NCBI GenBank assembly: GCA_027366635.1
Contig: DAHXNE010000005.1
Coordinates: 1 to 64,000 of the forward strand
Origin: Gammaproteobacteria bacterium
Lineage (GTDB): Bacteria; Pseudomonadota; Gammaproteobacteria; Steroidobacterales; Steroidobacteraceae
Length of the DNA: 64,000 nucleotides
Reading direction: 5' to 3'
Below are positions 1 to 64,000 of the stretch, in pieces. The notes beneath the pieces were generated by a model. The model did no database searches and was not told the DNA's origin. It saw only the letters and a program-made list of their open reading frames with translations. How positions within the stretch are numbered: position 1 is the first letter of the stretch; each line of letters starts with the position of its first letter. Both the position numbers and the translations under genes were made by a program.

Positions 1-1281
<1,281 letters not shown>

Positions 1282-1691
1282 CCCGAGTCACTGCGCCGCC
1301 GGCTCCACTGCACCGGGCGGAATCGGCGGCCATGAGCGTCAGCGGGTCGCCAGGCCGCGCATCAGCCGCTCGGGCGACCTGTCTACCGCACGTGCATCTG
1401 TCGCACACCGATGGAATACGGCGGAAACACGTGTTGCACATCCTCGCCGAACCAGTGCACGGCCTGAGTGTGCGGCTTCTCGCTCGTTCTTCAGCTCGGC
1501 GAGCGATATCGCTGCATTGCCAGCGTGTTTGTCGGGCTGGGGATCGTGCGCCCGCTCGTGAGTTCCCTGCTGACGATCAGGGGCCGGAAGGGCCGGTTCG
1601 CGACCGCTGGCCCCCCAATGCAGGTAACGAAGCCACGCAAAATCCACCCCAGTAGATGACCCGGCGGGCGGGCTCTCAGTCGGCGCGTCTG
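1282..1691. other. Intergenic stretch without an intact gene
   Basis: No complete gene is evident in these 410 bases. On the minus strand near 1380-1460 one frame reads VHWFGEDVQHVFPPYSIG and then a further seven residues to a TAG, and near 1540-1585 a different frame reads TIPSPTNTLAMQRY. These look like scraps of one decayed gene broken by frame changes, but I cannot name the family. Confidence 0.3.
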
Positions 1692-2108
1692 TCATGTCCA
1701 CGGGTTGATGACGGCCACGCCAGCGGCCTCGAACGGACTCACGTCGCGCGTGGCTACCGAAAATCCATGCGCCGCGGCGATGGCCGCTATATATCCGTCG
1801 GCCGTGGCAATTGCCATCCCCAGCGAACGCGCTTTCGCCATGAGCTGCGCGTACCCCATGGTGCATGATAGGTCGAGCGCCAGGACACGCCCGGTGAATA
1901 GCGGCAGTACCTGTCTCTCGAGGCTCTCGTGCAACGCGGTCCGTCGCTTCCCGGCCGGGAGCAATGCCACGCCGGCACGAAGCTCAGCGACCGTGACAGC
2001 GCAGAGGTAGAGCGTTTCAAGTGGCTGTGCGTCGATCCACTCGATGACACGAGGCTCTGGAGAGTGCCGCAGCGGCTCGGAAACGACGTTCGTATCGAGC
2101 AGGATCAT
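1692..2108 (-). CDS. PIN-domain ribonuclease toxin (VapC/FitB-like)
   Basis: A 138-residue single PIN domain, the expected size for a VapC or FitB toxin, a Mg-dependent RNase held inactive by its antitoxin. The four acidic metal ligands are all present: Asp5 (LLDTNVVSE), Glu42 (VAELRAG), Asp104 (TADGYIAAI) and Asp122 (ATRDVSPFE), so the nuclease is probably active. Its ATG overlaps the stop codon of the upstream antitoxin gene as ATGA, giving translational coupling. The LDTNVVSE start and the ATADGYIAAIA helix fit the FitB/VapC subgroup of plasmid- and island-borne modules. The RNA target cannot be read from sequence. Confidence 0.9.
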   Translation of the reverse strand: MILLDTNVVSEPLRHSPEPRVIEWIDAQPLETLYLCAVTVAELRAGVALLPAGKRRTALHESLERQVLPLFTGRVLALDLSCTMGYAQLMAKARSLGMAIATADGYIAAIAAAHGFSVATRDVSPFEAAGVAVINPWT

Positions 2109-2359
2109 CCGAAGGTGACCGGCTTGGAAGGTCGTCGGTCTCGCACCTGCTCAAAGATCGCGAATTCTTCGTTTGTCAGCTTGGCTCGCCGTCCGATCTC
2201 CGCTAGCAGCGAGCCGAGTTTTACCCTCCCCTCGGGCCTGACGGCAGATTCCAGAATGTCGCGCACCTCGGCCTCTGTGCTGCGACCATGCTGAGCTGCC
2301 CTTACGCGCAGCGCGCGATGCACCTCAGCCGGCAAATTGCGCACCGTCAGGATAGCCAT
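2105..2359 (-). CDS. FitA-like Arc/ribbon-helix-helix antitoxin
   Basis: An 84-residue protein starting MAILTVRNLPAEV, typical of the FitA/Arc-type antitoxin fold. Residues 1-40 form a ribbon-helix-helix DNA-binding domain (beta strand ILTVRNLP, then two helices), and the C-terminal part (about 50-84) should wrap the PIN toxin encoded directly downstream. I chose ATG 2359; a GTG six bases upstream would add two residues. FitA-type antitoxins repress their own promoter, and a well-formed promoter lies just upstream at 2393-2420. The four-base overlap with the toxin gene supports a two-gene operon. Confidence 0.87.
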   Translation of the reverse strand: MAILTVRNLPAEVHRALRVRAAQHGRSTEAEVRDILESAVRPEGRVKLGSLLAEIGRRAKLTNEEFAIFEQVRDRRPSKPVTFG

Positions 2360-2392
2360 AGTCACAGTCCGTTTTTGCTTTCAATGACTGCA

Positions 2393-2420
2393 ATTATATC
2401 AGCCGCCTTCATCATCGCAA
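2393..2420 (-). promoter_or_regulatory. Sigma-70-type promoter of the toxin-antitoxin operon
   Basis: Read on the minus strand, a perfect -10 TATAAT (2398-2393) is preceded after 16 bases by TTGCGA (2420-2415). Transcription would start near 2386, about 27 bases before the antitoxin ATG at 2359. The AT-rich patch stands out from its GC-rich surroundings. Confidence 0.6.
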
Positions 2421-2458
2421 ATTGAGCGCGCTCACCGATCGTGCGGGCTTCGTGCGTT

Positions 2459-2611
2459 TTCCGGACCATCGTGACCGCTGATTCCGGACGAACGTGACCG
2501 GCCGTTCCGGCGGAACATGACCGCTCATTCCGCCGGAAGGTAACCGATCTTGGGCTTGCGCCCGCACTCTGCGGTCACGATCCTGGAATCCTCGGTCACG
2601 TTCCCCCGGAA
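2459..2611. repeat. 23-bp repeat array: four direct units facing two inverted units
   Basis: Four tandem 23-bp units (2459-2481, 2482-2504, 2505-2527, 2528-2550) share the core TTCCGG..GAACGTGACCG. After a 15-base centre holding the small dyad GGGC-TTGC-GCCC, two more units follow in inverted orientation (2566-2588 and 2589-2611). The array is therefore nearly symmetric about 2558. The layout resembles the multiple terminal repeats of an IS21-type transposon whose ends have been brought together, but no transposase gene remains, so that origin is inference. Confidence 0.7.
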
Positions 2612-3300
2612 TGATCCGGCCGGGTCTGCGCTGGACCCCCTCACCGCTGGTTAAACTGCCCAATTTTTACCTCGGGGGAGCCGATGCCAGTCAAGCGCGT
2701 TAGCGGCGGCGTACTTTTCGTTGAAAACGGCCGGTTTGAAAACCGTTGGCCGTTGGCGAAAAATTTGCCTGGCGGCTCGGCCGGACAGACAGCGCCGCTT
2801 CCAGTCGTGGCAGGCTGGTTGTACCGAGATAGCCTACGGGCGTTCGGATTCAATCGGTTAGTATCCGCGAGCGGGTCGGGGGAAGAAGACGATAGACTGA
2901 ATTTGCCGGAACAAGACGGACAAGACGGATGAGTCATCACGGTTTCTCAACCGGCCGATTTGCACGGAAACTGACTCGGCGATCACAAAGCGGACTGCCA
3001 CGTGCAAAGTCACAGAAGTCCTGCGCTTGAAGTTCGAGGCGCGTTCAGCGCCGCCCCACGATGAACCGCGAACCGGCTCAAAGGCCCGCGCAGGCTGCAC
3101 GGCCCGCAAGGACCGAGACACGCCAAGCGCTGTCAGGAACGGCGCGAAGACGGGTCAGGGCAGGACTCTGATCTTCAGCCGCGACGCCGATCTGCCCCAT
3201 AAGCGCGCAGCGCCGCCCGCCCTTTATGAAGTCGCTCCTTTTGCGAGGATGTGAGACTCTCGAGTCCGTGCCTGCGTTCTTCACCGTCAAGACTCGGGCA
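2612..3300. other. Non-coding accessory stretch
   Basis: About 690 bases with lower GC content than the neighbouring genes. An 82-codon open frame at 2684-2932 follows a GGGGGAG only three bases before its ATG, but its product has no recognisable composition or family. I see no other credible gene. The stretch sits between the repeat array and a CoA-transferase gene and reads like mobile-element debris. Confidence 0.35.
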
Positions 3301-4689
3301 TTACGCGCAAGTCGTTGCCTCCCAAGCCGGCTGGACCGAGCCCAAGGCCGAGGCGCCATAGGGCCAGGACATGGGTGCGCGCGCCACGACCACCGGGGGA
3401 ATCAGGCGCCGGGCGCTTCCCCAAGGCGTTACCTCTACCGACGGCGAAAAATCGAAATCAGAAAGCGGAGCAAGCGGGGTTTGCTCGCCACCGCCCTGAA
3501 CCTCCCAAAGCATGGCAGCGGTGCGGGCCAGCGACAGCCGCGCTGTCATCCCGCCGTTCGTCAACCGACGATTCACCAGTCCACGAACCGCGGCAGCGGC
3601 AAGCAGATAACCGGCGCCATGATCAAGTGCCTGTACGGGCAGGGGGACGGGGCTGTCCACCCCCTTGCACGTCCTCCCCGCGTCGGCGATTCCCGAACTC
3701 ATTTGTACCAGGCTGTCGAACCCACGCCGGCCGGCCCAAGGACCCGACCAACCGTACGCGTCGAGGCTAACATCAATTAGTCCGGGACAAATCGCGCTGC
3801 GTCTCTCCTCGTCATATCCCAGCCGACCGAGCGCACCGGGACGATAACCGTGTACCAGAACATCGGCTCCTGCGAGCAGCAGGTCGAAGCGGTTGCGACC
3901 CTCCGGAGTCTTAAGGTCGAGCCTTGAGCAGCGCTTTCCGAGCGTCACCTCGGGGATAACTCCCGGTTCGTCCCAATCCGGCGGGTCGACGCGCAACACC
4001 TCGGCGCCGTACGCCGCCAGGAACCGAGTCGCGACCGGACCAGCTAGCACGCGAGTGAGGTCCAGAACGCGGATTCCCGCCAACGGTCGCGATCGCGACG
4101 GAACCCAGTCGGTATGCGCGGTTTCATCGCGCCGGAACTGCCTGTGCAGCACAGGCTCTAGACTGACTGCACGTCCCTGCGGATGCGCGAGCCAATCTGC
4201 TTTTGAGAGCATTTCGGCCGCGCAACCTCCCGCCTCCACTACAGCGGCCTCGAGTTCGTGCTTTGTCCAACCTGCCACCGCGTGCGCCATTCCCGCCCGG
4301 CTCCGGTGAGGCCCAAGGATCCGCTCGGCGGCGGCGCGATGATGCGGCGCATTGGTATGAAGCCTGATCCAGCCATCCTGCGCAGCGTAATCGCCCGCGA
4401 TCGGATCCCACGCAGCCGGTCGGCTCCACCCGATGGGCTCAATCGACCAACCGAACCACAGCGAAGCGAGACGGCGATTGACCGTAACGGCAGGAGCATC
4501 GCCCGCAACAGCCGCAAGCTCTCCAATGGAGAGCGCAGCCGCGGCTATTGCTGCGCTGGCAAAGTCCGTTACAGCAAAGCACGATGGCAGCTCGCCCTCG
4601 CCGACAAACCGCAGCCGCTCGAGCGCGGCCCGCTCGCCACCGAGAGCACTCCAGAGCGATCGAGCCACGGAAAATGACGTTGCCGACAT
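3301..4689 (-). CDS. Family III CoA-transferase (CaiB/BaiF type), domains in swapped order
   Basis: A 462-residue protein of the CaiB/BaiF family, which moves CoA between carboxylic acids through an aspartyl-CoA anhydride. Residues about 202-460 carry the usual N-terminal Rossmann half, beginning RPLAGIRVLDLTRVLAGP and with the likely catalytic Asp356 in VQALDHGAGYLL. Residues 1-200 look like the usual C-terminal half (HHRAAAERILG, then AGGCAAEMLSKADWLAHPQG), so the order seems permuted relative to CaiB. I chose ATG 4689, seven bases after AGGA; a TTG at 4695 abuts that site. No partner genes adjoin, so the acid substrate is unknown. Confidence 0.85.
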   Translation of the reverse strand: MSATSFSVARSLWSALGGERAALERLRFVGEGELPSCFAVTDFASAAIAAAALSIGELAAVAGDAPAVTVNRRLASLWFGWSIEPIGWSRPAAWDPIAGDYAAQDGWIRLHTNAPHHRAAAERILGPHRSRAGMAHAVAGWTKHELEAAVVEAGGCAAEMLSKADWLAHPQGRAVSLEPVLHRQFRRDETAHTDWVPSRSRPLAGIRVLDLTRVLAGPVATRFLAAYGAEVLRVDPPDWDEPGVIPEVTLGKRCSRLDLKTPEGRNRFDLLLAGADVLVHGYRPGALGRLGYDEERRSAICPGLIDVSLDAYGWSGPWAGRRGFDSLVQMSSGIADAGRTCKGVDSPVPLPVQALDHGAGYLLAAAAVRGLVNRRLTNGGMTARLSLARTAAMLWEVQGGGEQTPLAPLSDFDFSPSVEVTPWGSARRLIPPVVVARAPMSWPYGASALGSVQPAWEATTCA

Positions 4690-5358
4690 CGGCAATTCCT
4701 CGCGAGACCTTTAATTAAAGCCGCTTCGGGTAAGCGCCATCCGCAGCGTACCCCTGCTCCCTTGGGTTGCAAAGTGCTCGTTGCCCGGCGTATTGCCGCT
4801 GGACGTGCGGTTAAATGCTCATCCACGCGATCCACTGCGTGTGGCACTGGGCGCTCGCACGCCGCTCGCAGGCCGCCAACGCCAAGTCGATCCGGTTGAG
4901 TTGGACCGCATTGTCGCGAGAGATCACCGCGCTCAGGCAGCCACCGAAGACGGCCTGGTTGGCGGCTCGCGCGCGCGGTTCAATCAGGTGCTGCTGCGGG
5001 ACCAGACGCGCGCCGTTGCGAACTCCGTCGCCCGGCGGGCCGGGTATCCGAGGTTTTGCGCCTGGGCGGCAAGGCGAGCGTACGCCGCACGCTCGTCCAG
5101 CGCGTCAACGCGACGGTCCGCGCTCAAGCAAATCAGCGGGCGCGGGATGCGCGGTTTGCGCACAATACCCGCACCTGATCGGCACTCGACAGAATCGCCG
5201 CTGCACGGCATACCGGGCAGCACGCGACGCTGTGCTCAGGCAAGTGTGACCGACCGCACGAGCGGACTTGGCAGTTTGCTCCCGTGTGGACGGCGATGCT
5301 CAAAACGTGAAATCAGGTGCTCCGCGAGTTCTTCGACAACCTTATGTTCAGGCAGATA
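4690..5358. other. Intergenic stretch, possible decayed gene
   Basis: These 669 bases separate two divergent genes. A plus-strand frame from 4781 is open for 192 codons and contains VALGARTPLA and VELDRIVARD, which faintly recall a thiolase N-terminus. It lacks the thiolase active-site cysteine region and the rest is low-complexity Arg/Ser/Ala. I therefore do not call a gene here. Confidence 0.3.
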
Positions 5359-7299
5359 ATGGTCGGATCAGCGGCAATAGGTCGAAAAACGCCGGCTTGG
5401 TGCACGGGCCTGCTGATCGCGTTGCTCGCAGCCGTGAGCGGCGTGGGGCCGGCGCGCGCCGGTTGCTTCCCCGTGCACGATCCGCAGTTCCTCGCGCTAC
5501 GCCCCCTGGTCGGGCGCAATGCCAGCGAAGCGCTGGCAAAGGCCGAGGCAGGTCTCGCCCGGCTGCCGGCCGGCAGCGCACACACCGATCCGCAACGCGT
5601 TGCCGCCTTGTACGCCATTGAAGCGGCCGCCTACCGCGAGCTGGCCCTGTATCGCGCCGCGCGCGCCCCGGCTCGCCAGGGCCTGAAACTGCTCAGCGGG
5701 GCCATGAGCCCGCTGCGCCAGGAGATCCTCTCGAGCTACGCAGCGAGTTTCAGCTCACCATCCGGGATCGCCCGGGCGCTGCGCCGGCTCGCGCAGGCCC
5801 GCGCCTCGCTGCCGACGGACTCGCCCAGCGCCGTATGCCTGGAAATCATCGCGGGCAAGCTGAACAGCCTGCGTAATCGCTCCGATCTGGCGATCGGCGA
5901 GCTCACCCGGGCGTACATGCAGGCTCAGACGCTCGGGCTGCCCACCGCGCGTATCGATGCGGGGGTGTTCCTCACCGACGTGCTGCGCAGAATGGGCGAC
6001 TACCGACAGGCGCTGAGGCTGATCCGGCAGACGATTGCCTGGGACAAGGCGCACAAATCGACCGCGTATCTGGCCAACGACCTGTACTTCGAAGGCGGGA
6101 TCCTGCGCTCCATGCACCACTTTCATCGCGCCATCGCCGCCTATCGCAAGGCTCGCGCCATCAGCGCCGTCGCCGACAGTCACCAGGGGCTCGCTTACGC
6201 GAATCTGCGCATCTGTCAGACCGACATCGCGGTGCGGCAGTTCACCGCCGCGCACCGGGCCTGCACCCTTGCCGAACCGGTGTTCGCGGCCGGCAAGGCG
6301 TCCGCCATGGTCAAGGAAGGCGAGGTGCTGCTCGCGCGCATCGCGCTCGCCGAAAATCATCCGCGGCGCGCCCTCGCGCGGCTCAACAAGGTGCTCGCTG
6401 ACTCCGGCGCGGATATGGCCCCGACAATGGTCGCTCCCGCCTATCTTGCCCGCTCGCAGGCCAACGCCGCACTGCACCGGTACGCGGCCGCATATCGCGA
6501 CCAGAGCACATACTTGCGCCGCTTCATGGCACAGAACCGCATCGACCAATCGCGCCTGAGAGCCGCTCTCGAGATGCGTTTTCGGACTACCGAGGAGTTC
6601 CAGCGCAACGCCATATTGACCCGCAAGCTCGAGGCCGCCGCCCATCGAGCCGCCAAGCAACGCCAGCTGCTGAACTGGATGGGAACTGCAGGCGTCGCCG
6701 GCGGCCTGGTCATCGTGCTACTGTCCTACATCGTGATCTCGGACCGACGCCACCGCCGGCAGTTGCTGCTGTTGGCCAACGCGGATCCGCTGACAAACCT
6801 GCCGAACCGCGGGCACACCGCGCAGCTGGCCACCCTGGCGCTCAACGCGGCAATCGCCCAGCAGCAGCCGCTCGCCGTGGCGCTGCTCGATTTCGATCAC
6901 TTCAAGGCAATCAACGACCAGTGCGGTCACGCCGCCGGCGATCACGTGCTGCGCGAGTTCGCGCGCCTCTCGCGCGAGGCGCTCAGGGAGGCCGACATCC
7001 TCGGTCGCTGGGGCGGAGAGGAGTTTCTCCTGGTGCTGCCGCGGGCGACGCTCGACAGCGCGCTGCTAACGGTCGAACGGTTACGTGCGCTGGCCTCGGG
7101 CATCGACGTCCCGGCGGGCGAAGCCTGCGCGCAACCGCGTGTCTCGTTCAGCGCTGGTCTGGCCACCACCGCGGAAGGGCCGCGCACACTCGATGAGATC
7201 GTTGCGCGCGCCGATGCGGCCCTCTACGAGGCGAAGGACGCCGGCCGTGACGCGGTGCGCATCAGCCGCACCGCCCGCGCGACGCCGCGATCGGGCTGA
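5359..7299 (+). CDS. Diguanylate cyclase with periplasmic TPR sensor
   Basis: A 646-residue inner-membrane enzyme making the second messenger c-di-GMP from two GTP. A signal peptide (about 1-34, ending GVGPARA) is followed by about 400 residues of helical, TPR-like repeats that should lie in the periplasm, one membrane span (about 438-462) and a cytoplasmic GGDEF domain. The active-site loop is intact (WGGEEF, GGEEF at 552-556), and the product-inhibition I-site RxxD is present at 543-546 (READ), so it should be active and feedback-limited. I chose ATG 5359, six bases after AGG, which also gives a proper signal peptide; a GTG at 5317 would add 14 residues. Confidence 0.92.
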   Translation: MVGSAAIGRKTPAWCTGLLIALLAAVSGVGPARAGCFPVHDPQFLALRPLVGRNASEALAKAEAGLARLPAGSAHTDPQRVAALYAIEAAAYRELALYRAARAPARQGLKLLSGAMSPLRQEILSSYAASFSSPSGIARALRRLAQARASLPTDSPSAVCLEIIAGKLNSLRNRSDLAIGELTRAYMQAQTLGLPTARIDAGVFLTDVLRRMGDYRQALRLIRQTIAWDKAHKSTAYLANDLYFEGGILRSMHHFHRAIAAYRKARAISAVADSHQGLAYANLRICQTDIAVRQFTAAHRACTLAEPVFAAGKASAMVKEGEVLLARIALAENHPRRALARLNKVLADSGADMAPTMVAPAYLARSQANAALHRYAAAYRDQSTYLRRFMAQNRIDQSRLRAALEMRFRTTEEFQRNAILTRKLEAAAHRAAKQRQLLNWMGTAGVAGGLVIVLLSYIVISDRRHRRQLLLLANADPLTNLPNRGHTAQLATLALNAAIAQQQPLAVALLDFDHFKAINDQCGHAAGDHVLREFARLSREALREADILGRWGGEEFLLVLPRATLDSALLTVERLRALASGIDVPAGEACAQPRVSFSAGLATTAEGPRTLDEIVARADAALYEAKDAGRDAVRISRTARATPRSG

Positions 7300-7417
7300 A
7301 CAGAGCCGTGGCGCGCGCACGGCGGCACGGTCGACAAGCACCTCCGCGCCGCTTATGCTGCCGGAGGTTTCTCAATTGCCCCCCTGTTTCGCGGTGTCCC
7401 ACCCCTCACCCCAGACC

Positions 7418-7957
7418 ATGAGCTTCTGCAGTCAGTGCGGCGCGCGGCTCACGCTGCGCGTGCCGCCCGGCGATCACTTACCGCGCTACGTCTGTGAGGC
7501 GTGCGGCGCCATCCACTATCAGAATCCTCGCGTAGTGGTCGGGTGCGTGCCGGAGCACGCCGGACGCATCCTTATGTGCCGGCGGGCGATCGAGCCGCGC
7601 CGAGGCTACTGGACGGTGCCGGCTGGTTTCCTGGAGAACGGTGAAACGTTGCAGGAAGGCGCGGCGCGTGAAACCCGCGAAGAGGCACTGGTCGAGGTAC
7701 AGGTCGGCTCGCTGCTGTCCATCGTGCACGTGCTGGACGCCCATCAGGTGCACGTATTTTTCCGCGCCTCCATGCAGGTGAACGAATATGGCGCCGGCCC
7801 GGAGAGCCTGGAGACGGCTCTGGTGCGGACGGAGGACATCCCGTGGGCGGACCTCGCATTTCCAAGCACGGAGTTCACTCTACGCCGCTACCTCGATGAC
7901 TGCGCGCAACGGCGCGAGACGCATCATTTCGCAACCCTGCAGCGCCGGCTCGCCTAG
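7418..7957 (+). CDS. Zinc-ribbon NUDIX hydrolase
   Basis: A 179-residue cytosolic pyrophosphohydrolase. Residues 4-33 form a zinc ribbon with two CxxC pairs (CSQC and CEAC). The NUDIX box follows as [14 protein letters not shown] then [11 protein letters not shown], matching Gx5Ex7REUxEE with all metal-binding glutamates; the later Gly of the consensus is Leu here. Proteins with this layout cleave nucleoside-diphosphate-linked compounds such as ADP-ribose or NADH, but the substrate cannot be fixed from sequence. A long in-frame extension to 7085 is open only because it overlaps the preceding GGDEF gene. The gene is followed by fdxA after 125 bases. Confidence 0.88.
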
Positions 7958-8082
7958 ACCCCGCGGCCGCGCGGCTTTGCGGGTCGCGCGCCCCCCGTGG
8001 CAGAATGCGACGCCCGGCGCGGCGCCCTACTCACCGCAGACCGCGGACAGCGATACAGCCCGTTGTTCTGGAAGGAAATTCG

Positions 8083-8406
8083 ATGACTTTCGTGGTGACT
8101 GAAAACTGCATCAAGTGCAAGTACATGGACTGCGTGGAAGTCTGCCCGGTCGATTGCTTTCACGAGGGGCCGAATTTTCTCGTGATTGATCCGGATGAGT
8201 GCATCGATTGCACCCTCTGCGAGCCGGAGTGTCCCGCGGAAGCGATCTTCTCCGAGGAGGAGCTGCCCGGCGGTCAGGAATCCTTCAAGACACTCAACGC
8301 CGAACTCGCCAAGCAATGGCCGGTCATCACGGAAAAGAAAGACGCGCCGGCGGACGCCAAGGAATGGGACGGCAAGCCGGAGAAGCTCAAGCTCCTCGAG
8401 CGCTGA
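8083..8406 (+). CDS. fdxA: 7Fe ferredoxin [3Fe-4S][4Fe-4S]
   Basis: A 107-residue ferredoxin of the FdxA type, the exact family length. The N-terminal motif C-I-K-C-K-Y-M-D-C...C-P-V-D binds the [3Fe-4S] cluster, and [12 protein letters not shown] the [4Fe-4S] cluster. The acidic C-terminal tail ([22 protein letters not shown]) is typical of the family. It carries electrons for cytosolic redox enzymes; the partner is not evident. GAAGGA at 8071-8076 gives a good ribosome site. It is convergent with xerD, 25 bases between the stops. Confidence 0.95.
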
Positions 8407-8431
8407 ACGGCCGTTGCGCGAACGGCGCCGC

Positions 8432-9433
8432 TCAGGAGCGCGGGTGATGGCGCGCATGAAGGTCCTTCATGCGCTCGCTCGCCACGTGAGTGTAGATCTG
8501 GGTCGTTGACAGGTCGCTGTGCCCGAGCAGGATCTGCACGACACGCAGGTCCGCTCCATGATTCAGCAGGTGCGTCGCAAACGCGTGGCGCAAGGTGTGC
8601 GGTGAGAGCCCCTTGCCGATGCCTGCCTTGTGCGCGTAGCGCTTGATGATGTGCCAGAAAGCCTGGCGGGTCATGCGGTCGCCGCGGCGCGTGGGAAACA
8701 GGTAGTCCGTTTGCCGCTCGAGCAGAATCTCATCGCGCGCGCCGCGCACGAATTCCGTCAGCCAGCGCACCGACTCGTCCCCGAGCGGAATCAACCGCTC
8801 GCGGTTGCCCTTGCCGAGGATGCGGATGACGCCCTGGTTCAGATTGACCTGCGCATAGCGCAAATTGACCAACTCCGACACCCGCAGTCCCGTGGCATAG
8901 AGAACCTCCAGCATGGTGCGATCGCGGTTGCCGAGCGGGTCGTGCACGACGGGAGCGGCGAGCAGCGCCTCGACCTCTTCCTCGGTCAGTGACTTCGGCA
9001 GCGACCGGCCGATCTTGGGCATGGCGATCTGCGCGGTCGGATCCTCTTGAATCAGGCCTTCGCGCATTAAATATCGAAAGAAGCGCCGGAAGCTCGACAG
9101 CTGACGCGCGGTCGAGCGCGGCCGGGCGCCGGCGGCCACGCGCCAGGCGATGAAATCCTGCAGATCCTGGCGCGAAGTGCGCATAATTGGCATCTGCCGT
9201 ACGCTCAGCCAGCGCATCAGCGCGGTCAGATCCGCGCGGTAGGCCGCCAGGGTATTGGTGGACAGGCCGCGCTCCATCCACACGGCATCGAGGAAGCGGC
9301 CGACGGCCGGATCCGTGTCGAGCTGGGTAGGAAGATTGATTGCGGCCAATTCGTTGGACAATTTCCGTCTCGCTGCAGACCCGGGCGCGCCGCTCAACGA
9401 GCGTCGAGCCGTTGACGAAATTCCCGGCGTCAA
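8432..9433 (-). CDS. xerD: Site-specific tyrosine recombinase XerD
   Basis: Tyrosine recombinase that, with XerC, resolves chromosome dimers at dif. The core domain SAM-like fold (FLDAVWMERGLSTNTLAAYR) is followed by the catalytic domain with the full set of active residues: Arg in TGLRVSELVNL, Lys in GKGNRERL, HTLRHAFATHLL, His in LLGHSDLSTTQIYTHV and its Tyr. The start is uncertain: no ATG is available in frame before the conserved part. The frame begins with TTG 9433 (333 residues) and another TTG at 9361 would give 309 residues, closer to the usual 298-305. Confidence 0.92.
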   Translation of the reverse strand: MTPGISSTARRSLSGAPGSAARRKLSNELAAINLPTQLDTDPAVGRFLDAVWMERGLSTNTLAAYRADLTALMRWLSVRQMPIMRTSRQDLQDFIAWRVAAGARPRSTARQLSSFRRFFRYLMREGLIQEDPTAQIAMPKIGRSLPKSLTEEEVEALLAAPVVHDPLGNRDRTMLEVLYATGLRVSELVNLRYAQVNLNQGVIRILGKGNRERLIPLGDESVRWLTEFVRGARDEILLERQTDYLFPTRRGDRMTRQAFWHIIKRYAHKAGIGKGLSPHTLRHAFATHLLNHGADLRVVQILLGHSDLSTTQIYTHVASERMKDLHARHHPRS

Positions 9434-9560
9434 GGTGCCGATCCCAGTATGGTGACCATCGGCGCTGCGGCGGTGTGACGATCATCACAATTGGAACGGC
9501 TTGTTAACGTAATAGAGAAGCTGATCACAATACCCGACACTTTAACCGGCCATCGCCACG

Positions 9561-10397
9561 ATGCCACAGAATCGGCCCACACACTCATTCTCGTTCCGTT
9601 CCCTGGCTCTGCTGCCCGTCAGGATCGCATTCAGCGTGTATGCGGCGCTGGTCTTCCTAATCTTCGGCTTCACCGCGTTGCTGGCCACGCTGGCGCTGCC
9701 GGCACTGACGCGCCGGCGAGCGACCACGCGCCACCTTGCCCGAGCGCTCCTCGCCTGCACCGGCATGCCCGTGGCGGTGCGCGGCCTGCAACGCCTACCG
9801 AGCGGACAGTGTGTGATCGTGGCCAATCACGCCAGTTACCTCGACGGTCCGGTGTTTACCGCTGTCCTGCCAGCCCGCTTCGCGTTCGTCATCAAGCGCG
9901 AGATGGCCAGTGTGCCCCTGGCCGGGATGTTCCTGCGCCGCATCGGCGCGCACTTCGTGGAACGCTCTGACCGCCGGCGCGGGGCCGTGGACGCCTTGCG
10001 CGTGCTGCGTAGCGCAACCCAGGGTCATTCCCTGATGTTTTTTCCGGAAGGTACATTCAGCCCGAGCCCCGGATTGCTGCGCTTCCACAGCGGCGCGTTC
10101 ACCACCGCCGTGCGGGCCGGCTGCCCGGTGGTTCCAGCCGTGGTGCGCGGCACCCGTATCGCGCTTTCGCCGCGGGGCGAGCTGCCTCGTCCGGCCCGGA
10201 TAGAGGTCGAGATCCTCGAGCCCATCCAGCCGCCGCCGCCGGGCGCGCGCGCCGCGGCACTGCTGCGCGATCAGGCCCGCGCGGTGATTCTGGCCTCGCT
10301 CGGAGAGCCGGATCTGGGCGCGCCGGACCCACCCTCACATGTTGCGCCGGTAACGCCCACCGACCTCGTACAGAGCATGGGTGATCTGTCCGAGTGA
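9561..10397 (+). CDS. plsC: 1-acyl-sn-glycerol-3-phosphate acyltransferase
   Basis: A 278-residue membrane-associated acyltransferase that turns lysophosphatidate into phosphatidate for phospholipid synthesis. A hydrophobic N-terminal segment (about 20-50) anchors it. The catalytic HX4D motif is NHASYLD with His90 and Asp95, and the glycerol-phosphate site is FFPEGTFS. The proline- and alanine-rich tail after about residue 245 is poorly conserved. The last 63 bases overlap the 3' end of icmF on the other strand, so the two genes converge with overlapping coding regions. Confidence 0.87.
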   Translation: MPQNRPTHSFSFRSLALLPVRIAFSVYAALVFLIFGFTALLATLALPALTRRRATTRHLARALLACTGMPVAVRGLQRLPSGQCVIVANHASYLDGPVFTAVLPARFAFVIKREMASVPLAGMFLRRIGAHFVERSDRRRGAVDALRVLRSATQGHSLMFFPEGTFSPSPGLLRFHSGAFTTAVRAGCPVVPAVVRGTRIALSPRGELPRPARIEVEILEPIQPPPPGARAAALLRDQARAVILASLGEPDLGAPDPPSHVAPVTPTDLVQSMGDLSE

Positions 10398-13300
10398 GCA
10401 GCTCTTGACAGTCTCCATCAACTCGGCAAAGACATTGCCGTCCGTGGCAGCAACCTGCTTCAAGCGGGCCAACGCCGCCGGCGCGCGCGGCGCGTTGCGC
10501 GCCTGAAAGGCGCGCAACGCCGCCACCTGTGCCTGCTTTTCCTCCTCGCTCGAGCGGGTCAGCGCGGCGTGGGCATGCGCAGCCTCGGCGTCGGACTGCG
10601 ACAAGAAGGTGTTTACCCCGACGATCGGCAGGCTCCCGTCGTGCTTGCGGGTCTCGTAATAGAGTGACTCGTCCTGAATCTTGCCGCGCTGGTACATCGT
10701 CTCCATCGCCCCGAGCACCCCGCCGCGCTCGGTCAACGCGTCGAATTCCCGATACACGGCTGCTTCGACCAAGTCCGTGAGGTACTCGATGGCGAACGAG
10801 CCCTGCCAGGGATTCTGAATCTTGTTCAGGCCGAGCTCGCGGTTGATCACCAGCTGAATAGCCACCGCCCGCCGCACACTCTCCTCGGTCGGCGTGGTCA
10901 GCGCCTCATCGTAGGCGTTGGTGTGCAGGCTGTTGCAATTGTCGAACAGCGCGTACAGCGCCTGCAGCGTGGTCCGGATGTCGTTGAACGCGATCTCGCG
11001 CGCGTGCAGGCTTCGCCCCGAGGTCTGCACGTGATACTTCAGCATCTGACTGCGCGGACCGCCGTCATAAAGATCGCGCAGGGCGCGCGCCCAGATGCGC
11101 CGCGCCACCCGACCGATCACCGCGTACTCGGGATCCATGCCGTTGGAAAAGAAGAACGACAGATTGGGCGCGAAGTCATCGATTTTCATGCCGCGCGCCA
11201 GATAATACTCGACGATGGTGAAACCGTTGGCGAGCGTGAAGGCGAGCTGCGTGATCGGATTGGCGCCGGCTTCCGCAATGTGATAGCCGGAGATCGAGAC
11301 GGAGTAGAAATTGCGCACCTGGCGCTCGATGAAATACTCCTGCACGTCGCCCATCATCCTGAGCGCGAATTCCGTGGAAAAGATACAGGTATTCTGGGCC
11401 TGATCCTCCTTCAAGATGTCCGCCTGGACCGTACCGCGCACGGCACGCAGCGTCTCGGCCTTGATGCGCTCGTAGGTCTGCGGCTCCAGCAGTTGATCGC
11501 CCGTCACGCCGAGCAACGCCAGGCCCGAACCATCGTGCCCCTCCGGAGGCTCGCCGTGATACGCCGGCGGCTCGCTCACGCGCTCGGCGGCCTCGCGCCG
11601 CAGCGCCTCGATACGCTGCGCGGCGTCGCTCCAGAGTCCCTCGGCGCGCAGATACCGCTCGACGCGCTGGTCGACCGCGGTGTTGAGATACATCGCCAGA
11701 ATCATCGGCGCCGGACCGTTGATGGTCATGGACACCGAAGTGGACGGCTGGGCAAGATCGAAGCCCGAGTAGAGCTTCTTCATGTCATCGAGAGTCGCGA
11801 CCGATACCCCGGAGTTGCCCGTGCGGCCGTAGATGTCCGGGCGCGTATCCGGATCCTCGCCGTAGAGCGTCGTCGAATCGAACGCCGTCGAGAGGCGCAC
11901 CGCCCCGTGGCCACGGGCCAGATAATGGAACCGGCGGTTGGTGCGCTCCGGAGCGCCCTCGCCGGCGAACATCCGGGTCGGATCCTCCTCCTCGCGCCGG
12001 TACGGGTAGACGCCGCCGGTATAGGGAAAGGCTCCGGGCAAATTCTCGCTGCGGATGAAGCGTAACAGCTCACCCCAATCGCGCAGCTTCGGCACCGCGA
12101 GCTTCGGCACCCGCTCATGCGCGAGCGTCTCGCTGTAGTTCTCCCCGCTCACTTCGTGGCCACGCACGGTGTAGGAAAAGGTCGCGGCACTCGCCGCCCG
12201 TGCCCGCTCCGGCCACGCCATGAGCTCGGCAACACCCTCGGCGCCGATCTGATCCAGCGCCGCGTTGTAGGCGGCCCGCAGCGCCTGGCGCGTGGCGTCG
12301 TCGTCCGGGCGCGCCGCCATCGCACACCGCTCCAATGGTGCCGGCACCGCGTCCGCGTCGATGACCTGCAGCGCCTGATGCAGACCCTGGGCACGACTCG
12401 CGGCCTGGGCCTGGCGCTCGATCTGTTCGCGCACGGCGCGGCCGTGGCGCGCGATCTCGGCCAGGTAGCGCACCCTCGCGCCGGGAATGAGCGGCTCACG
12501 TGCCTGCGGCTCGAGCCGCGCCGAGTCGGTTGTCTCCCAAGCGGTCGAGCCGAGACGCTGCGCGCCGATCAAACCGCACAGCGCTGCAAACAGCCGATTC
12601 ACGCCCGGGTCGTTGAAGCGGCTGGCGACCGTGGCGAACACCGGCACTTCGGCGTCGGCAAGGTATTTGGCCTCGGGGCGATTGCGGCGCCATTGCTTGC
12701 GCACGTCACGCAGACTGTCGTTCGCGCCGCGCTTGTCGCTCTTGTTCAGCACGATCAAATCGGCGTAATCGAGCATCTCGATCTTCTCGAGCTGGCTGGC
12801 GGCGCCGTATTCACTGGTCATGACGTACACGGACCGGTCGACCAGATCGACGATCTCGCTGTCGGCCTGGCCTGTGCCGGCGGTCTCGACGACGATCAGA
12901 TCAAACCCGGCGGCGCGGTAAAGCTGGATCACGTCCTTCAGCACCACGGCGGTCGCCATGTGCCGCCGCCGTGTGGCGAGCGAGCGCATGAACACCGCCT
13001 CCGTATCGATGCTGTTCATGCGTATGCGGTCCCCGAGCAGCGCGCCGCCGCTGCGCCCGCGGGTGGGATCCATCGCCGCCACGGCGATCTGGCGATCTGG
13101 AAATTGCCGCAGCAGCCGGGTCAGCAACTCGTCGGTAAGGCTCGATTTGCCCGCCCCGCCGCTGCCGGTGATGCCGATGACCGGCACCCGGTTCGGCGAA
13201 CGCTGCGTCGTGCGACGGATCTGCTCGGCCTGCGCATCGGCGGGTTCAGCGTTTTCCAATACCGAGATGGCGCGCGCGATCTGGACCGGATCGCCGGTGG

Positions 13301-13808
13301 TGAGCGGCCGCGCCTCCAATGGCGGCTTGCGCGCGGCACGCACCCGGGCGAACACGTCGTCGATCATGCCCTCCAGACCCATCCTGCGACCGTCCTCGGG
13401 CGTATAAATGCGCTCGACGCCGTAGCGTTGCAGCGCATCGATCTCCTGCGGGGCGATCGTTCCGCCGCCGCCGACGACCACCCGGATGTGCGGACAGCCG
13501 CGCTCGCGCAGCATGTCCACCATGTAGGCGAAATATTCGTTGTGCCCCCCCTGGTAGGAGGTTGCGGCGATGGCGTCGGCGTCTTCCTGGATTGCCGCAC
13601 GCACGATCTCGGCAACGCTGCGGTTGTGTCCGAGGTGGACCACCTCGGCACCATGGGCCTGCAGCAGGCGCCGGATCATGTTGATCGCCGCGTCGTGCCC
13701 ATCGAACAGCGAAGCGGCCGACACGAATCTCAGGGGCGGGTTGAGCCGGGCGGACCCGGGGTCCTCGGCATGGGCGGACTGCACGGCACTCGAGTGCTTC
13801 GGAGGCAT
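10335..13808 (-). CDS. icmF: Fused isobutyryl-CoA mutase IcmF (B12-dependent)
   Basis: An 1157-residue fusion of three parts: B12-binding domain with the base-off His motif DGHDAA near 36-41, a MeaB/MeaI-type G-protein chaperone (P-loop GSGGAGKSS near 214, NKSD), and the acyl-CoA mutase barrel. The residues that separate isobutyryl- from methylmalonyl-CoA mutases are the isobutyryl type: Phe614 in DPTRMFAGEG, where methylmalonyl-CoA mutase has Tyr, and Gln805 in AQNTCIF, where it has Arg. It interconverts isobutyryl-CoA and n-butyryl-CoA; family members also isomerise isovaleryl- and pivalyl-CoA. It is divergent from a TetR-led acyl-CoA operon, which suggests co-regulation. Confidence 0.95.
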   Translation of the reverse strand: MPPKHSSAVQSAHAEDPGSARLNPPLRFVSAASLFDGHDAAINMIRRLLQAHGAEVVHLGHNRSVAEIVRAAIQEDADAIAATSYQGGHNEYFAYMVDMLRERGCPHIRVVVGGGGTIAPQEIDALQRYGVERIYTPEDGRRMGLEGMIDDVFARVRAARKPPLEARPLTTGDPVQIARAISVLENAEPADAQAEQIRRTTQRSPNRVPVIGITGSGGAGKSSLTDELLTRLLRQFPDRQIAVAAMDPTRGRSGGALLGDRIRMNSIDTEAVFMRSLATRRRHMATAVVLKDVIQLYRAAGFDLIVVETAGTGQADSEIVDLVDRSVYVMTSEYGAASQLEKIEMLDYADLIVLNKSDKRGANDSLRDVRKQWRRNRPEAKYLADAEVPVFATVASRFNDPGVNRLFAALCGLIGAQRLGSTAWETTDSARLEPQAREPLIPGARVRYLAEIARHGRAVREQIERQAQAASRAQGLHQALQVIDADAVPAPLERCAMAARPDDDATRQALRAAYNAALDQIGAEGVAELMAWPERARAASAATFSYTVRGHEVSGENYSETLAHERVPKLAVPKLRDWGELLRFIRSENLPGAFPYTGGVYPYRREEEDPTRMFAGEGAPERTNRRFHYLARGHGAVRLSTAFDSTTLYGEDPDTRPDIYGRTGNSGVSVATLDDMKKLYSGFDLAQPSTSVSMTINGPAPMILAMYLNTAVDQRVERYLRAEGLWSDAAQRIEALRREAAERVSEPPAYHGEPPEGHDGSGLALLGVTGDQLLEPQTYERIKAETLRAVRGTVQADILKEDQAQNTCIFSTEFALRMMGDVQEYFIERQVRNFYSVSISGYHIAEAGANPITQLAFTLANGFTIVEYYLARGMKIDDFAPNLSFFFSNGMDPEYAVIGRVARRIWARALRDLYDGGPRSQMLKYHVQTSGRSLHAREIAFNDIRTTLQALYALFDNCNSLHTNAYDEALTTPTEESVRRAVAIQLVINRELGLNKIQNPWQGSFAIEYLTDLVEAAVYREFDALTERGGVLGAMETMYQRGKIQDESLYYETRKHDGSLPIVGVNTFLSQSDAEAAHAHAALTRSSEEEKQAQVAALRAFQARNAPRAPAALARLKQVAATDGNVFAELMETVKSCSLGQITHALYEVGGRYRRNM

Positions 13809-13853
13809 GGCTCGCTCACTGGGCGCTGGGCGGAAAGAAAGTCTTTACGCGCC

Positions 13854-13868
13854 GGTAGGATAGCTACC
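13854..13868. promoter_or_regulatory. Inverted repeat in the icmF/tetR intergenic region
   Basis: GGTAG-GATAG-CTACC forms a 5-5-5 inverted repeat in the 197-base gap between icmF and the divergent TetR gene. On the minus strand it sits just at TTGGTA (13870-13865), which could be an icmF -35 element with TAAAGA 17 bases on. A TetR-family operator here would be sensible, but the arms are short. Confidence 0.35.
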
Positions 13869-14005
13869 AACGAGTATGATCCATGCGGGCCTGGACGGTC
13901 AACGCGTCGGCCGGCAACGACCGCACCGCACGCGCACACCGGTCGGCGTGCGGCTATACTGCTCGACAGCGGGTCCCGTACTGCATGGACCCTTCCTGAA
14001 CCGGC

Positions 14006-14755
14006 ATGCCGACCAGTCGACGCAAAACGGCGCCCGGGCGAGCCCACCTCGCTGCGAGCGCCGCCGCCACCACGCCTACCGCCACGGTTCGCGGCTCGCC
14101 TTGGCGCGCCAGCCGCGAGCGGGTGCGTGACCGGCAGATCAAGCGCGAGGCCGTGATCCGCGCCGCGGCGCATGCCTTCAACCGCAAGGGATACCACAAC
14201 ACCTCGCTCGATGACATCGCCGCGGCGCTCGAGGTAAGCAAGCCGACCGTGTATTACTACGTGTCGAACAAGGAGCAACTCCTGTTCGAGTGCTTTGTCG
14301 CCGGCATCGAGCCGATCCGCACGGCGTTTCGCAACGCGCGCGCGCTGAAGACCCCGGCGCGCGAGCGGCTGAAGACGGTGCTCGGCCATTACGGCCAGGC
14401 GGTCACCTCGGAGTTCGGCTGGTGCATGGTGCGCGCCGAGGACCAGGATCTGCCTGCGGCGATGAGCGCGCACATCAAGTCGCTGAAATCCGAGATCGAT
14501 CAGGGCATTCGCCGCCTGTTGCGCGAGGGGGCTCAAGACGGATCGATCCACCCGTGCGATCCGAAGATGACCGCCTTCGCGCTCGCCGGCGCGCTCAACT
14601 GGATCGCGCATTGGTATCGCGAGAATCAATCCATGACCGGCGCCGAGATCGCCGCCGCCTTCATCGCCGTTTTCGAGAACGGGCTCAATCCGCGCCCGGG
14701 GGCCACCGCCGACCGCGGCGCGTCGCGCCGGACGACCAACGGGCCGGATCGCTGA
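14006..14755 (+). CDS. TetR family transcriptional regulator of acyl-CoA catabolism
   Basis: A 249-residue TetR repressor. After a basic, disordered 40-residue leader, the helix-turn-helix domain covers about 45-90 (REAVIRAAAHAFNRKGYHNT, then DDIAAALEVSKPTVYYYVSNKEQLL). The C-terminal half (about 100-215) should form the ligand pocket. It is divergent from icmF and 28 bases ahead of the thiolase gene, so it most likely controls both directions, probably in response to an acyl-CoA. FadR- and PsrA-like TetR proteins of fatty-acid catabolism have this layout. The ligand is inference. Confidence 0.88.
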   Translation: MPTSRRKTAPGRAHLAASAAATTPTATVRGSPWRASRERVRDRQIKREAVIRAAAHAFNRKGYHNTSLDDIAAALEVSKPTVYYYVSNKEQLLFECFVAGIEPIRTAFRNARALKTPARERLKTVLGHYGQAVTSEFGWCMVRAEDQDLPAAMSAHIKSLKSEIDQGIRRLLREGAQDGSIHPCDPKMTAFALAGALNWIAHWYRENQSMTGAEIAAAFIAVFENGLNPRPGATADRGASRRTTNGPDR

Positions 14756-14783
14756 GCGCCCATTCCCGTACGGAGCACCTGCC

Positions 14784-15965
14784 ATGCCCTCGACCGAAAT
14801 CGTGATCGCCTCGGCCCAACGTACCCCGCTCGGCGCGTTCCAGGGCGCGCTGTCGGCACTGAGCGCCCCGCAGTTGGGTGCCGCTGCGCTCAAAGGCGCC
14901 CTGGAGGCCGCTGGCATTGAGCCCGCCGCGATCAACGAGGTCATTCTGGGCTGCGTACTCGCCGCGGGACTGGGCCAGGCGCCGGCCCGCCAGGCCGCCA
15001 TTGCCGCCGGCATCCCGTTCGCCACGCCGGCGACGACTATCAACAAGATGTGCGGCTCGGGCTTGAAGGCGGTCATGATGGCCGCGGATCAAATCCGGGC
15101 CGGCGGCGCCCAGATCGTGCTCGCCGGGGGATTCGAATCCATGTCTCGGGCGCCGTATCTGCTGCCCAAGGCGCGCACCGGCTACCGTATGGGCCACGGC
15201 GAGATCATCGATCACATGTTCTTCGACGGCCTGCAAAGCCCGTTCGACAGCAAGCTCATGGGCTGCTTCGCCGACGCCACGGCCGCGCGCTACGGCTTCA
15301 CGCGCGAACAACAGGATGCGTTCGCCGCCGAATCGGTCCGCCGCGCCGGGCGCGCCCAAGCCGAGGCATTCGAGGCCGAGATCGTCCCCGTGACCGTCAA
15401 GGACCGCAAGACCGAGCGGCTCGTGGCGCGCGACGAGACGCCCGAGACCTGCGATCTGAGCAAGATCCCGACACTTCGGCCGGCATTCACCAAGGACGGC
15501 ACGGTGACCGCAGCCAGCGCCTCCTCGATTGCCGATGGCGCGGCGGCGGTAGTGGTCATGGACGCCCGATCGGCTCATGCTCGCGGCATCATGCCCCTCG
15601 CGCGCATCGTCGCGTACGCAAGCCACGCGCAGGAGCCCGAATGGTTCACGACCGCGCCGGTCGGCGCCGTGCGCAAGGTCCTCAGCGCGCTCGGCTGGCA
15701 GCCTGATGATGTCGATCTGTACGAGATCAACGAAGCATTCGCGGCCGTCACCATGGTGGCAATGCGTGATCTCGGTCTTGATCACGCCCGCGTCAACGTC
15801 AACGGCGGCGCTTGCGCGCTCGGTCATCCGCTGGGAGCCACCGGCGCACGCATACTGACGACGCTGCTGCACGCATTGCGCGCCCGGAACGGCCGGCGGG
15901 GCATCGGCGCACTGTGCATCGGCGGCGGCGAAGCTGTAGCGGTAGCCGTGGAAATGATCCGCTAA
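14784..15965 (+). CDS. Acetyl-CoA C-acetyltransferase (thiolase)
   Basis: A 393-residue biosynthetic/degradative thiolase joining or splitting acetoacetyl-CoA. Catalytic residues are at the classical positions: Cys90 (NKMCGSG), His348 (ALGHPLGATGA) and Cys378 (ALCIGGGEAVA). The last motif usually reads CxGGGMG; here the Met-Gly is Glu-Ala, a small departure near the active site. It is the first enzyme gene of the TetR-led operon, 27 bases before the SDR gene. With the acetoacetyl-CoA synthetase downstream it links acetoacetate to acetyl-CoA. Confidence 0.93.
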   Translation: MPSTEIVIASAQRTPLGAFQGALSALSAPQLGAAALKGALEAAGIEPAAINEVILGCVLAAGLGQAPARQAAIAAGIPFATPATTINKMCGSGLKAVMMAADQIRAGGAQIVLAGGFESMSRAPYLLPKARTGYRMGHGEIIDHMFFDGLQSPFDSKLMGCFADATAARYGFTREQQDAFAAESVRRAGRAQAEAFEAEIVPVTVKDRKTERLVARDETPETCDLSKIPTLRPAFTKDGTVTAASASSIADGAAAVVVMDARSAHARGIMPLARIVAYASHAQEPEWFTTAPVGAVRKVLSALGWQPDDVDLYEINEAFAAVTMVAMRDLGLDHARVNVNGGACALGHPLGATGARILTTLLHALRARNGRRGIGALCIGGGEAVAVAVEMIR

Positions 15966-15992
15966 ACTGTCGGCCGATCTGCAGGGGGACGC

Positions 15993-16760
15993 ATGAAGAT
16001 CCAGAACGTCCGGGCCGTCATCACCGGCGGCGCTTCGGGACTCGGTCACGCCACCGCCCGTCATCTCATTGCGCAGGGCGCGCGCGTGGCATTGTTGGAT
16101 GTGCAGCAAGAGCAGGGCCGCGCGGCGGCCGAGGCACTGGGCGGCAACGCACATTTCTTGCGCTGCGACGTCGCGTCAGAGAGTGACGTCGATGCGGCGA
16201 TGGCGGTCGCCGCGCAGCGCCTGGACGGCCTGAATCTGCTGGTCAACTGCGCGGGAGTCATCGGCGCGGGCCGCGTGCTCGGCAAACAGGGTCCCATGAG
16301 CGGCGAGTTCTTCACGCGGGTCGTGCACATCAATCTCATCGGCAGTTTCCTGTGCGACAAAGCCGCAGCCAGCCTGATGCAACACAATGTCCCCACCGAA
16401 GACGGCGAACGCGGTCTGCTGGTGCATACCTCGTCAATCGCGGCGTTCGAAGGACAAATCGGCCAAGCCGCCTACTCTGCCACCAAAGCGGCGCTCGCTG
16501 GCATGACCCTGCCGATGGCCCGCGAGTTCGCCCGCTTCGGCATTCGCTGCATCGCCATCGCTCCCGGCATCTTCCACACGCCCATGATCGACACTCTGAG
16601 CGCGCAGGCGCAAGCCTCGCTCGCGGCTCAAATCCCCTTCCCGCATCGGCTCGGCAAGCCTGCGGAATTCGCGCAACTGGTCGCGGCGGCCGTCGAGATC
16701 CCCATGCTCAACGGGGAGACGATTCGGCTCGACGGAGCCGTGAGGATGCAACCGCAGTGA
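15993..16760 (+). CDS. Short-chain dehydrogenase, 3-hydroxyacyl-CoA dehydrogenase type 2-like
   Basis: A 255-residue SDR close in layout to HSD17B10, the 3-hydroxy-2-methylbutyryl-CoA/3-hydroxyacyl-CoA dehydrogenase. Visible are the cofactor loop TGGASGLG near the N-terminus, Asp in LLDVQ typical of NAD preference, NCAG, the catalytic Ser in HTSSIAAFEGQ, YSATK, and the APGIFHTPM loop found in HSD10-type enzymes. It would oxidise a 3-hydroxyacyl-CoA, giving the 3-ketoacyl-CoA that the thiolase upstream cleaves. AGGGGGA at 15981-15987 is a strong ribosome site. Its stop overlaps the next start as GTGA. Confidence 0.9.
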   Translation: MKIQNVRAVITGGASGLGHATARHLIAQGARVALLDVQQEQGRAAAEALGGNAHFLRCDVASESDVDAAMAVAAQRLDGLNLLVNCAGVIGAGRVLGKQGPMSGEFFTRVVHINLIGSFLCDKAAASLMQHNVPTEDGERGLLVHTSSIAAFEGQIGQAAYSATKAALAGMTLPMAREFARFGIRCIAIAPGIFHTPMIDTLSAQAQASLAAQIPFPHRLGKPAEFAQLVAAAVEIPMLNGETIRLDGAVRMQPQ

Positions 16761-18379
16761 GCACGACAGCAAACCGCGCCATCGAGCGCGACGTCATGGA
16801 GTACGACATCGCGATCATCGGCGGCGGTCCCGCGGGACTCGCCTGTGCGATCCGGTTGAAGCAGTTGAAACCCGACCTCACCGTGTGCCTGCTCGAGAAG
16901 GCCGCCGCGGTAGGGGCGCACGCGCTCTCGGGCGCGGTGATCGAGCCCGGGCCGCTCGATGCGCTGGTGCCGCAGTGGCGGCAATCCCCGCCGTCGATCT
17001 GCGTGCCCGCGACGCACGACGAGATGCATCTTCTGACGCGCACCGGCAAGTTCCGTCTGCCGCTGCCGCCGCAACTGCACAATCGCGGCAACTTCATCGT
17101 CTCCCTCGGGCTGCTGGCCGCGTGGCTCGCGCAGCAGGCCGAAGCCCTCGGCGTGGACATCTTCCCGGGCTTCGCGGCAGCCGAGCCGGTATTGGGTGCA
17201 GACGGCGCGGTGCGCGGCGTTCGACTGGGCGACTCCGGTCTCGATAAAGCCGGCCAGCCCGGCCCGAACTTCACTCCCGGCGCGGAGATTCACGCCGGCA
17301 CGACCATCGTAGCCGAAGGTGCCCGCGGGAGCCTGGCCAAGCAGCTGATTCGTCGCTTCGATCTGGCCGCAGGCCGCGACCCGCAAACCTACGGACTCGG
17401 ACTGAAGGAGTTGTGGCAGCTTCCCGAGGGCCGCGTGCAGCCGGGCCTGATCCAGCACACGCTGGGCTGGCCACTCGATTCGAGCACCTACGGCGGCAGC
17501 TTCATCTATCACCTCGATCACGGCCGGGTGTATGTCGGGTTCGTGGTCGGGCTCGATTACCGGGATCCGCGCTTCTCGCCGTTCGAGGCGTTCCAGCAGT
17601 TCAAGCATCACCCGGCGGTCAGGCCCTTGCTCGAGGGCGGCGAGATCCTCGCGGCGGGCGCGCGCACGATCGCCGCCGGCGGGTGGCAGTGTCTGCCCCG
17701 CCTGGAGATGCCCGGGGCCCTCCTGATCGGCGATGCGGCCGGCGGAGTGAACGTGCCGAAGATCAAGGGCGTCCATCAGGCGATCCGCTCCGGCATGCTG
17801 GCCGCGGAGCATCTTGCCGAGACCGGCTCGCCGGCAGGCTTCGATGCGCGCTGGCGAACCTCCGCCGGCGGGCGCGAACTGCGCGCGGTGCGCAACTTCA
17901 AGCCCGGGTTCAAGCACGGCTTGTGGTTCGGCATGGCCAACGCCGCCCTCGAGGCCCTCAGCCGCGGACACACGCCGTGGACGCTGCGACACCGGGAAGC
18001 CGACCACGAGCTGTTGCGCCACGTAACCGACTATCGATCGCCCGAGCGCCACTGGGTGCAGCGCACACTGCCACCGCGCGACCGTCTCGCCGCGGTGTTC
18101 TTCGCGGCGACGAGCCACGAGGAAAGCCAGCCGGCGCATCTTAAAGTGCGCGATACCTCCATCTGCGCCGATCGCTGCGCGCGCGAATTCGACAATCCGT
18201 GCCAACGGTTCTGCCCGGCGAACGTCTACGAGATCGTCGAGGACTCGGGCCGGCGGCGGCTGCAGATCAATGCCGCCAACTGCGTGCATTGCAAGGCTTG
18301 CGACATCAAGGACCCATACGGCATCATCGATTGGACGCCGCCGGAGGGCGGCTCCGGCCCCAACTACCAGTCGCTCTAG
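16757..18379 (+). CDS. Electron transfer flavoprotein-ubiquinone oxidoreductase
   Basis: A 540-residue membrane-associated flavoprotein passing electrons from acyl-CoA dehydrogenases, via ETF, to quinone. The FAD dinucleotide motif IIGGGPAGL starts near residue 19, the family signature GDAAGGVNVPKIKG is central, and the C-terminal [4Fe-4S] domain has NCVHCKACDIKDP plus an upstream Cys. GTG 16757 overlaps the SDR stop (GTGA), supporting coupling; ATG 16796 is an alternative with a poorer ribosome site. Its presence in this operon implies that substrates are handled by an ETF-linked dehydrogenase encoded elsewhere. Confidence 0.93.
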   Translation: MSTTANRAIERDVMEYDIAIIGGGPAGLACAIRLKQLKPDLTVCLLEKAAAVGAHALSGAVIEPGPLDALVPQWRQSPPSICVPATHDEMHLLTRTGKFRLPLPPQLHNRGNFIVSLGLLAAWLAQQAEALGVDIFPGFAAAEPVLGADGAVRGVRLGDSGLDKAGQPGPNFTPGAEIHAGTTIVAEGARGSLAKQLIRRFDLAAGRDPQTYGLGLKELWQLPEGRVQPGLIQHTLGWPLDSSTYGGSFIYHLDHGRVYVGFVVGLDYRDPRFSPFEAFQQFKHHPAVRPLLEGGEILAAGARTIAAGGWQCLPRLEMPGALLIGDAAGGVNVPKIKGVHQAIRSGMLAAEHLAETGSPAGFDARWRTSAGGRELRAVRNFKPGFKHGLWFGMANAALEALSRGHTPWTLRHREADHELLRHVTDYRSPERHWVQRTLPPRDRLAAVFFAATSHEESQPAHLKVRDTSICADRCAREFDNPCQRFCPANVYEIVEDSGRRRLQINAANCVHCKACDIKDPYGIIDWTPPEGGSGPNYQSL

Positions 18380-18384
18380 CCCCT

Positions 18385-20340
<1,956 letters not shown>

Positions 20341-20353
20341 GGCGCACCGACCC

Positions 20354-21472
20354 GTGGATTCGTCAGCTGCGCCGACGCTGCGCGAGGTCTACGAGCGCCA
20401 ACTGCGCGCGCGGGGCTACAGCGCCGATGCCGCGCAACTGCGGGCGATCGACTGCCTGGAGGACCTGCGCGGCCGGATGGTGGTCGGCGGGCGCGCCGAC
20501 GCGCATCCCATCGCCGCCCGCCTCCTGCGCCGCCTCGCCGGCCGCCCGTCCCGGCCGCAGCGCGGCATCTACCTGTGGGGCCCCGTGGGGCGCGGCAAAA
20601 CTTGGCTGATGGATCTGTTCTTCCAGAGCCTGCCGTTTCCAGAGCGGCGCCGCCGTCATTTTCACCGCTTCATGCACGACGTGCATGCGGAGCTGAACAC
20701 GCTCCGGGACCGGACCGAGCCGCTCGCGATCATCGCCGAACGCCTCGCCCGCCAGAGCCGCATCCTGTGCTTGGACGAGCTGTTCGTTGCCGACATCGCC
20801 GACGCCATGATCCTCGCCGGGTTATTCAGCGGCCTGTTCCGGCACGGCGTTACGCTGGTGGCGACCTCCAATGTGCCGCCGCGCGATCAGTATCGCAACG
20901 GCCTGCAACGCCAGCGCTTCCTCGCCGCGATCGAGCTGATCGAGCGACACACTCGGGTAGTAGCCGTTGACGGGGAGCACGACTACCGTCTGCGGCAGCT
21001 GACGCAGGCTGGCACCTACCTCACCTCGGACGACCGCGGCGGGCAGCGGCGGTTGCACGCCCTGTTTGCGCAGCTTGCGCAGCACGCGGATTGGGACGAC
21101 GAGGCACTCGAGATCAACGGCCGGGCCATTCCCGTCGTTCGTCAGAGCAACGGCGCCGTATGGTTCGACTTCGAGGCGCTGTGCGCCGGTCCGCGCAGTC
21201 AGGAGGATTACATCGAGATCGCCCGGCTCTACTCGGCGGTGGTGCTCTCGGGGGTGCCGCGGCTCGACACGACGCGCGAGGACGAAGCGCGCCGCTTCAT
21301 CGCGCTGATCGACGAGCTCTACGATCGGCATGTCAAGCTGGTGATCTGCGCAATTGGGCCACCGCAGACACTGTATCGAGGCGAACGGCTGCGCAGCGAG
21401 TTTCAGCGCACCACGAGCCGACTTGCCGAAATGCAGAGCGCCGAGTACCTCGCCGGCGAGCACCTGCCCTGA
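20354..21472 (+). CDS. zapE: Cell division protein ZapE (AFG1-like ATPase)
   Basis: A 372-residue P-loop ATPase of the AFG1/ZapE family, which acts at the Z-ring and, in mitochondria, on respiratory-chain proteins. Walker A is LWGPVGRGKTWLMD, Walker B is ILCLDELFVADIADAM, and sensor residues follow in VATSNVPP. The length matches the family. GTG 20354 is the first usable start after the previous gene, 13 bases away. It probably rides on the acyl-CoA operon by position rather than function. Confidence 0.92.
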   Translation: MDSSAAPTLREVYERQLRARGYSADAAQLRAIDCLEDLRGRMVVGGRADAHPIAARLLRRLAGRPSRPQRGIYLWGPVGRGKTWLMDLFFQSLPFPERRRRHFHRFMHDVHAELNTLRDRTEPLAIIAERLARQSRILCLDELFVADIADAMILAGLFSGLFRHGVTLVATSNVPPRDQYRNGLQRQRFLAAIELIERHTRVVAVDGEHDYRLRQLTQAGTYLTSDDRGGQRRLHALFAQLAQHADWDDEALEINGRAIPVVRQSNGAVWFDFEALCAGPRSQEDYIEIARLYSAVVLSGVPRLDTTREDEARRFIALIDELYDRHVKLVICAIGPPQTLYRGERLRSEFQRTTSRLAEMQSAEYLAGEHLP

Positions 21473-21631
21473 GCGCAGAGGAGCGGCCTCAAGCGGCGCC
21501 GACTCGCCCGCGCCGGGAGATCTGCACGCGCGCGGGCCGTGCTAGACTGACTGCTCAGCGTATGTTTTCAGGTGCAGGCGCACCTCCCGTTCGCACCGCG
21601 CACAACTCCCGTACCCGGAGACTTCAACGTG

Positions 21632-22906
21632 ATGAATTTGCGCAATTGCCGCATTGGTTTGATCGGTCTGGGATACGTCGGGCTGCCGCTCGCCGTCGAG
21701 TTCGGCAAGCATTTCGCCACCGTCGGCTTCGACGTCAAGCCGGAGCGTGTTGCCGAGCTGGAGGCCGGGCGTGACAGCACGCTCGAAGTCACTCGCCGTG
21801 AACTGGCCGCGGCCGAGCATCTGTCGTTCACCTGCGATCCGGCGCAGCTGCGCCGCTGTCGCGTCTTCATCGTCACGGTGCCGACTCCCATAGATATCTA
21901 CAAGCGCCCCGATTTGGGCCCGCTCATTGCCGCGAGCGTCACGGTCGGCAGGGCGCTGAAGAAAGGCGCCGTGGTGGTTTACGAATCGACCGTATATCCC
22001 GGGTGCACCGAGGAAGTCTGCGTGCCCATACTCGAGCGCGAATCCGGACTGCGCTTCAACGACGGATTCTTCGTCGGCTACAGCCCCGAACGCATCAACC
22101 CCGGCGACAAGGAACACCGTCTGACGACCATCAAGAAGGTCACCTCCGGCTCGACTACGGCGGCGGCCGAGTTCATCGACTCGCTCTACCGCGCCATCAT
22201 CACCGCCGGCACGCACCGCGCTTCGAGCATCAAGGTGGCCGAGGCGGCCAAAGTCATCGAGAACACTCAGCGCGACGTCAACATAGCGCTGATCAACGAG
22301 CTGGCGCTGATTTTCGCGCGCCTCGACATCGACACCGAAGAGGTGCTGCAGGCGGCCGGTTCGAAGTGGAACTTCCTGCCGTTCCGTCCCGGCCTCGTCG
22401 GCGGCCATTGCATCGGCGTCGACCCGTACTACCTGACGCACAAGGCGCAGGAACTTGGCTATCACCCGGAAATGATCCTCGCCGGCCGCCGCCTCAATGA
22501 CAACATGCCGATCTACGTCGTGACCGACATAGTCAAGCTTATGAACAGCAAGCGCATCCACACCAACGGCGCGCGCGCCCTCGTGCTCGGCATCACCTTC
22601 AAGGAAAACTGCCCGGACGTGCGCAACTCCAAGGCCGTGGACGTGGTGCGGGAGCTGCGCAAATACGGAGCGCAGGTGGACGTCCACGATCCGTGGGCGG
22701 ATCGCCGCGAATGCCTGCGCGAGTACGGCCTGCGTCCGGTGACCAAGCTGCGGGCAAATTATTATGACCTGGTCGTACTCGCGGTCGCACACGAGCAGTT
22801 CCGCAAACTTGGCTCCGCGGCCATCCGCAAGCTGTGCCGCAAGAACCATGTCCTCTACGACATCAAGCACGCCTTTCCGGCCGCCGAGGTCGACGCCCGG
22901 CTGTGA
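21632..22906 (+). CDS. UDP-sugar (UDP-N-acetylhexosamine) 6-dehydrogenase, TviB/WbpA-like
   Basis: A 424-residue NAD-dependent dehydrogenase oxidising C6 of a UDP-linked sugar, used for surface polysaccharide precursors. The NAD fold opens with [14 protein letters not shown], the substrate loop [10 protein letters not shown] follows, and the catalytic Cys260 is in [12 protein letters not shown]. Length and motifs fit the TviB/WbpA group acting on UDP-GlcNAc or UDP-GalNAc rather than plain UDP-glucose dehydrogenases. GGAG at 21617 serves ATG 21632 or the adjoining GTG 21629. No other polysaccharide genes lie nearby, which is unusual for this family. Confidence 0.9.
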
Positions 22907-22942
22907 TCCGGACGGCAGCGGCGCTGCGCGCGCGGCGGACGG

Positions 22943-23995
22943 CTAGATCACGCCGCGGCGGATCTGGTCGAGTTCGATGGATTCGAACAGGGCGCGGAAG
23001 TTGCCCTCGCCGAAGCCTTCATTGCCCTTGCGTTGGATGATCTCGAAGAAGATCGGCCCGATGACGTTGGCGGTGAAGATCTGCAGCAGCAGCCCCTCGC
23101 CGCCTTGCGGGTTGCCGTCGATGAGGATACCGCGGCGGCGCAGCGCCTCGGGCGGCTCGCCGTGACCGGGCACGCGCGCCTCGATCCGCTCGTAGTACGT
23201 ATCGGGAGTATCCTGGAACGCGATGCCGTGGCCGCGCAGCGTGTCGACCGTTCGATAGATGTCGTCGGTGGCGAGCGCGATGTGCTGAATACCCTCGCCG
23301 CGATACGCGCGCAGATATTCCTCGATCTGGCTCTTCTCGTCCTGCGACTCATTGATCGGAATGCGGATCTTGCCGCACGGGCTGATCATGGCGCGCGAAA
23401 ACAGCCCGGTGTGCCGTCCCTCGATGTCGAAATAGCGGATCTGCCGGAAATTGAACAGCTGCTGATAGAAACCCGCCCATCTGTCCATGTTGCCGCGCGC
23501 GACGTTGTGCGTCAGGTGATCGATCACCGTCAGGCCAGCCTCGCGTGACCCCGAGGGCGGGGCCACCGGACGGAAATCCACGTCGTAGATGGTCGGTCCG
23601 CCGTAGCGGTCCACCAGATAGATGAGCGATCCGCCGATGCCCTCGATGCACGGAATGTTCAGCTCCATCGGCCCGGCATGCTGCGGCCCGGGAGTTGCAC
23701 CGAGCTCGAGGGCGCGCCGGTAGGCGCGGGCGGCATCCCTGACACGGAAAGCCATCGCGCACGCCGACGGCCCATGGCGCTCGGCGAAGCGCCGGGCAAA
23801 TGAGTCCGGCTCGGCATTGATGATGAAGTTGATCTCACCCTGGCCGTGGAGCGTCACATTCTTCGACCGGTGTCGCGCCTTGACCGGGAAGCCCATGCGC
23901 TCGAACAGATCGCGCAGCAGCTGCTGATCCGGGGCGGTGTACTCGACGAATTCGAACCCGTCGGTGCCCATTGGATTCTCGCCAGTCTGGCTCAT
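22943..23995 (-). CDS. hpd: 4-hydroxyphenylpyruvate dioxygenase
   Basis: A 350-residue Fe(II) dioxygenase converting 4-hydroxyphenylpyruvate to homogentisate in tyrosine breakdown. The metal triad is present: His160 (IDHLTHNV), His238 (GIQHIALAT) and Glu318 (FFEIIQRKG). Length and the C-terminal GNFRALFESIELDQIRRGV are typical of bacterial HPPD. ATG 23995 sits six bases after GGAG. A perfect -10 box and a 14-bp palindrome lie just upstream. The rest of the homogentisate pathway is not in this window. Confidence 0.96.
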   Translation of the reverse strand: MSQTGENPMGTDGFEFVEYTAPDQQLLRDLFERMGFPVKARHRSKNVTLHGQGEINFIINAEPDSFARRFAERHGPSACAMAFRVRDAARAYRRALELGATPGPQHAGPMELNIPCIEGIGGSLIYLVDRYGGPTIYDVDFRPVAPPSGSREAGLTVIDHLTHNVARGNMDRWAGFYQQLFNFRQIRYFDIEGRHTGLFSRAMISPCGKIRIPINESQDEKSQIEEYLRAYRGEGIQHIALATDDIYRTVDTLRGHGIAFQDTPDTYYERIEARVPGHGEPPEALRRRGILIDGNPQGGEGLLLQIFTANVIGPIFFEIIQRKGNEGFGEGNFRALFESIELDQIRRGVI

Positions 23996-24035
23996 CGGCA
24001 GCTCCGCGGACCGCGCCGGGATCGGCGGCCATTTC

Positions 24036-24049
24036 GTTGCGTACGCAAC
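24036..24049. promoter_or_regulatory. Perfect 14-bp palindrome, candidate operator of hpd
   Basis: GTTGCGTACGCAAC is a perfect palindrome. It overlaps the predicted transcription start of hpd (about 24044), where a bound repressor would block RNA polymerase. Its length and symmetry fit a MarR- or IclR-type dimer site, but the regulator is not encoded nearby. Confidence 0.55.
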
Positions 24050-24050
24050 T

Positions 24051-24079
24051 ATTATACCCTGACTCCCCCGGAGTGGACA
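24051..24079 (-). promoter_or_regulatory. hpd promoter
   Basis: On the minus strand a perfect TATAAT (24056-24051) has a weak -35, TGTCCA, 17 bases upstream (24079-24074). Transcription would begin near 24044, about 50 bases before the hpd ATG. Confidence 0.5.
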
Positions 24080-24085
24080 GGCGTA

Positions 24086-24091
24086 TATAAT
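24086..24091 (+). promoter_or_regulatory. -10 element upstream of the glutamate dehydrogenase gene
   Basis: A perfect TATAAT ends only 11 bases before the ATG at 24103 and no Shine-Dalgarno sequence follows. If used, the transcript would begin within about six bases of the start codon and be almost leaderless. No clear -35 element is visible. Confidence 0.4.
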
Positions 24092-24102
24092 TGTCATCCA
24101 CC

Positions 24103-27100
24103 ATGCAAGCCCAACCCTCCCCGGCCGGCGACGGTCGGCACCTGCGCAGCATTCCTCCTGCGCGCCTCGCCCTGATCGATCGCATCGCCCGCATCCGCCT
24201 GCCGCGTCGCGCCCGAGTGTCGCAGGAGTTTCTGCGCGCCTACTACCGCGGCGTAGGCGAAGAAGATCTCGCGGCGCGCACCCCGGCGTCGCTGGCGCAC
24301 GCGGCACGCTGTCACCTAGAGCTCGGTCTGCACCGTGCTCGCGGTGAATCATTGGTGCGGATCTTCAATCCCGATCCGCGCAAGGACGGCTTCGAAACCG
24401 CCCATACCGTCGTACAGATCGTCACCGACGACCGGCCGTTTCTGATCGATTCGATTAGTCTGGCATTCGCGCGCGCCGGTCTCGCGGTGCACATGATCGT
24501 ACATCCGGTGCTCGAGGCCCGCCGCGATGCCCGCGGGACGCTCAGGGGATTCGGCGCGCACGGCGCGCGCCGTACGCAGGTCGAGTCCTGGGAGATGTTT
24601 GAAATCGATCGGCGGACCGATCCGGAGACGCTCGAGCGCCTGCGCCGCGACATCGACTCGACGCTGCGCAACGTGGGCCTCGCCGTGGATGACTGGACAC
24701 CGATGCGCGAGCGCGTACAAGCCATCATCGCCGATCTCGAGCACCGCCCGCCGCCCCTGCCGAACGAGGAGATCGGTGAAGCGCGCCAACTGCTGCAGTG
24801 GATGGAAGAGCGCAATTTCGTCTTCCTCGGCTATCGCCAATACCGGCTCGAGCGCGGCGCCCGGGAGGATCTGCTGAAATCCCAGCCGCGCACCGGCCTC
24901 GGCATTCTGCGCGCCACGGCGGGCACGCGCCGGCCGAGCGTGACTGCGCTGCGCGGGGAGCTCCGCGAGCGCGCCCGCGAACGCGAATTGTTGGTGCTGA
25001 CCAAGGCCAACTCCATCGCCACCGTGCACCGCTCGGAATATCTCGATTACGTGGGCGTAAAGACTTTCGACGCGCGCGGCGAGGTCGACGGCGAGCACCG
25101 GTTTCTCGGCCTGTGGACCGCCACGGCCTACCACCGGAGCCCGCGCGACATCCCCGTGTTACGCCTGAAGGTCGCGCGGGTCATACAGTATTTCGGCCTC
25201 GATCCGCAGAGTCACGACGGCAAGGCCGTGCTCAACGTTCTCGAGACCTACCCACGCGATGAGCTCTTCCAAGCCAATGCGCGCGATCTGGTCCGCATCT
25301 GTCGGGGCGTAGTCAACCTCTACGAGCGGCGCACGGTACGCCTGCTGGCGCGGCGCGACCCGTATCATCGCTTTTTCTCATGCCTCGTCTACGTACCACG
25401 CGACCGTTACAACACGGACGTTCGCCAGCATATCGAACGTATCGTTCTCGAAGCGTTCGGTGGGACCTCGATCGAAAGTCAGGTACAGATCTCCGGCTCG
25501 AGCCACGCGCGTGTGCACGTCGTGGTGCGTACCGTGCCTGGCGAGCATCGCAAAATCGACCTGGTCGCGGTCGAGCGGAAGATCTCAGCCGCCACTCTCA
25601 CCTGGAGCGACCGTCTGCACGACGTGCTGGTCGCGCGCCAAGGCGAGGCGGAAGGTTTGGCGCTGGCCGAGCGCTATCGACATACGTTTCCCCTGGCCTA
25701 CGAAGAAGACGTGACTCCGGCTGAGGCGCCCGCCGACATCTCGGACCTGGAGCGATTGCGCGCTACGCCGGAGGAACGCTGCGTCAGCTTGCACCGCGAG
25801 CCGAGCCAAGCCGCCGCGCGCATTCACCTGAGGATCGTCAAGCTCGGCGAGCCGGTATCGATCTCCGATCTGTTGCCGATGCTGGAGAATTATGGCTTGC
25901 GCGTGATCGCCGAGCGACCGTACGAGCTTGCCTGGCCGCAAGGCGGGGTCGCCTGGATCCAGGACTTGGAGCTTGAGCATCGCGACGGTCAAGCCATCGA
26001 CCTGCCGCGCGTCGAGGACCGCTTCAAGGAGGCGCTTGCGGCCGGCTGGGCCGGCATGACCGAGAATGACGGCTTCAACCGTCTGCTGTTCACCACCGAT
26101 CTCGCCGCGCGCCAGATTTTGGTGCTGCGCGCCTATTGCCGCTATCTGCTGCAGACCGGCGTTCCGTTCAGCCAGAGCTATATGGAGCGCACGCTGGCGG
26201 CGAATCCGGCGATCGCCGCGGCGCTGGTTCGCCTGTTTGAGATACGCTTCGATCCGGATCGCCGCGGCGGCCAATCGCAGCGCGAGCGGATCGCCGGGCG
26301 GATCGTGAAGCGCATCCGTGCGGGACTCGATTCGGTCAGCGGTCTCGATGAAGACCGTATCCTGCGCGCGTATCTGACGCTGGTGAACGCCACGCTGCGC
26401 ACCAACCACTTCCGCCGCGATGCCGCGGGCGCACCTCTGCCGTACCTGTCGTTCAAGCTCGATCCGGCTGCCATTGCCGACCTGCCGCTGCCGCGGCCGA
26501 AGTACGAGATCTTCGTCTACAGCCCGCGCGTAGAAGGCGTGCACCTGCGCATGGGCGCGGTGGCCCGCGGAGGCATACGCTGGTCCGACCGGCGCGAGGA
26601 CTTCCGCACCGAGGTTCTCGGCTTGATGAAGGCACAGAATGTCAAGAATACGCTGATCGTGCCGGTCGGGGCCAAAGGCGGGTTCGTGCCGAAGTGCGTT
26701 CCTCAAGCGGGTCGGGAGGAGATTCAGGCCGAGGTGACCGCCTGCTACCGAACCTTCATCCAGGGACTGCTCGATCTGACCGACAACATCGTCGCCGGGC
26801 GCATCGTGTCGCCGCCGCGGGTGATCCGCCGCGATGGCGATGATCCCTACCTGGTCGTGGCCGCGGACAAGGGCACCGCGACGTTCTCCGACACGGCGAA
26901 CGGCATTGCCGCCGAGTATGGCTTCTGGCTCGGTGACGCATTCGCCTCCGGCGGCTCGGCGGGGTACGACCACAAGGGGCTCGGCATCACCGCGCGCGGC
27001 GCCTGGGAATGCGTCAAGCGCCACTTCCGCGAGCTCGGTCACGACATTCAGCGCGAGGAGTTCACGGTTGCCGGCATCGGCGACATGTCCGGGGACGTGT

Positions 27101-28950
27101 TCGGCAACGGCATGCTGCTGTCGCGACACATCCTGCTGCGCGCCGCCTTCGATCACCGGCATATCTTCCTGGATCCCAAGCCCGATGCGGCCGTGAGTTT
27201 CGCGGAGCGGCAGCGGCTGTTCGCGCTGCCACGCTCGAGCTGGGACGACTATGACCGCAAGCGCATCTCGGCCGGCGGCGGCGTGTTCCCCCGCAGCGCC
27301 AAATCGATCCTGCTCTCGCCCCAGGCCCGCGCCCTACTCGGACTCGAGAGTGCCTCGGCCACGCCCGTCGAGGTCATCCGGGCGATCCTGCGCCTGCCGG
27401 TCGATCTGCTCTGGAATGGCGGCATCGGCACATACGTCAAGGCGACCCAGGAATCCAATGCGCAAGTCGGCGACCGCGCCAACGACGCGCTGCGTGTCAA
27501 CGGCCGGGAGCTGCGCGCCCGGGTCGCGGGCGAAGGCGGCAACCTCGGCTTCACCCAGCGTGGGCGCAGCGAATACGCCCGCAACGGCGGTCGGCTCAAC
27601 ACCGACTTCATCGACAACTCCGCCGGCGTCAACACCTCGGACGTCGAAGTCAACCTGAAGATCCTGCTCAACCCGCTGGTACATGCCCGCAAGCTGTCGC
27701 TGGCGGCGCGCAACCAGCTGCTCGCGCGCATGTCGAACGAAGTTGTCGCGCTTGTGTTGCGCAACAATTACCTGCAGAGCCAGGCGATCAGCATGCTCGA
27801 ACAGCAAAGCAAAGCGCGCCTGGCGGAATTTCAACACCTGATCCGCCTGCTCGAGCGCTCCGGCGGCCTGAATCGCTCCCTGGAGTTCCTACCGAGCGAC
27901 GAGGAAATCGGCGAGCGGCGCAAGGGGGGCGAGGGCCTGACGCGGCCGGAGCTGTCAATTCTCCTCTCCTACAGCAAGATCTGGCTCAACAGCCACCTGC
28001 TCGATTCGGACGTTCCCGAGGACCCGTACCTCTCGAGCGAGCTCGAGCGCTACTTCCCCGCTCCGGTGCGCGCGCGCTTCGCGAGCGCGATCGAGCAGCA
28101 CCGGCTGCGCCGCCAGATCATCGCCACCGCGACGGCCAACGGCCTGATCAACCGGATGGGCCCGACGTTCGTGCTGCGCGCCCAGGAAGACACCGGCGCC
28201 GAGCCGGCGCAGATCGCCCGCGCCTACTCCGCCGCCCGGGAAATCTTCCGGATGCGCGATCTGTGGGAGAACATCGAGGCGCTGGACAACCACGCGCCGG
28301 CGAAGATCCAGTACCTTGCCGCGTTCGAGACCACCCGACTGCTGCGTCATGCGACCTACTGGCTGCTTGCGCACCGGCCGGCCCTCAAAGTCGCCACGGC
28401 GGTCGAGGAGTTCGGCGCGGCGGTCCACGAGATCGGCGCGCACCTCCCGCAGCTGCTGTGTGGCGCGTGGCGCGCGCACTTCGATTCGATCCGGTCCCAG
28501 CTGGTCGAGGCGGGGATGCCGCAGGCGCTGGCCGCGCGCCTCGCGAGCCTCGAATCGCACAATGCTTCGCTCGACATCGCAGCGAGTTCGGCCAAGCACT
28601 CGAAGGGGATTGCGGAAACGACCCGCATCTACTTCGAGGTGGGGGCCCGCACCGGCATCGACTGGCTGCGTGAGCAGATCGAGCGACTGTCGGTTGAGGG
28701 CCCGTGGCAGGCGACCGCGCGCACCGGGGTACGGGACGCGGCGATGCGCATTCATCGTGCCCTCACCGAGCGAGTGCTCACTCGGACAGCCCGCGGCGGT
28801 GCCGCCGAGCGCGTCGACGCGTGGCAACGGAGCGAAGCGCACAGGTTCGCGCGCTGGCAGCGTGCGCTCGCGGAGATGCGCGCTGCCGGCGCCGCCGATT
28901 TCGCTACACTCACCGTGGGTGTCGAGACGCTCCGCAAGCTCGCCGACTAG
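24103..28950 (+). CDS. NAD-specific glutamate dehydrogenase, large GDH-180 type
   Basis: A 1615-residue enzyme of the large bacterial NAD-GDH class that deaminates glutamate to 2-oxoglutarate and ammonium. N-terminal ACT-like regulatory segments (about 1-700) precede the catalytic core, with MGAVARGGIRWSDRREDFRTE, LMKAQNVKNT and the active-site Lys in VPVGAKGGFVPK. The NAD fold has VAGIGDMSGDVFGNGM, and a long C-terminal helical region follows. The length is typical of the class. ATG 24103 is preferred over TTG 24091, although neither has a visible ribosome site. It is divergent from hpd, so two amino-acid catabolic genes share one 107-base control region. Confidence 0.95.
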   Translation: MQAQPSPAGDGRHLRSIPPARLALIDRIARIRLPRRARVSQEFLRAYYRGVGEEDLAARTPASLAHAARCHLELGLHRARGESLVRIFNPDPRKDGFETAHTVVQIVTDDRPFLIDSISLAFARAGLAVHMIVHPVLEARRDARGTLRGFGAHGARRTQVESWEMFEIDRRTDPETLERLRRDIDSTLRNVGLAVDDWTPMRERVQAIIADLEHRPPPLPNEEIGEARQLLQWMEERNFVFLGYRQYRLERGAREDLLKSQPRTGLGILRATAGTRRPSVTALRGELRERARERELLVLTKANSIATVHRSEYLDYVGVKTFDARGEVDGEHRFLGLWTATAYHRSPRDIPVLRLKVARVIQYFGLDPQSHDGKAVLNVLETYPRDELFQANARDLVRICRGVVNLYERRTVRLLARRDPYHRFFSCLVYVPRDRYNTDVRQHIERIVLEAFGGTSIESQVQISGSSHARVHVVVRTVPGEHRKIDLVAVERKISAATLTWSDRLHDVLVARQGEAEGLALAERYRHTFPLAYEEDVTPAEAPADISDLERLRATPEERCVSLHREPSQAAARIHLRIVKLGEPVSISDLLPMLENYGLRVIAERPYELAWPQGGVAWIQDLELEHRDGQAIDLPRVEDRFKEALAAGWAGMTENDGFNRLLFTTDLAARQILVLRAYCRYLLQTGVPFSQSYMERTLAANPAIAAALVRLFEIRFDPDRRGGQSQRERIAGRIVKRIRAGLDSVSGLDEDRILRAYLTLVNATLRTNHFRRDAAGAPLPYLSFKLDPAAIADLPLPRPKYEIFVYSPRVEGVHLRMGAVARGGIRWSDRREDFRTEVLGLMKAQNVKNTLIVPVGAKGGFVPKCVPQAGREEIQAEVTACYRTFIQGLLDLTDNIVAGRIVSPPRVIRRDGDDPYLVVAADKGTATFSDTANGIAAEYGFWLGDAFASGGSAGYDHKGLGITARGAWECVKRHFRELGHDIQREEFTVAGIGDMSGDVFGNGMLLSRHILLRAAFDHRHIFLDPKPDAAVSFAERQRLFALPRSSWDDYDRKRISAGGGVFPRSAKSILLSPQARALLGLESASATPVEVIRAILRLPVDLLWNGGIGTYVKATQESNAQVGDRANDALRVNGRELRARVAGEGGNLGFTQRGRSEYARNGGRLNTDFIDNSAGVNTSDVEVNLKILLNPLVHARKLSLAARNQLLARMSNEVVALVLRNNYLQSQAISMLEQQSKARLAEFQHLIRLLERSGGLNRSLEFLPSDEEIGERRKGGEGLTRPELSILLSYSKIWLNSHLLDSDVPEDPYLSSELERYFPAPVRARFASAIEQHRLRRQIIATATANGLINRMGPTFVLRAQEDTGAEPAQIARAYSAAREIFRMRDLWENIEALDNHAPAKIQYLAAFETTRLLRHATYWLLAHRPALKVATAVEEFGAAVHEIGAHLPQLLCGAWRAHFDSIRSQLVEAGMPQALAARLASLESHNASLDIAASSAKHSKGIAETTRIYFEVGARTGIDWLREQIERLSVEGPWQATARTGVRDAAMRIHRALTERVLTRTARGGAAERVDAWQRSEAHRFARWQRALAEMRAAGAADFATLTVGVETLRKLAD

Positions 28951-29058
28951 CGCACTCCGCTATACTCGCGGCTGCCCGCGGCCGTTGCGCTCCGCGGGGC
29001 ATCCGGTTTGCGCGCATGCGCACCGGTGGTTGGCCCACGTCACGATGGAGGTACGCAC

Positions 29059-29811
29059 ATGCCCGGCAAGCTGATCCTGGTCCGTCACGGACAGAGCCTC
29101 TGGAACCTGGAAAACCTGTTCACCGGCTGGACGGACATCGATCTAGCGCCGGCCGGGCGCGAGGAAGCGATGCGGGCGGGCCGGCAGCTGATCGAAGAGA
29201 AGCTCACAGTCGACCTCGCATTCACGTCGGTGCTCAAGCGGGCGATTCACACGCTATGGATCATGCTCGACGAGATGGACCGCATGTGGATCCCGGTCGA
29301 GCGCTCCTGGCGTCTGAACGAGCGGCATTACGGCGCGCTGCAGGGACTGGACAAAGCCCAGACGGTCGAGCGTCACGGTGAAGCCCAGGTCAAGATATGG
29401 CGACGCAGCTACGACGTGCCGCCGCCGCCGCTCCCGCTCGACGACCCGCGCCACCCGCGCTTCGACGAGCGCTATGCCGGCGTACCGGCAGGAGAGCTGC
29501 CGTCGTCCGAGGCGCTGAAGGATACGCTGGCGCGCGTGGCGCCCATGTGGAACACGCGAATCGCCCCGGAGCTGCGCGCCGGACGCAACGTGCTGGTGGT
29601 CGCGCATGGCAACAGCCTGCGCGCCGTAGTCAAGATGCTCGACAAGGTTTCCGATAAGGACATCGTCGAGCTCAACATCCCGACGGGCATCCCCCTGCTC
29701 TATGACCTCGACGATCAGCTCAATTCGCGCGGCAGCCGCTATCTGGGCGATCCGGCGGTGGCCGCGGCGGCCGCGGAAGCCGTCAAGCAGCAGGCGCAGA
29801 AGAAGAAATGA
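29059..29811 (+). CDS. gpmA: 2,3-bisphosphoglycerate-dependent phosphoglycerate mutase
   Basis: A 250-residue glycolytic/gluconeogenic enzyme interconverting 3- and 2-phosphoglycerate. The phosphohistidine motif is [10 protein letters not shown] near residue 8-17, followed by [20 protein letters not shown] and the second His in [10 protein letters not shown], all diagnostic of the cofactor-dependent form. The tail ends in Ala- and Lys-rich residues. GGAGG at 29047-29051 is a strong ribosome site. A lone TATACT at 28961-28966 may be its -10 box. Confidence 0.96.
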
Positions 29812-29826
29812 CGCCGGCGTGAGGGG

Positions 29827-30234
29827 CTAGGCGGCCCAGCCGTCATAACGCCCGTGGAACTCCTCGGCCAGCGCCCGCATCCGTTGGCTGAGCGCTTGGA
29901 TGTCCGGCACAATCAGCCGCATGGTTCGCGAAGCGTGCAGACTGTAGGGCAGGTCGCTTTCCCCGTCGATCGACTTCACGTCGACGGAAAAGCCCTGCTC
30001 CTCGAGCCGTGCGCGCACACGATCGCACGTGGCCTCATCGCGCAACGCGAGAAAGTAATCGACCGGATACTCGTTGAAGGGATGATAGCCCTGGTCGCGC
30101 AGCCGCTTGATCATCATTTCATCCCAGTCGTCGTGGTGGCGGCTTCCCTGTGCCAGCGCCCCGCGCACCCGTACGTAGAGGATGGCGAGGATGATCGCGC
30201 CACCGAGCGCGAGCGCGGCGATTATCTCGACCAC
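29827..30234 (-). CDS. RraB family regulator of RNase E activity
   Basis: A 135-residue protein. Residues 3-22 form a single membrane helix (IIAALALGGAIILAILYVRV), followed by a soluble RraB-like domain with GYHPFNEYPVDYFLALRDEA and ARLEEQGFSVDV. RraB proteins bind RNase E and dampen mRNA decay. Classical RraB lacks a membrane anchor, so this is a membrane-tethered variant or a relative of unknown target. It is convergent with gpmA, 15 bases apart, and lies 24 bases from the ferredoxin gene upstream on the same strand. Confidence 0.7.
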   Translation of the reverse strand: MVEIIAALALGGAIILAILYVRVRGALAQGSRHHDDWDEMMIKRLRDQGYHPFNEYPVDYFLALRDEATCDRVRARLEEQGFSVDVKSIDGESDLPYSLHASRTMRLIVPDIQALSQRMRALAEEFHGRYDGWAA

Positions 30235-30258
30235 GACAGACCCTCCAGCATGACGCCC

Positions 30259-30573
30259 TCACTCATCCGGCGCGATCGTGACCCGCAGACCATCGAGTTC
30301 GGGCGTGAACTCGATCTGGCACGACAATCGTGACCTCTCTTCATAGTGCGTCAGATCGCTCAGCAGCTCGCGCTCGTCGGCCATCGGCTCCGCAAGGCGA
30401 TCTCGCCAGTCCGGATCGACATACACGTGACACGTGGCGCACGAGCACATGCCGCCGCAGATCGCGGCCACGCCATACTCCAGCTCCCTCAGCGTCTCCA
30501 TGACTTTCTGGCCGACCTTGCCATCGATCCGATGTTCCGTGCCGTCGCGGTCGATCACTCTCAGCAGCGCCAT
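30259..30573 (-). CDS. [2Fe-2S] ferredoxin, adrenodoxin/putidaredoxin type
   Basis: A 104-residue ferredoxin. The cluster ligands follow the adrenodoxin spacing CX5CX2C (ICGGMCSCATC) with the fourth Cys near residue 87 (RLSCQI). The acidic stretch MADERELLSDL matches the partner-binding helix of P450-type ferredoxins. Such proteins serve cytochrome P450s, ring hydroxylases or cluster assembly; no reductase or P450 is adjacent, although a ferredoxin-NADP reductase is encoded at 49.4-50.4 kb. The adjacent RraB-like gene follows on the same strand. Confidence 0.92.
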   Translation of the reverse strand: MALLRVIDRDGTEHRIDGKVGQKVMETLRELEYGVAAICGGMCSCATCHVYVDPDWRDRLAEPMADERELLSDLTHYEERSRLSCQIEFTPELDGLRVTIAPDE

Positions 30574-30796
30574 TCAACCCCCTCTCGCCGGGACTCGTTC
30601 AGGACAACCACACGTTTGAATGCGCTAGTGTGCCGGGTCGGTGCCGCTTGCGCCACTCGCGGATTGTGCCGTGCGCGCAAACGGCAGGGCCGCCACTCGC
30701 CCGGAGCCGAACGCGCGGCGACGACGACTCACGGGACATCCGGCCGAGACCGCGCGCCTCGAAGCAGGCCCGGCACGAGCAGTCGCGCGATCGGCC

Positions 30797-31048
30797 CTAG
30801 AGCGGCCCGAGCACCTTCAGAACGACCGCCGCCCGGCCACCCTCGGCCTCCCGTGCCTCGAGCGTCCCGCGCACAGCCTCGCGCACGGCTGTGAAGACTT
30901 GCTCGAATTCACCGTACACCTGGGTACCGAGGCTGCCGGGCACCACTTTCAGTTCTGGGCGAACCGACAGCTGTTCGATGAAAGCATGGATCAGAGGCGC
31001 GGCGCGCTCCGTGAGCGGATACAGACTGATTTCGACACCGACGTCCAT
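30797..31048 (-). CDS. Thiamine-binding-like small protein (YkoF/MTH1187 fold)
   Basis: An 83-residue protein beginning MDVGVEISLYPLTE and continuing FIEQLSVRPELKVVPGSLGTQVYGEFEQVF. This resembles the ferredoxin-like YkoF/MTH1187 (UPF0045) fold, some members of which bind thiamine or hydroxymethylpyrimidine. No thiamine transport or synthesis genes adjoin, so ligand and role are open. The 223 bases downstream, to the ferredoxin gene, hold no gene I can support. Confidence 0.6.
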   Translation of the reverse strand: MDVGVEISLYPLTERAAPLIHAFIEQLSVRPELKVVPGSLGTQVYGEFEQVFTAVREAVRGTLEAREAEGGRAAVVLKVLGPL

Positions 31049-31137
31049 CGGCGCTCATTCTACCCATCCCCGACCGATGGGCTAGAATGGCGACCCTTCG
31101 CCGCACGGTGCCCAGGGCGAGGCGACAGAGGCTGCAC

Positions 31138-32043
31138 ATGACCCGCAAGATCCAGATCCACCAAGTGGACGCCTTTACACTCGAGCGCTTCACGGGCAAT
31201 CCGGCTGGGGTCGTGCTCGAGGCCGACGGATTGACCGATACCCAGATGCTGGCCATCGCTCGCGAGTTGAACAATGCGGACACCGCATTCCTGTTCGCGC
31301 CGGACGGTCCGGACCACGACATCAGAGCGCGCTTCTTCACACCGCGGACCGAGGCCGGATTCGTCGGGCACGCAACCGTCGCCGCTCACCACGTGCTGTC
31401 GATGCGGGCCGGCGGGCGGACGCGGACCCGGCAGAAATCCAAGGCGGGCATCGTCGAGATCGAGGTCCGTGGCCAGGATACCGAGCGCAAGATCGCGATC
31501 CGCCAAAATCCGCCGCCCCTCTCACGCGAGCTGAACAACCGCGAGCGACTGGCCGTGCTGGATGCGCTGGCGCTCGCCAGCGACGATCTGGATCCACGCT
31601 GTCCACTGCGCGTTGCCGGCACGAGCAGTACGCGTCTGCTGATCGGCGTGCGCGGCACCGGGCCGCTCGCCCAACTGAAGCCCGACATGTCCCGCTTGAC
31701 GACCCTGTCGGCGCAAATCGGCGCCGCGGGCTATTTTGTGTTTGCCCTGCATCCGCCGGGGAGTGACCCGCTGACCGAGGCGCGCATGTTCTGTCCGGCC
31801 CTCGGAATCGGCGAGGATCCGGTGAGCGGCAACGCTCATGGGCTCCTCGGGGTGTACCTCGTCCAGCAGGGACTGCTTGCGCATGATCGGCACAAGGCGG
31901 CCTTCACCGGAATTCAGGGCCGCTGGCTCCACCGGCCTGGACAGGTGCAGATCGAGCTCGAGATGACCGGGGGAGTCGTCTCCGCAGTCTGGATCATCGG
32001 GCAGGCCGTATCGGTCTTCGAGACCCAGATGACGCTCGACTGA
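31138..32043 (+). CDS. PhzF family isomerase/epimerase-like protein
   Basis: A 301-residue protein with the two-lobed diaminopimelate-epimerase fold of the PhzF family (FTGNPAGVVLEADGLTD; FFTPRTEAGFVGHATVAAHHVL; GEDPVSGNAHGLLG). In PhzF the catalytic residue is a Glu in the ELNxSET segment; here that place is Asp48 (ELNNADTAFLF), a conservative change. Substrates of most family members are unknown. ATG 31138 has AGAGG seven to eight bases upstream; an ATG at 31087 would add 17 residues. The end overlaps modF on the other strand by 50 bases. Confidence 0.87.
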   Translation: MTRKIQIHQVDAFTLERFTGNPAGVVLEADGLTDTQMLAIARELNNADTAFLFAPDGPDHDIRARFFTPRTEAGFVGHATVAAHHVLSMRAGGRTRTRQKSKAGIVEIEVRGQDTERKIAIRQNPPPLSRELNNRERLAVLDALALASDDLDPRCPLRVAGTSSTRLLIGVRGTGPLAQLKPDMSRLTTLSAQIGAAGYFVFALHPPGSDPLTEARMFCPALGIGEDPVSGNAHGLLGVYLVQQGLLAHDRHKAAFTGIQGRWLHRPGQVQIELEMTGGVVSAVWIIGQAVSVFETQMTLD

Positions 32044-33538
32044 GACGCACCGGCCCCACATATCGCACTTTGCCGCCGGCCAGCTCCAGCTCGTGCGTCG
32101 CACAGTGGAGCCACTCGGACGGTCGATGAGCCGTAAAGACCACCGTCATCCCCTCGGATGCGAGCCGCTCGACATGGGCGCGCAGATCCTCGTGGGTGGA
32201 CACATCCAGACCCGCAAACGGCTCATCGAGCACCAAGAGAGCCGGTCTGCGCACCCAGGCCCGGGCGAACAGCGCCCGGCGCAGTTGCCCATAGGAAAGC
32301 TCGCGCAGCGTGCGCGTCGCGAGCGGCAGGAGATCGAATTCGCACATCGCGCGGCGAGCCGCGGCACGGTCGGCCGCACTGGGCGCCGCATTCAGCCCGA
32401 TGCTCGCATGACGGCCTGACTGGACGATTTCCGCGACGGTCAGATACTGCGGATGCTCGGTCTGCAGGTGCGGCGCGACCAGGCCAACGCGTCGCTGAAA
32501 GGTGTGCAGAGGAACTCCGGGGCGGATGCCGGCCCGCTCGATCCGCCCGTGCGCGGCAACTCCGTGGTCACCGTAGAGCGTTCGCAGCAACGTTGTCTTG
32601 CCCGAGCCGTTGTGACCGTGTACCACCCAGCACTCGCCCGCGCGTATGGTGACCGTCACTTCGCGTAGCGCCGCGTGCTCATCGAGGTAGACACTCGCAT
32701 TCGTGAGCCGCACGAGCGCCCGTCCGGGTGCTCGTGGCCCGATTGTCGGCGTGCGCGGCAACCGGATTGCCGCCGCTCGGCGTGGTTTTTCCCGCAGCCG
32801 GCGGGCGAGCGGCGCGCGCCGGCGTGGGCCGCCGTAGACGACCTTGCCATGCTCGAGAATCAACGCATGTGTAGCCGACGAGGGCACCTCGTCCGCACGG
32901 TGGGTCGACAGCACCCAAGGCAGCGCGGTCCCGGCCGTGCTCTCCAGCCAACGCAGCGCGCGGGCGCGGTTCTGCTCGTCGAGCCCGCTCAACAGCTCAT
33001 CGAGCAGCAGCAGCTTCGGCCGGGAGGCCAGCGCGCGCGCAAGCAGCGCCAGACGACGCTCGCCGTAGGACAGTGTCAGGAATCGTCGCGTGGACAGTGA
33101 CGCGATGCGCAGGCGCAGGAGCGTGCGCGCCACGAGCCGGCGTTCACGCTCATCGAGCTGGCGCAGTGGAATGTCGGAGCGCTGCACGCCGGTCGCCACC
33201 ACCTGCTCGACAGTATGATTCCAGCCATAGCGTGCGTATTTGTCCTGGAGCTCCGGGCCGAGATACGCGATCTCCTCGCGCACTTCCTGAGGCGTGCGCC
33301 ACCGTTCGCCCCGCCAGACATATTCGCGCACGCCGGGCCGATCGGGCGTCGGCCACACCGATCCGGCCACGAGCTTCAGCAGCTGCGTCTTGCCGGCGCC
33401 GTTCGCCCCCGCCAGGACCCAGCGCTGACCCGGCCGGATCGACCAGCTCACCTCGCGCAGGATGACGTGGCCCGCGCGCTCGAGGCGCGCGCCGCGCACG
33501 CGCGCCTCGATGAACCGGGATGTCGATACCTTACGCAC
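31994..33538 (-). CDS. modF: Duplicated ABC ATPase of ModF type
   Basis: A 514-residue cytosolic protein with two ABC ATPase units. Unit 1 (about 1-240) has GANGAGKTQLL, LSYGERRLALLARAL and LLLLDELLSGLD; unit 2 (about 265-500) has GHNGSGKTTLL, LSYGQLRRALFARAW and LLVLDEPFAGLD. Length and duplication match E. coli ModF (PhrA), linked to molybdate handling. GTG 33538 is supported by AGGAG eight bases upstream; the frame is open further but without an initiation site. A molybdenum cofactor operon lies 2.6 kb away. There is no ModABC permease here, so transport by this protein itself is not implied. Confidence 0.85.
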   Translation of the reverse strand: MRKVSTSRFIEARVRGARLERAGHVILREVSWSIRPGQRWVLAGANGAGKTQLLKLVAGSVWPTPDRPGVREYVWRGERWRTPQEVREEIAYLGPELQDKYARYGWNHTVEQVVATGVQRSDIPLRQLDERERRLVARTLLRLRIASLSTRRFLTLSYGERRLALLARALASRPKLLLLDELLSGLDEQNRARALRWLESTAGTALPWVLSTHRADEVPSSATHALILEHGKVVYGGPRRRAPLARRLREKPRRAAAIRLPRTPTIGPRAPGRALVRLTNASVYLDEHAALREVTVTIRAGECWVVHGHNGSGKTTLLRTLYGDHGVAAHGRIERAGIRPGVPLHTFQRRVGLVAPHLQTEHPQYLTVAEIVQSGRHASIGLNAAPSAADRAAARRAMCEFDLLPLATRTLRELSYGQLRRALFARAWVRRPALLVLDEPFAGLDVSTHEDLRAHVERLASEGMTVVFTAHRPSEWLHCATHELELAGGKVRYVGPVRLSRASSGSRRPIRPAR

Positions 33539-33874
33539 GGGCGGCACTCCTGAGTCATTTTGCGATCTGCGGCGACCGGTCGCGCCACGCGCTCGGATAC
33601 GACCGAGCCGCTCTGCGGTTTCAAAGACCCTCCAACCCGTTCGCGCTTCTTGGCAGTGGGCCTTGCCTCGCTCGGCCGAGCCGAACGGCGTCGCCAGTAG
33701 CTGGCCGGCATCGAAATCCAGACACGCGGGCCGATCATGCCCGCCGGTAGCGCCGACGATACCGGACCCGGACGGCATCCGGCGCGATCGCGGTGCTGCT
33801 GGCGAACACGCAGCCGCCAAGCCGTGACGGCGGCGAGGTTGCGTCGCCGTCGAGCCCCCGCAACCCTTTGATTT
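33539..33874. other. Stretch between modF and the integrated element, no gene seen
   Basis: I find no credible gene, RNA or repeat in these 336 bases; the open frames are unbroken extensions of modF or shadows of it. It presumably carries the modF promoter, but no good -10/-35 pair is visible. Confidence 0.4.
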
Positions 33875-33923
33875 ATTGGCGCGCCCGGAGGGATTCGAAC
33901 CCCCGACCACCTGGTTCGAAGCC
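33875..33923. repeat. Attachment-site copy (partial tRNA-Arg)
   Basis: This 49-base segment is identical to 35815-35863 and reproduces the 3' end of tRNA-Arg including encoded CCA, T arm, variable loop and half the anticodon arm. Beyond 33923 the sequence (gagccgaggc) no longer matches the tRNA, so it cannot fold into a full molecule. Confidence 0.85.
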
Positions 33924-34106
33924 GAGCCGAGGCTCAAGTAGACGCTACCAGACTCCAATAAACTCAATCACTTAGTGGCGTGAAGCGGTGGCCATTGGTG
34001 CCAATTTGAGGCACCAAGTGTGGCCGTAGTGTGGCAGAAGTCGGCCCCCGTCGGTGTTGGTTTCACCGGCGAGGGCCTGGCAAGCAACACCGCAAAGGGG
34101 TGACAC

Positions 34107-34240
34107 ATGCCTGACGCCGATCCTACCGCCCTACGGCTGCCGGCCGCAAAGCCGCCCGCCGTCCCCATCGCCACCATCCGCGCGTACCGCAAGACCGGGT
34201 GTTCCGCGGTCGTCACCATTGAGCGCGCCGGCGACCCGGA
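34107..34240 (+). pseudogene. 5' fragment of an unidentified element gene
   Basis: An ATG preceded by AAAGGGG at a good distance begins MPDADPTALRLPAAKPPAVP and reads about 45 plausible codons to near 34240. It then runs into the reversed DUF3987 fragment, which is opposite-strand coding. It looks like the start of a gene truncated by the rearrangement that also truncated DUF3987. Function unknown. Confidence 0.4.
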
Positions 34241-34710
34241 AACTCTCCTTGCTCCGCCGGTCGATCGTCACGGCCGCGCCGTCCCACAGCACGTTGAGCA
34301 GCGCGAGATTGCGCACGAGGGTCTCCTTGCCCATGCCGTGCCCGCCGAGGACGATGCCACCCTCGGCCGCCATGATCGCCGCAGAGGGCCATTTTTTTGC
34401 GAGCCCCCACGCGATCGCCTCCGGCGTCGTGTCCTCGTAGAACATCTGCGGCATCCGCGGCACCTCGGGCTTTGCGCGCTGCGCCTCGGCGAGTTCGGCG
34501 ACGCTATCTGCGCTCGCCGCCTTCCCCTTCCCCTTCTCCTTACGCAGCCCTGCGCTCAGCGCGCTCGTCGCGACCATTGAAACCGGCGCCCGCAAGAAAC
34601 ACTGCACCTCGAGCACCGCCTCGCGCACGGCATCGGGCAGCGCCTCGATCGGGTACGGCGCCGCGGCGAGCGCCGGGGTGTGGCGCAAGACGCGGATGAG
34701 GATCCGCTTG
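34215..34710 (-). pseudogene. DUF3987 (YfjI-like) gene fragment
   Basis: Within an open minus-strand frame, about 165 residues read like the N-terminal part of DUF3987 proteins of phages and islands: YPIEALPDAVREAVLEVQ, then DTTPEAIAWGLAKKWPSAAI and GGHGMGKETLVRNLALLN followed by WDG and IDRRSKESF. DUF3987 proteins are usually around 500-800 residues, so both the start and most of the C-terminal part are missing. The break near 34220 coincides with the end of the neighbouring 5' fragment. It is a remnant, not a working gene. Confidence 0.65.
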
Positions 34711-34778
34711 CATTCCGCGCCGGCCACGGCCGCGCGGGGGGACGCGGTCGGCCACGCGCCACCACGGATCACGACTCG

Positions 34779-34892
34779 CGGATGGCCATGCTGCGCTTGG
34801 CACAGGGCGAACGAGACACGGATGTGGCAACGAGCCTTGGGGTGAGCAGCGCCACGCTGTATCGCGCGCTGCACCGGGTACGCGGTCGCGGT
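34779..34892 (+). pseudogene. Helix-turn-helix fragment, serine recombinase-like
   Basis: The plus-strand frame reads LRLAQGERDTDVATSLGVSS followed by ATLYRALHRV, a helix-turn-helix of the kind at the C-terminus of Hin/resolvase-type serine recombinases and some transposases. No catalytic domain precedes it, so it is a scrap of a lost element gene. Confidence 0.45.
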
Positions 34893-34951
34893 AATAGCCC
34901 AGGACCTATCCGCTAGCAGCCTCTCTCAATTCTACCGAGCCCGACAGGCTG

Positions 34952-35248
34952 CTACGCCGCCTTCAGCTCCACGTGAATGCGCAGCCCGAGCGAGGATGCG
35001 ATATTGACCAGGGCGTCGAGGGAGAACCGTGAGATGCGGCCGCGAAGCAGGTCATTGATGCGCGGCTGCGTGATGTGGCAGCGCGCGGCGGCTTCCTTCT
35101 GCGTCCACCCCCGGGCGGCGATGAAGTCGGTGAGGCTTCGCATCAGGTCCGCCCGGGCGCGGAGGTTCGCGGCCTCTTCTGGCGTGTCCGCGAGCGCATC
35201 CCACACGCTGGAAAAGCTCTGCGACTTGGTTGGATGTTTGCGCTTCAT
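34952..35248 (-). CDS. higA: HigA-type XRE antitoxin
   Basis: A 98-residue protein with a C-terminal Cro/C1 helix-turn-helix (WTQKEAAARCHITQPRINDL then LLRGRISRFSLDALVNIASS). The frame is intact. Its ATG overlaps the stop of the toxin gene as ATGA, the toxin-first order usual for HigBA modules. HigA binds HigB and represses the operon; the 7-4-7 inverted repeat upstream of higB (35592-35609) is the obvious operator. It remains intact although the toxin gene is broken. Confidence 0.82.
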   Translation of the reverse strand: MKRKHPTKSQSFSSVWDALADTPEEAANLRARADLMRSLTDFIAARGWTQKEAAARCHITQPRINDLLRGRISRFSLDALVNIASSLGLRIHVELKAA

Positions 35249-35581
35249 GGGTCACCTCGCATCAGCGCGCGATATCGAGTCCGGGCAAGTTCAATGTCTC
35301 GCTTGGCCGTCGCCTGGGTCTTCTTCTGGAAAGCGTGCAGCACGTAAACGGCATCGGCGAGCCGATGCCAAGTACACGACCCGGTACGCGCCCGTGTCAT
35401 CCCACACCCGTAGCTCTTCGACGCCTTTCCCGATATCCGGCATCGGTTTCCAGTCCGATGGTCGCTTCCCGCGTTGCACCTGCTCGAGCTCGTAGCCCGC
35501 ATCGTGGCGCGCATCCTCAGGGAAGTCTCGCAGGCACTTCAGCGAGTCACCCAAGAACTCGACGCGCTTGAGCTTCGTCAT
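35245..35581 (-). pseudogene. higB: HigB-type (phage Gp49-like) toxin gene with a one-base frameshift
   Basis: The first frame from ATG 35581 reads a normal HigB/Gp49 toxin to AYRVVYLAS. One base later, in the next frame, the expected C-terminus continues: LADAVYVLHAFQKKTQ, then the IELARTRY helix, ending exactly at the higA start. A single extra C at 35362-35363 (plus strand) accounts for the break. Without it the protein would be about 111 residues, normal for this RelE-fold mRNA interferase. As written, translation gives a 96-residue product with a wrong tail, likely inactive. A sequencing or assembly error cannot be excluded. Confidence 0.75.
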
Positions 35582-35591
35582 TGCGCGTAAG

Positions 35592-35609
35592 TATATCCGA
35601 TTGGATATA
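35592..35609. promoter_or_regulatory. HigBA operator (inverted repeat)
   Basis: TATATCC-GATT-GGATATA is a perfect 7-4-7 inverted repeat ten bases before the higB ATG. It overlaps a minus-strand -10-like TATACT (35595-35590). This is where HigA would be expected to repress its own operon. Confidence 0.65.
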
Positions 35610-35816
35610 TACGACGCAAGCCTGCATCAACCTGAGACCTTCCCCTTCTCCCCCGTCCCGCCCACTTTCTCGCTGAGGTTCGCGAACAAGCCCTTCACGT
35701 CGTCTGCGGCCAAGTGGACGTAGCGGCTCACGACGCCGGACTTCCACCCCACTGTGGCGAAGGCCACTGCCACAGTTCCCGTGTTAAACAGAAGCGCTTG
35801 ATTGTTAAGGAGTAAT

Positions 35817-35893
35817 TGGCGCGCCCGGAGGGATTCGAACCCCCGACCACCTGGTTCGAAGCCAGGTACTCTATCCAACTGAGCTACGGGCGC
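35817..35893 (-). tRNA. tRNA-Arg (anticodon TCG)
   Basis: A 77-base minus-strand tRNA with encoded CCA (plus-strand tgg at 35817-35819). The acceptor stem pairs GCGCCCG with CGGGCGC, the D arm has TAGCTCAGTTGGATAGAG, the anticodon arm CCTGGCTTCGAACCAGG carries TCG, and the T arm has GGTTCGAATCC. It is complete and should be functional. Its 3' 49 bases are repeated at 33875-33923 as the other end of an integrated element. Confidence 0.95.
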
Positions 35894-36086
35894 GCTGCGG
35901 CGCTCGAGCGGCCCTGGCGGCCCGGATGAGGCCATCCCGGGACCGCCCGGCCTGCTCATGCGCCGACCGACATTCTATCAGGTTGCTGCGCGTCCCCGGT
36001 TCCATCCAAGTCCCCCCGCGAGCGGCATACCGTATGGCCGGAGGCCGCGGCGCACGAGAATCAGTAGCCCGGATCAAGTTCCACCT

Positions 36087-36094
36087 TATAAGAT
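36087..36094 (+). promoter_or_regulatory. Possible -10 element of the molybdenum-cofactor operon
   Basis: TATAAGAT in an AT-rich patch lies about 30 bases before the first gene of the operon. The -35 region is not convincing. Confidence 0.3.
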
Positions 36095-36122
36095 AACGCT
36101 CCCGCTGTACTGAGGATCTCGC

Positions 36123-36494
36123 ATGAAATCACTGTTTGCCGCGGCGACACTCGCGGCACTGATCCTGGCGCCCGCCTACGCCTCCTGCGTCTATCCGCAT
36201 GCGCCCGATCACATTCCCGACGGAAGCACCGCAACGCTTGCGCAGATGCTCGCTGGCGAGACGGCCGTACAGACTTACAACACTCAGATGGTCGCCTATT
36301 TGCACTGTCTGACGCAGGAGCAGAACAAGGCGATCGCCCAGGCGGCCCTGAAGCTCACCAAGAAGCAGGTCGCCGCGATGCGCGCCATGGACCGCAAGCG
36401 ACACAACGCGGCGGTCGAGCAGCTGATGACCGTCGCCAAAGAATTCAACGCCGAAGTACTGATTTACAAGAAGAAGCACAAGCACGGCAAGTAA
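36123..36494 (+). CDS. Small secreted protein of unknown function heading the Moco operon
   Basis: A 123-residue protein with a clear signal peptide (1-20, cleavage after PAYA) and a mature part starting SCVYPHAPDHIPDGST. The rest is mostly helical and ends in a Lys/His-rich tail (YKKKHKHGK). Two cysteines (Cys22 and one near 63) could form a periplasmic disulfide. Its stop codon is directly followed by the GTG of moeA, so the two are co-transcribed. I do not recognise the family. The link to molybdenum is by position only. Confidence 0.7.
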   Translation: MKSLFAAATLAALILAPAYASCVYPHAPDHIPDGSTATLAQMLAGETAVQTYNTQMVAYLHCLTQEQNKAIAQAALKLTKKQVAAMRAMDRKRHNAAVEQLMTVAKEFNAEVLIYKKKHKHGK

Positions 36495-37727
36495 GTGACC
36501 GCCGCGACACCTGCCGGGGCACCGCGGATGCTCGCGCCCGCCGAGGCCGACGCGCTGATCGCGCGGCATATGGTCTGCCTGCCCGAGGTCTCGTTGCCAC
36601 TGCTGCAGTGCGCCGGCGCCGTCTTGCGCGAAACCATCCGCGCCGAGCGCGATCAGCCGCCCTTCGACCGCGTGACCATGGACGGCATTGCTCTGTGCAG
36701 CACGGCGGTGAGCACAGGCACGCGGCGCTTGCGGATCGAGGCGACACAGGCGGCCGGCGAGGCCGCGGGCACCCTGTCGTCTCCGCAAGGATGCATCGAG
36801 GTCATGACCGGAACCCCGCTGCCCGGCGGCTGCGATTGCGTAATCCCCGTTGAGCAGATCACGGTGCGGGATGGCACCGCCAGTCTGTCCGATGAAATCG
36901 AGGTCGAGGCCTGGCGGAACGTCCACCGGCGCGGTACGGACGCCCGTCAGGGCGCGCAGCTGTTGACGGCGGGCACGCGGCTCGGACCGGTGGAAATCGC
37001 CCTGGCCGCCGCCGCGGGCAGGGCCCGCGTGCGGGTCTCCAGCCAACCGATGCTGGCCGTCATCTCGACGGGCAATGAGCTGGTGGAGCCGGGGGAGCCC
37101 ATCCTTCCCCATCAAGTGCGCCGATCGAACGCCTATGCCATCGCCGCAGCGCTGAGCCTGCGCGGCTACCCGCGCGTCGGGCTCGACCACATTCGCGACG
37201 ACACCGCGCAGTTGGAGGAGCGCCTGAAGTTCTACCTCGAGACCCACGACGTGCTGGTATTGAGTGGCGGGGTCTCGATGGGGCGGCTCGACCTGGTGCC
37301 CCAAACGCTCGACAAGCTCAAGGTGCGCTGCGTGTTCCACAAAATCGCGCAGCGTCCCGGCAAGCCGCTCTGGTTTGGCGTGGCCCCGAGCGGGGCGACC
37401 GTGTTCGCACTCCCCGGAAATCCCGTTTCGACCGCCGTATGCGTCTCCCGGTACGTGCTGCCGGCGCTTGCGGCCGCTCAGGGTCATACTCCGCCGCAAC
37501 CGGAACGGATCGCGCTCGGCGAGGCGTTCACCGTGAACCCCGCGCTGACGTTCTTTCTGCCCGTGCGCGTATCCACCGATGAGCAGGGAGCGCGCGCGGC
37601 CCTGCCACGGCCGACCCACAGCTCCGGAGACTTCACCAGCCTCGTCGGCACGGACGGATTCGTCGAGTTGCCGCCCGGACCGAGGACCTACCCCCGGGGA
37701 TTCGTGACGAGCCTGTACCGCTGGTAG
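36495..37727 (+). CDS. moeA: Molybdopterin molybdenumtransferase MoeA
   Basis: A 410-residue enzyme inserting molybdate into adenylated molybdopterin. Domain II/III signatures are visible: ERDQPPFDRVTMDGIAL, then GTPLPGGCDCVIPVEQ, ISTGNELVEPGEP and VLSGGVSMGRLDLVP, with ALPGNPVSTAVC near the end. The length matches E. coli MoeA (411). GTG 36495 abuts the previous stop; ATG 36528 is an alternative. It is the first recognised enzyme of a moeA-moaA-moaC-mobA/moaD-moaE/moeB run. Confidence 0.95.
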   Translation: MTAATPAGAPRMLAPAEADALIARHMVCLPEVSLPLLQCAGAVLRETIRAERDQPPFDRVTMDGIALCSTAVSTGTRRLRIEATQAAGEAAGTLSSPQGCIEVMTGTPLPGGCDCVIPVEQITVRDGTASLSDEIEVEAWRNVHRRGTDARQGAQLLTAGTRLGPVEIALAAAAGRARVRVSSQPMLAVISTGNELVEPGEPILPHQVRRSNAYAIAAALSLRGYPRVGLDHIRDDTAQLEERLKFYLETHDVLVLSGGVSMGRLDLVPQTLDKLKVRCVFHKIAQRPGKPLWFGVAPSGATVFALPGNPVSTAVCVSRYVLPALAAAQGHTPPQPERIALGEAFTVNPALTFFLPVRVSTDEQGARAALPRPTHSSGDFTSLVGTDGFVELPPGPRTYPRGFVTSLYRW

Positions 37728-37802
37728 CGCTCGAGGCGCATGGCGCGCCACGTCCCGACAGGCGGATGGCATTCCGATTCGGCGAGTGGTAAAGCTATTT
37801 CC

Positions 37803-38849
37803 ATGGCCGACCAGGATTCCGCCGACGCCGATCTGCGGTTGCGCGATCCGCGCGGGCGCGCTCTGCGTGACCTGCGCATATCGGTCATGGACCGGTGCAA
37901 CTTCCGCTGCCCCTACTGCATGCCGCGCGAGACGTTTCACGAGGGGTACCGTTTCCTCGGCTCGCGCGAGCGGCTGTCCTTCGATGAAATCGTTCGTCTG
38001 GCCCGCCTGACGGTGCGGCTCGGTGTGCGCAAGCTGCGCCTGACCGGCGGGGAGCCGCTGCTGCGGCCGAACCTCACCGACCTCATCGGCGATTTGACCA
38101 CCATCGACGGCGTCGAGGACGTCGCCCTGACGACCAATGGCACGCTTCTGGCCAAGCACGCCTTCGAGCTGCGTGCCGCCGGCCTGCATCGCGTCACGGT
38201 GAGCCTGGACAGCCTCGACCCCGAAGTGTTTCAACGCATGAGTGGCGGGATCGGCGGCCTCGAGGAGTCGCTCGCGGGCATCGAGCAGGCGCGCCGCGCA
38301 GGCCTCGGGCCCATCAAGGTGAATGTGGTCGTGCAGCGCGGCGTGAACGATCACACGGTGCTGGAGCTGCTGGAGCGCTTTCGGGGAACCGGCGTGATCG
38401 TACGGTTCATCGAGTACATGGACGTCGGGAACCGCAACCATTGGCACTCGGACGCGGTCGTCCCTTCGAGCGAGCTGCTGGCTCGCATCGCGCGGCGCTG
38501 GCCCCTCCAGGCTCTGCAACCGTCCTATCGCGGGGAAGTCGCGGAACGCTATGGCTTCATGGACGGGGGCGGCGAAGTGGGATTCATCTCGTCGATCACG
38601 CAACCGTTCTGCGGCGATTGCTCCCGTGCGCGTCTGTCATCCGACGGCGTGCTCTATACCTGCCTGTTCGCTACCCACGGCGTGGCGCTGCGCGACAAAC
38701 TGCGCAGCGGCGCGAGTGACGACAACCTCCTCGATTTGCTGCGCGCTAGCTGGCGCGCACGAACGGACAATTACAGCGAACAGCGGCAGGCGCGGCTCTC
38801 CGACGCCGCCGGCGAGCGCAAGGTCGAAATGTTCTATATCGGTGGCTGA
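37803..38849 (+). CDS. moaA: GTP 3',8-cyclase MoaA (radical SAM)
   Basis: A 348-residue radical-SAM enzyme starting molybdopterin synthesis from GTP. The SAM-cluster motif CxxxCxxC is Cys32-Cys36-Cys39 ([10 protein letters not shown]); the C-terminal cluster has [18 protein letters not shown]. The terminal GG needed for activity is present (MFYIGG). ATG 37803 gives the usual short leader before [12 protein letters not shown]; an ATG at 37740 would add 21 residues and its GAGG is too close. Its TGA overlaps the moaC ATG. Confidence 0.96.
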
Positions 38850-39355
38850 TGGCAAAACACGCACTATCCCATCTGGATCGCGACAACCGCCCGACAATGG
38901 TGGACGTGGGCGGCAAAGAGATCAGCTTGCGCGAGGCGCTGGCGGAAGCGCGCGTAAAACTGCCGCGGCCGGTCGCCGCCGCGCTGCGCCGCAGTGGTCA
39001 CCGAACACACAAAGGACCGGTATTCGACACCGCGATCATCGCCGGGGTAATGGCCGCCAAACGGACCCATGAGCTGATCCCGTTCTGTCATCCGCTCGGC
39101 CTCGAGCATTGCTCGATCAAGATCGACCAGCGCACGAACGGAGAAATCCACGTGCGCTGCCGCGTCGCGATTCATCATCGCACCGGAGTAGAGATGGAGG
39201 CGCTCACGGGCGCCTCGGTCGCCGCCCTGACGATATACGACATGTGCAAAGCCCTCTCGCACGACATCGAAATCGGCGGCATCCGCCTGCTCGAAAAAGC
39301 CGGCGGCAAGCGCGCCTACACGCGTCGTGCCCGGCGCCCGGCGGGTCGCTCGTGA
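38849..39355 (+). CDS. moaC: Cyclic pyranopterin monophosphate synthase MoaC
   Basis: A 168-residue enzyme completing cyclic pyranopterin monophosphate. Signatures include [34 protein letters not shown] and [20 protein letters not shown], followed by catalytic KALSHDIEI. Length fits the family, with a short Arg-rich tail. It starts inside the moaA stop (TGATG) and its own stop overlaps the GTG of the next gene (GTGA). Confidence 0.96.
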
Positions 39356-40212
39356 GCGCCGCGATCGCATCGGGCGCGCCCCTGTACGGACTGGTGCTCG
39401 CCGGGGGACACAGCAGCCGGATGCAACGTGACAAAGCAACCCTCGAGTACCAGGGCGAGAGCCAGCTCGAGCGCACGATGGCCTTGCTCGACGGCCGCGT
39501 CACCCAGGCCTTCGTGTCGGTGCGCGCCGCACAGCAGGCTGATTCCCACCGGTCGCGCTATGCGCTCATCGTTGACGAGCAGCAGGACCTGGGTCCCTGC
39601 GGCGGCATTCTTGCCGCCCAGAGCCGCCATCCGCAGGCCGCATGGCTGGTCCTCGCCTGCGACCTGCCGTTTCTCGACGGCCACACACTCGATCATCTGA
39701 TCGCCGCGCGCGCGCCCGAGCGTCCCGCCACGGCTTATCGCTCGGCCCGCGACGGCCTGCCCGAGCCCCTGTGCGCGATCTACGAGCCGGCAAGCCACGC
39801 CGCGCTCCTGCGCGCGGTACAGGGCGGCCAGCGCTGTCCGCGCAAGTTCCTCATCGGCACCGACGCGCTGCTGATCGATCCGCCCGACCCGCGCGCGCTC
39901 GAGAACGTCAACACGCCGGATGAGTTCGAGCGGGCGCGCGCGATGCTCGCGGGGGGCGCCACCGCCGGCTCCAAGCGCATCGCCGTGCAGTATTACGCAC
40001 TGCTGCGCGAGCAGGCCCAATGCAGCGGCGAGACGGTACGGACCGCGGCCGGCACCCCGAACGAGCTATATCGTGAGCTGAACAGCCGATACCGCTTCAC
40101 ACTGCCGCCGGAGCTGCTGCGCGTCGCGGTCAACGCCGAATTCGCGGACTGGTCGCACCCGCTCGCCGATGGCGACTCCGTGGTATTCATCCCGCCCGTG
40201 GCGGGGGGATGA
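39352..40212 (+). CDS. MobA-MoaD fusion: Mo-cofactor guanylyltransferase plus MPT synthase small subunit
   Basis: A 286-residue two-domain protein. Residues 1-205 are MobA-like, with the GTP loop [31 protein letters not shown] and the metal site in [11 protein letters not shown]; MobA adds GMP to the molybdenum cofactor. Residues about 207-286 are MoaD-like ([15 protein letters not shown]) and end PPVAGG, the free Gly-Gly that MoeB adenylates and that carries the thiocarboxylate. GTG 39352 overlaps the moaC stop; the TGA overlaps the next ATG. Having the sulfur carrier tethered to a late-step enzyme is unusual. Confidence 0.9.
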
Positions 40213-41768
40213 GACCGGCCGTTGCCGAGCGAACAGACATGGTCAACACCTTTCAATTCAGCCCCGAGCCGATCGATCCGTCCACCCTGCGCGGCGCGCT
40301 CGCGGACCCGGCATGCGGCGGTTATGCCAGCTTTGAAGGCTGGGTCCGCGATTGCAACGACGGGCGCGCGGTGCAGCGTCTGGAGTATGAGGCGTTCGAA
40401 GCACTCGCGGTCAAGGAAGGCGAGCGAATCATCGCCGAGGCGATCGAGCGGTTCGGCATCGCGCGCGCCGCCTGCGTCCATCGTCTCGGCACACTGCGGA
40501 TCGGTGAGATGGCCGTGTGGGTCGGCGCATCGGCGCCGCACCGCCACGAGGCGTTTCTCGCCTGCCGTTACATCATCGACGCGGTCAAGCACCGCGTGCC
40601 GGTCTGGAAGAAAGAGCACTACCGCGACGGCGACTCCGATTGGGTCAACTGCGAACGCTGCGCGACCGGGGCGCCCGAAATACACGCCGGCGCGCACGCG
40701 CACGTCGCGCTGCCCGTACCCGATTACTCCCGCCAGAGCGCTCTGCGGGAAGTCGGCGCCTCGGGACAGGCCAGACTCGGCGCCGCGCGCGCGTTGATCG
40801 TCGGCTGCGGCGGCCTCGGCGTGCCCGCCATGAGCTACCTCGCGGGCGCCGGCATCGGACGATTGGGCGTCGTCGACGCCGACGTGCTCGAGGCTTCCAA
40901 CCTGCATCGCCAACCGCTGTATGCGTTGCGGGATTGCGGGCGCCCGAAGGTGGAGCTCGCGGCCGAGCGGCTGCGAGCGCTCAATCCCGCGGTGGACGTG
41001 CGCACATATCCCGTGCGGCTCGACGCAGACAACGCCGCCGAGATGGTGGCGGACTACGACATCATCATCGAATGCACGGACAATATCGCGACCAAGCTGG
41101 CGCTGAACGATGCATGCCTCCGCGCCGGCAAGCCAGCCGTATTCGCCAGCGTCTATCAATACGAGGGGCAGTTGCAAGTCGTACGTCCGGGCGGACCGTG
41201 CCTGCGGTGCCTGTGGCCCGAGGCGGTACGCGACGGGCTGGTGGGCAATTGTGCCGAGGCCGGCGTACTGGGCCCGGTCCCCGGAACACTCGGGACGCTG
41301 CAGGCGCTCGAGGCGTTGAAACTGCTGCTGGATCTGCCCGGTCAGCTTGCCGAGACACTGTTGATCTTCGATCTTCTGACGCTGAACATCAGCCGGATCC
41401 GCACTCGGCGATCTGCGCAATGTCCGCAGCACGCTCTGGCCGGGGACCGTGCGCCCAGCGTCACGCCCGAGTCTCTCGAGGTCGAGTTCGAATCGCTGCA
41501 TGCGGCGAGCGAAGCGGGCTACCTCATCGTCGACATCCGCGAGCGGCCCGAGCAGGCGCTGCGGCCCGCCGTGGGCGCGCCGGTTCACTCCCTACCGCTG
41601 ACCGAGCTGCTCTATGGCGGCACGGATCTGCCGCCCGCCTCGAAGTACCTGCTGGTGTGCGCCGCCGGCGCGCGCAGCCTGGCGGCGGCCCAGGAACTGC
41701 GCGCGCGCGGTCGTGCCCCGATCTTCTCGCTGCGCGGCGGTCTGGCCGCACTGGACTCTAGGGCCTGA
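40209..41768 (+). CDS. MoaE-MoeB-rhodanese triple fusion
   Basis: A 519-residue three-domain protein. Residues about 12-150 are MoaE, the large subunit of molybdopterin synthase, with catalytic Lys127 and Lys134 ([10 protein letters not shown]). Residues about 172-408 are a MoeB/ThiF adenylyltransferase with GCGGLG (199-204) and a zinc site starting C331LRC334; the second pair reads C405PQH408 instead of CxxC. Residues about 420-515 are rhodanese-like with Cys484 in the loop VCAAGARS. It should bind MoaD, activate its Gly-Gly, receive sulfur and use it on precursor Z. ATG 40209 overlaps the previous stop (ATGA); a start at 40239 is possible. Confidence 0.92.
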
Positions 41769-43041
41769 CCTGGCCCGCCCCGCGGACCACGTATTTGTAG
41801 ATGGTGAGCTGTTCGACCCCGACCGGTCCGCGCGCGTGGATCCGATCGGTCGAGATGCCAATCTCGGCCCCCATGCCGAATTCCCCGCCATCGGCAAACT
41901 GTGTCGAGGCGTTGTGCAGCACGATGGCGCTGTCGACCCGTTGAAGAAAGCGCTCGGCAGTGGCCTGATTCTCGGTGACGATCGACTCGGTGTGCGCCGA
42001 GCCATAACGGGCGATGTGCGCAATCGCGCCCTCCACCCCATCGACCACACGCGCAGCAATGATCGCCTCGAGATACTCCGTGTGCCAGTCATCCTCGCTT
42101 GCCGGCCGAACACGCGCATCGGCCGCCTGGACAATCTGGTCGCCGCGCACCTCACAACCGGCATCGAGCAGCGCGCGGACCACCGGGTCGAGGTGGGTAG
42201 CCACACAGGCGCGATCGATGAGGAGTGTCTCGGCGGCACCGCAGATACCAGTACGGCGCATCTTGGCGTTCAAAACGATGGCTGCGGCCATGCCCACGTC
42301 GGCATCCCGATCGACGTAAACGTGACAGTTTCCCTCGAGGTGGCCGATCACTGGAACACGCGCCTCCTTCTGCACCCGCGCGACCAGACTCTTGCCGCCG
42401 CGCGGCACGATCACATCGAGGTACGCGGTCATCCCGGCGAGCATGTGGCCCACCGCCGCCCGGTCGGTCGTGGGAACCAGCTGGATGCACTCGGGGGGCA
42501 GGCCGGCGCCGCGCAGTCCTTCGGCGAGACAGCGGTGGATCGCGGCGTTGGATTGCGAGCTTTCCGAGCCGCCGCGCAGAATCACCGCGTTGCCCGACTT
42601 GACGCATAGCGCCCCGGCATCCGATGTGACGTTGGGACGACTCTCGTAGATGATGCCGATCACTCCGAGCGGCACCCGCACCCGCTGAATCCGCAGACCG
42701 TTGGGGCGCTGCCACTGCGCGGCGATCGTCCCGACCGGGTCGGGTAGCCGTACGATCGATTCGATCCCACTGGCCATCGCTTCGACCCGGGCCCGATCGA
42801 GCGTCAGCCGGTCGAGCAAGGCCGCACCAAGGCCGGCGGCGCGCGCCGCCGCGCGGTCATGCTCGTTGGCGGCGAGAATCTCGTCGGTATGGGCGCGGAT
42901 CGCCTCAGCGGCACGCGCAAGCGCCTCGTCCTTCGCGGCGCTCGTGGCCTGAGCCAGAACGGCGGCTGCCTCGAGCGCGTTTCGGCCCAGGCGCTCCATG
43001 AGCGCATCGAGAGTCTCTTGTTCCTGCGCGGCAGTGGTCAT
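41758..43041 (-). CDS. proA: Gamma-glutamyl phosphate reductase
   Basis: A 427-residue NADPH-dependent reductase making glutamate-5-semialdehyde for proline. The aldehyde-dehydrogenase-like fold shows [31 protein letters not shown] and the catalytic Cys in [13 protein letters not shown]. Length is standard. Its ATG overlaps the proB stop (ATGA), so proBA is an operon. The 3' end overlaps the convergent MoaE fusion gene by 11 bases. Confidence 0.96.
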
Positions 43042-44183
43042 GGGGTCGATGACTGCAGCAGCACCAGATCGTCGCGATGAATCAGCTCGTCACGACCGCG
43101 AAAGCCCAATATGCCTTCGATCTCGGCCGACTTGCGGCCCAGGATCCTGGCGGTATCACTGTCCGAGTAGGCGACGATGCCACGGGCCACCTCGGCGCCC
43201 GCCGGCGTGAGCACGCTCACCGTGTCCCCGCGCTCGAACCGGCCGCGGGCGTCGATCACGCCGGCCGGCAGAAGACTGCGGCCGGCACGCAATGCGCGTA
43301 GCGCGCCCGGATCAATGGTCAGGGCACCAGCCGACCGCAGCGTACCGGCGATCCACTGCTTGCGGGCCGCGATCGGGGTCGCGCTCGGTCGAAACCACGT
43401 GCAGCGCGCACCCTGCTCGAGCCGGCGGATCGGATGACGCGGCCGCCCGGCCGCGATGCACAGATGGCAGCCGGCCGCCACGGCAATCCGCGCGGCCAGG
43501 ATCTTGGTGGCCATGCCTCCGCTGCCGAACTCCGAAGCCGAGCCGCCGCCCATGGCTTCGATCTGCGGCGTGATGCGGCGTACTTCGTTGATGAACTGTG
43601 CGTTGACGTCGCGAGTCGGATCTGCGGTGTAAAGGCCATCGACATCCGACAGCAAGACGAGGCAATCCGCCCCCACCATCTGCGCCACGCGCGCCGCGAG
43701 CCGATCGTTGTCCCCGTAGCGGATCTCAGCCGTTGCCACGGTATCGTTCTCGTTGATGACGGGCAAAACTCCGAGTCCGAGCAGCGTCTCGAGCGTAGCG
43801 CGCGCGTTGAGGTATCGCCGGCGGCGTTCACTGTCTTCCAGAGTCAGCAGCACTTGAGCCACGGTGACCTGGTGATTCTCGAATAACTCCTTGTACGCGT
43901 GGGCGAGACGAATCTGGCCGACCGCGGCGGCCGCCTGGCTTTCTTCGAGCCGCAACGCGCCCTTGAGCGACAACTGCCTGCGCCCGAGCGCGATGGCTCC
44001 GGAGGACACGAGAAGCACCTGCTGGCCTCTGCGGCGCAGACGCAACAGATCCTCGACCAGTGTCTCGAGCCAAGTCCGATTGAGGCGACCCGTTCGGCCG
44101 TCGACCAGCAGCGCGGAGCCGACCTTGACGACGACGCGGCGTGCCTTCAGCAACTGGGAATGCGCAGACGAGGAAGGGGGCAT
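43038..44183 (-). CDS. proB: Glutamate 5-kinase with PUA domain
   Basis: A 381-residue kinase for the first step of proline synthesis. The amino-acid-kinase domain (about 1-265) shows [45 protein letters not shown] and [14 protein letters not shown]. Residues about 290-375 form a PUA domain ([16 protein letters not shown]). ATG 44183 has AGG seven bases upstream; the frame runs open further only through the opposite-strand acidic gene. ProB is commonly feedback-inhibited by proline. Confidence 0.95.
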
Positions 44184-44306
44184 GAGAAACCTACTATACG
44201 TGCGGCGAACAATTCCCGCGAGTATCGTCACGCTGGCCCCACCGCGTTGCTCCCGGCCGGCACAACCCCTAAACTTGCGCGGCCGCCAAGTCAGAGGATC
44301 ACATCG

Positions 44307-44648
44307 GTGAGCAGAGATTACGAACCGGTTCCCGGCCAGTGGTACGAGAACCTTGAAGATGAGGAATCCTTCCGCGTGCTCAAAGTGGACGAGGACTCCG
44401 AGCTGGTCGAGATCGAGCATCTCGATGGCGAGATCGAGGAGATGGACCTGGAGAGCTGGCACGAGATGGATCTGGAGCAGACTTCGGAGCCTGAAGGCTG
44501 GGCCGAATCCGAGGATGAGGATGAGGATGAGGATGAGGACGATGATGAGGAAGATGAGGATGAGGATGAGGACGACTGGGATGACGATGAAGACGATGAG
44601 GACGATGAGGACTGGGATGACGAAGACGAAGAGCACGATGCCTGCTGA
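44307..44648 (+). CDS. Small protein with an extremely acidic C-terminal tail
   Basis: A 113-residue protein starting at GTG 44307, seven bases after AGAGGA. Residues 1-65 are folded-looking ([20 protein letters not shown], then [20 protein letters not shown]) and resemble a gammaproteobacterial family of unknown function (DUF6763-like). Residues about 70-110 are almost pure Asp/Glu with three Trp, encoded by tandem GAGGAT/GATGAG codons (44512-44636). Such a tail could mimic nucleic acid or bind cations. It is divergent from proB. The tract may vary in length by slippage. Confidence 0.8.
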
Positions 44649-44763
44649 GCCGAGCCAGCGCGCCTAGCGTTCACCCCGTGATCACCCCGCACCCCATGGC
44701 ACCGCACAACGTCGCTGCCCGGGTGCATGAGCCGGCTCGGTATCGGGCCCGGCGAGGGCGTCC

Positions 44764-45816
44764 GTGAGCCAAGGGAGCCCCACCGAAGGCTGGCTGCACG
44801 AGAAAGAATCCGCATGGCTGTATCGGCGGGTTGCGGTAGCCGAGCCCGATGTGCGCAAGCGGCAGCTGTTCGAGCAGTTGGCCACCGCCGCAGAAGAACA
44901 GGCGCGCCTCTGGGAGTCCGCCGCGGCCCGCGATCCTGCGGCACAGTCTGTGCCGCGGGCGTTTTACCCTTCCCTGCGCGACCGCATCGTCGCGCGGCTG
45001 GTCGGCTGGCTCGGCCCGCGCGCCATGCGCTCGGTATTGGCGGCAATGAAGCTGCGCGGGCTGTCGGTGTACAGCGGCGCGGTCGTTGCCGGCCATACCA
45101 TGCCGACAACGGTATCGGACATCGGCGCGCGCCATCGCCGGAGCCTGGGCGGCAACCTTCGGGCCACCGTGTTCGGCATCAACGACGGCCTGCTCGCGAA
45201 TGCCGGTCTGGTGATGGGCGTCTCGGGCGCCAGCGGCGCTTCCGCCATCGTGTTGATCACCGGAGCGGCCGGATTGCTGGCGGGAGCGCTGTCGATGGCA
45301 GCCGGCGAGTACGTCTCGGTCCGATCCCAGCGTGAGATGTACGAGCACCAGATCGCGCTCGAAAAAGCGGAAATTGCCGAGTATCCGCACGAGGAAGCCG
45401 AGGAACTCGCGTTGATTTATGCGGCCCGCGGCATGCCCCTGGACCAGGCGCGCGACGTCTGTCGAAAGCTGATCGCCCGGCCTCGCGACGCACTCGACGT
45501 GCTGGCCCGTGAGGAGCTCGGCATAAGCGCCGATACGCTCGGCTCACCGGTGGGTGCCGCCGTAGCGTCCTTCCTTTCCTTCGCTGTCGGCGCCGCCGTG
45601 CCGCTGCTGCCCTTCGTATTGGGATGGACGGGCGGGCCAGCCGTGATCGCGGCCGCCGTGCTCACGGCCGCGACGCTGTTCGTGGTGGGACTTGCGATCA
45701 GTCTGTTCACGGGACGCCACGCCGTACGCGGGGGACTGCGCATGGTGCTGATCGGCACCGCCGCCGCCGCGTTGACCTATGCACTGGGCCGCTCGCTTGG
45801 CCTGGCCCTGCACTGA
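44764..45816 (+). CDS. VIT1/CCC1 family transporter with N-terminal ferritin-like domain
   Basis: A 350-residue membrane protein. Residues about 10-95 are a helical, rubrerythrin/ferritin-like domain (HEKESAWLYRRVAVAEPD, then EQARLWES); the rest is VIT1-like with five predicted helices, including FGINDGLLANAGLVMG, GALSMAAGEYVSV and three C-terminal spans after about residue 255. Relatives export Fe2+/Mn2+ or sequester iron. The start is GTG 44764, behind GAGGGCG. Metal specificity cannot be decided from sequence. It stands alone on its strand. Confidence 0.88.
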   Translation: MSQGSPTEGWLHEKESAWLYRRVAVAEPDVRKRQLFEQLATAAEEQARLWESAAARDPAAQSVPRAFYPSLRDRIVARLVGWLGPRAMRSVLAAMKLRGLSVYSGAVVAGHTMPTTVSDIGARHRRSLGGNLRATVFGINDGLLANAGLVMGVSGASGASAIVLITGAAGLLAGALSMAAGEYVSVRSQREMYEHQIALEKAEIAEYPHEEAEELALIYAARGMPLDQARDVCRKLIARPRDALDVLAREELGISADTLGSPVGAAVASFLSFAVGAAVPLLPFVLGWTGGPAVIAAAVLTAATLFVVGLAISLFTGRHAVRGGLRMVLIGTAAAALTYALGRSLGLALH

Positions 45817-45894
45817 GCGCCGCACTATCGCCGCGCTCACCCTCTGAGGCATAGTCCCGCCAATGAATCCGTGTCGCCGTAGGGGCAGGCGCCC

Positions 45895-47322
45895 GTGACA
45901 GCCCTGCCACAGTCAGCATTTCTCGAGCAGCTGGAGCGCCTCCTCGGTGCCGGCGGGGTCTTGAGCGCTGAATCCGACGCCGCGCCCTTCCTCACCGACC
46001 AACGGGAGCTGTATCGCGGCAAGGCAGTCGCGGTCGCCCTGCCCGACACCGCGCAGCGCGTGGCGGAGCTGCTCGCGCTGTGCAACGACAAGGGCATTGC
46101 GGTCGTGCCGCAGGGTGGCAATACGGGTTATTGCGGTGGCGCGACACCGGATGAGAGTGGCGCACAGTTGCTCGTGTCGCTGAAGCGCTTGAACCGCATC
46201 CGCGCTGTCGACGCGCTGAATTACTCCCTGATCGCCGAAGCCGGCTGCGTGCTTGCGGACGTGCAGCGCGCTGCCGACGAGGCGGATCGGCTCTTCCCGC
46301 TCAGCCTCGGATCCGAAGGAACGTGTCAGATCGGCGGGAATCTCTCCACCAACGCCGGCGGCTTGCATGTATTGCGCTACGGCATGATGCGCGATCTGGT
46401 GCTCGGACTGGAGGTGGCGCTCGCCGACGGTCGGTTGCTGAGCGCGCTGACCGCTCTGCGCAAGGACAACACCGGCTACGACATCAAGTCACTGTTTCTC
46501 GGCGCCGAAGGCACGCTCGGCATCATCACCGCTGCCAGCCTGAAGCTCTATCCGCGCATGGGCGCCGCCGCGACGGCGTTCGCGGCCGTCCGCGATCCGC
46601 GTGCCGCGGTGCAGCTGCTCGCCCGGCTGCGCGCGGCGAGCGGTGAGCGGGTGAGCTCCTTCGAGCTCATACCGCGCCTTGCCGTGGAGCTGACCACCCG
46701 GCACATACCCGGAGTGCGCGATCCGCTCGATGCACCGCATGCCTGGTATGTGCTGTGCGAGCTCACTTCCGCGCGCCCGGCCGACGGGCTCGATGCCATC
46801 CTGACAGAATCTCTGGAGCAGGCGCTCGAAGCGGGGCTGCTGGCGGATGCGGCGCTGGCCCGCAACGAGAGCGAGCGCGCGGGATTCTGGAAGCTGCGCG
46901 AGAGCATCCCCGAGGCGCAGCGGCGCGACGGCGCCAGCCTGAAGCACGATGTGGCCGTGCCGGTCGCGGCGATCGCGCAATTCATCGAACGGGCCGGCGA
47001 ATGGGTACGCGCCAACGTTCCCGAAGGCCGGCTGATCGCCTACGGTCACGTCGGCGACGGCAACCTGCATTTCAATCTGAATCAGGCGCCAGGGGCGGAC
47101 CGCGCCGCGTTCCTGGCGCGTGGCGAGACGACCAAACGTGTCATCCACGACATGGTCGTGCGCGAGTTCGGTGGCAGCTTCAGCGCCGAGCACGGCATCG
47201 GCCGGCTGAAGGTGGGCGAGCTCGAGCGCTACGCGTCTGCGGTCGAACTGGATCTGATGCGCGCGGTCAAGCGCGCCCTCGATCCCAACGGCATCCTGAA
47301 CCCGGGCAAGGTGTTGCGGTGA
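45895..47322 (+). CDS. FAD-linked D-2-hydroxyacid dehydrogenase (GlcD/D2HGDH-like)
   Basis: A 475-residue flavoenzyme of the FAD_binding_4/FAD-oxidase C family. The FAD loop is VVPQGGNTGYCGGATP, followed by GGNLSTNAGGLHVLRYG and NTGYDIKSLFLGAEGTLGII. The C-terminal domain carries the metal-site motif HVGDGNLHFN and the closing AEHGIGRLK..LDPNGILNPGKVL. Members oxidise D-lactate, glycolate or D-2-hydroxyglutarate; the layout favours the D-2-hydroxyglutarate/D-lactate branch but this is not certain. GTG 45895 is the start. Its stop overlaps the next start. Confidence 0.9.
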   Translation: MTALPQSAFLEQLERLLGAGGVLSAESDAAPFLTDQRELYRGKAVAVALPDTAQRVAELLALCNDKGIAVVPQGGNTGYCGGATPDESGAQLLVSLKRLNRIRAVDALNYSLIAEAGCVLADVQRAADEADRLFPLSLGSEGTCQIGGNLSTNAGGLHVLRYGMMRDLVLGLEVALADGRLLSALTALRKDNTGYDIKSLFLGAEGTLGIITAASLKLYPRMGAAATAFAAVRDPRAAVQLLARLRAASGERVSSFELIPRLAVELTTRHIPGVRDPLDAPHAWYVLCELTSARPADGLDAILTESLEQALEAGLLADAALARNESERAGFWKLRESIPEAQRRDGASLKHDVAVPVAAIAQFIERAGEWVRANVPEGRLIAYGHVGDGNLHFNLNQAPGADRAAFLARGETTKRVIHDMVVREFGGSFSAEHGIGRLKVGELERYASAVELDLMRAVKRALDPNGILNPGKVLR

Positions 47323-47750
47323 ATCGAGCCACGAGTGGGCGCGGCCCGCAGGGCGCGCTGGTGCTCGCGGCGCTGGCCAGTTGGCCGGTACCGTTCTATT
47401 GCTACGCTCTGCACGCGGGCGCCCGGGCGGCCGGTCATGCCGCACTGCCGATTCTGCTCGGCATGGGCGCCATCAGCCTCTTTCTGCGGCTGTCGCGGCG
47501 CGCCGGCGCGCCGTTCGGCCTGCTGTTCCCGGCAGGCGGCGGCCAGCGCGGCACGCCTTTCTCGATCCGCCTGAATGCAGCGCTGCTCACGGCCTTCAAT
47601 CTCGGCGCATCGTGGTTCGAGCTGCACGCCGATCTGTCGCATACGACGACGCTGCTGGTGCTGATCCTGTCGAGCGTGTCGGCGGCAAATCTCGCCGATG
47701 AGGGCTGGATCGCGAGCCGGCGCGCAGCCGTAAGCAGGCACGGGCGATAG
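47319..47750 (+). CDS. Small hydrophobic membrane protein, unknown function
   Basis: A 143-residue Ala/Leu-rich protein with about four membrane helices (ALVLAALASWPVPFYCYA; ALPILLGMGAISLFLRL; LNAALLTAFNLGASWFE; TLLVLILSSVSAANLA). GTG 47319 overlaps the stop of the dehydrogenase gene (GTGA), so it is probably translated with it. I do not recognise the family. Confidence 0.65.
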   Translation: MNRATSGRGPQGALVLAALASWPVPFYCYALHAGARAAGHAALPILLGMGAISLFLRLSRRAGAPFGLLFPAGGGQRGTPFSIRLNAALLTAFNLGASWFELHADLSHTTTLLVLILSSVSAANLADEGWIASRRAAVSRHGR

Positions 47751-47764
47751 GGGCGCGGCAACCG

Positions 47765-47793
47765 CTGACGACTCCGGCTGCGAGGGGTACAAT
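47765..47793 (+). promoter_or_regulatory. Candidate promoter for the 47887 membrane protein gene
   Basis: CTGACG (47765-47770) and TACAAT (47788-47793) are 17 bases apart, a reasonable sigma-70 pair. Transcription would begin near 47800, leaving an 87-base leader. Confidence 0.4.
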
Positions 47794-47886
47794 AACCGCA
47801 ACTTGCCGCGGTACCGCCCAGCGATGGCTGGACCGAGGAAAGTGGGCGCGGACCGCCCTGCCGATGAAGTTCACGATCGAGACATC

Positions 47887-48432
47887 ATGCAGACACGCGA
47901 ATCAGCGCTTCCCTCCTGGCCGACCCGGCTCATTTGGCTCACGGTATTCATCGGGACAGCCGTGCTGTTCAGTGCTGTCCTCGGGTGCGCCGTGCCGCTG
48001 GTCGCCTTCGCGGCGATCTGCGCCCTACGCCAGAGCCGCCGCGCCGCGCTGCTGTCCGTGGCAATGGTCTGGCTCGCCATCGAGGTAATCGGATTCACGG
48101 CGCTGCACTTCCCCGCCGTACCCTCCGCGTTCGGGTGGGGAGCGGCCGTCGGCGGCGCTCTGTTGGCCGCAACGGGCGTGGCCGCCGCCGCCGCGGGCCG
48201 CACCAGCGGCGCGATTCGCATCGTGACGGTCTTTGCCGTCGCACTCGGCCTGTACGAGGGCATCCTGATCGCCGTGACCTTGGTGGTGGGCGCCAGTCTG
48301 CAGGCCTATACGCCGGGCATCCTGCTGGACGTCCTGTTCCTCAACGCCGTGACCTTCGCCGGCCTTCTGGCGGTGCGCGCGCTCAAGGCCGGATCCCCCG
48401 CCCGTCACAGCGCATCCGTCGCGCATACCTGA
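47887..48432 (+). CDS. Hydrophobic membrane protein, unknown function
   Basis: A 181-residue protein with five likely membrane helices (for example LIWLTVFIGTAVLFSAVLGC, AMVWLAIEVIGFTALHFPAV, GWGAAVGGALLAATGVAAAA and IVTVFAVALGLYEGILIAVT). I chose ATG 47887; an upstream ATG at 47803 adds 28 polar residues and lacks a better ribosome site. No family is recognised. It ends 38 bases before the convergent tesB gene. Confidence 0.65.
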   Translation: MQTRESALPSWPTRLIWLTVFIGTAVLFSAVLGCAVPLVAFAAICALRQSRRAALLSVAMVWLAIEVIGFTALHFPAVPSAFGWGAAVGGALLAATGVAAAAAGRTSGAIRIVTVFAVALGLYEGILIAVTLVVGASLQAYTPGILLDVLFLNAVTFAGLLAVRALKAGSPARHSASVAHT

Positions 48433-48469
48433 CGCCTGCGCGCCGAGCGGGACGCGCGCCTGCGCGGAC

Positions 48470-49336
48470 CTAGCTGCCCGGCTTGCGCATGCGGACCAGC
48501 CCTTCCTGCGCGGTGCTCGCCACCAACCGTCCGTCTCGGGCATAGACCCCGGCGCGAGCAAACCCGCGCGCGCCCGATGCGCTCGGGCTCTCCACCGCGT
48601 AGAGCAACCAGTCATCCACGCGCAAAGGACGATGAAACCACATGGCGTGATCGATGCTCGCCATGACGAGCGCGCCGCTGAAGGAAGGCAGGCCGTGCGG
48701 CAGCGTCGCTGTATCGAGCAGGAAGTAGTCGGACAGATAGGACAGCAGCCGCCGGTGCAAACCCTCGTCGTCGGGCAGCTTGTCCACCGCCCGAAACCAC
48801 ACCTGACGCGCCGGCGGGGCGCGCCTGGGTGTGAGAAAGTCGATTGGCTGCACCAGGCGGAACTCGAACGGCCGCGGCCGCTCGAGAAAGCTGCGCACAC
48901 CCTGCGGCAGCCGCTCGAGCAACTGCGGCGGCGGCTGGCTGGCATCCGCAAGAGACTCCGGCGGCGGCACGGACGGCATTTCGATCTGATGCTCGAAGCC
49001 CTCCTCGAGGATCTGGAACGATGCCGCCATGTTGAAGATCGACGCGCCGTGTTGGATAGCCACCACGCGGCGATTGCTGAAGGAATGCCCGTCGAGGCTG
49101 CGGTCGACTTGATAGACGATCGGCGCGTTGAAGTCCCCGCGGCGCAGGAAGTACGCGTGCAAGGAGTGCACGATGCGCCCCTCGACCGTGGCCGCGGCGG
49201 CGGTCAGCGCCTGACCGAGCACCTGACCACCGAAGACCTGCGGACTGCCGATGTCGCGGCTCTCGCCCCGGAACAGGTCGACTTCCAAACGCTCCAGATC
49301 GAGGAGTCGGATCAGATCGGCCAGTCGCGGGTCCAT
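48470..49336 (-). CDS. tesB: Acyl-CoA thioesterase II
   Basis: A 288-residue double hot-dog thioesterase hydrolysing medium- and long-chain acyl-CoA. Signatures are FGGQVLGQALTAA and HSLHAYFLRRGD in the first fold. The catalytic set known from E. coli TesB can be placed: Asp in SIDHAMWFHRP and Gln in STAQEGLVRM. Length matches E. coli TesB (286). It lies 27 bases behind the ferredoxin-NADP reductase gene on the same strand, so the two are likely co-transcribed. Confidence 0.93.
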   Translation of the reverse strand: MDPRLADLIRLLDLERLEVDLFRGESRDIGSPQVFGGQVLGQALTAAAATVEGRIVHSLHAYFLRRGDFNAPIVYQVDRSLDGHSFSNRRVVAIQHGASIFNMAASFQILEEGFEHQIEMPSVPPPESLADASQPPPQLLERLPQGVRSFLERPRPFEFRLVQPIDFLTPRRAPPARQVWFRAVDKLPDDEGLHRRLLSYLSDYFLLDTATLPHGLPSFSGALVMASIDHAMWFHRPLRVDDWLLYAVESPSASGARGFARAGVYARDGRLVASTAQEGLVRMRKPGS

Positions 49337-49363
49337 TGGCGTGCCTCGGCTGCGCTGCGCGCC

Positions 49364-50407
49364 TCAGTCCGCAACGCCCAGCCGCTGATGCATGATCGGG
49401 CTGGTGGTCGTGTACTGAAGAAACTGGCGCTTTTGCGGATTCAAGTGGTGCTGGATGCCGTAGGCGGCCAGCGCCGCCTCGTGAAAGCCCGACAGGATCA
49501 GCTTCTTCTTGCCCGGATAGGTATTGATATCCCCCACGGCGAACACCCCCGGGACGCTGGTCTGAAATTTCTCGGTATCGACCCGCAGCGCGCGCTTCTC
49601 GAGCTCGAGGCCCCACTCGGCGATCGGCCCGAGCTTCGGATGCAGTCCGAAGAACACCAGCAACTGTTCGGCCTCGAGCGTCTCGATCGCCCCATCGGGC
49701 CGCTTCACGCACACCCCGGTCAGACGACCCGCCGTGACGCGCAGAGAATGAGGCAGCGCTTCGTAATGGCTCACTTTGCCGGTGCTCGCCAACGCGCGCA
49801 TTTTCGCCACCGAGGCCGGCGCGGCGCGGAATTGCGCGCGCCGGTGCACCAGAGCCAGGCTCGCGGCCTTCCCCGCCAGCTCGAGCGTCCAGTCGAGGGC
49901 GGAATCGCCGCCGCCAAAGATCACGATGCGCTTGCCCTCGAGCGCGGCCGCCGTCTTGACCCGATATTGAATGGCCGCTCCCTCGAACGCTTCCGCGCCC
50001 TCGAGTCCGATCCGGCGCGGCTGGAACGAGCCCACACCCGCGGCGATCACCACCGCACCGGCGTTGAAGTGCGTGCCGGCGACGGTGCGCACATCGAATC
50101 GACCGTCTTCCCGCCGGGAGAACCCGCTGACTTCCTGGCCCAGGTGGAACCACGGATTGAACGGCTTGATCTGCTGCATGAGCCGATCGACGAGCTCTTG
50201 CGCCCCACATACCGGCAGCGCCGGAATGTCATAAATCGGCTTGTCCGGATAGAGCTCCGTGCACTGGCCGCCCGGGTGACCCAGCGAGTCGACCACGTGC
50301 GCGCCGATGCCGAGCAGACCGAGCTCGAAGACCTGGAACAGGCCGCACGGTCCGGCTCCGATGATCAGTACGTCGGTCTCGATCAGCGTCGCAGGCTGCA
50401 TGTTCAT
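49364..50407 (-). CDS. Ferredoxin-NADP+ reductase, thioredoxin-reductase-like type
   Basis: A 347-residue flavoprotein of the TrxB-like FNR class. The FAD motif is [17 protein letters not shown], then [18 protein letters not shown], the NADP motif [15 protein letters not shown] and the C-terminal [20 protein letters not shown]. It lacks the CxxC of thioredoxin reductases, so it should reduce ferredoxin (or flavodoxin) with NADPH. The adrenodoxin-type ferredoxin at 30.3 kb or FdxA at 8.1 kb are possible partners. Start is ATG 50407 or 50401. Confidence 0.92.
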
Positions 50408-50476
50408 CGGGCTCGCGTAGCTCAGAACGGAGTCAAAAGCACAATTTTCGCCCGGTCCGGAGCCGGGGCACGGCCG

Positions 50477-50776
50477 CTATGCGCGACCGGCGTTCGAATC
50501 CGTCGGGGTATGGAAGTATTCGCTCTCGGCGGCCAATTGCTCGATCAGCCGCTTCAGCTCCGCCATCCGCCCCTCGGCCGTACTGATCGGCAGGCAGTCC
50601 TGGCAGCGGGGGTCGCCACAGGGCTGGCGGGAGTACAGCCAATACTGTAGCGCCCCGGCGAGCAGTCCATCGGCGATATCCCACAGATCGGCGTCCCGAT
50701 CCTTGTCCGCGATCTTGTTGCCCAGATCGACGGCCTTCGTGAATGCAGAATCGAAAGTATCAGCGATTTCGGTCAT
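50477..50776 (-). CDS. Conserved small protein with a CX4CX2C cluster, unknown function
   Basis: A 99-residue soluble protein (MTEIADTFDSAFTKAVDLGN at the start). A central segment, RQPCGDPRCQDCLP, has three closely spaced cysteines suited to binding zinc or iron, and charged helices flank it (RMAELKRLIEQLAAESEYF). I chose ATG 50776, behind GGGAG; a TTG at 50800 is possible. No family is recognised. It lies 69 bases upstream of the reductase gene on the same strand. Confidence 0.6.
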   Translation of the reverse strand: MTEIADTFDSAFTKAVDLGNKIADKDRDADLWDIADGLLAGALQYWLYSRQPCGDPRCQDCLPISTAEGRMAELKRLIEQLAAESEYFHTPTDSNAGRA

Positions 50777-50879
50777 GGGCCTGGTTCTCCCACATTTCAA
50801 TAGTATAAGGCAATCGGTCGGCCCTCACCGGGAAGAGGCCGGATGAGCCCGGCCGCCGGTTCGAATGCAAGCTCGAGCG

Positions 50880-51941
50880 CTACGGCGGCGGAGTGCGGTG
50901 TGCCACTGACGCGAACGCGTCGCGAGCTTGTACGCCGATCGCGGGATGATCGGTAAAGAATCCATCGATGCCGGCGGCGAGAAATCGCCGCAGCTCCCCC
51001 GCCAGATCACCGTGATCGGCCGCCGAGGCGCTGCTGCGCGCCTCGGCCGGAAGAAACGTGTTCTCCACTCGAAACGTCCACGGAATCACCCGCAGGCCCT
51101 GCGCATGACTGTCGGGCACGAGCGCCGTGGGCTCGCCGAGCTGATCACGCCCATCGCGGCCGATCACCAGAGATTTCTCCGGACCGATGCACGAGGCATA
51201 GGCGGCGATATGGGCCAGACCCGCCGGCATGGTGAGATCGGCGAAGACGCCCGACGCGCCGCGCACAACCCAGTCGTATGGCGCGCCCTCGGCCTCGATC
51301 AGTTGCACCAGCGGAATACGCGTCCGCGCAGCCAGCGCCCGCAGAATTCCGGTCTCGAAACACTCGATGAACAGCCCCGCCTCGGGGCGCGGGCCGAACT
51401 CGGCCGCGAGCACCCCGAGCAACGCTTCGATCATGGAAAGGCCGCAGGCGGCGAAATGGGTTGGATGCTTCAGCTCCAAATAGAGTCCAATAGGGGGCGG
51501 GGGCGCAAACCCGAGCGCCGCAGTACGGTTGTGCCGCTCGCGCTCGGCATGGCGGCGCAACTGCAGCAGCTCATGCAGCGTGGCGACCTCGAACTGCCCG
51601 TCGAGGCGGCTGTTCCGCGGCCGTAGCTCGGGAATGCGCTCGCGCGCGCGCAGGGTCTTCAGCTCCGGCAGCGTAAAATCCTCGCTGAACCAGCCGGTCA
51701 CCGGCCGCCCATCGATGGATTTGGTGACCCGGCGCGCCGCGAAGGCCGCATGCCGCGCCACATCGGTGGTCGCAGCGAGCTCGTTTTCGTGGCGCAGCAC
51801 CAAAGCGCCGTCGCGGGTCATCACCAGATCCGTCTCGAGCGCGTCAGCGCCCTGGCGCAGGGCGAGCGCATACGCCGCCAGCGTGTGTTCGGGCAGCTCG
51901 CCGCTGGCGCCGCGGTGGCCTATGACGACGGGCGGCGACAT
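50880..51941 (-). CDS. Glycerophosphodiester phosphodiesterase
   Basis: A 353-residue TIM-barrel enzyme releasing glycerol-3-phosphate from lipid headgroup diesters. The catalytic start is [19 protein letters not shown]; metal and acid residues lie in [19 protein letters not shown]. No signal peptide is present, so it is cytosolic (UgpQ/GlpQ-like catalytic domain with longer loops). ATG 51941 is preferred to GTG 51944. It is divergent from glgB across 23 bases. Confidence 0.92.
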
Positions 51942-51964
51942 CACGCAGTTGCTACACTCCCGGG

Positions 51965-53860
51965 GTGCTGCTCACCGAACACGACATCTACCTGTTTCGC
52001 GAAGGCACCCATGGACGCGCCTATGAAAAGCTCGGCGCGCACATTCTGCCGGCCGACGGCTCGCGCCCGGCGGGCACGCATTTCGCGGTCTGGGCCCCCA
52101 ACGCGGCCTCGGTCGCCGTGATAGGCGACTTCAACGGCTGGAACCCGGATGAGCACCGGCTCACGCCGCGCGCCGATTCGTCGGGAATTTGGCAGGGATT
52201 CGTCGCGGACATCGGCAGCGGGACACTTTACAAGTATCACATAATCTCGCGCCACGCGGGCTACACGGTCGCGAAAAGCGATCCCTTCGCCTTTCGCTGC
52301 GAGACCCCGCCGCGGACCGCCTCGGTGGTTTGGGACCTGGCCTACGAATGGGCCGATGCCCAATGGCTGGGGAATCGCGCCCAAGTCAACGCACTGGATG
52401 CGCCCTGGTCGATCTACGAGGTGCATCCGGGCTCGTTCCGGCGCGTTGCCGCGGAGGGAAACCGGTCCCTGAGCTACCGTGAGCTCGCGCATGCGCTGGC
52501 CGATCACGTCCTGGAGTTGGGTTTCACCCACGTAGAGCTGATGCCGGTGATGGAGCACCCCTTCTACGGGTCCTGGGGCTACCAGGTCACCGGATACTTC
52601 GCGCCGACCTCCCGCTACGGCACACCGCAGGATTTCATGTACTTCGTCGATCACCTGCACCAGCGCGGCATCGGCGTCATCCTCGACTGGGTGCCCTCGC
52701 ACTTCCCGGCCGATCAGCACGGACTCGCATTCTTCGACGGCACGCACCTGTACGAGCATGCCGACCCGCGGCAGGGACACCATCCCGACTGGGATAGCTC
52801 GATCTTCAACTACGGCCGCTCCGAAGTGCGCAATTTCCTCCAGAGCAATGCGCTGTTCTGGCTCGAAACCTATCACATCGATGCGCTGCGGGTCGACGCG
52901 GTCGCCTCCATGCTGTATCTCGACTACGGCCGGCGCGCCGGCGAGTGGATCCCCAACCGCTTCGGCGGCAACGAGAATCTGGACGCCGTCGAATTCGTAA
53001 AGCAACTGAATCTCGCCGTCTACCGCGATCATCCGCGCACCCACACCATCGCCGAGGAGTCCACCGCGTGGCCCATGGTCTCGCGGCCGACCTATCTCGG
53101 CGGGCTCGGCTTCGGGATGAAGTGGAACATGGGTTGGATGCACGACACGCTGGCGTACTTCGCGACCGATCCGGTGTATCGCAAGTACCATCACAACCAG
53201 ATCACCTTCAGCCTGTGGTACGCATTCAACGAGAACTTCGTTCTGCCGCTCTCCCATGACGAGGTGGTGCACGGCAAGGGCTCGCTGATCGGCAAGATGA
53301 CCGGCGACACCTGGCAGCGCTTCGCCAATCTGCGCCTGCTGTACGGCTACCAGTGGACCCACCCGGGCAAGAAACTGCTGTTCATGGGCGGGGAATTCGG
53401 CCAGTGGAGCGAATGGCGGCACGAGGAAGCCCTGGAGTGGCAGCTGCTGCAGCACGCGCCTCACGCCGGTCTGCAACGCTGGGTTCGCGACCTCAACCGG
53501 CTGTATCGCACGACTCCGGCCCTCCATGCGCGCGACTTCAGCTCCGAAGGCTTCGAGTGGGTCGATTGCGACAATGCCGATGACAGTGTCATCGTGTTTC
53601 TGCGCCGTGGACAAGGACCACGCGACGTGGCGCTGATCGTCTGCAACTTCACTCCCGTGCCACGCGAGCATTACCGAACGGGCGTGCCGTTCGGTGGCCG
53701 ATGGCTCGAGCGCCTCAACAGCGATGCGCCCGTGTACGACGGCAGCGGCGTCGGCAACATGGGCGCAAGCGACGCGGTCGAGTTCGCCTCACATGGCCGG
53801 CCATTCTCGTTGACGCTGCGGCTCCCACCGCTCGGGATGGTCGTGTTCACGCCAGAATAA
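51965..53860 (+). CDS. glgB: 1,4-alpha-glucan branching enzyme
   Basis: A 631-residue GH13 enzyme adding alpha-1,6 branches to glycogen. An N-terminal CBM48 ([20 protein letters not shown]) precedes the barrel, with the nucleophile Asp in [14 protein letters not shown], acid Glu in [11 protein letters not shown] and the third Asp in [14 protein letters not shown]. Start is GTG 51965, giving the common [17 protein letters not shown]-terminus. No glgA, glgC, glgP or glgX gene adjoins it, which is unusual because glg genes tend to cluster. Confidence 0.95.
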
Positions 53861-53953
53861 GCGGTACCGTCAGCGAAACCAGCAGGCGTCGCTGTCAACC
53901 GACAGCAAGGCCGCACGCTATGCCAGGAAGTAGGATGTAACGGAGCGCGAGCC

Positions 53954-54373
53954 ATGAGTGAGCCGTTAAGCCGTTGGGTCGTGGCGAGCGCCGCGGCGGC
54001 GGTATTGCTTGCATCCTGCGCGCAGACGATTCCCCTCACCAGGCGGCAGGCCGCACGGCTCGAGCGCTATGAGGCCTACGCGGGCAAGCCGATCAACCAG
54101 TTCACGTGGTTGACTCAGTATCATCGATGGACGGCCCTGGCGCCGCACAAACTGGCGTTCTGGACGAACATCAATACGGTCTATCTGCTCACGGTGTACA
54201 AGCCCTGCCCCAATCTGCTGTCCACCAACACTATCGCGGTAACGAGCCATGCCGGGGTGGTTCAGGCGCATTTCAATTTCGTCGACGACGCCCGCGGATT
54301 TCACTGCATGATCGACACGATCCAACCGATCGACTACCGGCGCATGCAACGCAATCTGCGCAGGAAGAAATAG
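53954..54373 (+). CDS. Lipoprotein of unknown function (DUF6491-like)
   Basis: A 139-residue protein with a lipoprotein signal: residues 9-21 are hydrophobic and the lipobox LASC places the lipidated Cys at 22. The mature part (YEAYAGKPINQFTWLTQYHR, then CPNLLSTNTIAVTS) with two later cysteines resembles DUF6491 lipoproteins of gammaproteobacteria. Role unknown. It is convergent with the CrtI-like gene. Confidence 0.72.
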   Translation: MSEPLSRWVVASAAAAVLLASCAQTIPLTRRQAARLERYEAYAGKPINQFTWLTQYHRWTALAPHKLAFWTNINTVYLLTVYKPCPNLLSTNTIAVTSHAGVVQAHFNFVDDARGFHCMIDTIQPIDYRRMQRNLRRKK

Positions 54374-54416
54374 GGAGGTCCTCGGACAGCAGCCGGACGG
54401 CCGACGGCGCCGGATA

Positions 54417-56072
54417 CTAGCGAGGCGGGGCGAAAACGCGCGCGGCGGATCGCCGGCCCCTGAGGTCGGCGAGAATCTCGCGCGCGGCATTGTGTCCCGG
54501 CGCGCCCGTGACGCCGCCGCCCGGGTGCGTGCCCGAGCCGCACATGTACAGGCCCGGCAGTGGGCCTCGATAGCGCGCGTGACCGAGCATCGGCCGGGCC
54601 GAGAACATCTGATCGAGGCTGAGCGCCCCATGGAAGATGTCGCCGCCGATGAGCCCGAAGGTGCGCTCCAGATCGAGCGGGCTGAAGATCTGCCGGCCGA
54701 GCACCGCGCGCTTGAAATTCGGCGCATACGCGGCGACGGTGTCGATCATCAGGTCCGCCACGGCCTCGCGGTGCGCGTCCCATGACTGCCCGTCGGGCAG
54801 ATGCGGCGCAACGTGTTGGCAAAACAGGCTGGCCACGTGCGCGCCCGGCGGCGCCAGCGTGTCATCGAGCGTCGAGGGAATCACCAGCTCGATAATTGGC
54901 CGGCGCGACCAGCCTTGGGCGCGCGCATCGAAGTACGCGCTCTCCATGTAGGCAAGCGTCGGGGCCAGAATGATGCCTGCCGTGTGGTGATCGCCCGGCG
55001 AGCGCCCCGGCAGACAGCTGAACTGCGGCAACTCGGACAGCGCCACGTTCATGCGGAACGTGCCCGAGCCGCAGCGCCAATGCTCGATTCGCGCGCGGAA
55101 GTCCGTCGGCAGAATCGCCGGATCGAGCAGCTTCAGGTACAGCAGTTTCGGATTGACGTTGGCGATCACCGCGGCGGCGCGTATCGTCTCGCCCGCCTCG
55201 GTGCGCGCGCCGACCGCCCGGCCGCCCTCCACCAGTACTTCGCACACCGGGCTGCAGAGGCGCAGCTTGACGCCCCGCGCTACGCAGCACTGTGCCATGG
55301 CCTGGGTAATCGCCCCCATGCCTCCGACCGCGTGTCCCCATGCGCCTTTGTGGCCGTTCACCTCGCCGAAAGCATGGTGGAGCAGCACGTAGGCTGTGCC
55401 TGGGGAGTAGGGACTGGCGTAATTGCCGACGACACCATCAAAGCCGTAGACGGCCTTGATCGGATCACTCTCGAACCAGCCGTCGAGGTAATCCCCGGCC
55501 GAACCGGCGAACAGCGCCAGCAGCTCGCGCCGCATGGGCATGTCGAGGCGGCGCAACCGTCCGCCGAGGCGGGCCACGCTCAACAGCTCCGGCAGTGCTT
55601 CGCGCCAGCTGCCCTGGCGCACGTTCGGCGGCGCCTGCAACACCAGCTCGCGCAGCACGTCGGCAATCGCCTCGATGCGCCGCGAATAGGACTGCAGCCG
55701 CGCCGCATCACGCACCGAAAAGCGCGCCACTTCCTCTTCCGTGCGGCCTGCGCCGATCTTGAGGTACCGGCCATCCACGGTCGGCAGAAAATTCGCCAGG
55801 CGCCGCTCGAGAATGCGCAGGCCGTAGCGGCCCAGCTCCAGATCGACGATCACCCGGGGATTGAGCAGCGAGACCGTGTACGCCGCCACCGAGTTACGGA
55901 ACCCCGGATGGAACTCCTCGGTCACGGCCGCTCCGCCGGCGACGGCGCGCCGCTCGAGGATGGTGACCCGCAGGCCCGCAGCGGCCAGATACGCCGCGCA
56001 TACCAGCCCGTTGTGTCCCGCACCGATGATCAGCGCGTCACAGGCATGGTCGGTCGAGGACACAGGGCGCAT
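54417..56072 (-). CDS. FAD-dependent oxidoreductase, PYROXD2/phytoene dehydrogenase-like
   Basis: A 551-residue flavoprotein. The N-terminal FAD motif is ALIIGAGHNGLVCAAYLAAA followed by ILERRAVAGGAAVTEE; the closing motif is GLYMCGSGTHPGGGVTGAPG, as in PYROXD2 and CrtI-type desaturases. There are no carotenoid genes nearby, so the PYROXD2-like subgroup of unknown substrate is more likely. ATG 56072 has AGGGG five to six bases upstream; an ATG at 56150 is further out. It is divergent from typA. Confidence 0.87.
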   Translation of the reverse strand: MRPVSSTDHACDALIIGAGHNGLVCAAYLAAAGLRVTILERRAVAGGAAVTEEFHPGFRNSVAAYTVSLLNPRVIVDLELGRYGLRILERRLANFLPTVDGRYLKIGAGRTEEEVARFSVRDAARLQSYSRRIEAIADVLRELVLQAPPNVRQGSWREALPELLSVARLGGRLRRLDMPMRRELLALFAGSAGDYLDGWFESDPIKAVYGFDGVVGNYASPYSPGTAYVLLHHAFGEVNGHKGAWGHAVGGMGAITQAMAQCCVARGVKLRLCSPVCEVLVEGGRAVGARTEAGETIRAAAVIANVNPKLLYLKLLDPAILPTDFRARIEHWRCGSGTFRMNVALSELPQFSCLPGRSPGDHHTAGIILAPTLAYMESAYFDARAQGWSRRPIIELVIPSTLDDTLAPPGAHVASLFCQHVAPHLPDGQSWDAHREAVADLMIDTVAAYAPNFKRAVLGRQIFSPLDLERTFGLIGGDIFHGALSLDQMFSARPMLGHARYRGPLPGLYMCGSGTHPGGGVTGAPGHNAAREILADLRGRRSAARVFAPPR

Positions 56073-56216
56073 CGGATCCCCTGAAATATCCGGCAAGCTT
56101 GAGCGCGGCGGGATGATAGTGCGCGAGGGACCGTGCGAAATGCCGGCCAACCCATTCCGCCGCCGTGCTAATATTCGCGGTCTTTGTCAGCCGACGGTCT
56201 GTTCGACCCATTCTCG

Positions 56217-58052
56217 ATGAGCCAACCCATCCGCAACATCGCCATCATAGCGCACGTCGATCATGGTAAGACCACCCTGGTGGATTGCCTGCTCAAACAA
56301 TCCGGCACGTTCGCCGCCCACGAGAAGCTCACCGAGCGCATGATGGACTCGAACGACTTGGAGCGCGAGCGTGGCATCACCATCCTCGCCAAAAATTGCG
56401 CCATCGAATACCGCGGCACGCGCATCAACATCGTCGACACGCCGGGGCACGCCGATTTCGGCGGCGAGGTCGAGCGGGTCCTGTCGATGGTGGACGGCGT
56501 GCTGCTCGTGGTCGATGCGGTCGACGGTCCGATGCCCCAGACCCGCTTTGTCACGCGCAAGGCGCTCTCGCTCGGTCTGAAAGCCATCGTGGTGGTGAAC
56601 AAGATCGACCGGCCGGGCGCCCGCCCCGACTGGGTGGTCGACCAGACCTTCGAACTGTTCGACAAGCTCGGCGCAAGCGACGAGCAGCTCGACTTCCCGG
56701 TAATCTATGCCTCGGCGTTGCAGGGACGCGCGGGCACCGACCACGCCGCTCCAGGCGAGGACATGAGCGTACTGTTCGAGGCGATCCAGACGCACGTGCC
56801 GGCGCCCGCGGCCGACGACGCGCTGCCGTTGCAGTTGCAGATCTCCACGCTTGATTACAACAGCTATGTCGGGCGCATTGGCATCGGCAGGATCCGCCGC
56901 GGCGTGATCCGTCCAGGCCAAAACGTGGCGCTGCGCTACGGCGCGCAAGAACGCGGCACGGCGCGCATCGCCCAGGTGCTCACCTTCACCGGCCTGCAGC
57001 GCCATGCCGTCGAGGAGGCGCGCGCCGGCGACATCGTCGCGGTCACCGGTATCGAAGCGGTGAACATCGGCCTGACGGTGTGCGATCCGGAAACCGCCGC
57101 GGGACTGCCGCCGATCCACGTCGACGAGCCGACGCTCGCCATGAACTTTCAAGTCAACACCTCGCCGTTCGCGGGACGGGAAGGCAAGTTTGTCACCAGC
57201 CGCCAGCTGCGCGAGCGGCTGCAGCGGGAGCTGCAGAGCAATGTCGCCTTGCGGGTGGAAGATACCGACTCGCCGGACATGTTCCGGGTTTGCGGCCGCG
57301 GCGAGTTGCACCTGACCATCCTCATCGAGAACATGCGCCGCGAGGGCTACGAGCTCGCGGTGTCCCGACCACAGGTGCTGACCCGCGTGGTCGACGGCGC
57401 GGTGCACGAGCCGTTCGAAGCGCTGACGGTGGATGTCGAGGACGACAACCAGGGCGCGGTCATGGAAGCTCTCGGCCGGCGTCGCGCCGAGCTGACCGAC
57501 ATGGCGGTCGACGGCAACGGGCGCGCACGACTCGAGTATCGTGTGCCGGCCCGCGGCCTGATCGGATTTCAGGGCGAGTTCATGACGCTCACGCGCGGCA
57601 CCGGCCTGATGAGCCACATTTTCGACGGCTTCGCGCCCGTCAAGGGCGAAATCCCGGAGCGGCGCAACGGCGTGCTGGTCAGCAACGAGCAGGGCGAAGC
57701 GGTCGCCTACGCGTTGTTCAACTTGCAGGAACGTGGGCGACTGTTCGTGTCCCCGGGCGAGAAGCTCTACGAGGGGATGGTGGTCGGCGTCCACAGCCGC
57801 GACAACGATCTGGTCGTCAACCCCATCAAGACAAAGAAACTCACCAATATCCGGGCGGCCGGCAAGGATGAGGCCATCCTGCTCACCCCGCCGATCGAGC
57901 TATCCCTCGAGTACGCCGTTGAGTTCATCTCCGACGATGAGCTGGTCGAAGTGACCCCGCAGGCGATTCGCATCCGCAAACGCTACCTGACCGAACAGGA
58001 GCGGCGCCGCGCCCAACGCGAACCCGGCGATGCCCAGGCGCTCATCGCCTGA
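56217..58052 (+). CDS. typA: Ribosome-associated GTPase TypA/BipA
   Basis: A 611-residue translational GTPase of the EF-G superfamily involved in ribosome assembly and stress adaptation. The G domain shows [30 protein letters not shown] and [10 protein letters not shown]. The C-terminal half has the BipA-specific [38 protein letters not shown] and [18 protein letters not shown]. Length is standard. The start ATG 56217 has no clear Shine-Dalgarno, though the surrounding alignment is decisive. Confidence 0.96.
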
Positions 58053-58062
58053 GGTGCCGCCC

Positions 58063-58082
58063 GGGGGGTCTACGCACCCCCC
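58063..58082 (+). terminator. Stem-loop after typA, weak terminator candidate
   Basis: GGGGGGT-CTACGC-ACCCCCC forms a 7-bp stem 11 bases past the typA stop. No T-tract follows, so it would be a poor intrinsic terminator; it may instead mark the 3' end by blocking exonucleases. Confidence 0.35.
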
Positions 58083-58262
58083 TCCGCACACCGGCGCGGG
58101 CCCCTCGCACGTATTGATACGAGAAGACAGGAGCCTCTGAAGGCCTTCAATGCTCGAGCGCGGCCCGCGCCTCGTTGCGTTTCCACCACAATTCGGCGCC
58201 TAAGCCCATCTGCACAGTGAGCGCGCGCTAGGGTACGCACCACAGGCGCTTGCATCGCGAAC

Positions 58263-58308
58263 ATGACATCGATATCATTTGCGCCAGATCACTTGATATC
58301 GATGTCAT
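58263..58308. repeat. Perfect 15-bp inverted repeat
   Basis: ATGACATCGATATCA (58263-58277) and its exact reverse complement (58294-58308) are separated by 16 bases. The AT-rich arms stand out from the GC-rich flank. It could be a regulator site or a mobile-element end. Confidence 0.75.
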
Positions 58309-58500
58309 CGCTCGTACTGGCGATGACGTCGACGCTTCAGCGGTCTTTTTTGGGGGGGATTTGCCGTGCCTGCAATAGTTACTGTCGATTCCGAAGCCAC
58401 CCCGCGTCACCGAGTCAGGCGCGAGAACGCATCTGCCGCCGGCAACTCGATCACGGCAGCCGCCGGCTGCCGCGCGCACCCAGCAGCCGGACCGACATCC

Positions 58501-58571
58501 GGCGGCTCGAAACCCTACGCCTGACGGTCGGCCGCTCGGGACCCAACACCTGACGGTCTGCCGCTCGATCC
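58501..58571. repeat. 29-bp tandem repeat, 2.4 copies
   Basis: Units 58501-58529 and 58530-58558 match at 24 of 29 positions and both end CCTGACGGTC. A third partial unit follows (58559-58571, TGCCGCTCGATCC). Confidence 0.7.
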
Positions 58572-58665
58572 GCGCGCAAACATTCGCAGCCACCCACTTC
58601 CCTGCGCGTACGCCCACACCTTGATCCAGATTCACGGTTTTCAAATGTCCAGAGGAGGATCTTGC

Positions 58666-61293
58666 ATGAACCCGAACAAGAAAGATGCCCGCCCGGGCGT
58701 CCGGCCAGCCCCGCGTCCGACGGTGACGCACGCCGCGCGCAGGATGGCCGCTCCACACAGCGTAGCGGCGGTCGTTGCCGGCATTCTCGGCGGAGTTGCG
58801 GTCCTCGCCGCATCGCCAGCCCTCGCCCAGACACCGACCACCAATGCACCGAGCGCGTCGGCCGCGATCGCCGCACCGCCGTCGCAGCCGCTGCAGCAGG
58901 TTCTGGTCACCGCCACCGCGATGCGGGTAACGCAACTGGATGCCAGTTACAACATCGTGGCGTTGTCCCGCCATCAGATTCAGATGGCCGCACCGACGAG
59001 CGTGGCCGACATGTACAAAATGTCGCCCGGCATCTGGCCGGAAGCCTCCGGCGGGCAAACCGGCGCCAACATCGACGTCCCCGGATTCCCGCTCACCGGC
59101 GGCGACTCGCCGTTCTTCACCACCATGATCGAGGGCATGCCCCTGTACGGCGCGCCCTATCTGTCCTTCATGGACAGCAGCTCGCTGATCCGCATGGATG
59201 ACACGGTCAAGAGCGTCGAAATCGTCCAGGGCGGACCCAGTGTGATCTTCGGCCCCGGCCAGCCCGGCGCCACCGCAAACTTCCTGCTGCGCACCGGCTC
59301 GAGGCGCCAGAAGGGCTCGGTCGCCCTCACCTACGGCTTCCAGGGCAAAGAGCGTGTCGACGCGTTCACCAGCGGCGAGATCACCCACGGCTGGTACTAC
59401 AGTATCGGCGGCTTCTACCGCAAATCCAATGGCGTGCGCAATCCGCAATATCCCGCCAACATCGGCGGGCAGCTGACCGCCACGTTGAAGCACACCTTCT
59501 CCAATGGCTCGATCATGTTCTGGGCTAGAACTCTGCACGACCACAATCTGTGGGTCGCGGACATGCCCTATATCATCCGCAACGGTAAGGTTTCGACTTA
59601 TCCCGGATTCAACCAGCTCGACTCGACCTACGACAGCAACCAGCTGGAGAATTTCCAGGTTGCCGACCCGGCCTGCAAGTGCTTCGAAAACGACAATATC
59701 AGCGATGGTCGCGGCGCCGACCTGAGCTACTTGGGATCGGCATTCCACGAGCACTTCCACGGCGGCTGGACCATCAACAACCACTTCATATTCGACGGCG
59801 GCCGTGTCCCGACCCACGCGCTGGTCAACGCCGGTAATCCGACGACGCTGTCATCGTTTATTTCCGGCCTGGGCTCCTCGGGCTCTCCGATACCATTGCC
59901 GAGCATGCTGACCCCTGGCGACATCGTGGCCAGCATGCCCAACGGCACCGTCGCGAACCCCGCGCAGAACGTGCTCCCCGAGGAGGTCTGGTACGTACAG
60001 AAGAAGATCATGAACCTGGAGGATGAATTCCGCGTCGACAAGAACCTCGGCGACGGCAACATCCTCACCGGCGGTGTGTATGCCGCCTACTACACCGACA
60101 ACGACAACTGGTCGCTAGGCAACGACGTACTGATCACAAATACCCCCAACGCGTCGCCGATCATCCTGTCGGCCACCGCCGGCGGAAACCTCTACCAGGT
60201 GACCAGCCCGCAGGGCATCTATGATCCCCCGGGCGGCTACAACATCCTGGAACAGGGCAAGGCCACGAACGTCGCCGTCTATCTTTCCGATTCCTGGAAG
60301 ATCAACCGGTGGCTGATGCAGGCCGGCGTTCGTCTCGAGCACATCAACATGGACCAGCAGACCAGCAACACCTCGCCGGTTCAACTGGGAACCCAGTACG
60401 ATCTGTGGGACGCCGCGGTCAGTCTGCCCAACGGCACGTGGTCGTACGGTCATGAAAACAACACCATGCCGACGTTCTCGGTGGGCGTGAACTACCAGTT
60501 CAACAGCCACATGAGCGCGTATGCGCGCGTCAATAACGGCGTGCTATTCAGCAACTTCGATGATGTTCGCTGCAACAACGGCGGCTGTCCGGCCGTAGCG
60601 CCCATGCAAATCGTGCAGAACCAGGAGCTCGGGTTCAAGGTTGAGAATCGCTGGGCGTACCTCAGCATGTCGGCCTACCACAAGTCGTTCACGGGAATCG
60701 CGTACCGGCCCTCGAATATCGACGGCGTACCCATCGGCCCGGGATCCGTCTACGGCTCGACTTCCATAGGCGTGAATTTGGTCGGCAGCGTCACGCCGTT
60801 TGCCGACAGCAACATCGAAGCTCTGCGAACCTTTCGGATCGGAATCAACGGCAACTTTCAACACGCTTACTACCAGAACTTCAAGGGCTGCTACGATTAC
60901 ACGAGCATCACCGGCGTGCTTGTCTGCGGCTCGATCAACGGCGATCAGCTGGGGCGCATTCCGCGCTATCAGTTCCGACTGACGCCGAGCGACACCCAGT
61001 CATTCAACTGGGGATCGTTGACCGAGCAAATGACCTACCAGCGTGTCGCCATACGCTACCAGGGCGCCACCAACCTGACGCCGCTGCCCGCGTATTACAC
61101 CCTGGACGCGGGCGTCAATGCCGTAGTGGGGGCGCATTGGGAGTTCACCCTGCTCGGCAGGAATCTCACCAACCAGATTGGGTTGACCGAGGGCAACGCC
61201 CGATTCGGCGGCAACACGGTGCAGAACGACGTCGGGATGGGGCGGTCGATCTACGGCCGCGAAGTGAGCATCATGGCGAAATACTACTGGTAA
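58666..61293 (+). CDS. TonB-dependent outer-membrane receptor
   Basis: An 875-residue outer-membrane receptor that takes up a large or chelated nutrient using TonB energy. A long signal peptide (1-54, ending SPALA) is followed by a plug domain (VLVTATAMRVTQ, GGPSVIFGPGQPGATANFLL) and a 22-strand-type barrel ending in the terminal aromatic pair YW. GGAGG about eight bases upstream fixes ATG 58666. No ferric-siderophore or B12 motif is evident, so the ligand is unknown. The TPR/2OG-Fe(II) oxygenase downstream is a frequent neighbour of such receptors, by my recollection, in Xanthomonadales and sphingomonads. Confidence 0.9.
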   Translation: MNPNKKDARPGVRPAPRPTVTHAARRMAAPHSVAAVVAGILGGVAVLAASPALAQTPTTNAPSASAAIAAPPSQPLQQVLVTATAMRVTQLDASYNIVALSRHQIQMAAPTSVADMYKMSPGIWPEASGGQTGANIDVPGFPLTGGDSPFFTTMIEGMPLYGAPYLSFMDSSSLIRMDDTVKSVEIVQGGPSVIFGPGQPGATANFLLRTGSRRQKGSVALTYGFQGKERVDAFTSGEITHGWYYSIGGFYRKSNGVRNPQYPANIGGQLTATLKHTFSNGSIMFWARTLHDHNLWVADMPYIIRNGKVSTYPGFNQLDSTYDSNQLENFQVADPACKCFENDNISDGRGADLSYLGSAFHEHFHGGWTINNHFIFDGGRVPTHALVNAGNPTTLSSFISGLGSSGSPIPLPSMLTPGDIVASMPNGTVANPAQNVLPEEVWYVQKKIMNLEDEFRVDKNLGDGNILTGGVYAAYYTDNDNWSLGNDVLITNTPNASPIILSATAGGNLYQVTSPQGIYDPPGGYNILEQGKATNVAVYLSDSWKINRWLMQAGVRLEHINMDQQTSNTSPVQLGTQYDLWDAAVSLPNGTWSYGHENNTMPTFSVGVNYQFNSHMSAYARVNNGVLFSNFDDVRCNNGGCPAVAPMQIVQNQELGFKVENRWAYLSMSAYHKSFTGIAYRPSNIDGVPIGPGSVYGSTSIGVNLVGSVTPFADSNIEALRTFRIGINGNFQHAYYQNFKGCYDYTSITGVLVCGSINGDQLGRIPRYQFRLTPSDTQSFNWGSLTEQMTYQRVAIRYQGATNLTPLPAYYTLDAGVNAVVGAHWEFTLLGRNLTNQIGLTEGNARFGGNTVQNDVGMGRSIYGREVSIMAKYYW

Positions 61294-61303
61294 CGCCACG
61301 GTC

Positions 61304-61344
61304 CCTCTCCCCTCGCGGCAACGCGAGGGGAGAGGCCGTTTTTT
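61304..61344 (+). terminator. Rho-independent terminator of the TonB receptor gene
   Basis: A perfect 13-bp GC-rich stem (61304-61316 with 61323-61335, loop GGCAAC) is followed by CCG and TTTTTT (61339-61344). It begins ten bases after the receptor stop codon and is the clearest terminator in the window. Confidence 0.93.
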
Positions 61345-61740
61345 GGTTCATCGCGCGCTCATCGCGCGCGCCAGCCGCCGCTCAGGACAGAATCGAGGGC
61401 AACCGTCGGACGCAAAGGATACGCGACGTATCGCGGTCGGCGGCCGTCGCGGCGCAGACAAGCAATACCGGCTCGTCGAGCCGCTATGACTCGCAATTGT
61501 CGAGGTCGGCGCAGCGCGTCATCTCCTCCGGCGTGGCGTTCGTCCCCGGAAGACGGTCGGCAGGACTGCAACCCGACGCGGATCTGCATAACGACCATGA
61601 CTGCTCGACAGCGGGCGGGCGCCAGCTTCGGGTCCGCGCGGCTGGCGGGGGAAAGCATGCGCGACGCTTGCGCTGCGCGCCTGGACCATCCCATGCGACA
61701 ATCGCGGTCAAGTCGTCCGGTTTCTCGGGGTTGATCACAC
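61345..61740. other. Intergenic stretch, no gene seen
   Basis: These 396 bases follow the terminator and precede the TPR/oxygenase gene. I see no coding, RNA or repeat feature that can be supported; a promoter for the next gene must lie here but no consensus is clear. Confidence 0.4.
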
Positions 61741-63576
61741 GTGTCCGTTCCGGCTTCCGTCCTCGAGGCCATGCGCGCCGTCAGCGCGCAGCTTCAGAGT
61801 GGCGAGTTTCATGCCGCCCACGATCGGCTCGAGACGATCGTCGCAGCCCACCCCTCGTTCGCCGAGGCGCAACGGCTTCTCGCGGGCACCAAGCTCGCGC
61901 TCGGGGATCGCATCAGTGCCGAGAGGCTGCTGCGGCACGCGCTCGAGATCGACCCAGCCTGGACACCGACCTACACGACGCTCGGGGAACTACTGCTGGC
62001 AAGCGGTCGGGGCGTCGAAGCCGAGGCGGTGCTGCAGCGGGCCATCGAGGGGAGCCGGGCGGATCCGCGTGCGGCCCTGGCGCTCGCCCGCTACTACAAC
62101 AACACGGCCCGCCCGGCGCGGGCACTGGCGGTGGCGGCCCCATTGTGCACGGGCAGGCGGCTGGACCCGGAGCTCGCCACGCAGCACGTCAATGCGCTCA
62201 TCGCGCTCGGCCGGCAGGCGGAAGCGCTCACCGTCTACGGTAACCTAGCCGCCGCGGCGCCCGAAGACCCCGCGGTCGCGCAAGCGCTGGCGATCGCGCT
62301 GAATGCGGCGGGGCGCCATGCCGAGGCCGGGCAGATCGCGCACCGGACGCTCGCGCGCGGCTCCAGAACCGCGGCACTGTGCCTGACGTACGCCAAGAGT
62401 CTGATGGCGGAAGGCGACAATGAGGCCGCCGAGGCGGCACTACGCGACTGCCTGAGGCTCGAGCCGCGCCTGGCCGAGGCGCATTCCAGCCTTTCCCAGG
62501 CCATCTGGGTCCGCACGGGCGATCTCGCCCAGGCCACCGAAGCGCTCGATGAGGCGTTGCGCAGATTCGCCGACGACGATGGGCTCTGGGCCACCAAGGC
62601 GGCCATCCTGCAGGGCGCGGGCGCGGCCCGGGCTGCCTACGAGTGTCTCGGTCCGCGGGCCGAGCGCCCTCATGCGCCGCCGGTGCTGCTGGTACGCGCA
62701 GGACTCGCAGCGCTTGATTTCGATCCCGCAAAGGCACTGTCGCTCGCGGAGCGGGCGCTGCGCCTGTTACCCGACAGCGCCCCCGCCCGCAATCTGCGCG
62801 CGGCGGCCCAGCTCGGTGTGGGGGACGCCGGCGGCGCGTTGCAGAACTGCGAAGCGCTGCTGGCGCAATCGCCGGACAATCAATATCTCATCGCGCTGCA
62901 GACGACTGCACTGCGTTTGCTCGGCGATGCCCGCTATGCGCAGCTGTGCGACTACGAGCACCTCATCATACCGCTGCCGATCGAGCCGCCGGCGCCCTGG
63001 ACGGATGTGCCGAGCTTCCTCGCGGACCTCACGGAAAGTCTCAACCGCCTGCACGACCCGCAAGGCCACGCGCTTCTCTTCCAGTCGCTGCGCCAGGGCA
63101 CGGAGACCACCCGCGACCTCACCCTGAGCACCGATGCGCCGATCCGCGCGCTCTTCCAGGCGTTCGACGCGCCCATTAACCGCTATCTCGAGCACATCGG
63201 CCGTGGCGATGACCCGCTCAGGCGGCGCAACAGCGGTCGCTGGCGATTCAACGGCAGCTGGTCGGTGCGGCTGCGCAATCGCGGCTTCCACATGAGTCAC
63301 GTCCATCCCCGAGGATGGATTTCCTCGGCGTTCTATCTGCAGCTGCCGGACATCATGGCCGATGGGGATACCGACGAAGGCGTGCTCACATTCGGCAAGC
63401 CAGGCATCATCACGACGCCACCCCTCGACTCCGAATACACCGTGCGCCCCGCCGTCGGCATGCTCGTGCTGTTTCCGTCGTATTTCTGGCACGGTACCGT
63501 GCCGTTTGAAAGCCCTCAGCCCCGGCTGACCGTGGCGTTCGACGCCGTGCCGCGGCTATCCCCGACCACGCCGTGA
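61741..63576 (+). CDS. TPR protein with C-terminal 2OG-Fe(II) oxygenase domain
   Basis: A 611-residue cytosolic protein. Residues about 10-400 form tandem TPR-like helical repeats (for example LAGTKLALGDRISAERLLRH and SLMAEGDNEAAEAALRDCL). Residues about 440-605 are a putative 2-oxoglutarate/Fe(II) dioxygenase with candidate metal ligands His520/His522 (SHVHPRGW), His584 (FWHGTVPFE) and the 2OG-binding Arg595 (PQPRLTVAFD). The TPR part probably recruits a protein or peptide substrate for hydroxylation. GTG 61741 is the first start of the frame; the ribosome site is weak. It follows the TonB receptor but is separated from it by a terminator, so it has its own transcript. Confidence 0.85.
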   Translation: MSVPASVLEAMRAVSAQLQSGEFHAAHDRLETIVAAHPSFAEAQRLLAGTKLALGDRISAERLLRHALEIDPAWTPTYTTLGELLLASGRGVEAEAVLQRAIEGSRADPRAALALARYYNNTARPARALAVAAPLCTGRRLDPELATQHVNALIALGRQAEALTVYGNLAAAAPEDPAVAQALAIALNAAGRHAEAGQIAHRTLARGSRTAALCLTYAKSLMAEGDNEAAEAALRDCLRLEPRLAEAHSSLSQAIWVRTGDLAQATEALDEALRRFADDDGLWATKAAILQGAGAARAAYECLGPRAERPHAPPVLLVRAGLAALDFDPAKALSLAERALRLLPDSAPARNLRAAAQLGVGDAGGALQNCEALLAQSPDNQYLIALQTTALRLLGDARYAQLCDYEHLIIPLPIEPPAPWTDVPSFLADLTESLNRLHDPQGHALLFQSLRQGTETTRDLTLSTDAPIRALFQAFDAPINRYLEHIGRGDDPLRRRNSGRWRFNGSWSVRLRNRGFHMSHVHPRGWISSAFYLQLPDIMADGDTDEGVLTFGKPGIITTPPLDSEYTVRPAVGMLVLFPSYFWHGTVPFESPQPRLTVAFDAVPRLSPTTP

Positions 63577-64000
63577 ACCTCTGGCCTTCAGGCCGCAAAT
63601 AAGAAGGCGATCTCGATAGTTGTCCATCGACTGACGGTCGACCCCGAGTCATGAAGCGTTCCCGCAAGGTCACAGGCACAGGGAGGTGCCCCGCCGCCGC
63701 AGGTGGCGGACGTTGAGCCAAAAACCACGCTTTTTGGCGCAACGGCGCTGGGCGGGGCAGGAGCCCCGATCCAGCGCTTATTAATAGCTGGAAGCTCTCG
63801 CAGTACCCGATCCGCTGCGGCTCCTTCTCGGCAGGCGCCCGCGGCCGCGGGTACTGCAACGCCATGGTGAGGGTGAAGCGGGTCGCACAGCCGGCGAACG
63901 TCGCACCGCCTGGCGCCCCGCCGTTTAGGGTTCGAGTGTCAATCCACCGCGCTGCGGACTCAGTGCCACGTGACAGTCACCCGGCTGCGGATACTGTGGC
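63577..64000. other. Right-hand end, no gene identified
   Basis: Only shadows of coding frames are seen in these 424 bases. The one clear feature is an inverted repeat at 63711-63744. A gene beginning or ending beyond the window cannot be excluded. Confidence 0.35.
63711..63744. repeat. Inverted repeat, possible bidirectional terminator
   Basis: CGTTG-A-GCCAAAAA, loop CCACGC, then TTTTTGGC-G-CAACG: two arms of 13 paired bases with one A/G mismatch. It lies 135 bases past the TPR/oxygenase stop. The A5/T5 inside the stem would place a T-run at the 3' side in either direction, as in some bidirectional terminators. Confidence 0.5.

Follow-up and report, generated by a model that had tools for sequence, protein, structure and literature searches.

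Proteins in which MoeB is fused to a rhodanese domain (MoeBR and MoeZR) are established in bacteria, among them mycobacteria, and what distinguishes MoeBR from MoeZR is reported to be two CXXC motifs toward the end of the MoeB part (PMC3227635). MoaX of Mycobacterium tuberculosis, a MoaD-MoaE fusion, is reported to be active only after cleavage between Gly82 and Ser83 (PMC4326299). MoaD-MoeB and MoaD-MoeBR fusions are described for Archaea and some bacteria, and MoaC-MoaE and MoaC-MoaB fusions are reported in the same source (PMC11237513). ThiS-ThiG and MoaD-MoaE fusions are known as well (PMC1779556).

We analyzed a window of 64,000 nucleotides from a gammaproteobacterial genome of the family Steroidobacteraceae, in which a single open reading frame encodes MoaE, MoeB, and rhodanese domains. 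Like MoeBR/MoeZR of Mycobacterium and MOCS3/Uba4, the protein has the order E1-rhodanese, the catalytic Cys in a CxxGxRS loop, and the first zinc-type CxxC; unlike them, it carries MoaE in front and its second zinc pair is not conserved. With MoaX it shares that a component of molybdopterin (MPT) synthase is fused. However, MoaX joins the carrier to the catalytic subunit and is reported to require cleavage (PMC4326299), whereas in the present protein it is the recharging enzymes that are linked to the catalytic subunit, with the carrier on another chain. The MoaD-MoeB(R) fusions also connect MoeB(R) to a pathway partner, but this partner is MoaD rather than MoaE, and the described MoaC-MoaE and MoaC-MoaB fusions belong to the same pathway with other partners. 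The first-pass annotation of this DNA had regarded the three domains as normally separate proteins. This was too strong, since MoeBR and MoeZR are known in bacteria (PMC3227635) and two-domain MoeB-rhodanese frames also occur in our sample of the class; what is new is the joint between MoaE and MoeBR. A search of the open-licence literature found no description of a MoaE-MoeB fusion. The fusion is genuine and conserved, and it rearranges a pathway that is already known: the chemistry is familiar, the arrangement unusual.

The fusion gene is the last one of an operon with the order moeA-moaA-moaC-(MobA-MoaD)-(MoaE-MoeB-Rhd) (Table 1) and encodes 519 amino acids in one uninterrupted frame. In agreement with the first-pass annotation, Pfam placed all three domains on this one chain. 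The MoaE profile (PF02391) matched residues 19-129 with an E-value of 4.2e-35, over the cut-off, and the ThiF profile (PF00899) residues 173-406 with an E-value of 2.3e-75. The Rhodanese profile matched residues 430-514 with an E-value of 3.8e-4 and 21.3 bits, just below the cut-off of 22.2 bits; in the genome search the same domain scored 24.5 bits and thus exceeded it. In phmmer searches the MoaE domain matched 2omd, 6jc0, and 1fm0. Lys127, Lys134, the GCGGLG loop (residues 199-204), and Cys484 were found where they had been placed from the sequence, the codon of Lys134 (40608-40610) lying just 3′ of the Pfam MoaE match. No ThiS/MoaD match was obtained with Pfam within the fusion ORF; MoaD sits on the MobA-MoaD chain. 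The fusion reached the cut-off of none of the named MoeB/MoeZ equivalogs of NCBIfam (PRK08762.1, 300.6 bits with a cut-off of 449; PRK07878.1, 227.3 bits with a cut-off of 647) and is not one of them.

Table 1. Features of the moa operon and of the fusion protein, with positions in the window.
Feature	Position	Strand	Evidence and details
moeA	36495..37727	+	ORF and profile matches
moaA	37740..38849	+	ORF and profile matches
moaC	38849..39355	+	ORF and profile matches
MobA-MoaD fusion, GTG start	39352..40212	+	NTP_transf_3 13-161, ThiS/MoaD 212-286
moaE-moeB-rhodanese fusion gene	40209..41768 (stop included)	+	ORF and Pfam
MoaE domain, PF02391 match	40263..40595	+	residues 19-129; Lys127 codon 40587-40589
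Hinge, residues 148-171	40650..40721	+	C148-E-R-C151, then H159, H163, H165; predicted disordered
MoeB/ThiF adenylyltransferase domain	40725..41426	+	GCGGLG 199-204, R234, K247, D291, C331-x2-C334, C348, C405
Rhodanese domain	41496..41750	+	active-site loop C484-A-A-G-A-R-S

A sequencing or assembly error that removed stop codons between the domains, which the first-pass annotation had named as a possible source of the fusion, was ruled out, because the identical architecture recurs in many assemblies of other genomes. No pair among the 62 fusions that we aligned exceeded 97% identity. The GC content by codon position was alike across the domains and linkers of the fusion, and its start codon (ATG) shares nucleotides with the stop codon (TGA) of the preceding MobA-MoaD ORF. 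Relatives align only from residues 3-14 onward, in most cases from 8-14, so that Met11 (ATG at 40239) may be the true start.

The alignment comprised 62 complete triple fusions, 52 from the family sample, two from the order sample, and eight from named loci. All of them share residues R47, H111, R112, K127, and K134 of MoaE, R234, K247, D291, C331, C334, and C348 of MoeB, and C484, G487, and R489 of the rhodanese domain. K127 and K134, seven residues apart, presumably correspond to Lys119 and Lys126 of E. coli MoaE, and R234, K247, and D291 are taken to be the Arg, Lys, and Asp of the ATP site. The first zinc-type CxxC of MoeB (C331/C334) is thus present in 62 of 62 fusions. The second zinc pair is not fixed, since C405 is a Cys in 57 fusions and position 408 is variable (H in 24, G in 11, A in 8, R in 7, C in 4, and others). 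Within the GCGGLG loop, 14 fusions have Cys and 48 have Ala as the second residue.

An AlphaFold2 model of the fusion, based on an alignment of 27 rows, contained three confidently predicted domains (mean pLDDT 84.7) and a hinge at residues 141-178 with pLDDT values below 50. With a pTM of 0.52, the arrangement of the domains in the model was not usable. The first Foldseek match was full-length Uba4 (6yub_A, E-value 3e-28, 422 columns), whose overall superposition on the model is poor (rmsd 12.3); ThiF and MoeB chains came next. No MoaE chain was present among the best 50 Foldseek matches listed, and the MoaE domain is identified by its Pfam and phmmer sequence matches.

MoaD must shuttle between the MoeB and MPT synthase sites twice per MPT; in E. 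coli its two docking surfaces overlap, and it therefore has to move from one site to the other. The fusion is probably an MPT synthase that recharges itself. MobA-MoaD would dock with its MoaD end on the MoeB domain, which would adenylate the free Gly-Gly tail, and the tail would take sulfur from a persulfide on rhodanese Cys484 that is filled by a cysteine desulfurase. The resulting MoaD thiocarboxylate would move to a MoaE site, of the same chain or of a partner chain, and give its sulfur to cyclic pyranopterin at Lys127/Lys134. The flexible hinge of 15-72 residues would tether both sites and raise the local concentration. For the fusion we infer activity, shuttling, a gain in rate, and, from the composition of the hinge, metal binding, and channelling of the thiocarboxylate, proposed in the first-pass annotation, would be plausible. 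With both docking sites on one chain, MoaD shuttling can be tested using one purified protein and MoaD.

Alternatively, the chain might be a precursor that is cut at the hinge into MoaE and MoeBR, in the manner of MoaX, for which cleavage between Gly82 and Ser83 is reported to be essential (PMC4326299). The predicted disorder of the hinge and the presence of Gly-Gly in eight of the 62 hinges would be compatible with such processing. However, the cut in MoaX frees the C-terminal glycine of MoaD, whereas here MoaD is on the other chain with its Gly-Gly already free, and 54 of the hinges, including that of the window, contain no Gly-Gly. We therefore regard a processed precursor as very improbable.

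The complete MoaE-MoeB-rhodanese frame, checked for each ORF, was present in 52 of 100 sampled Steroidobacteraceae genomes. Three more (G391, G409, G400), interrupted by contig ends or by masked sequence, agree with the fusion, and in five (G373, G411, G427, G452, G463) moaE and moeBR are adjacent and separate. A lone moaE was found in 33 genomes, none of which showed a MoeB match in the fetched stretch, which extended about 3 kb at most to either side of the gene and less at contig ends. The remaining seven had no match, or weak or MoeB-type ones only. As a lone moaE occurs in 33 of 100 family genomes, the cofactor pathway does not need the triple fusion. Some relatives possess a separate MoeB-rhodanese paralogue beside the fusion (e.g., G384 and G446).

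Outside the family, at least two of the 97 genomes of the order sample carry the fusion (G468, G485). Complete fusions were also found in eight of 25 named loci: five from MAGs labeled 'Proteobacteria bacterium' with 66-90% identity and three from Rhodospirillales/Alphaproteobacteria MAGs (L080-L082) with 47-49% identity, the alphaproteobacterial cases stemming from six exact peptide seeds only, a search that misses distant members. Besides the Steroidobacteraceae, two other families of the order and the Alphaproteobacteria include genomes with the triple fusion. In the class sample of 369 genomes, two full-length fusions, both in Steroidobacteraceae, were among the matches listed, which reach an E-value of about 2e-51. 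In the phylum sample, one of 299 genomes matched at an E-value of ≤ 1e-70, namely that of the window itself, and a divergent fusion outside the class could fall short of this threshold.

The adjacent MobA-MoaD fusion, also noted in the first-pass annotation, is real, with both profile matches in one ORF (Table 1) and a free C-terminal Gly-Gly. The MoaD ORF adjoining the triple fusion ends with Gly-Gly in 62 of 62 loci. MobA and MoaD share one frame in 31 of the 62 triple-fusion loci (52 of which show both domains in the fetched stretch), in 23 of the 33 lone-moaE loci of the family, in two of its five split loci, and in none of 49 loci that belong to the order's other families. A coupling of this fusion to the triple fusion was rejected on the basis of 31 of 62 vs 23 of 33 loci. 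MobA and MoaD were thus joined in an event of their own, seen in this analysis only in the Steroidobacteraceae and their named kin. In loci L044, L114, and L128, MoaC and MobA are encoded in one open frame, a further fusion of the same operon.

A tree of the MoeB domain with 105 rows united the 62 fusions in one clade with seven loci whose genes are adjacent and unfused (support 98/97). L091 (Sericytochromatia) and L084 (Nitrosomonas), which carry separate genes in the order moaD-moaE-moeBR, together were sister to the rest of this clade; both have long branches, which meet. An eighth adjacent locus, L085 (Eremiobacterota), was placed elsewhere, among separate MoeB-rhodanese proteins. The gene order of L084 is moeA, moaA, moaC, mobA, moaD, moaE, moeBR, and since moaD, moaE, and moeBR are adjacent and unfused there, an origin of the fusion by loss of the stop between neighboring moaE and moeBR would suit this picture. 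The five split family loci formed one clade (100/99 in the first and 100/100 in the second tree). As this clade lay among the fusions in both best trees, a later split would be expected; the fork joining it to the nearest fusions had a support of 96/73. A topology in which the fusions form a group of their own, apart from the split loci, was not rejected (AU p 0.077), so that a single split is favored but unsure. Overall, the trees favor a single fusion event within an operon of the order moaD-moaE-moeBR, with one split afterwards. Transfer between phyla would be likely.

The same data bear on the question whether tethering brings an advantage. The stop might simply have been lost between neighbors, leaving the domains independent and the fused and split states nearly neutral. 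In line with this, the best trees place the five split genomes as one clade amid the fusions, and in three of the loci (L115, L136, L137) moaE and moeBR lie in the same frame, separated by a single stop codon. Also, the frames shared by MobA and MoaD and, in three loci, by MoaC and MobA suggest that junctions of this operon are easily lost. On the other hand, 52 of the 100 family genomes carry the complete fusion, which was seemingly split only once, and even this event is unsure given the AU test. We assign tethering without advantage somewhat less than an even chance; it does not exclude the chemistry of the self-recharging synthase.

The hinge between MoaE and MoeB is the less expected part of the finding and was absent from the first-pass annotation. 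Directly after the active-site stretch of MoaE, the fusions read W-V-N-C-x-x-C, followed mostly by a His-rich run ahead of the start of MoeB. C148 is present in all 62 fusions, CxxC in 57, and HxH in 54. His makes up 457 of 2433 hinge residues (18.8%), compared to controls of 12 in 1022 (1.2%) in the MoeB-rhodanese linker, 2.6% in the domains, and 2.5, 3.7, 1.6, and 0.7% in the last 30 residues of the MoaA, MoaC, MoeA, and MoaD ORFs, respectively. In lone-MoaE tails of the family (n = 33) the share was 21.9% (172 of 785 residues), in the MoaE tails of the five split loci 22%, in lone-MoaE tails from other families of the order (n = 49) 10.9%, with HxH in 18, and in the tails of 12 other loci 12.1%, where L084 and L091 hold 12 of the 17 His.

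The CxxC and the mostly His-rich MoaE tail occur with and without the fusion (lone MoaE of L142 and L144-L175). Because unfused tails are already His-rich with CxxC, the tail probably predates the fusion and was turned into the hinge; in the self-recharging synthase, it would have been retained once the stop between moaE and moeBR vanished. The hinge His residues of the fusions are encoded by 296 CAC and 161 CAT codons. The use of both codons spoke against a plain DNA-repeat effect and speaks for selection on the protein, which it does not prove.

A His-rich MoaE tail was not found described in the open-licence literature searched. Moco biosynthesis is reported to require copper (PMC9228816), and the conserved CxxC/His-rich tail hints that MPT synthesis may be linked to metal. 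The composition of the hinge suggests that it may bind metal. It might store or sense Zn, Ni, or Cu, tuning the synthase or feeding the zinc site of MoeB, and the fusion would simply have inherited it. The invariant C148, the frequent CxxC, and the high share of His in both fused and unfused proteins relative to the second linker and other ORF ends would fit such a role, but the hinge of the window is poor in His (three in 27 residues), that of L138 has none, and those of L049, L112, and L113 have one each. We consider a metal store or sensor rather unlikely. A long shot would be a single-chain synthase and recharger gated by metal, in which the conserved C148xxC/His-rich hinge binds a thiophilic metal such as copper or zinc near the MoaE active site. 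There it would shield the new dithiolene or pass it on, and/or move MoaD from the recharging to the synthase site and back; MPT synthesis would then respond to metal supply. The rival readings are not mutually exclusive, and their odds do not sum to one.

The genome of the window is a draft of 3.03 Mb in 127 contigs with a completeness of 86.6%. Profile searches of this draft gave one MoaE match, in the fusion, one ThiS/MoaD-family match, in MobA-MoaD, and one ThiF match above the cut-off; a second ThiF match of 44 positions and 19.5 bits was below it. Since the draft is incomplete, other MoaE, MoeB, or MoaD copies may be missing from it. Six rhodanese matches were obtained, one in the fusion and five further ones in four open frames. 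Of the separate moaE, moeB, and rhodanese genes that the first-pass annotation had named as an argument against the fusion, additional MoaE and above-cut-off ThiF domains were thus not found in the 86.6%-complete draft, but other rhodanese domains are present. A separate ThiS/ThiF pair for thiamine was not seen in the draft either, for which its incompleteness is a possible cause. PF00384 was found in three proteins: NuoG, an FdhF/YdeP-family oxidoreductase that exceeded its cut-off, and a thiosulfate-reductase-like molybdoenzyme that stayed below those of NCBIfam. As the draft encodes the latter two, likely clients of the cofactor are present.

Two further regions of the window are of note. 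At 34952-35581 on the reverse strand, an HTH_37 antitoxin-like ORF lies beside a Gp49-family ORF, which we take to be HigB-like. The profile match of the latter is spread over two frames, so that this toxin-like gene looks broken by a frameshift. On the forward strand, 43902-44648 encodes a DUF6763 protein with a long acidic Asp/Glu run at its end, and a VIT1-family ORF adjoins at 44764.
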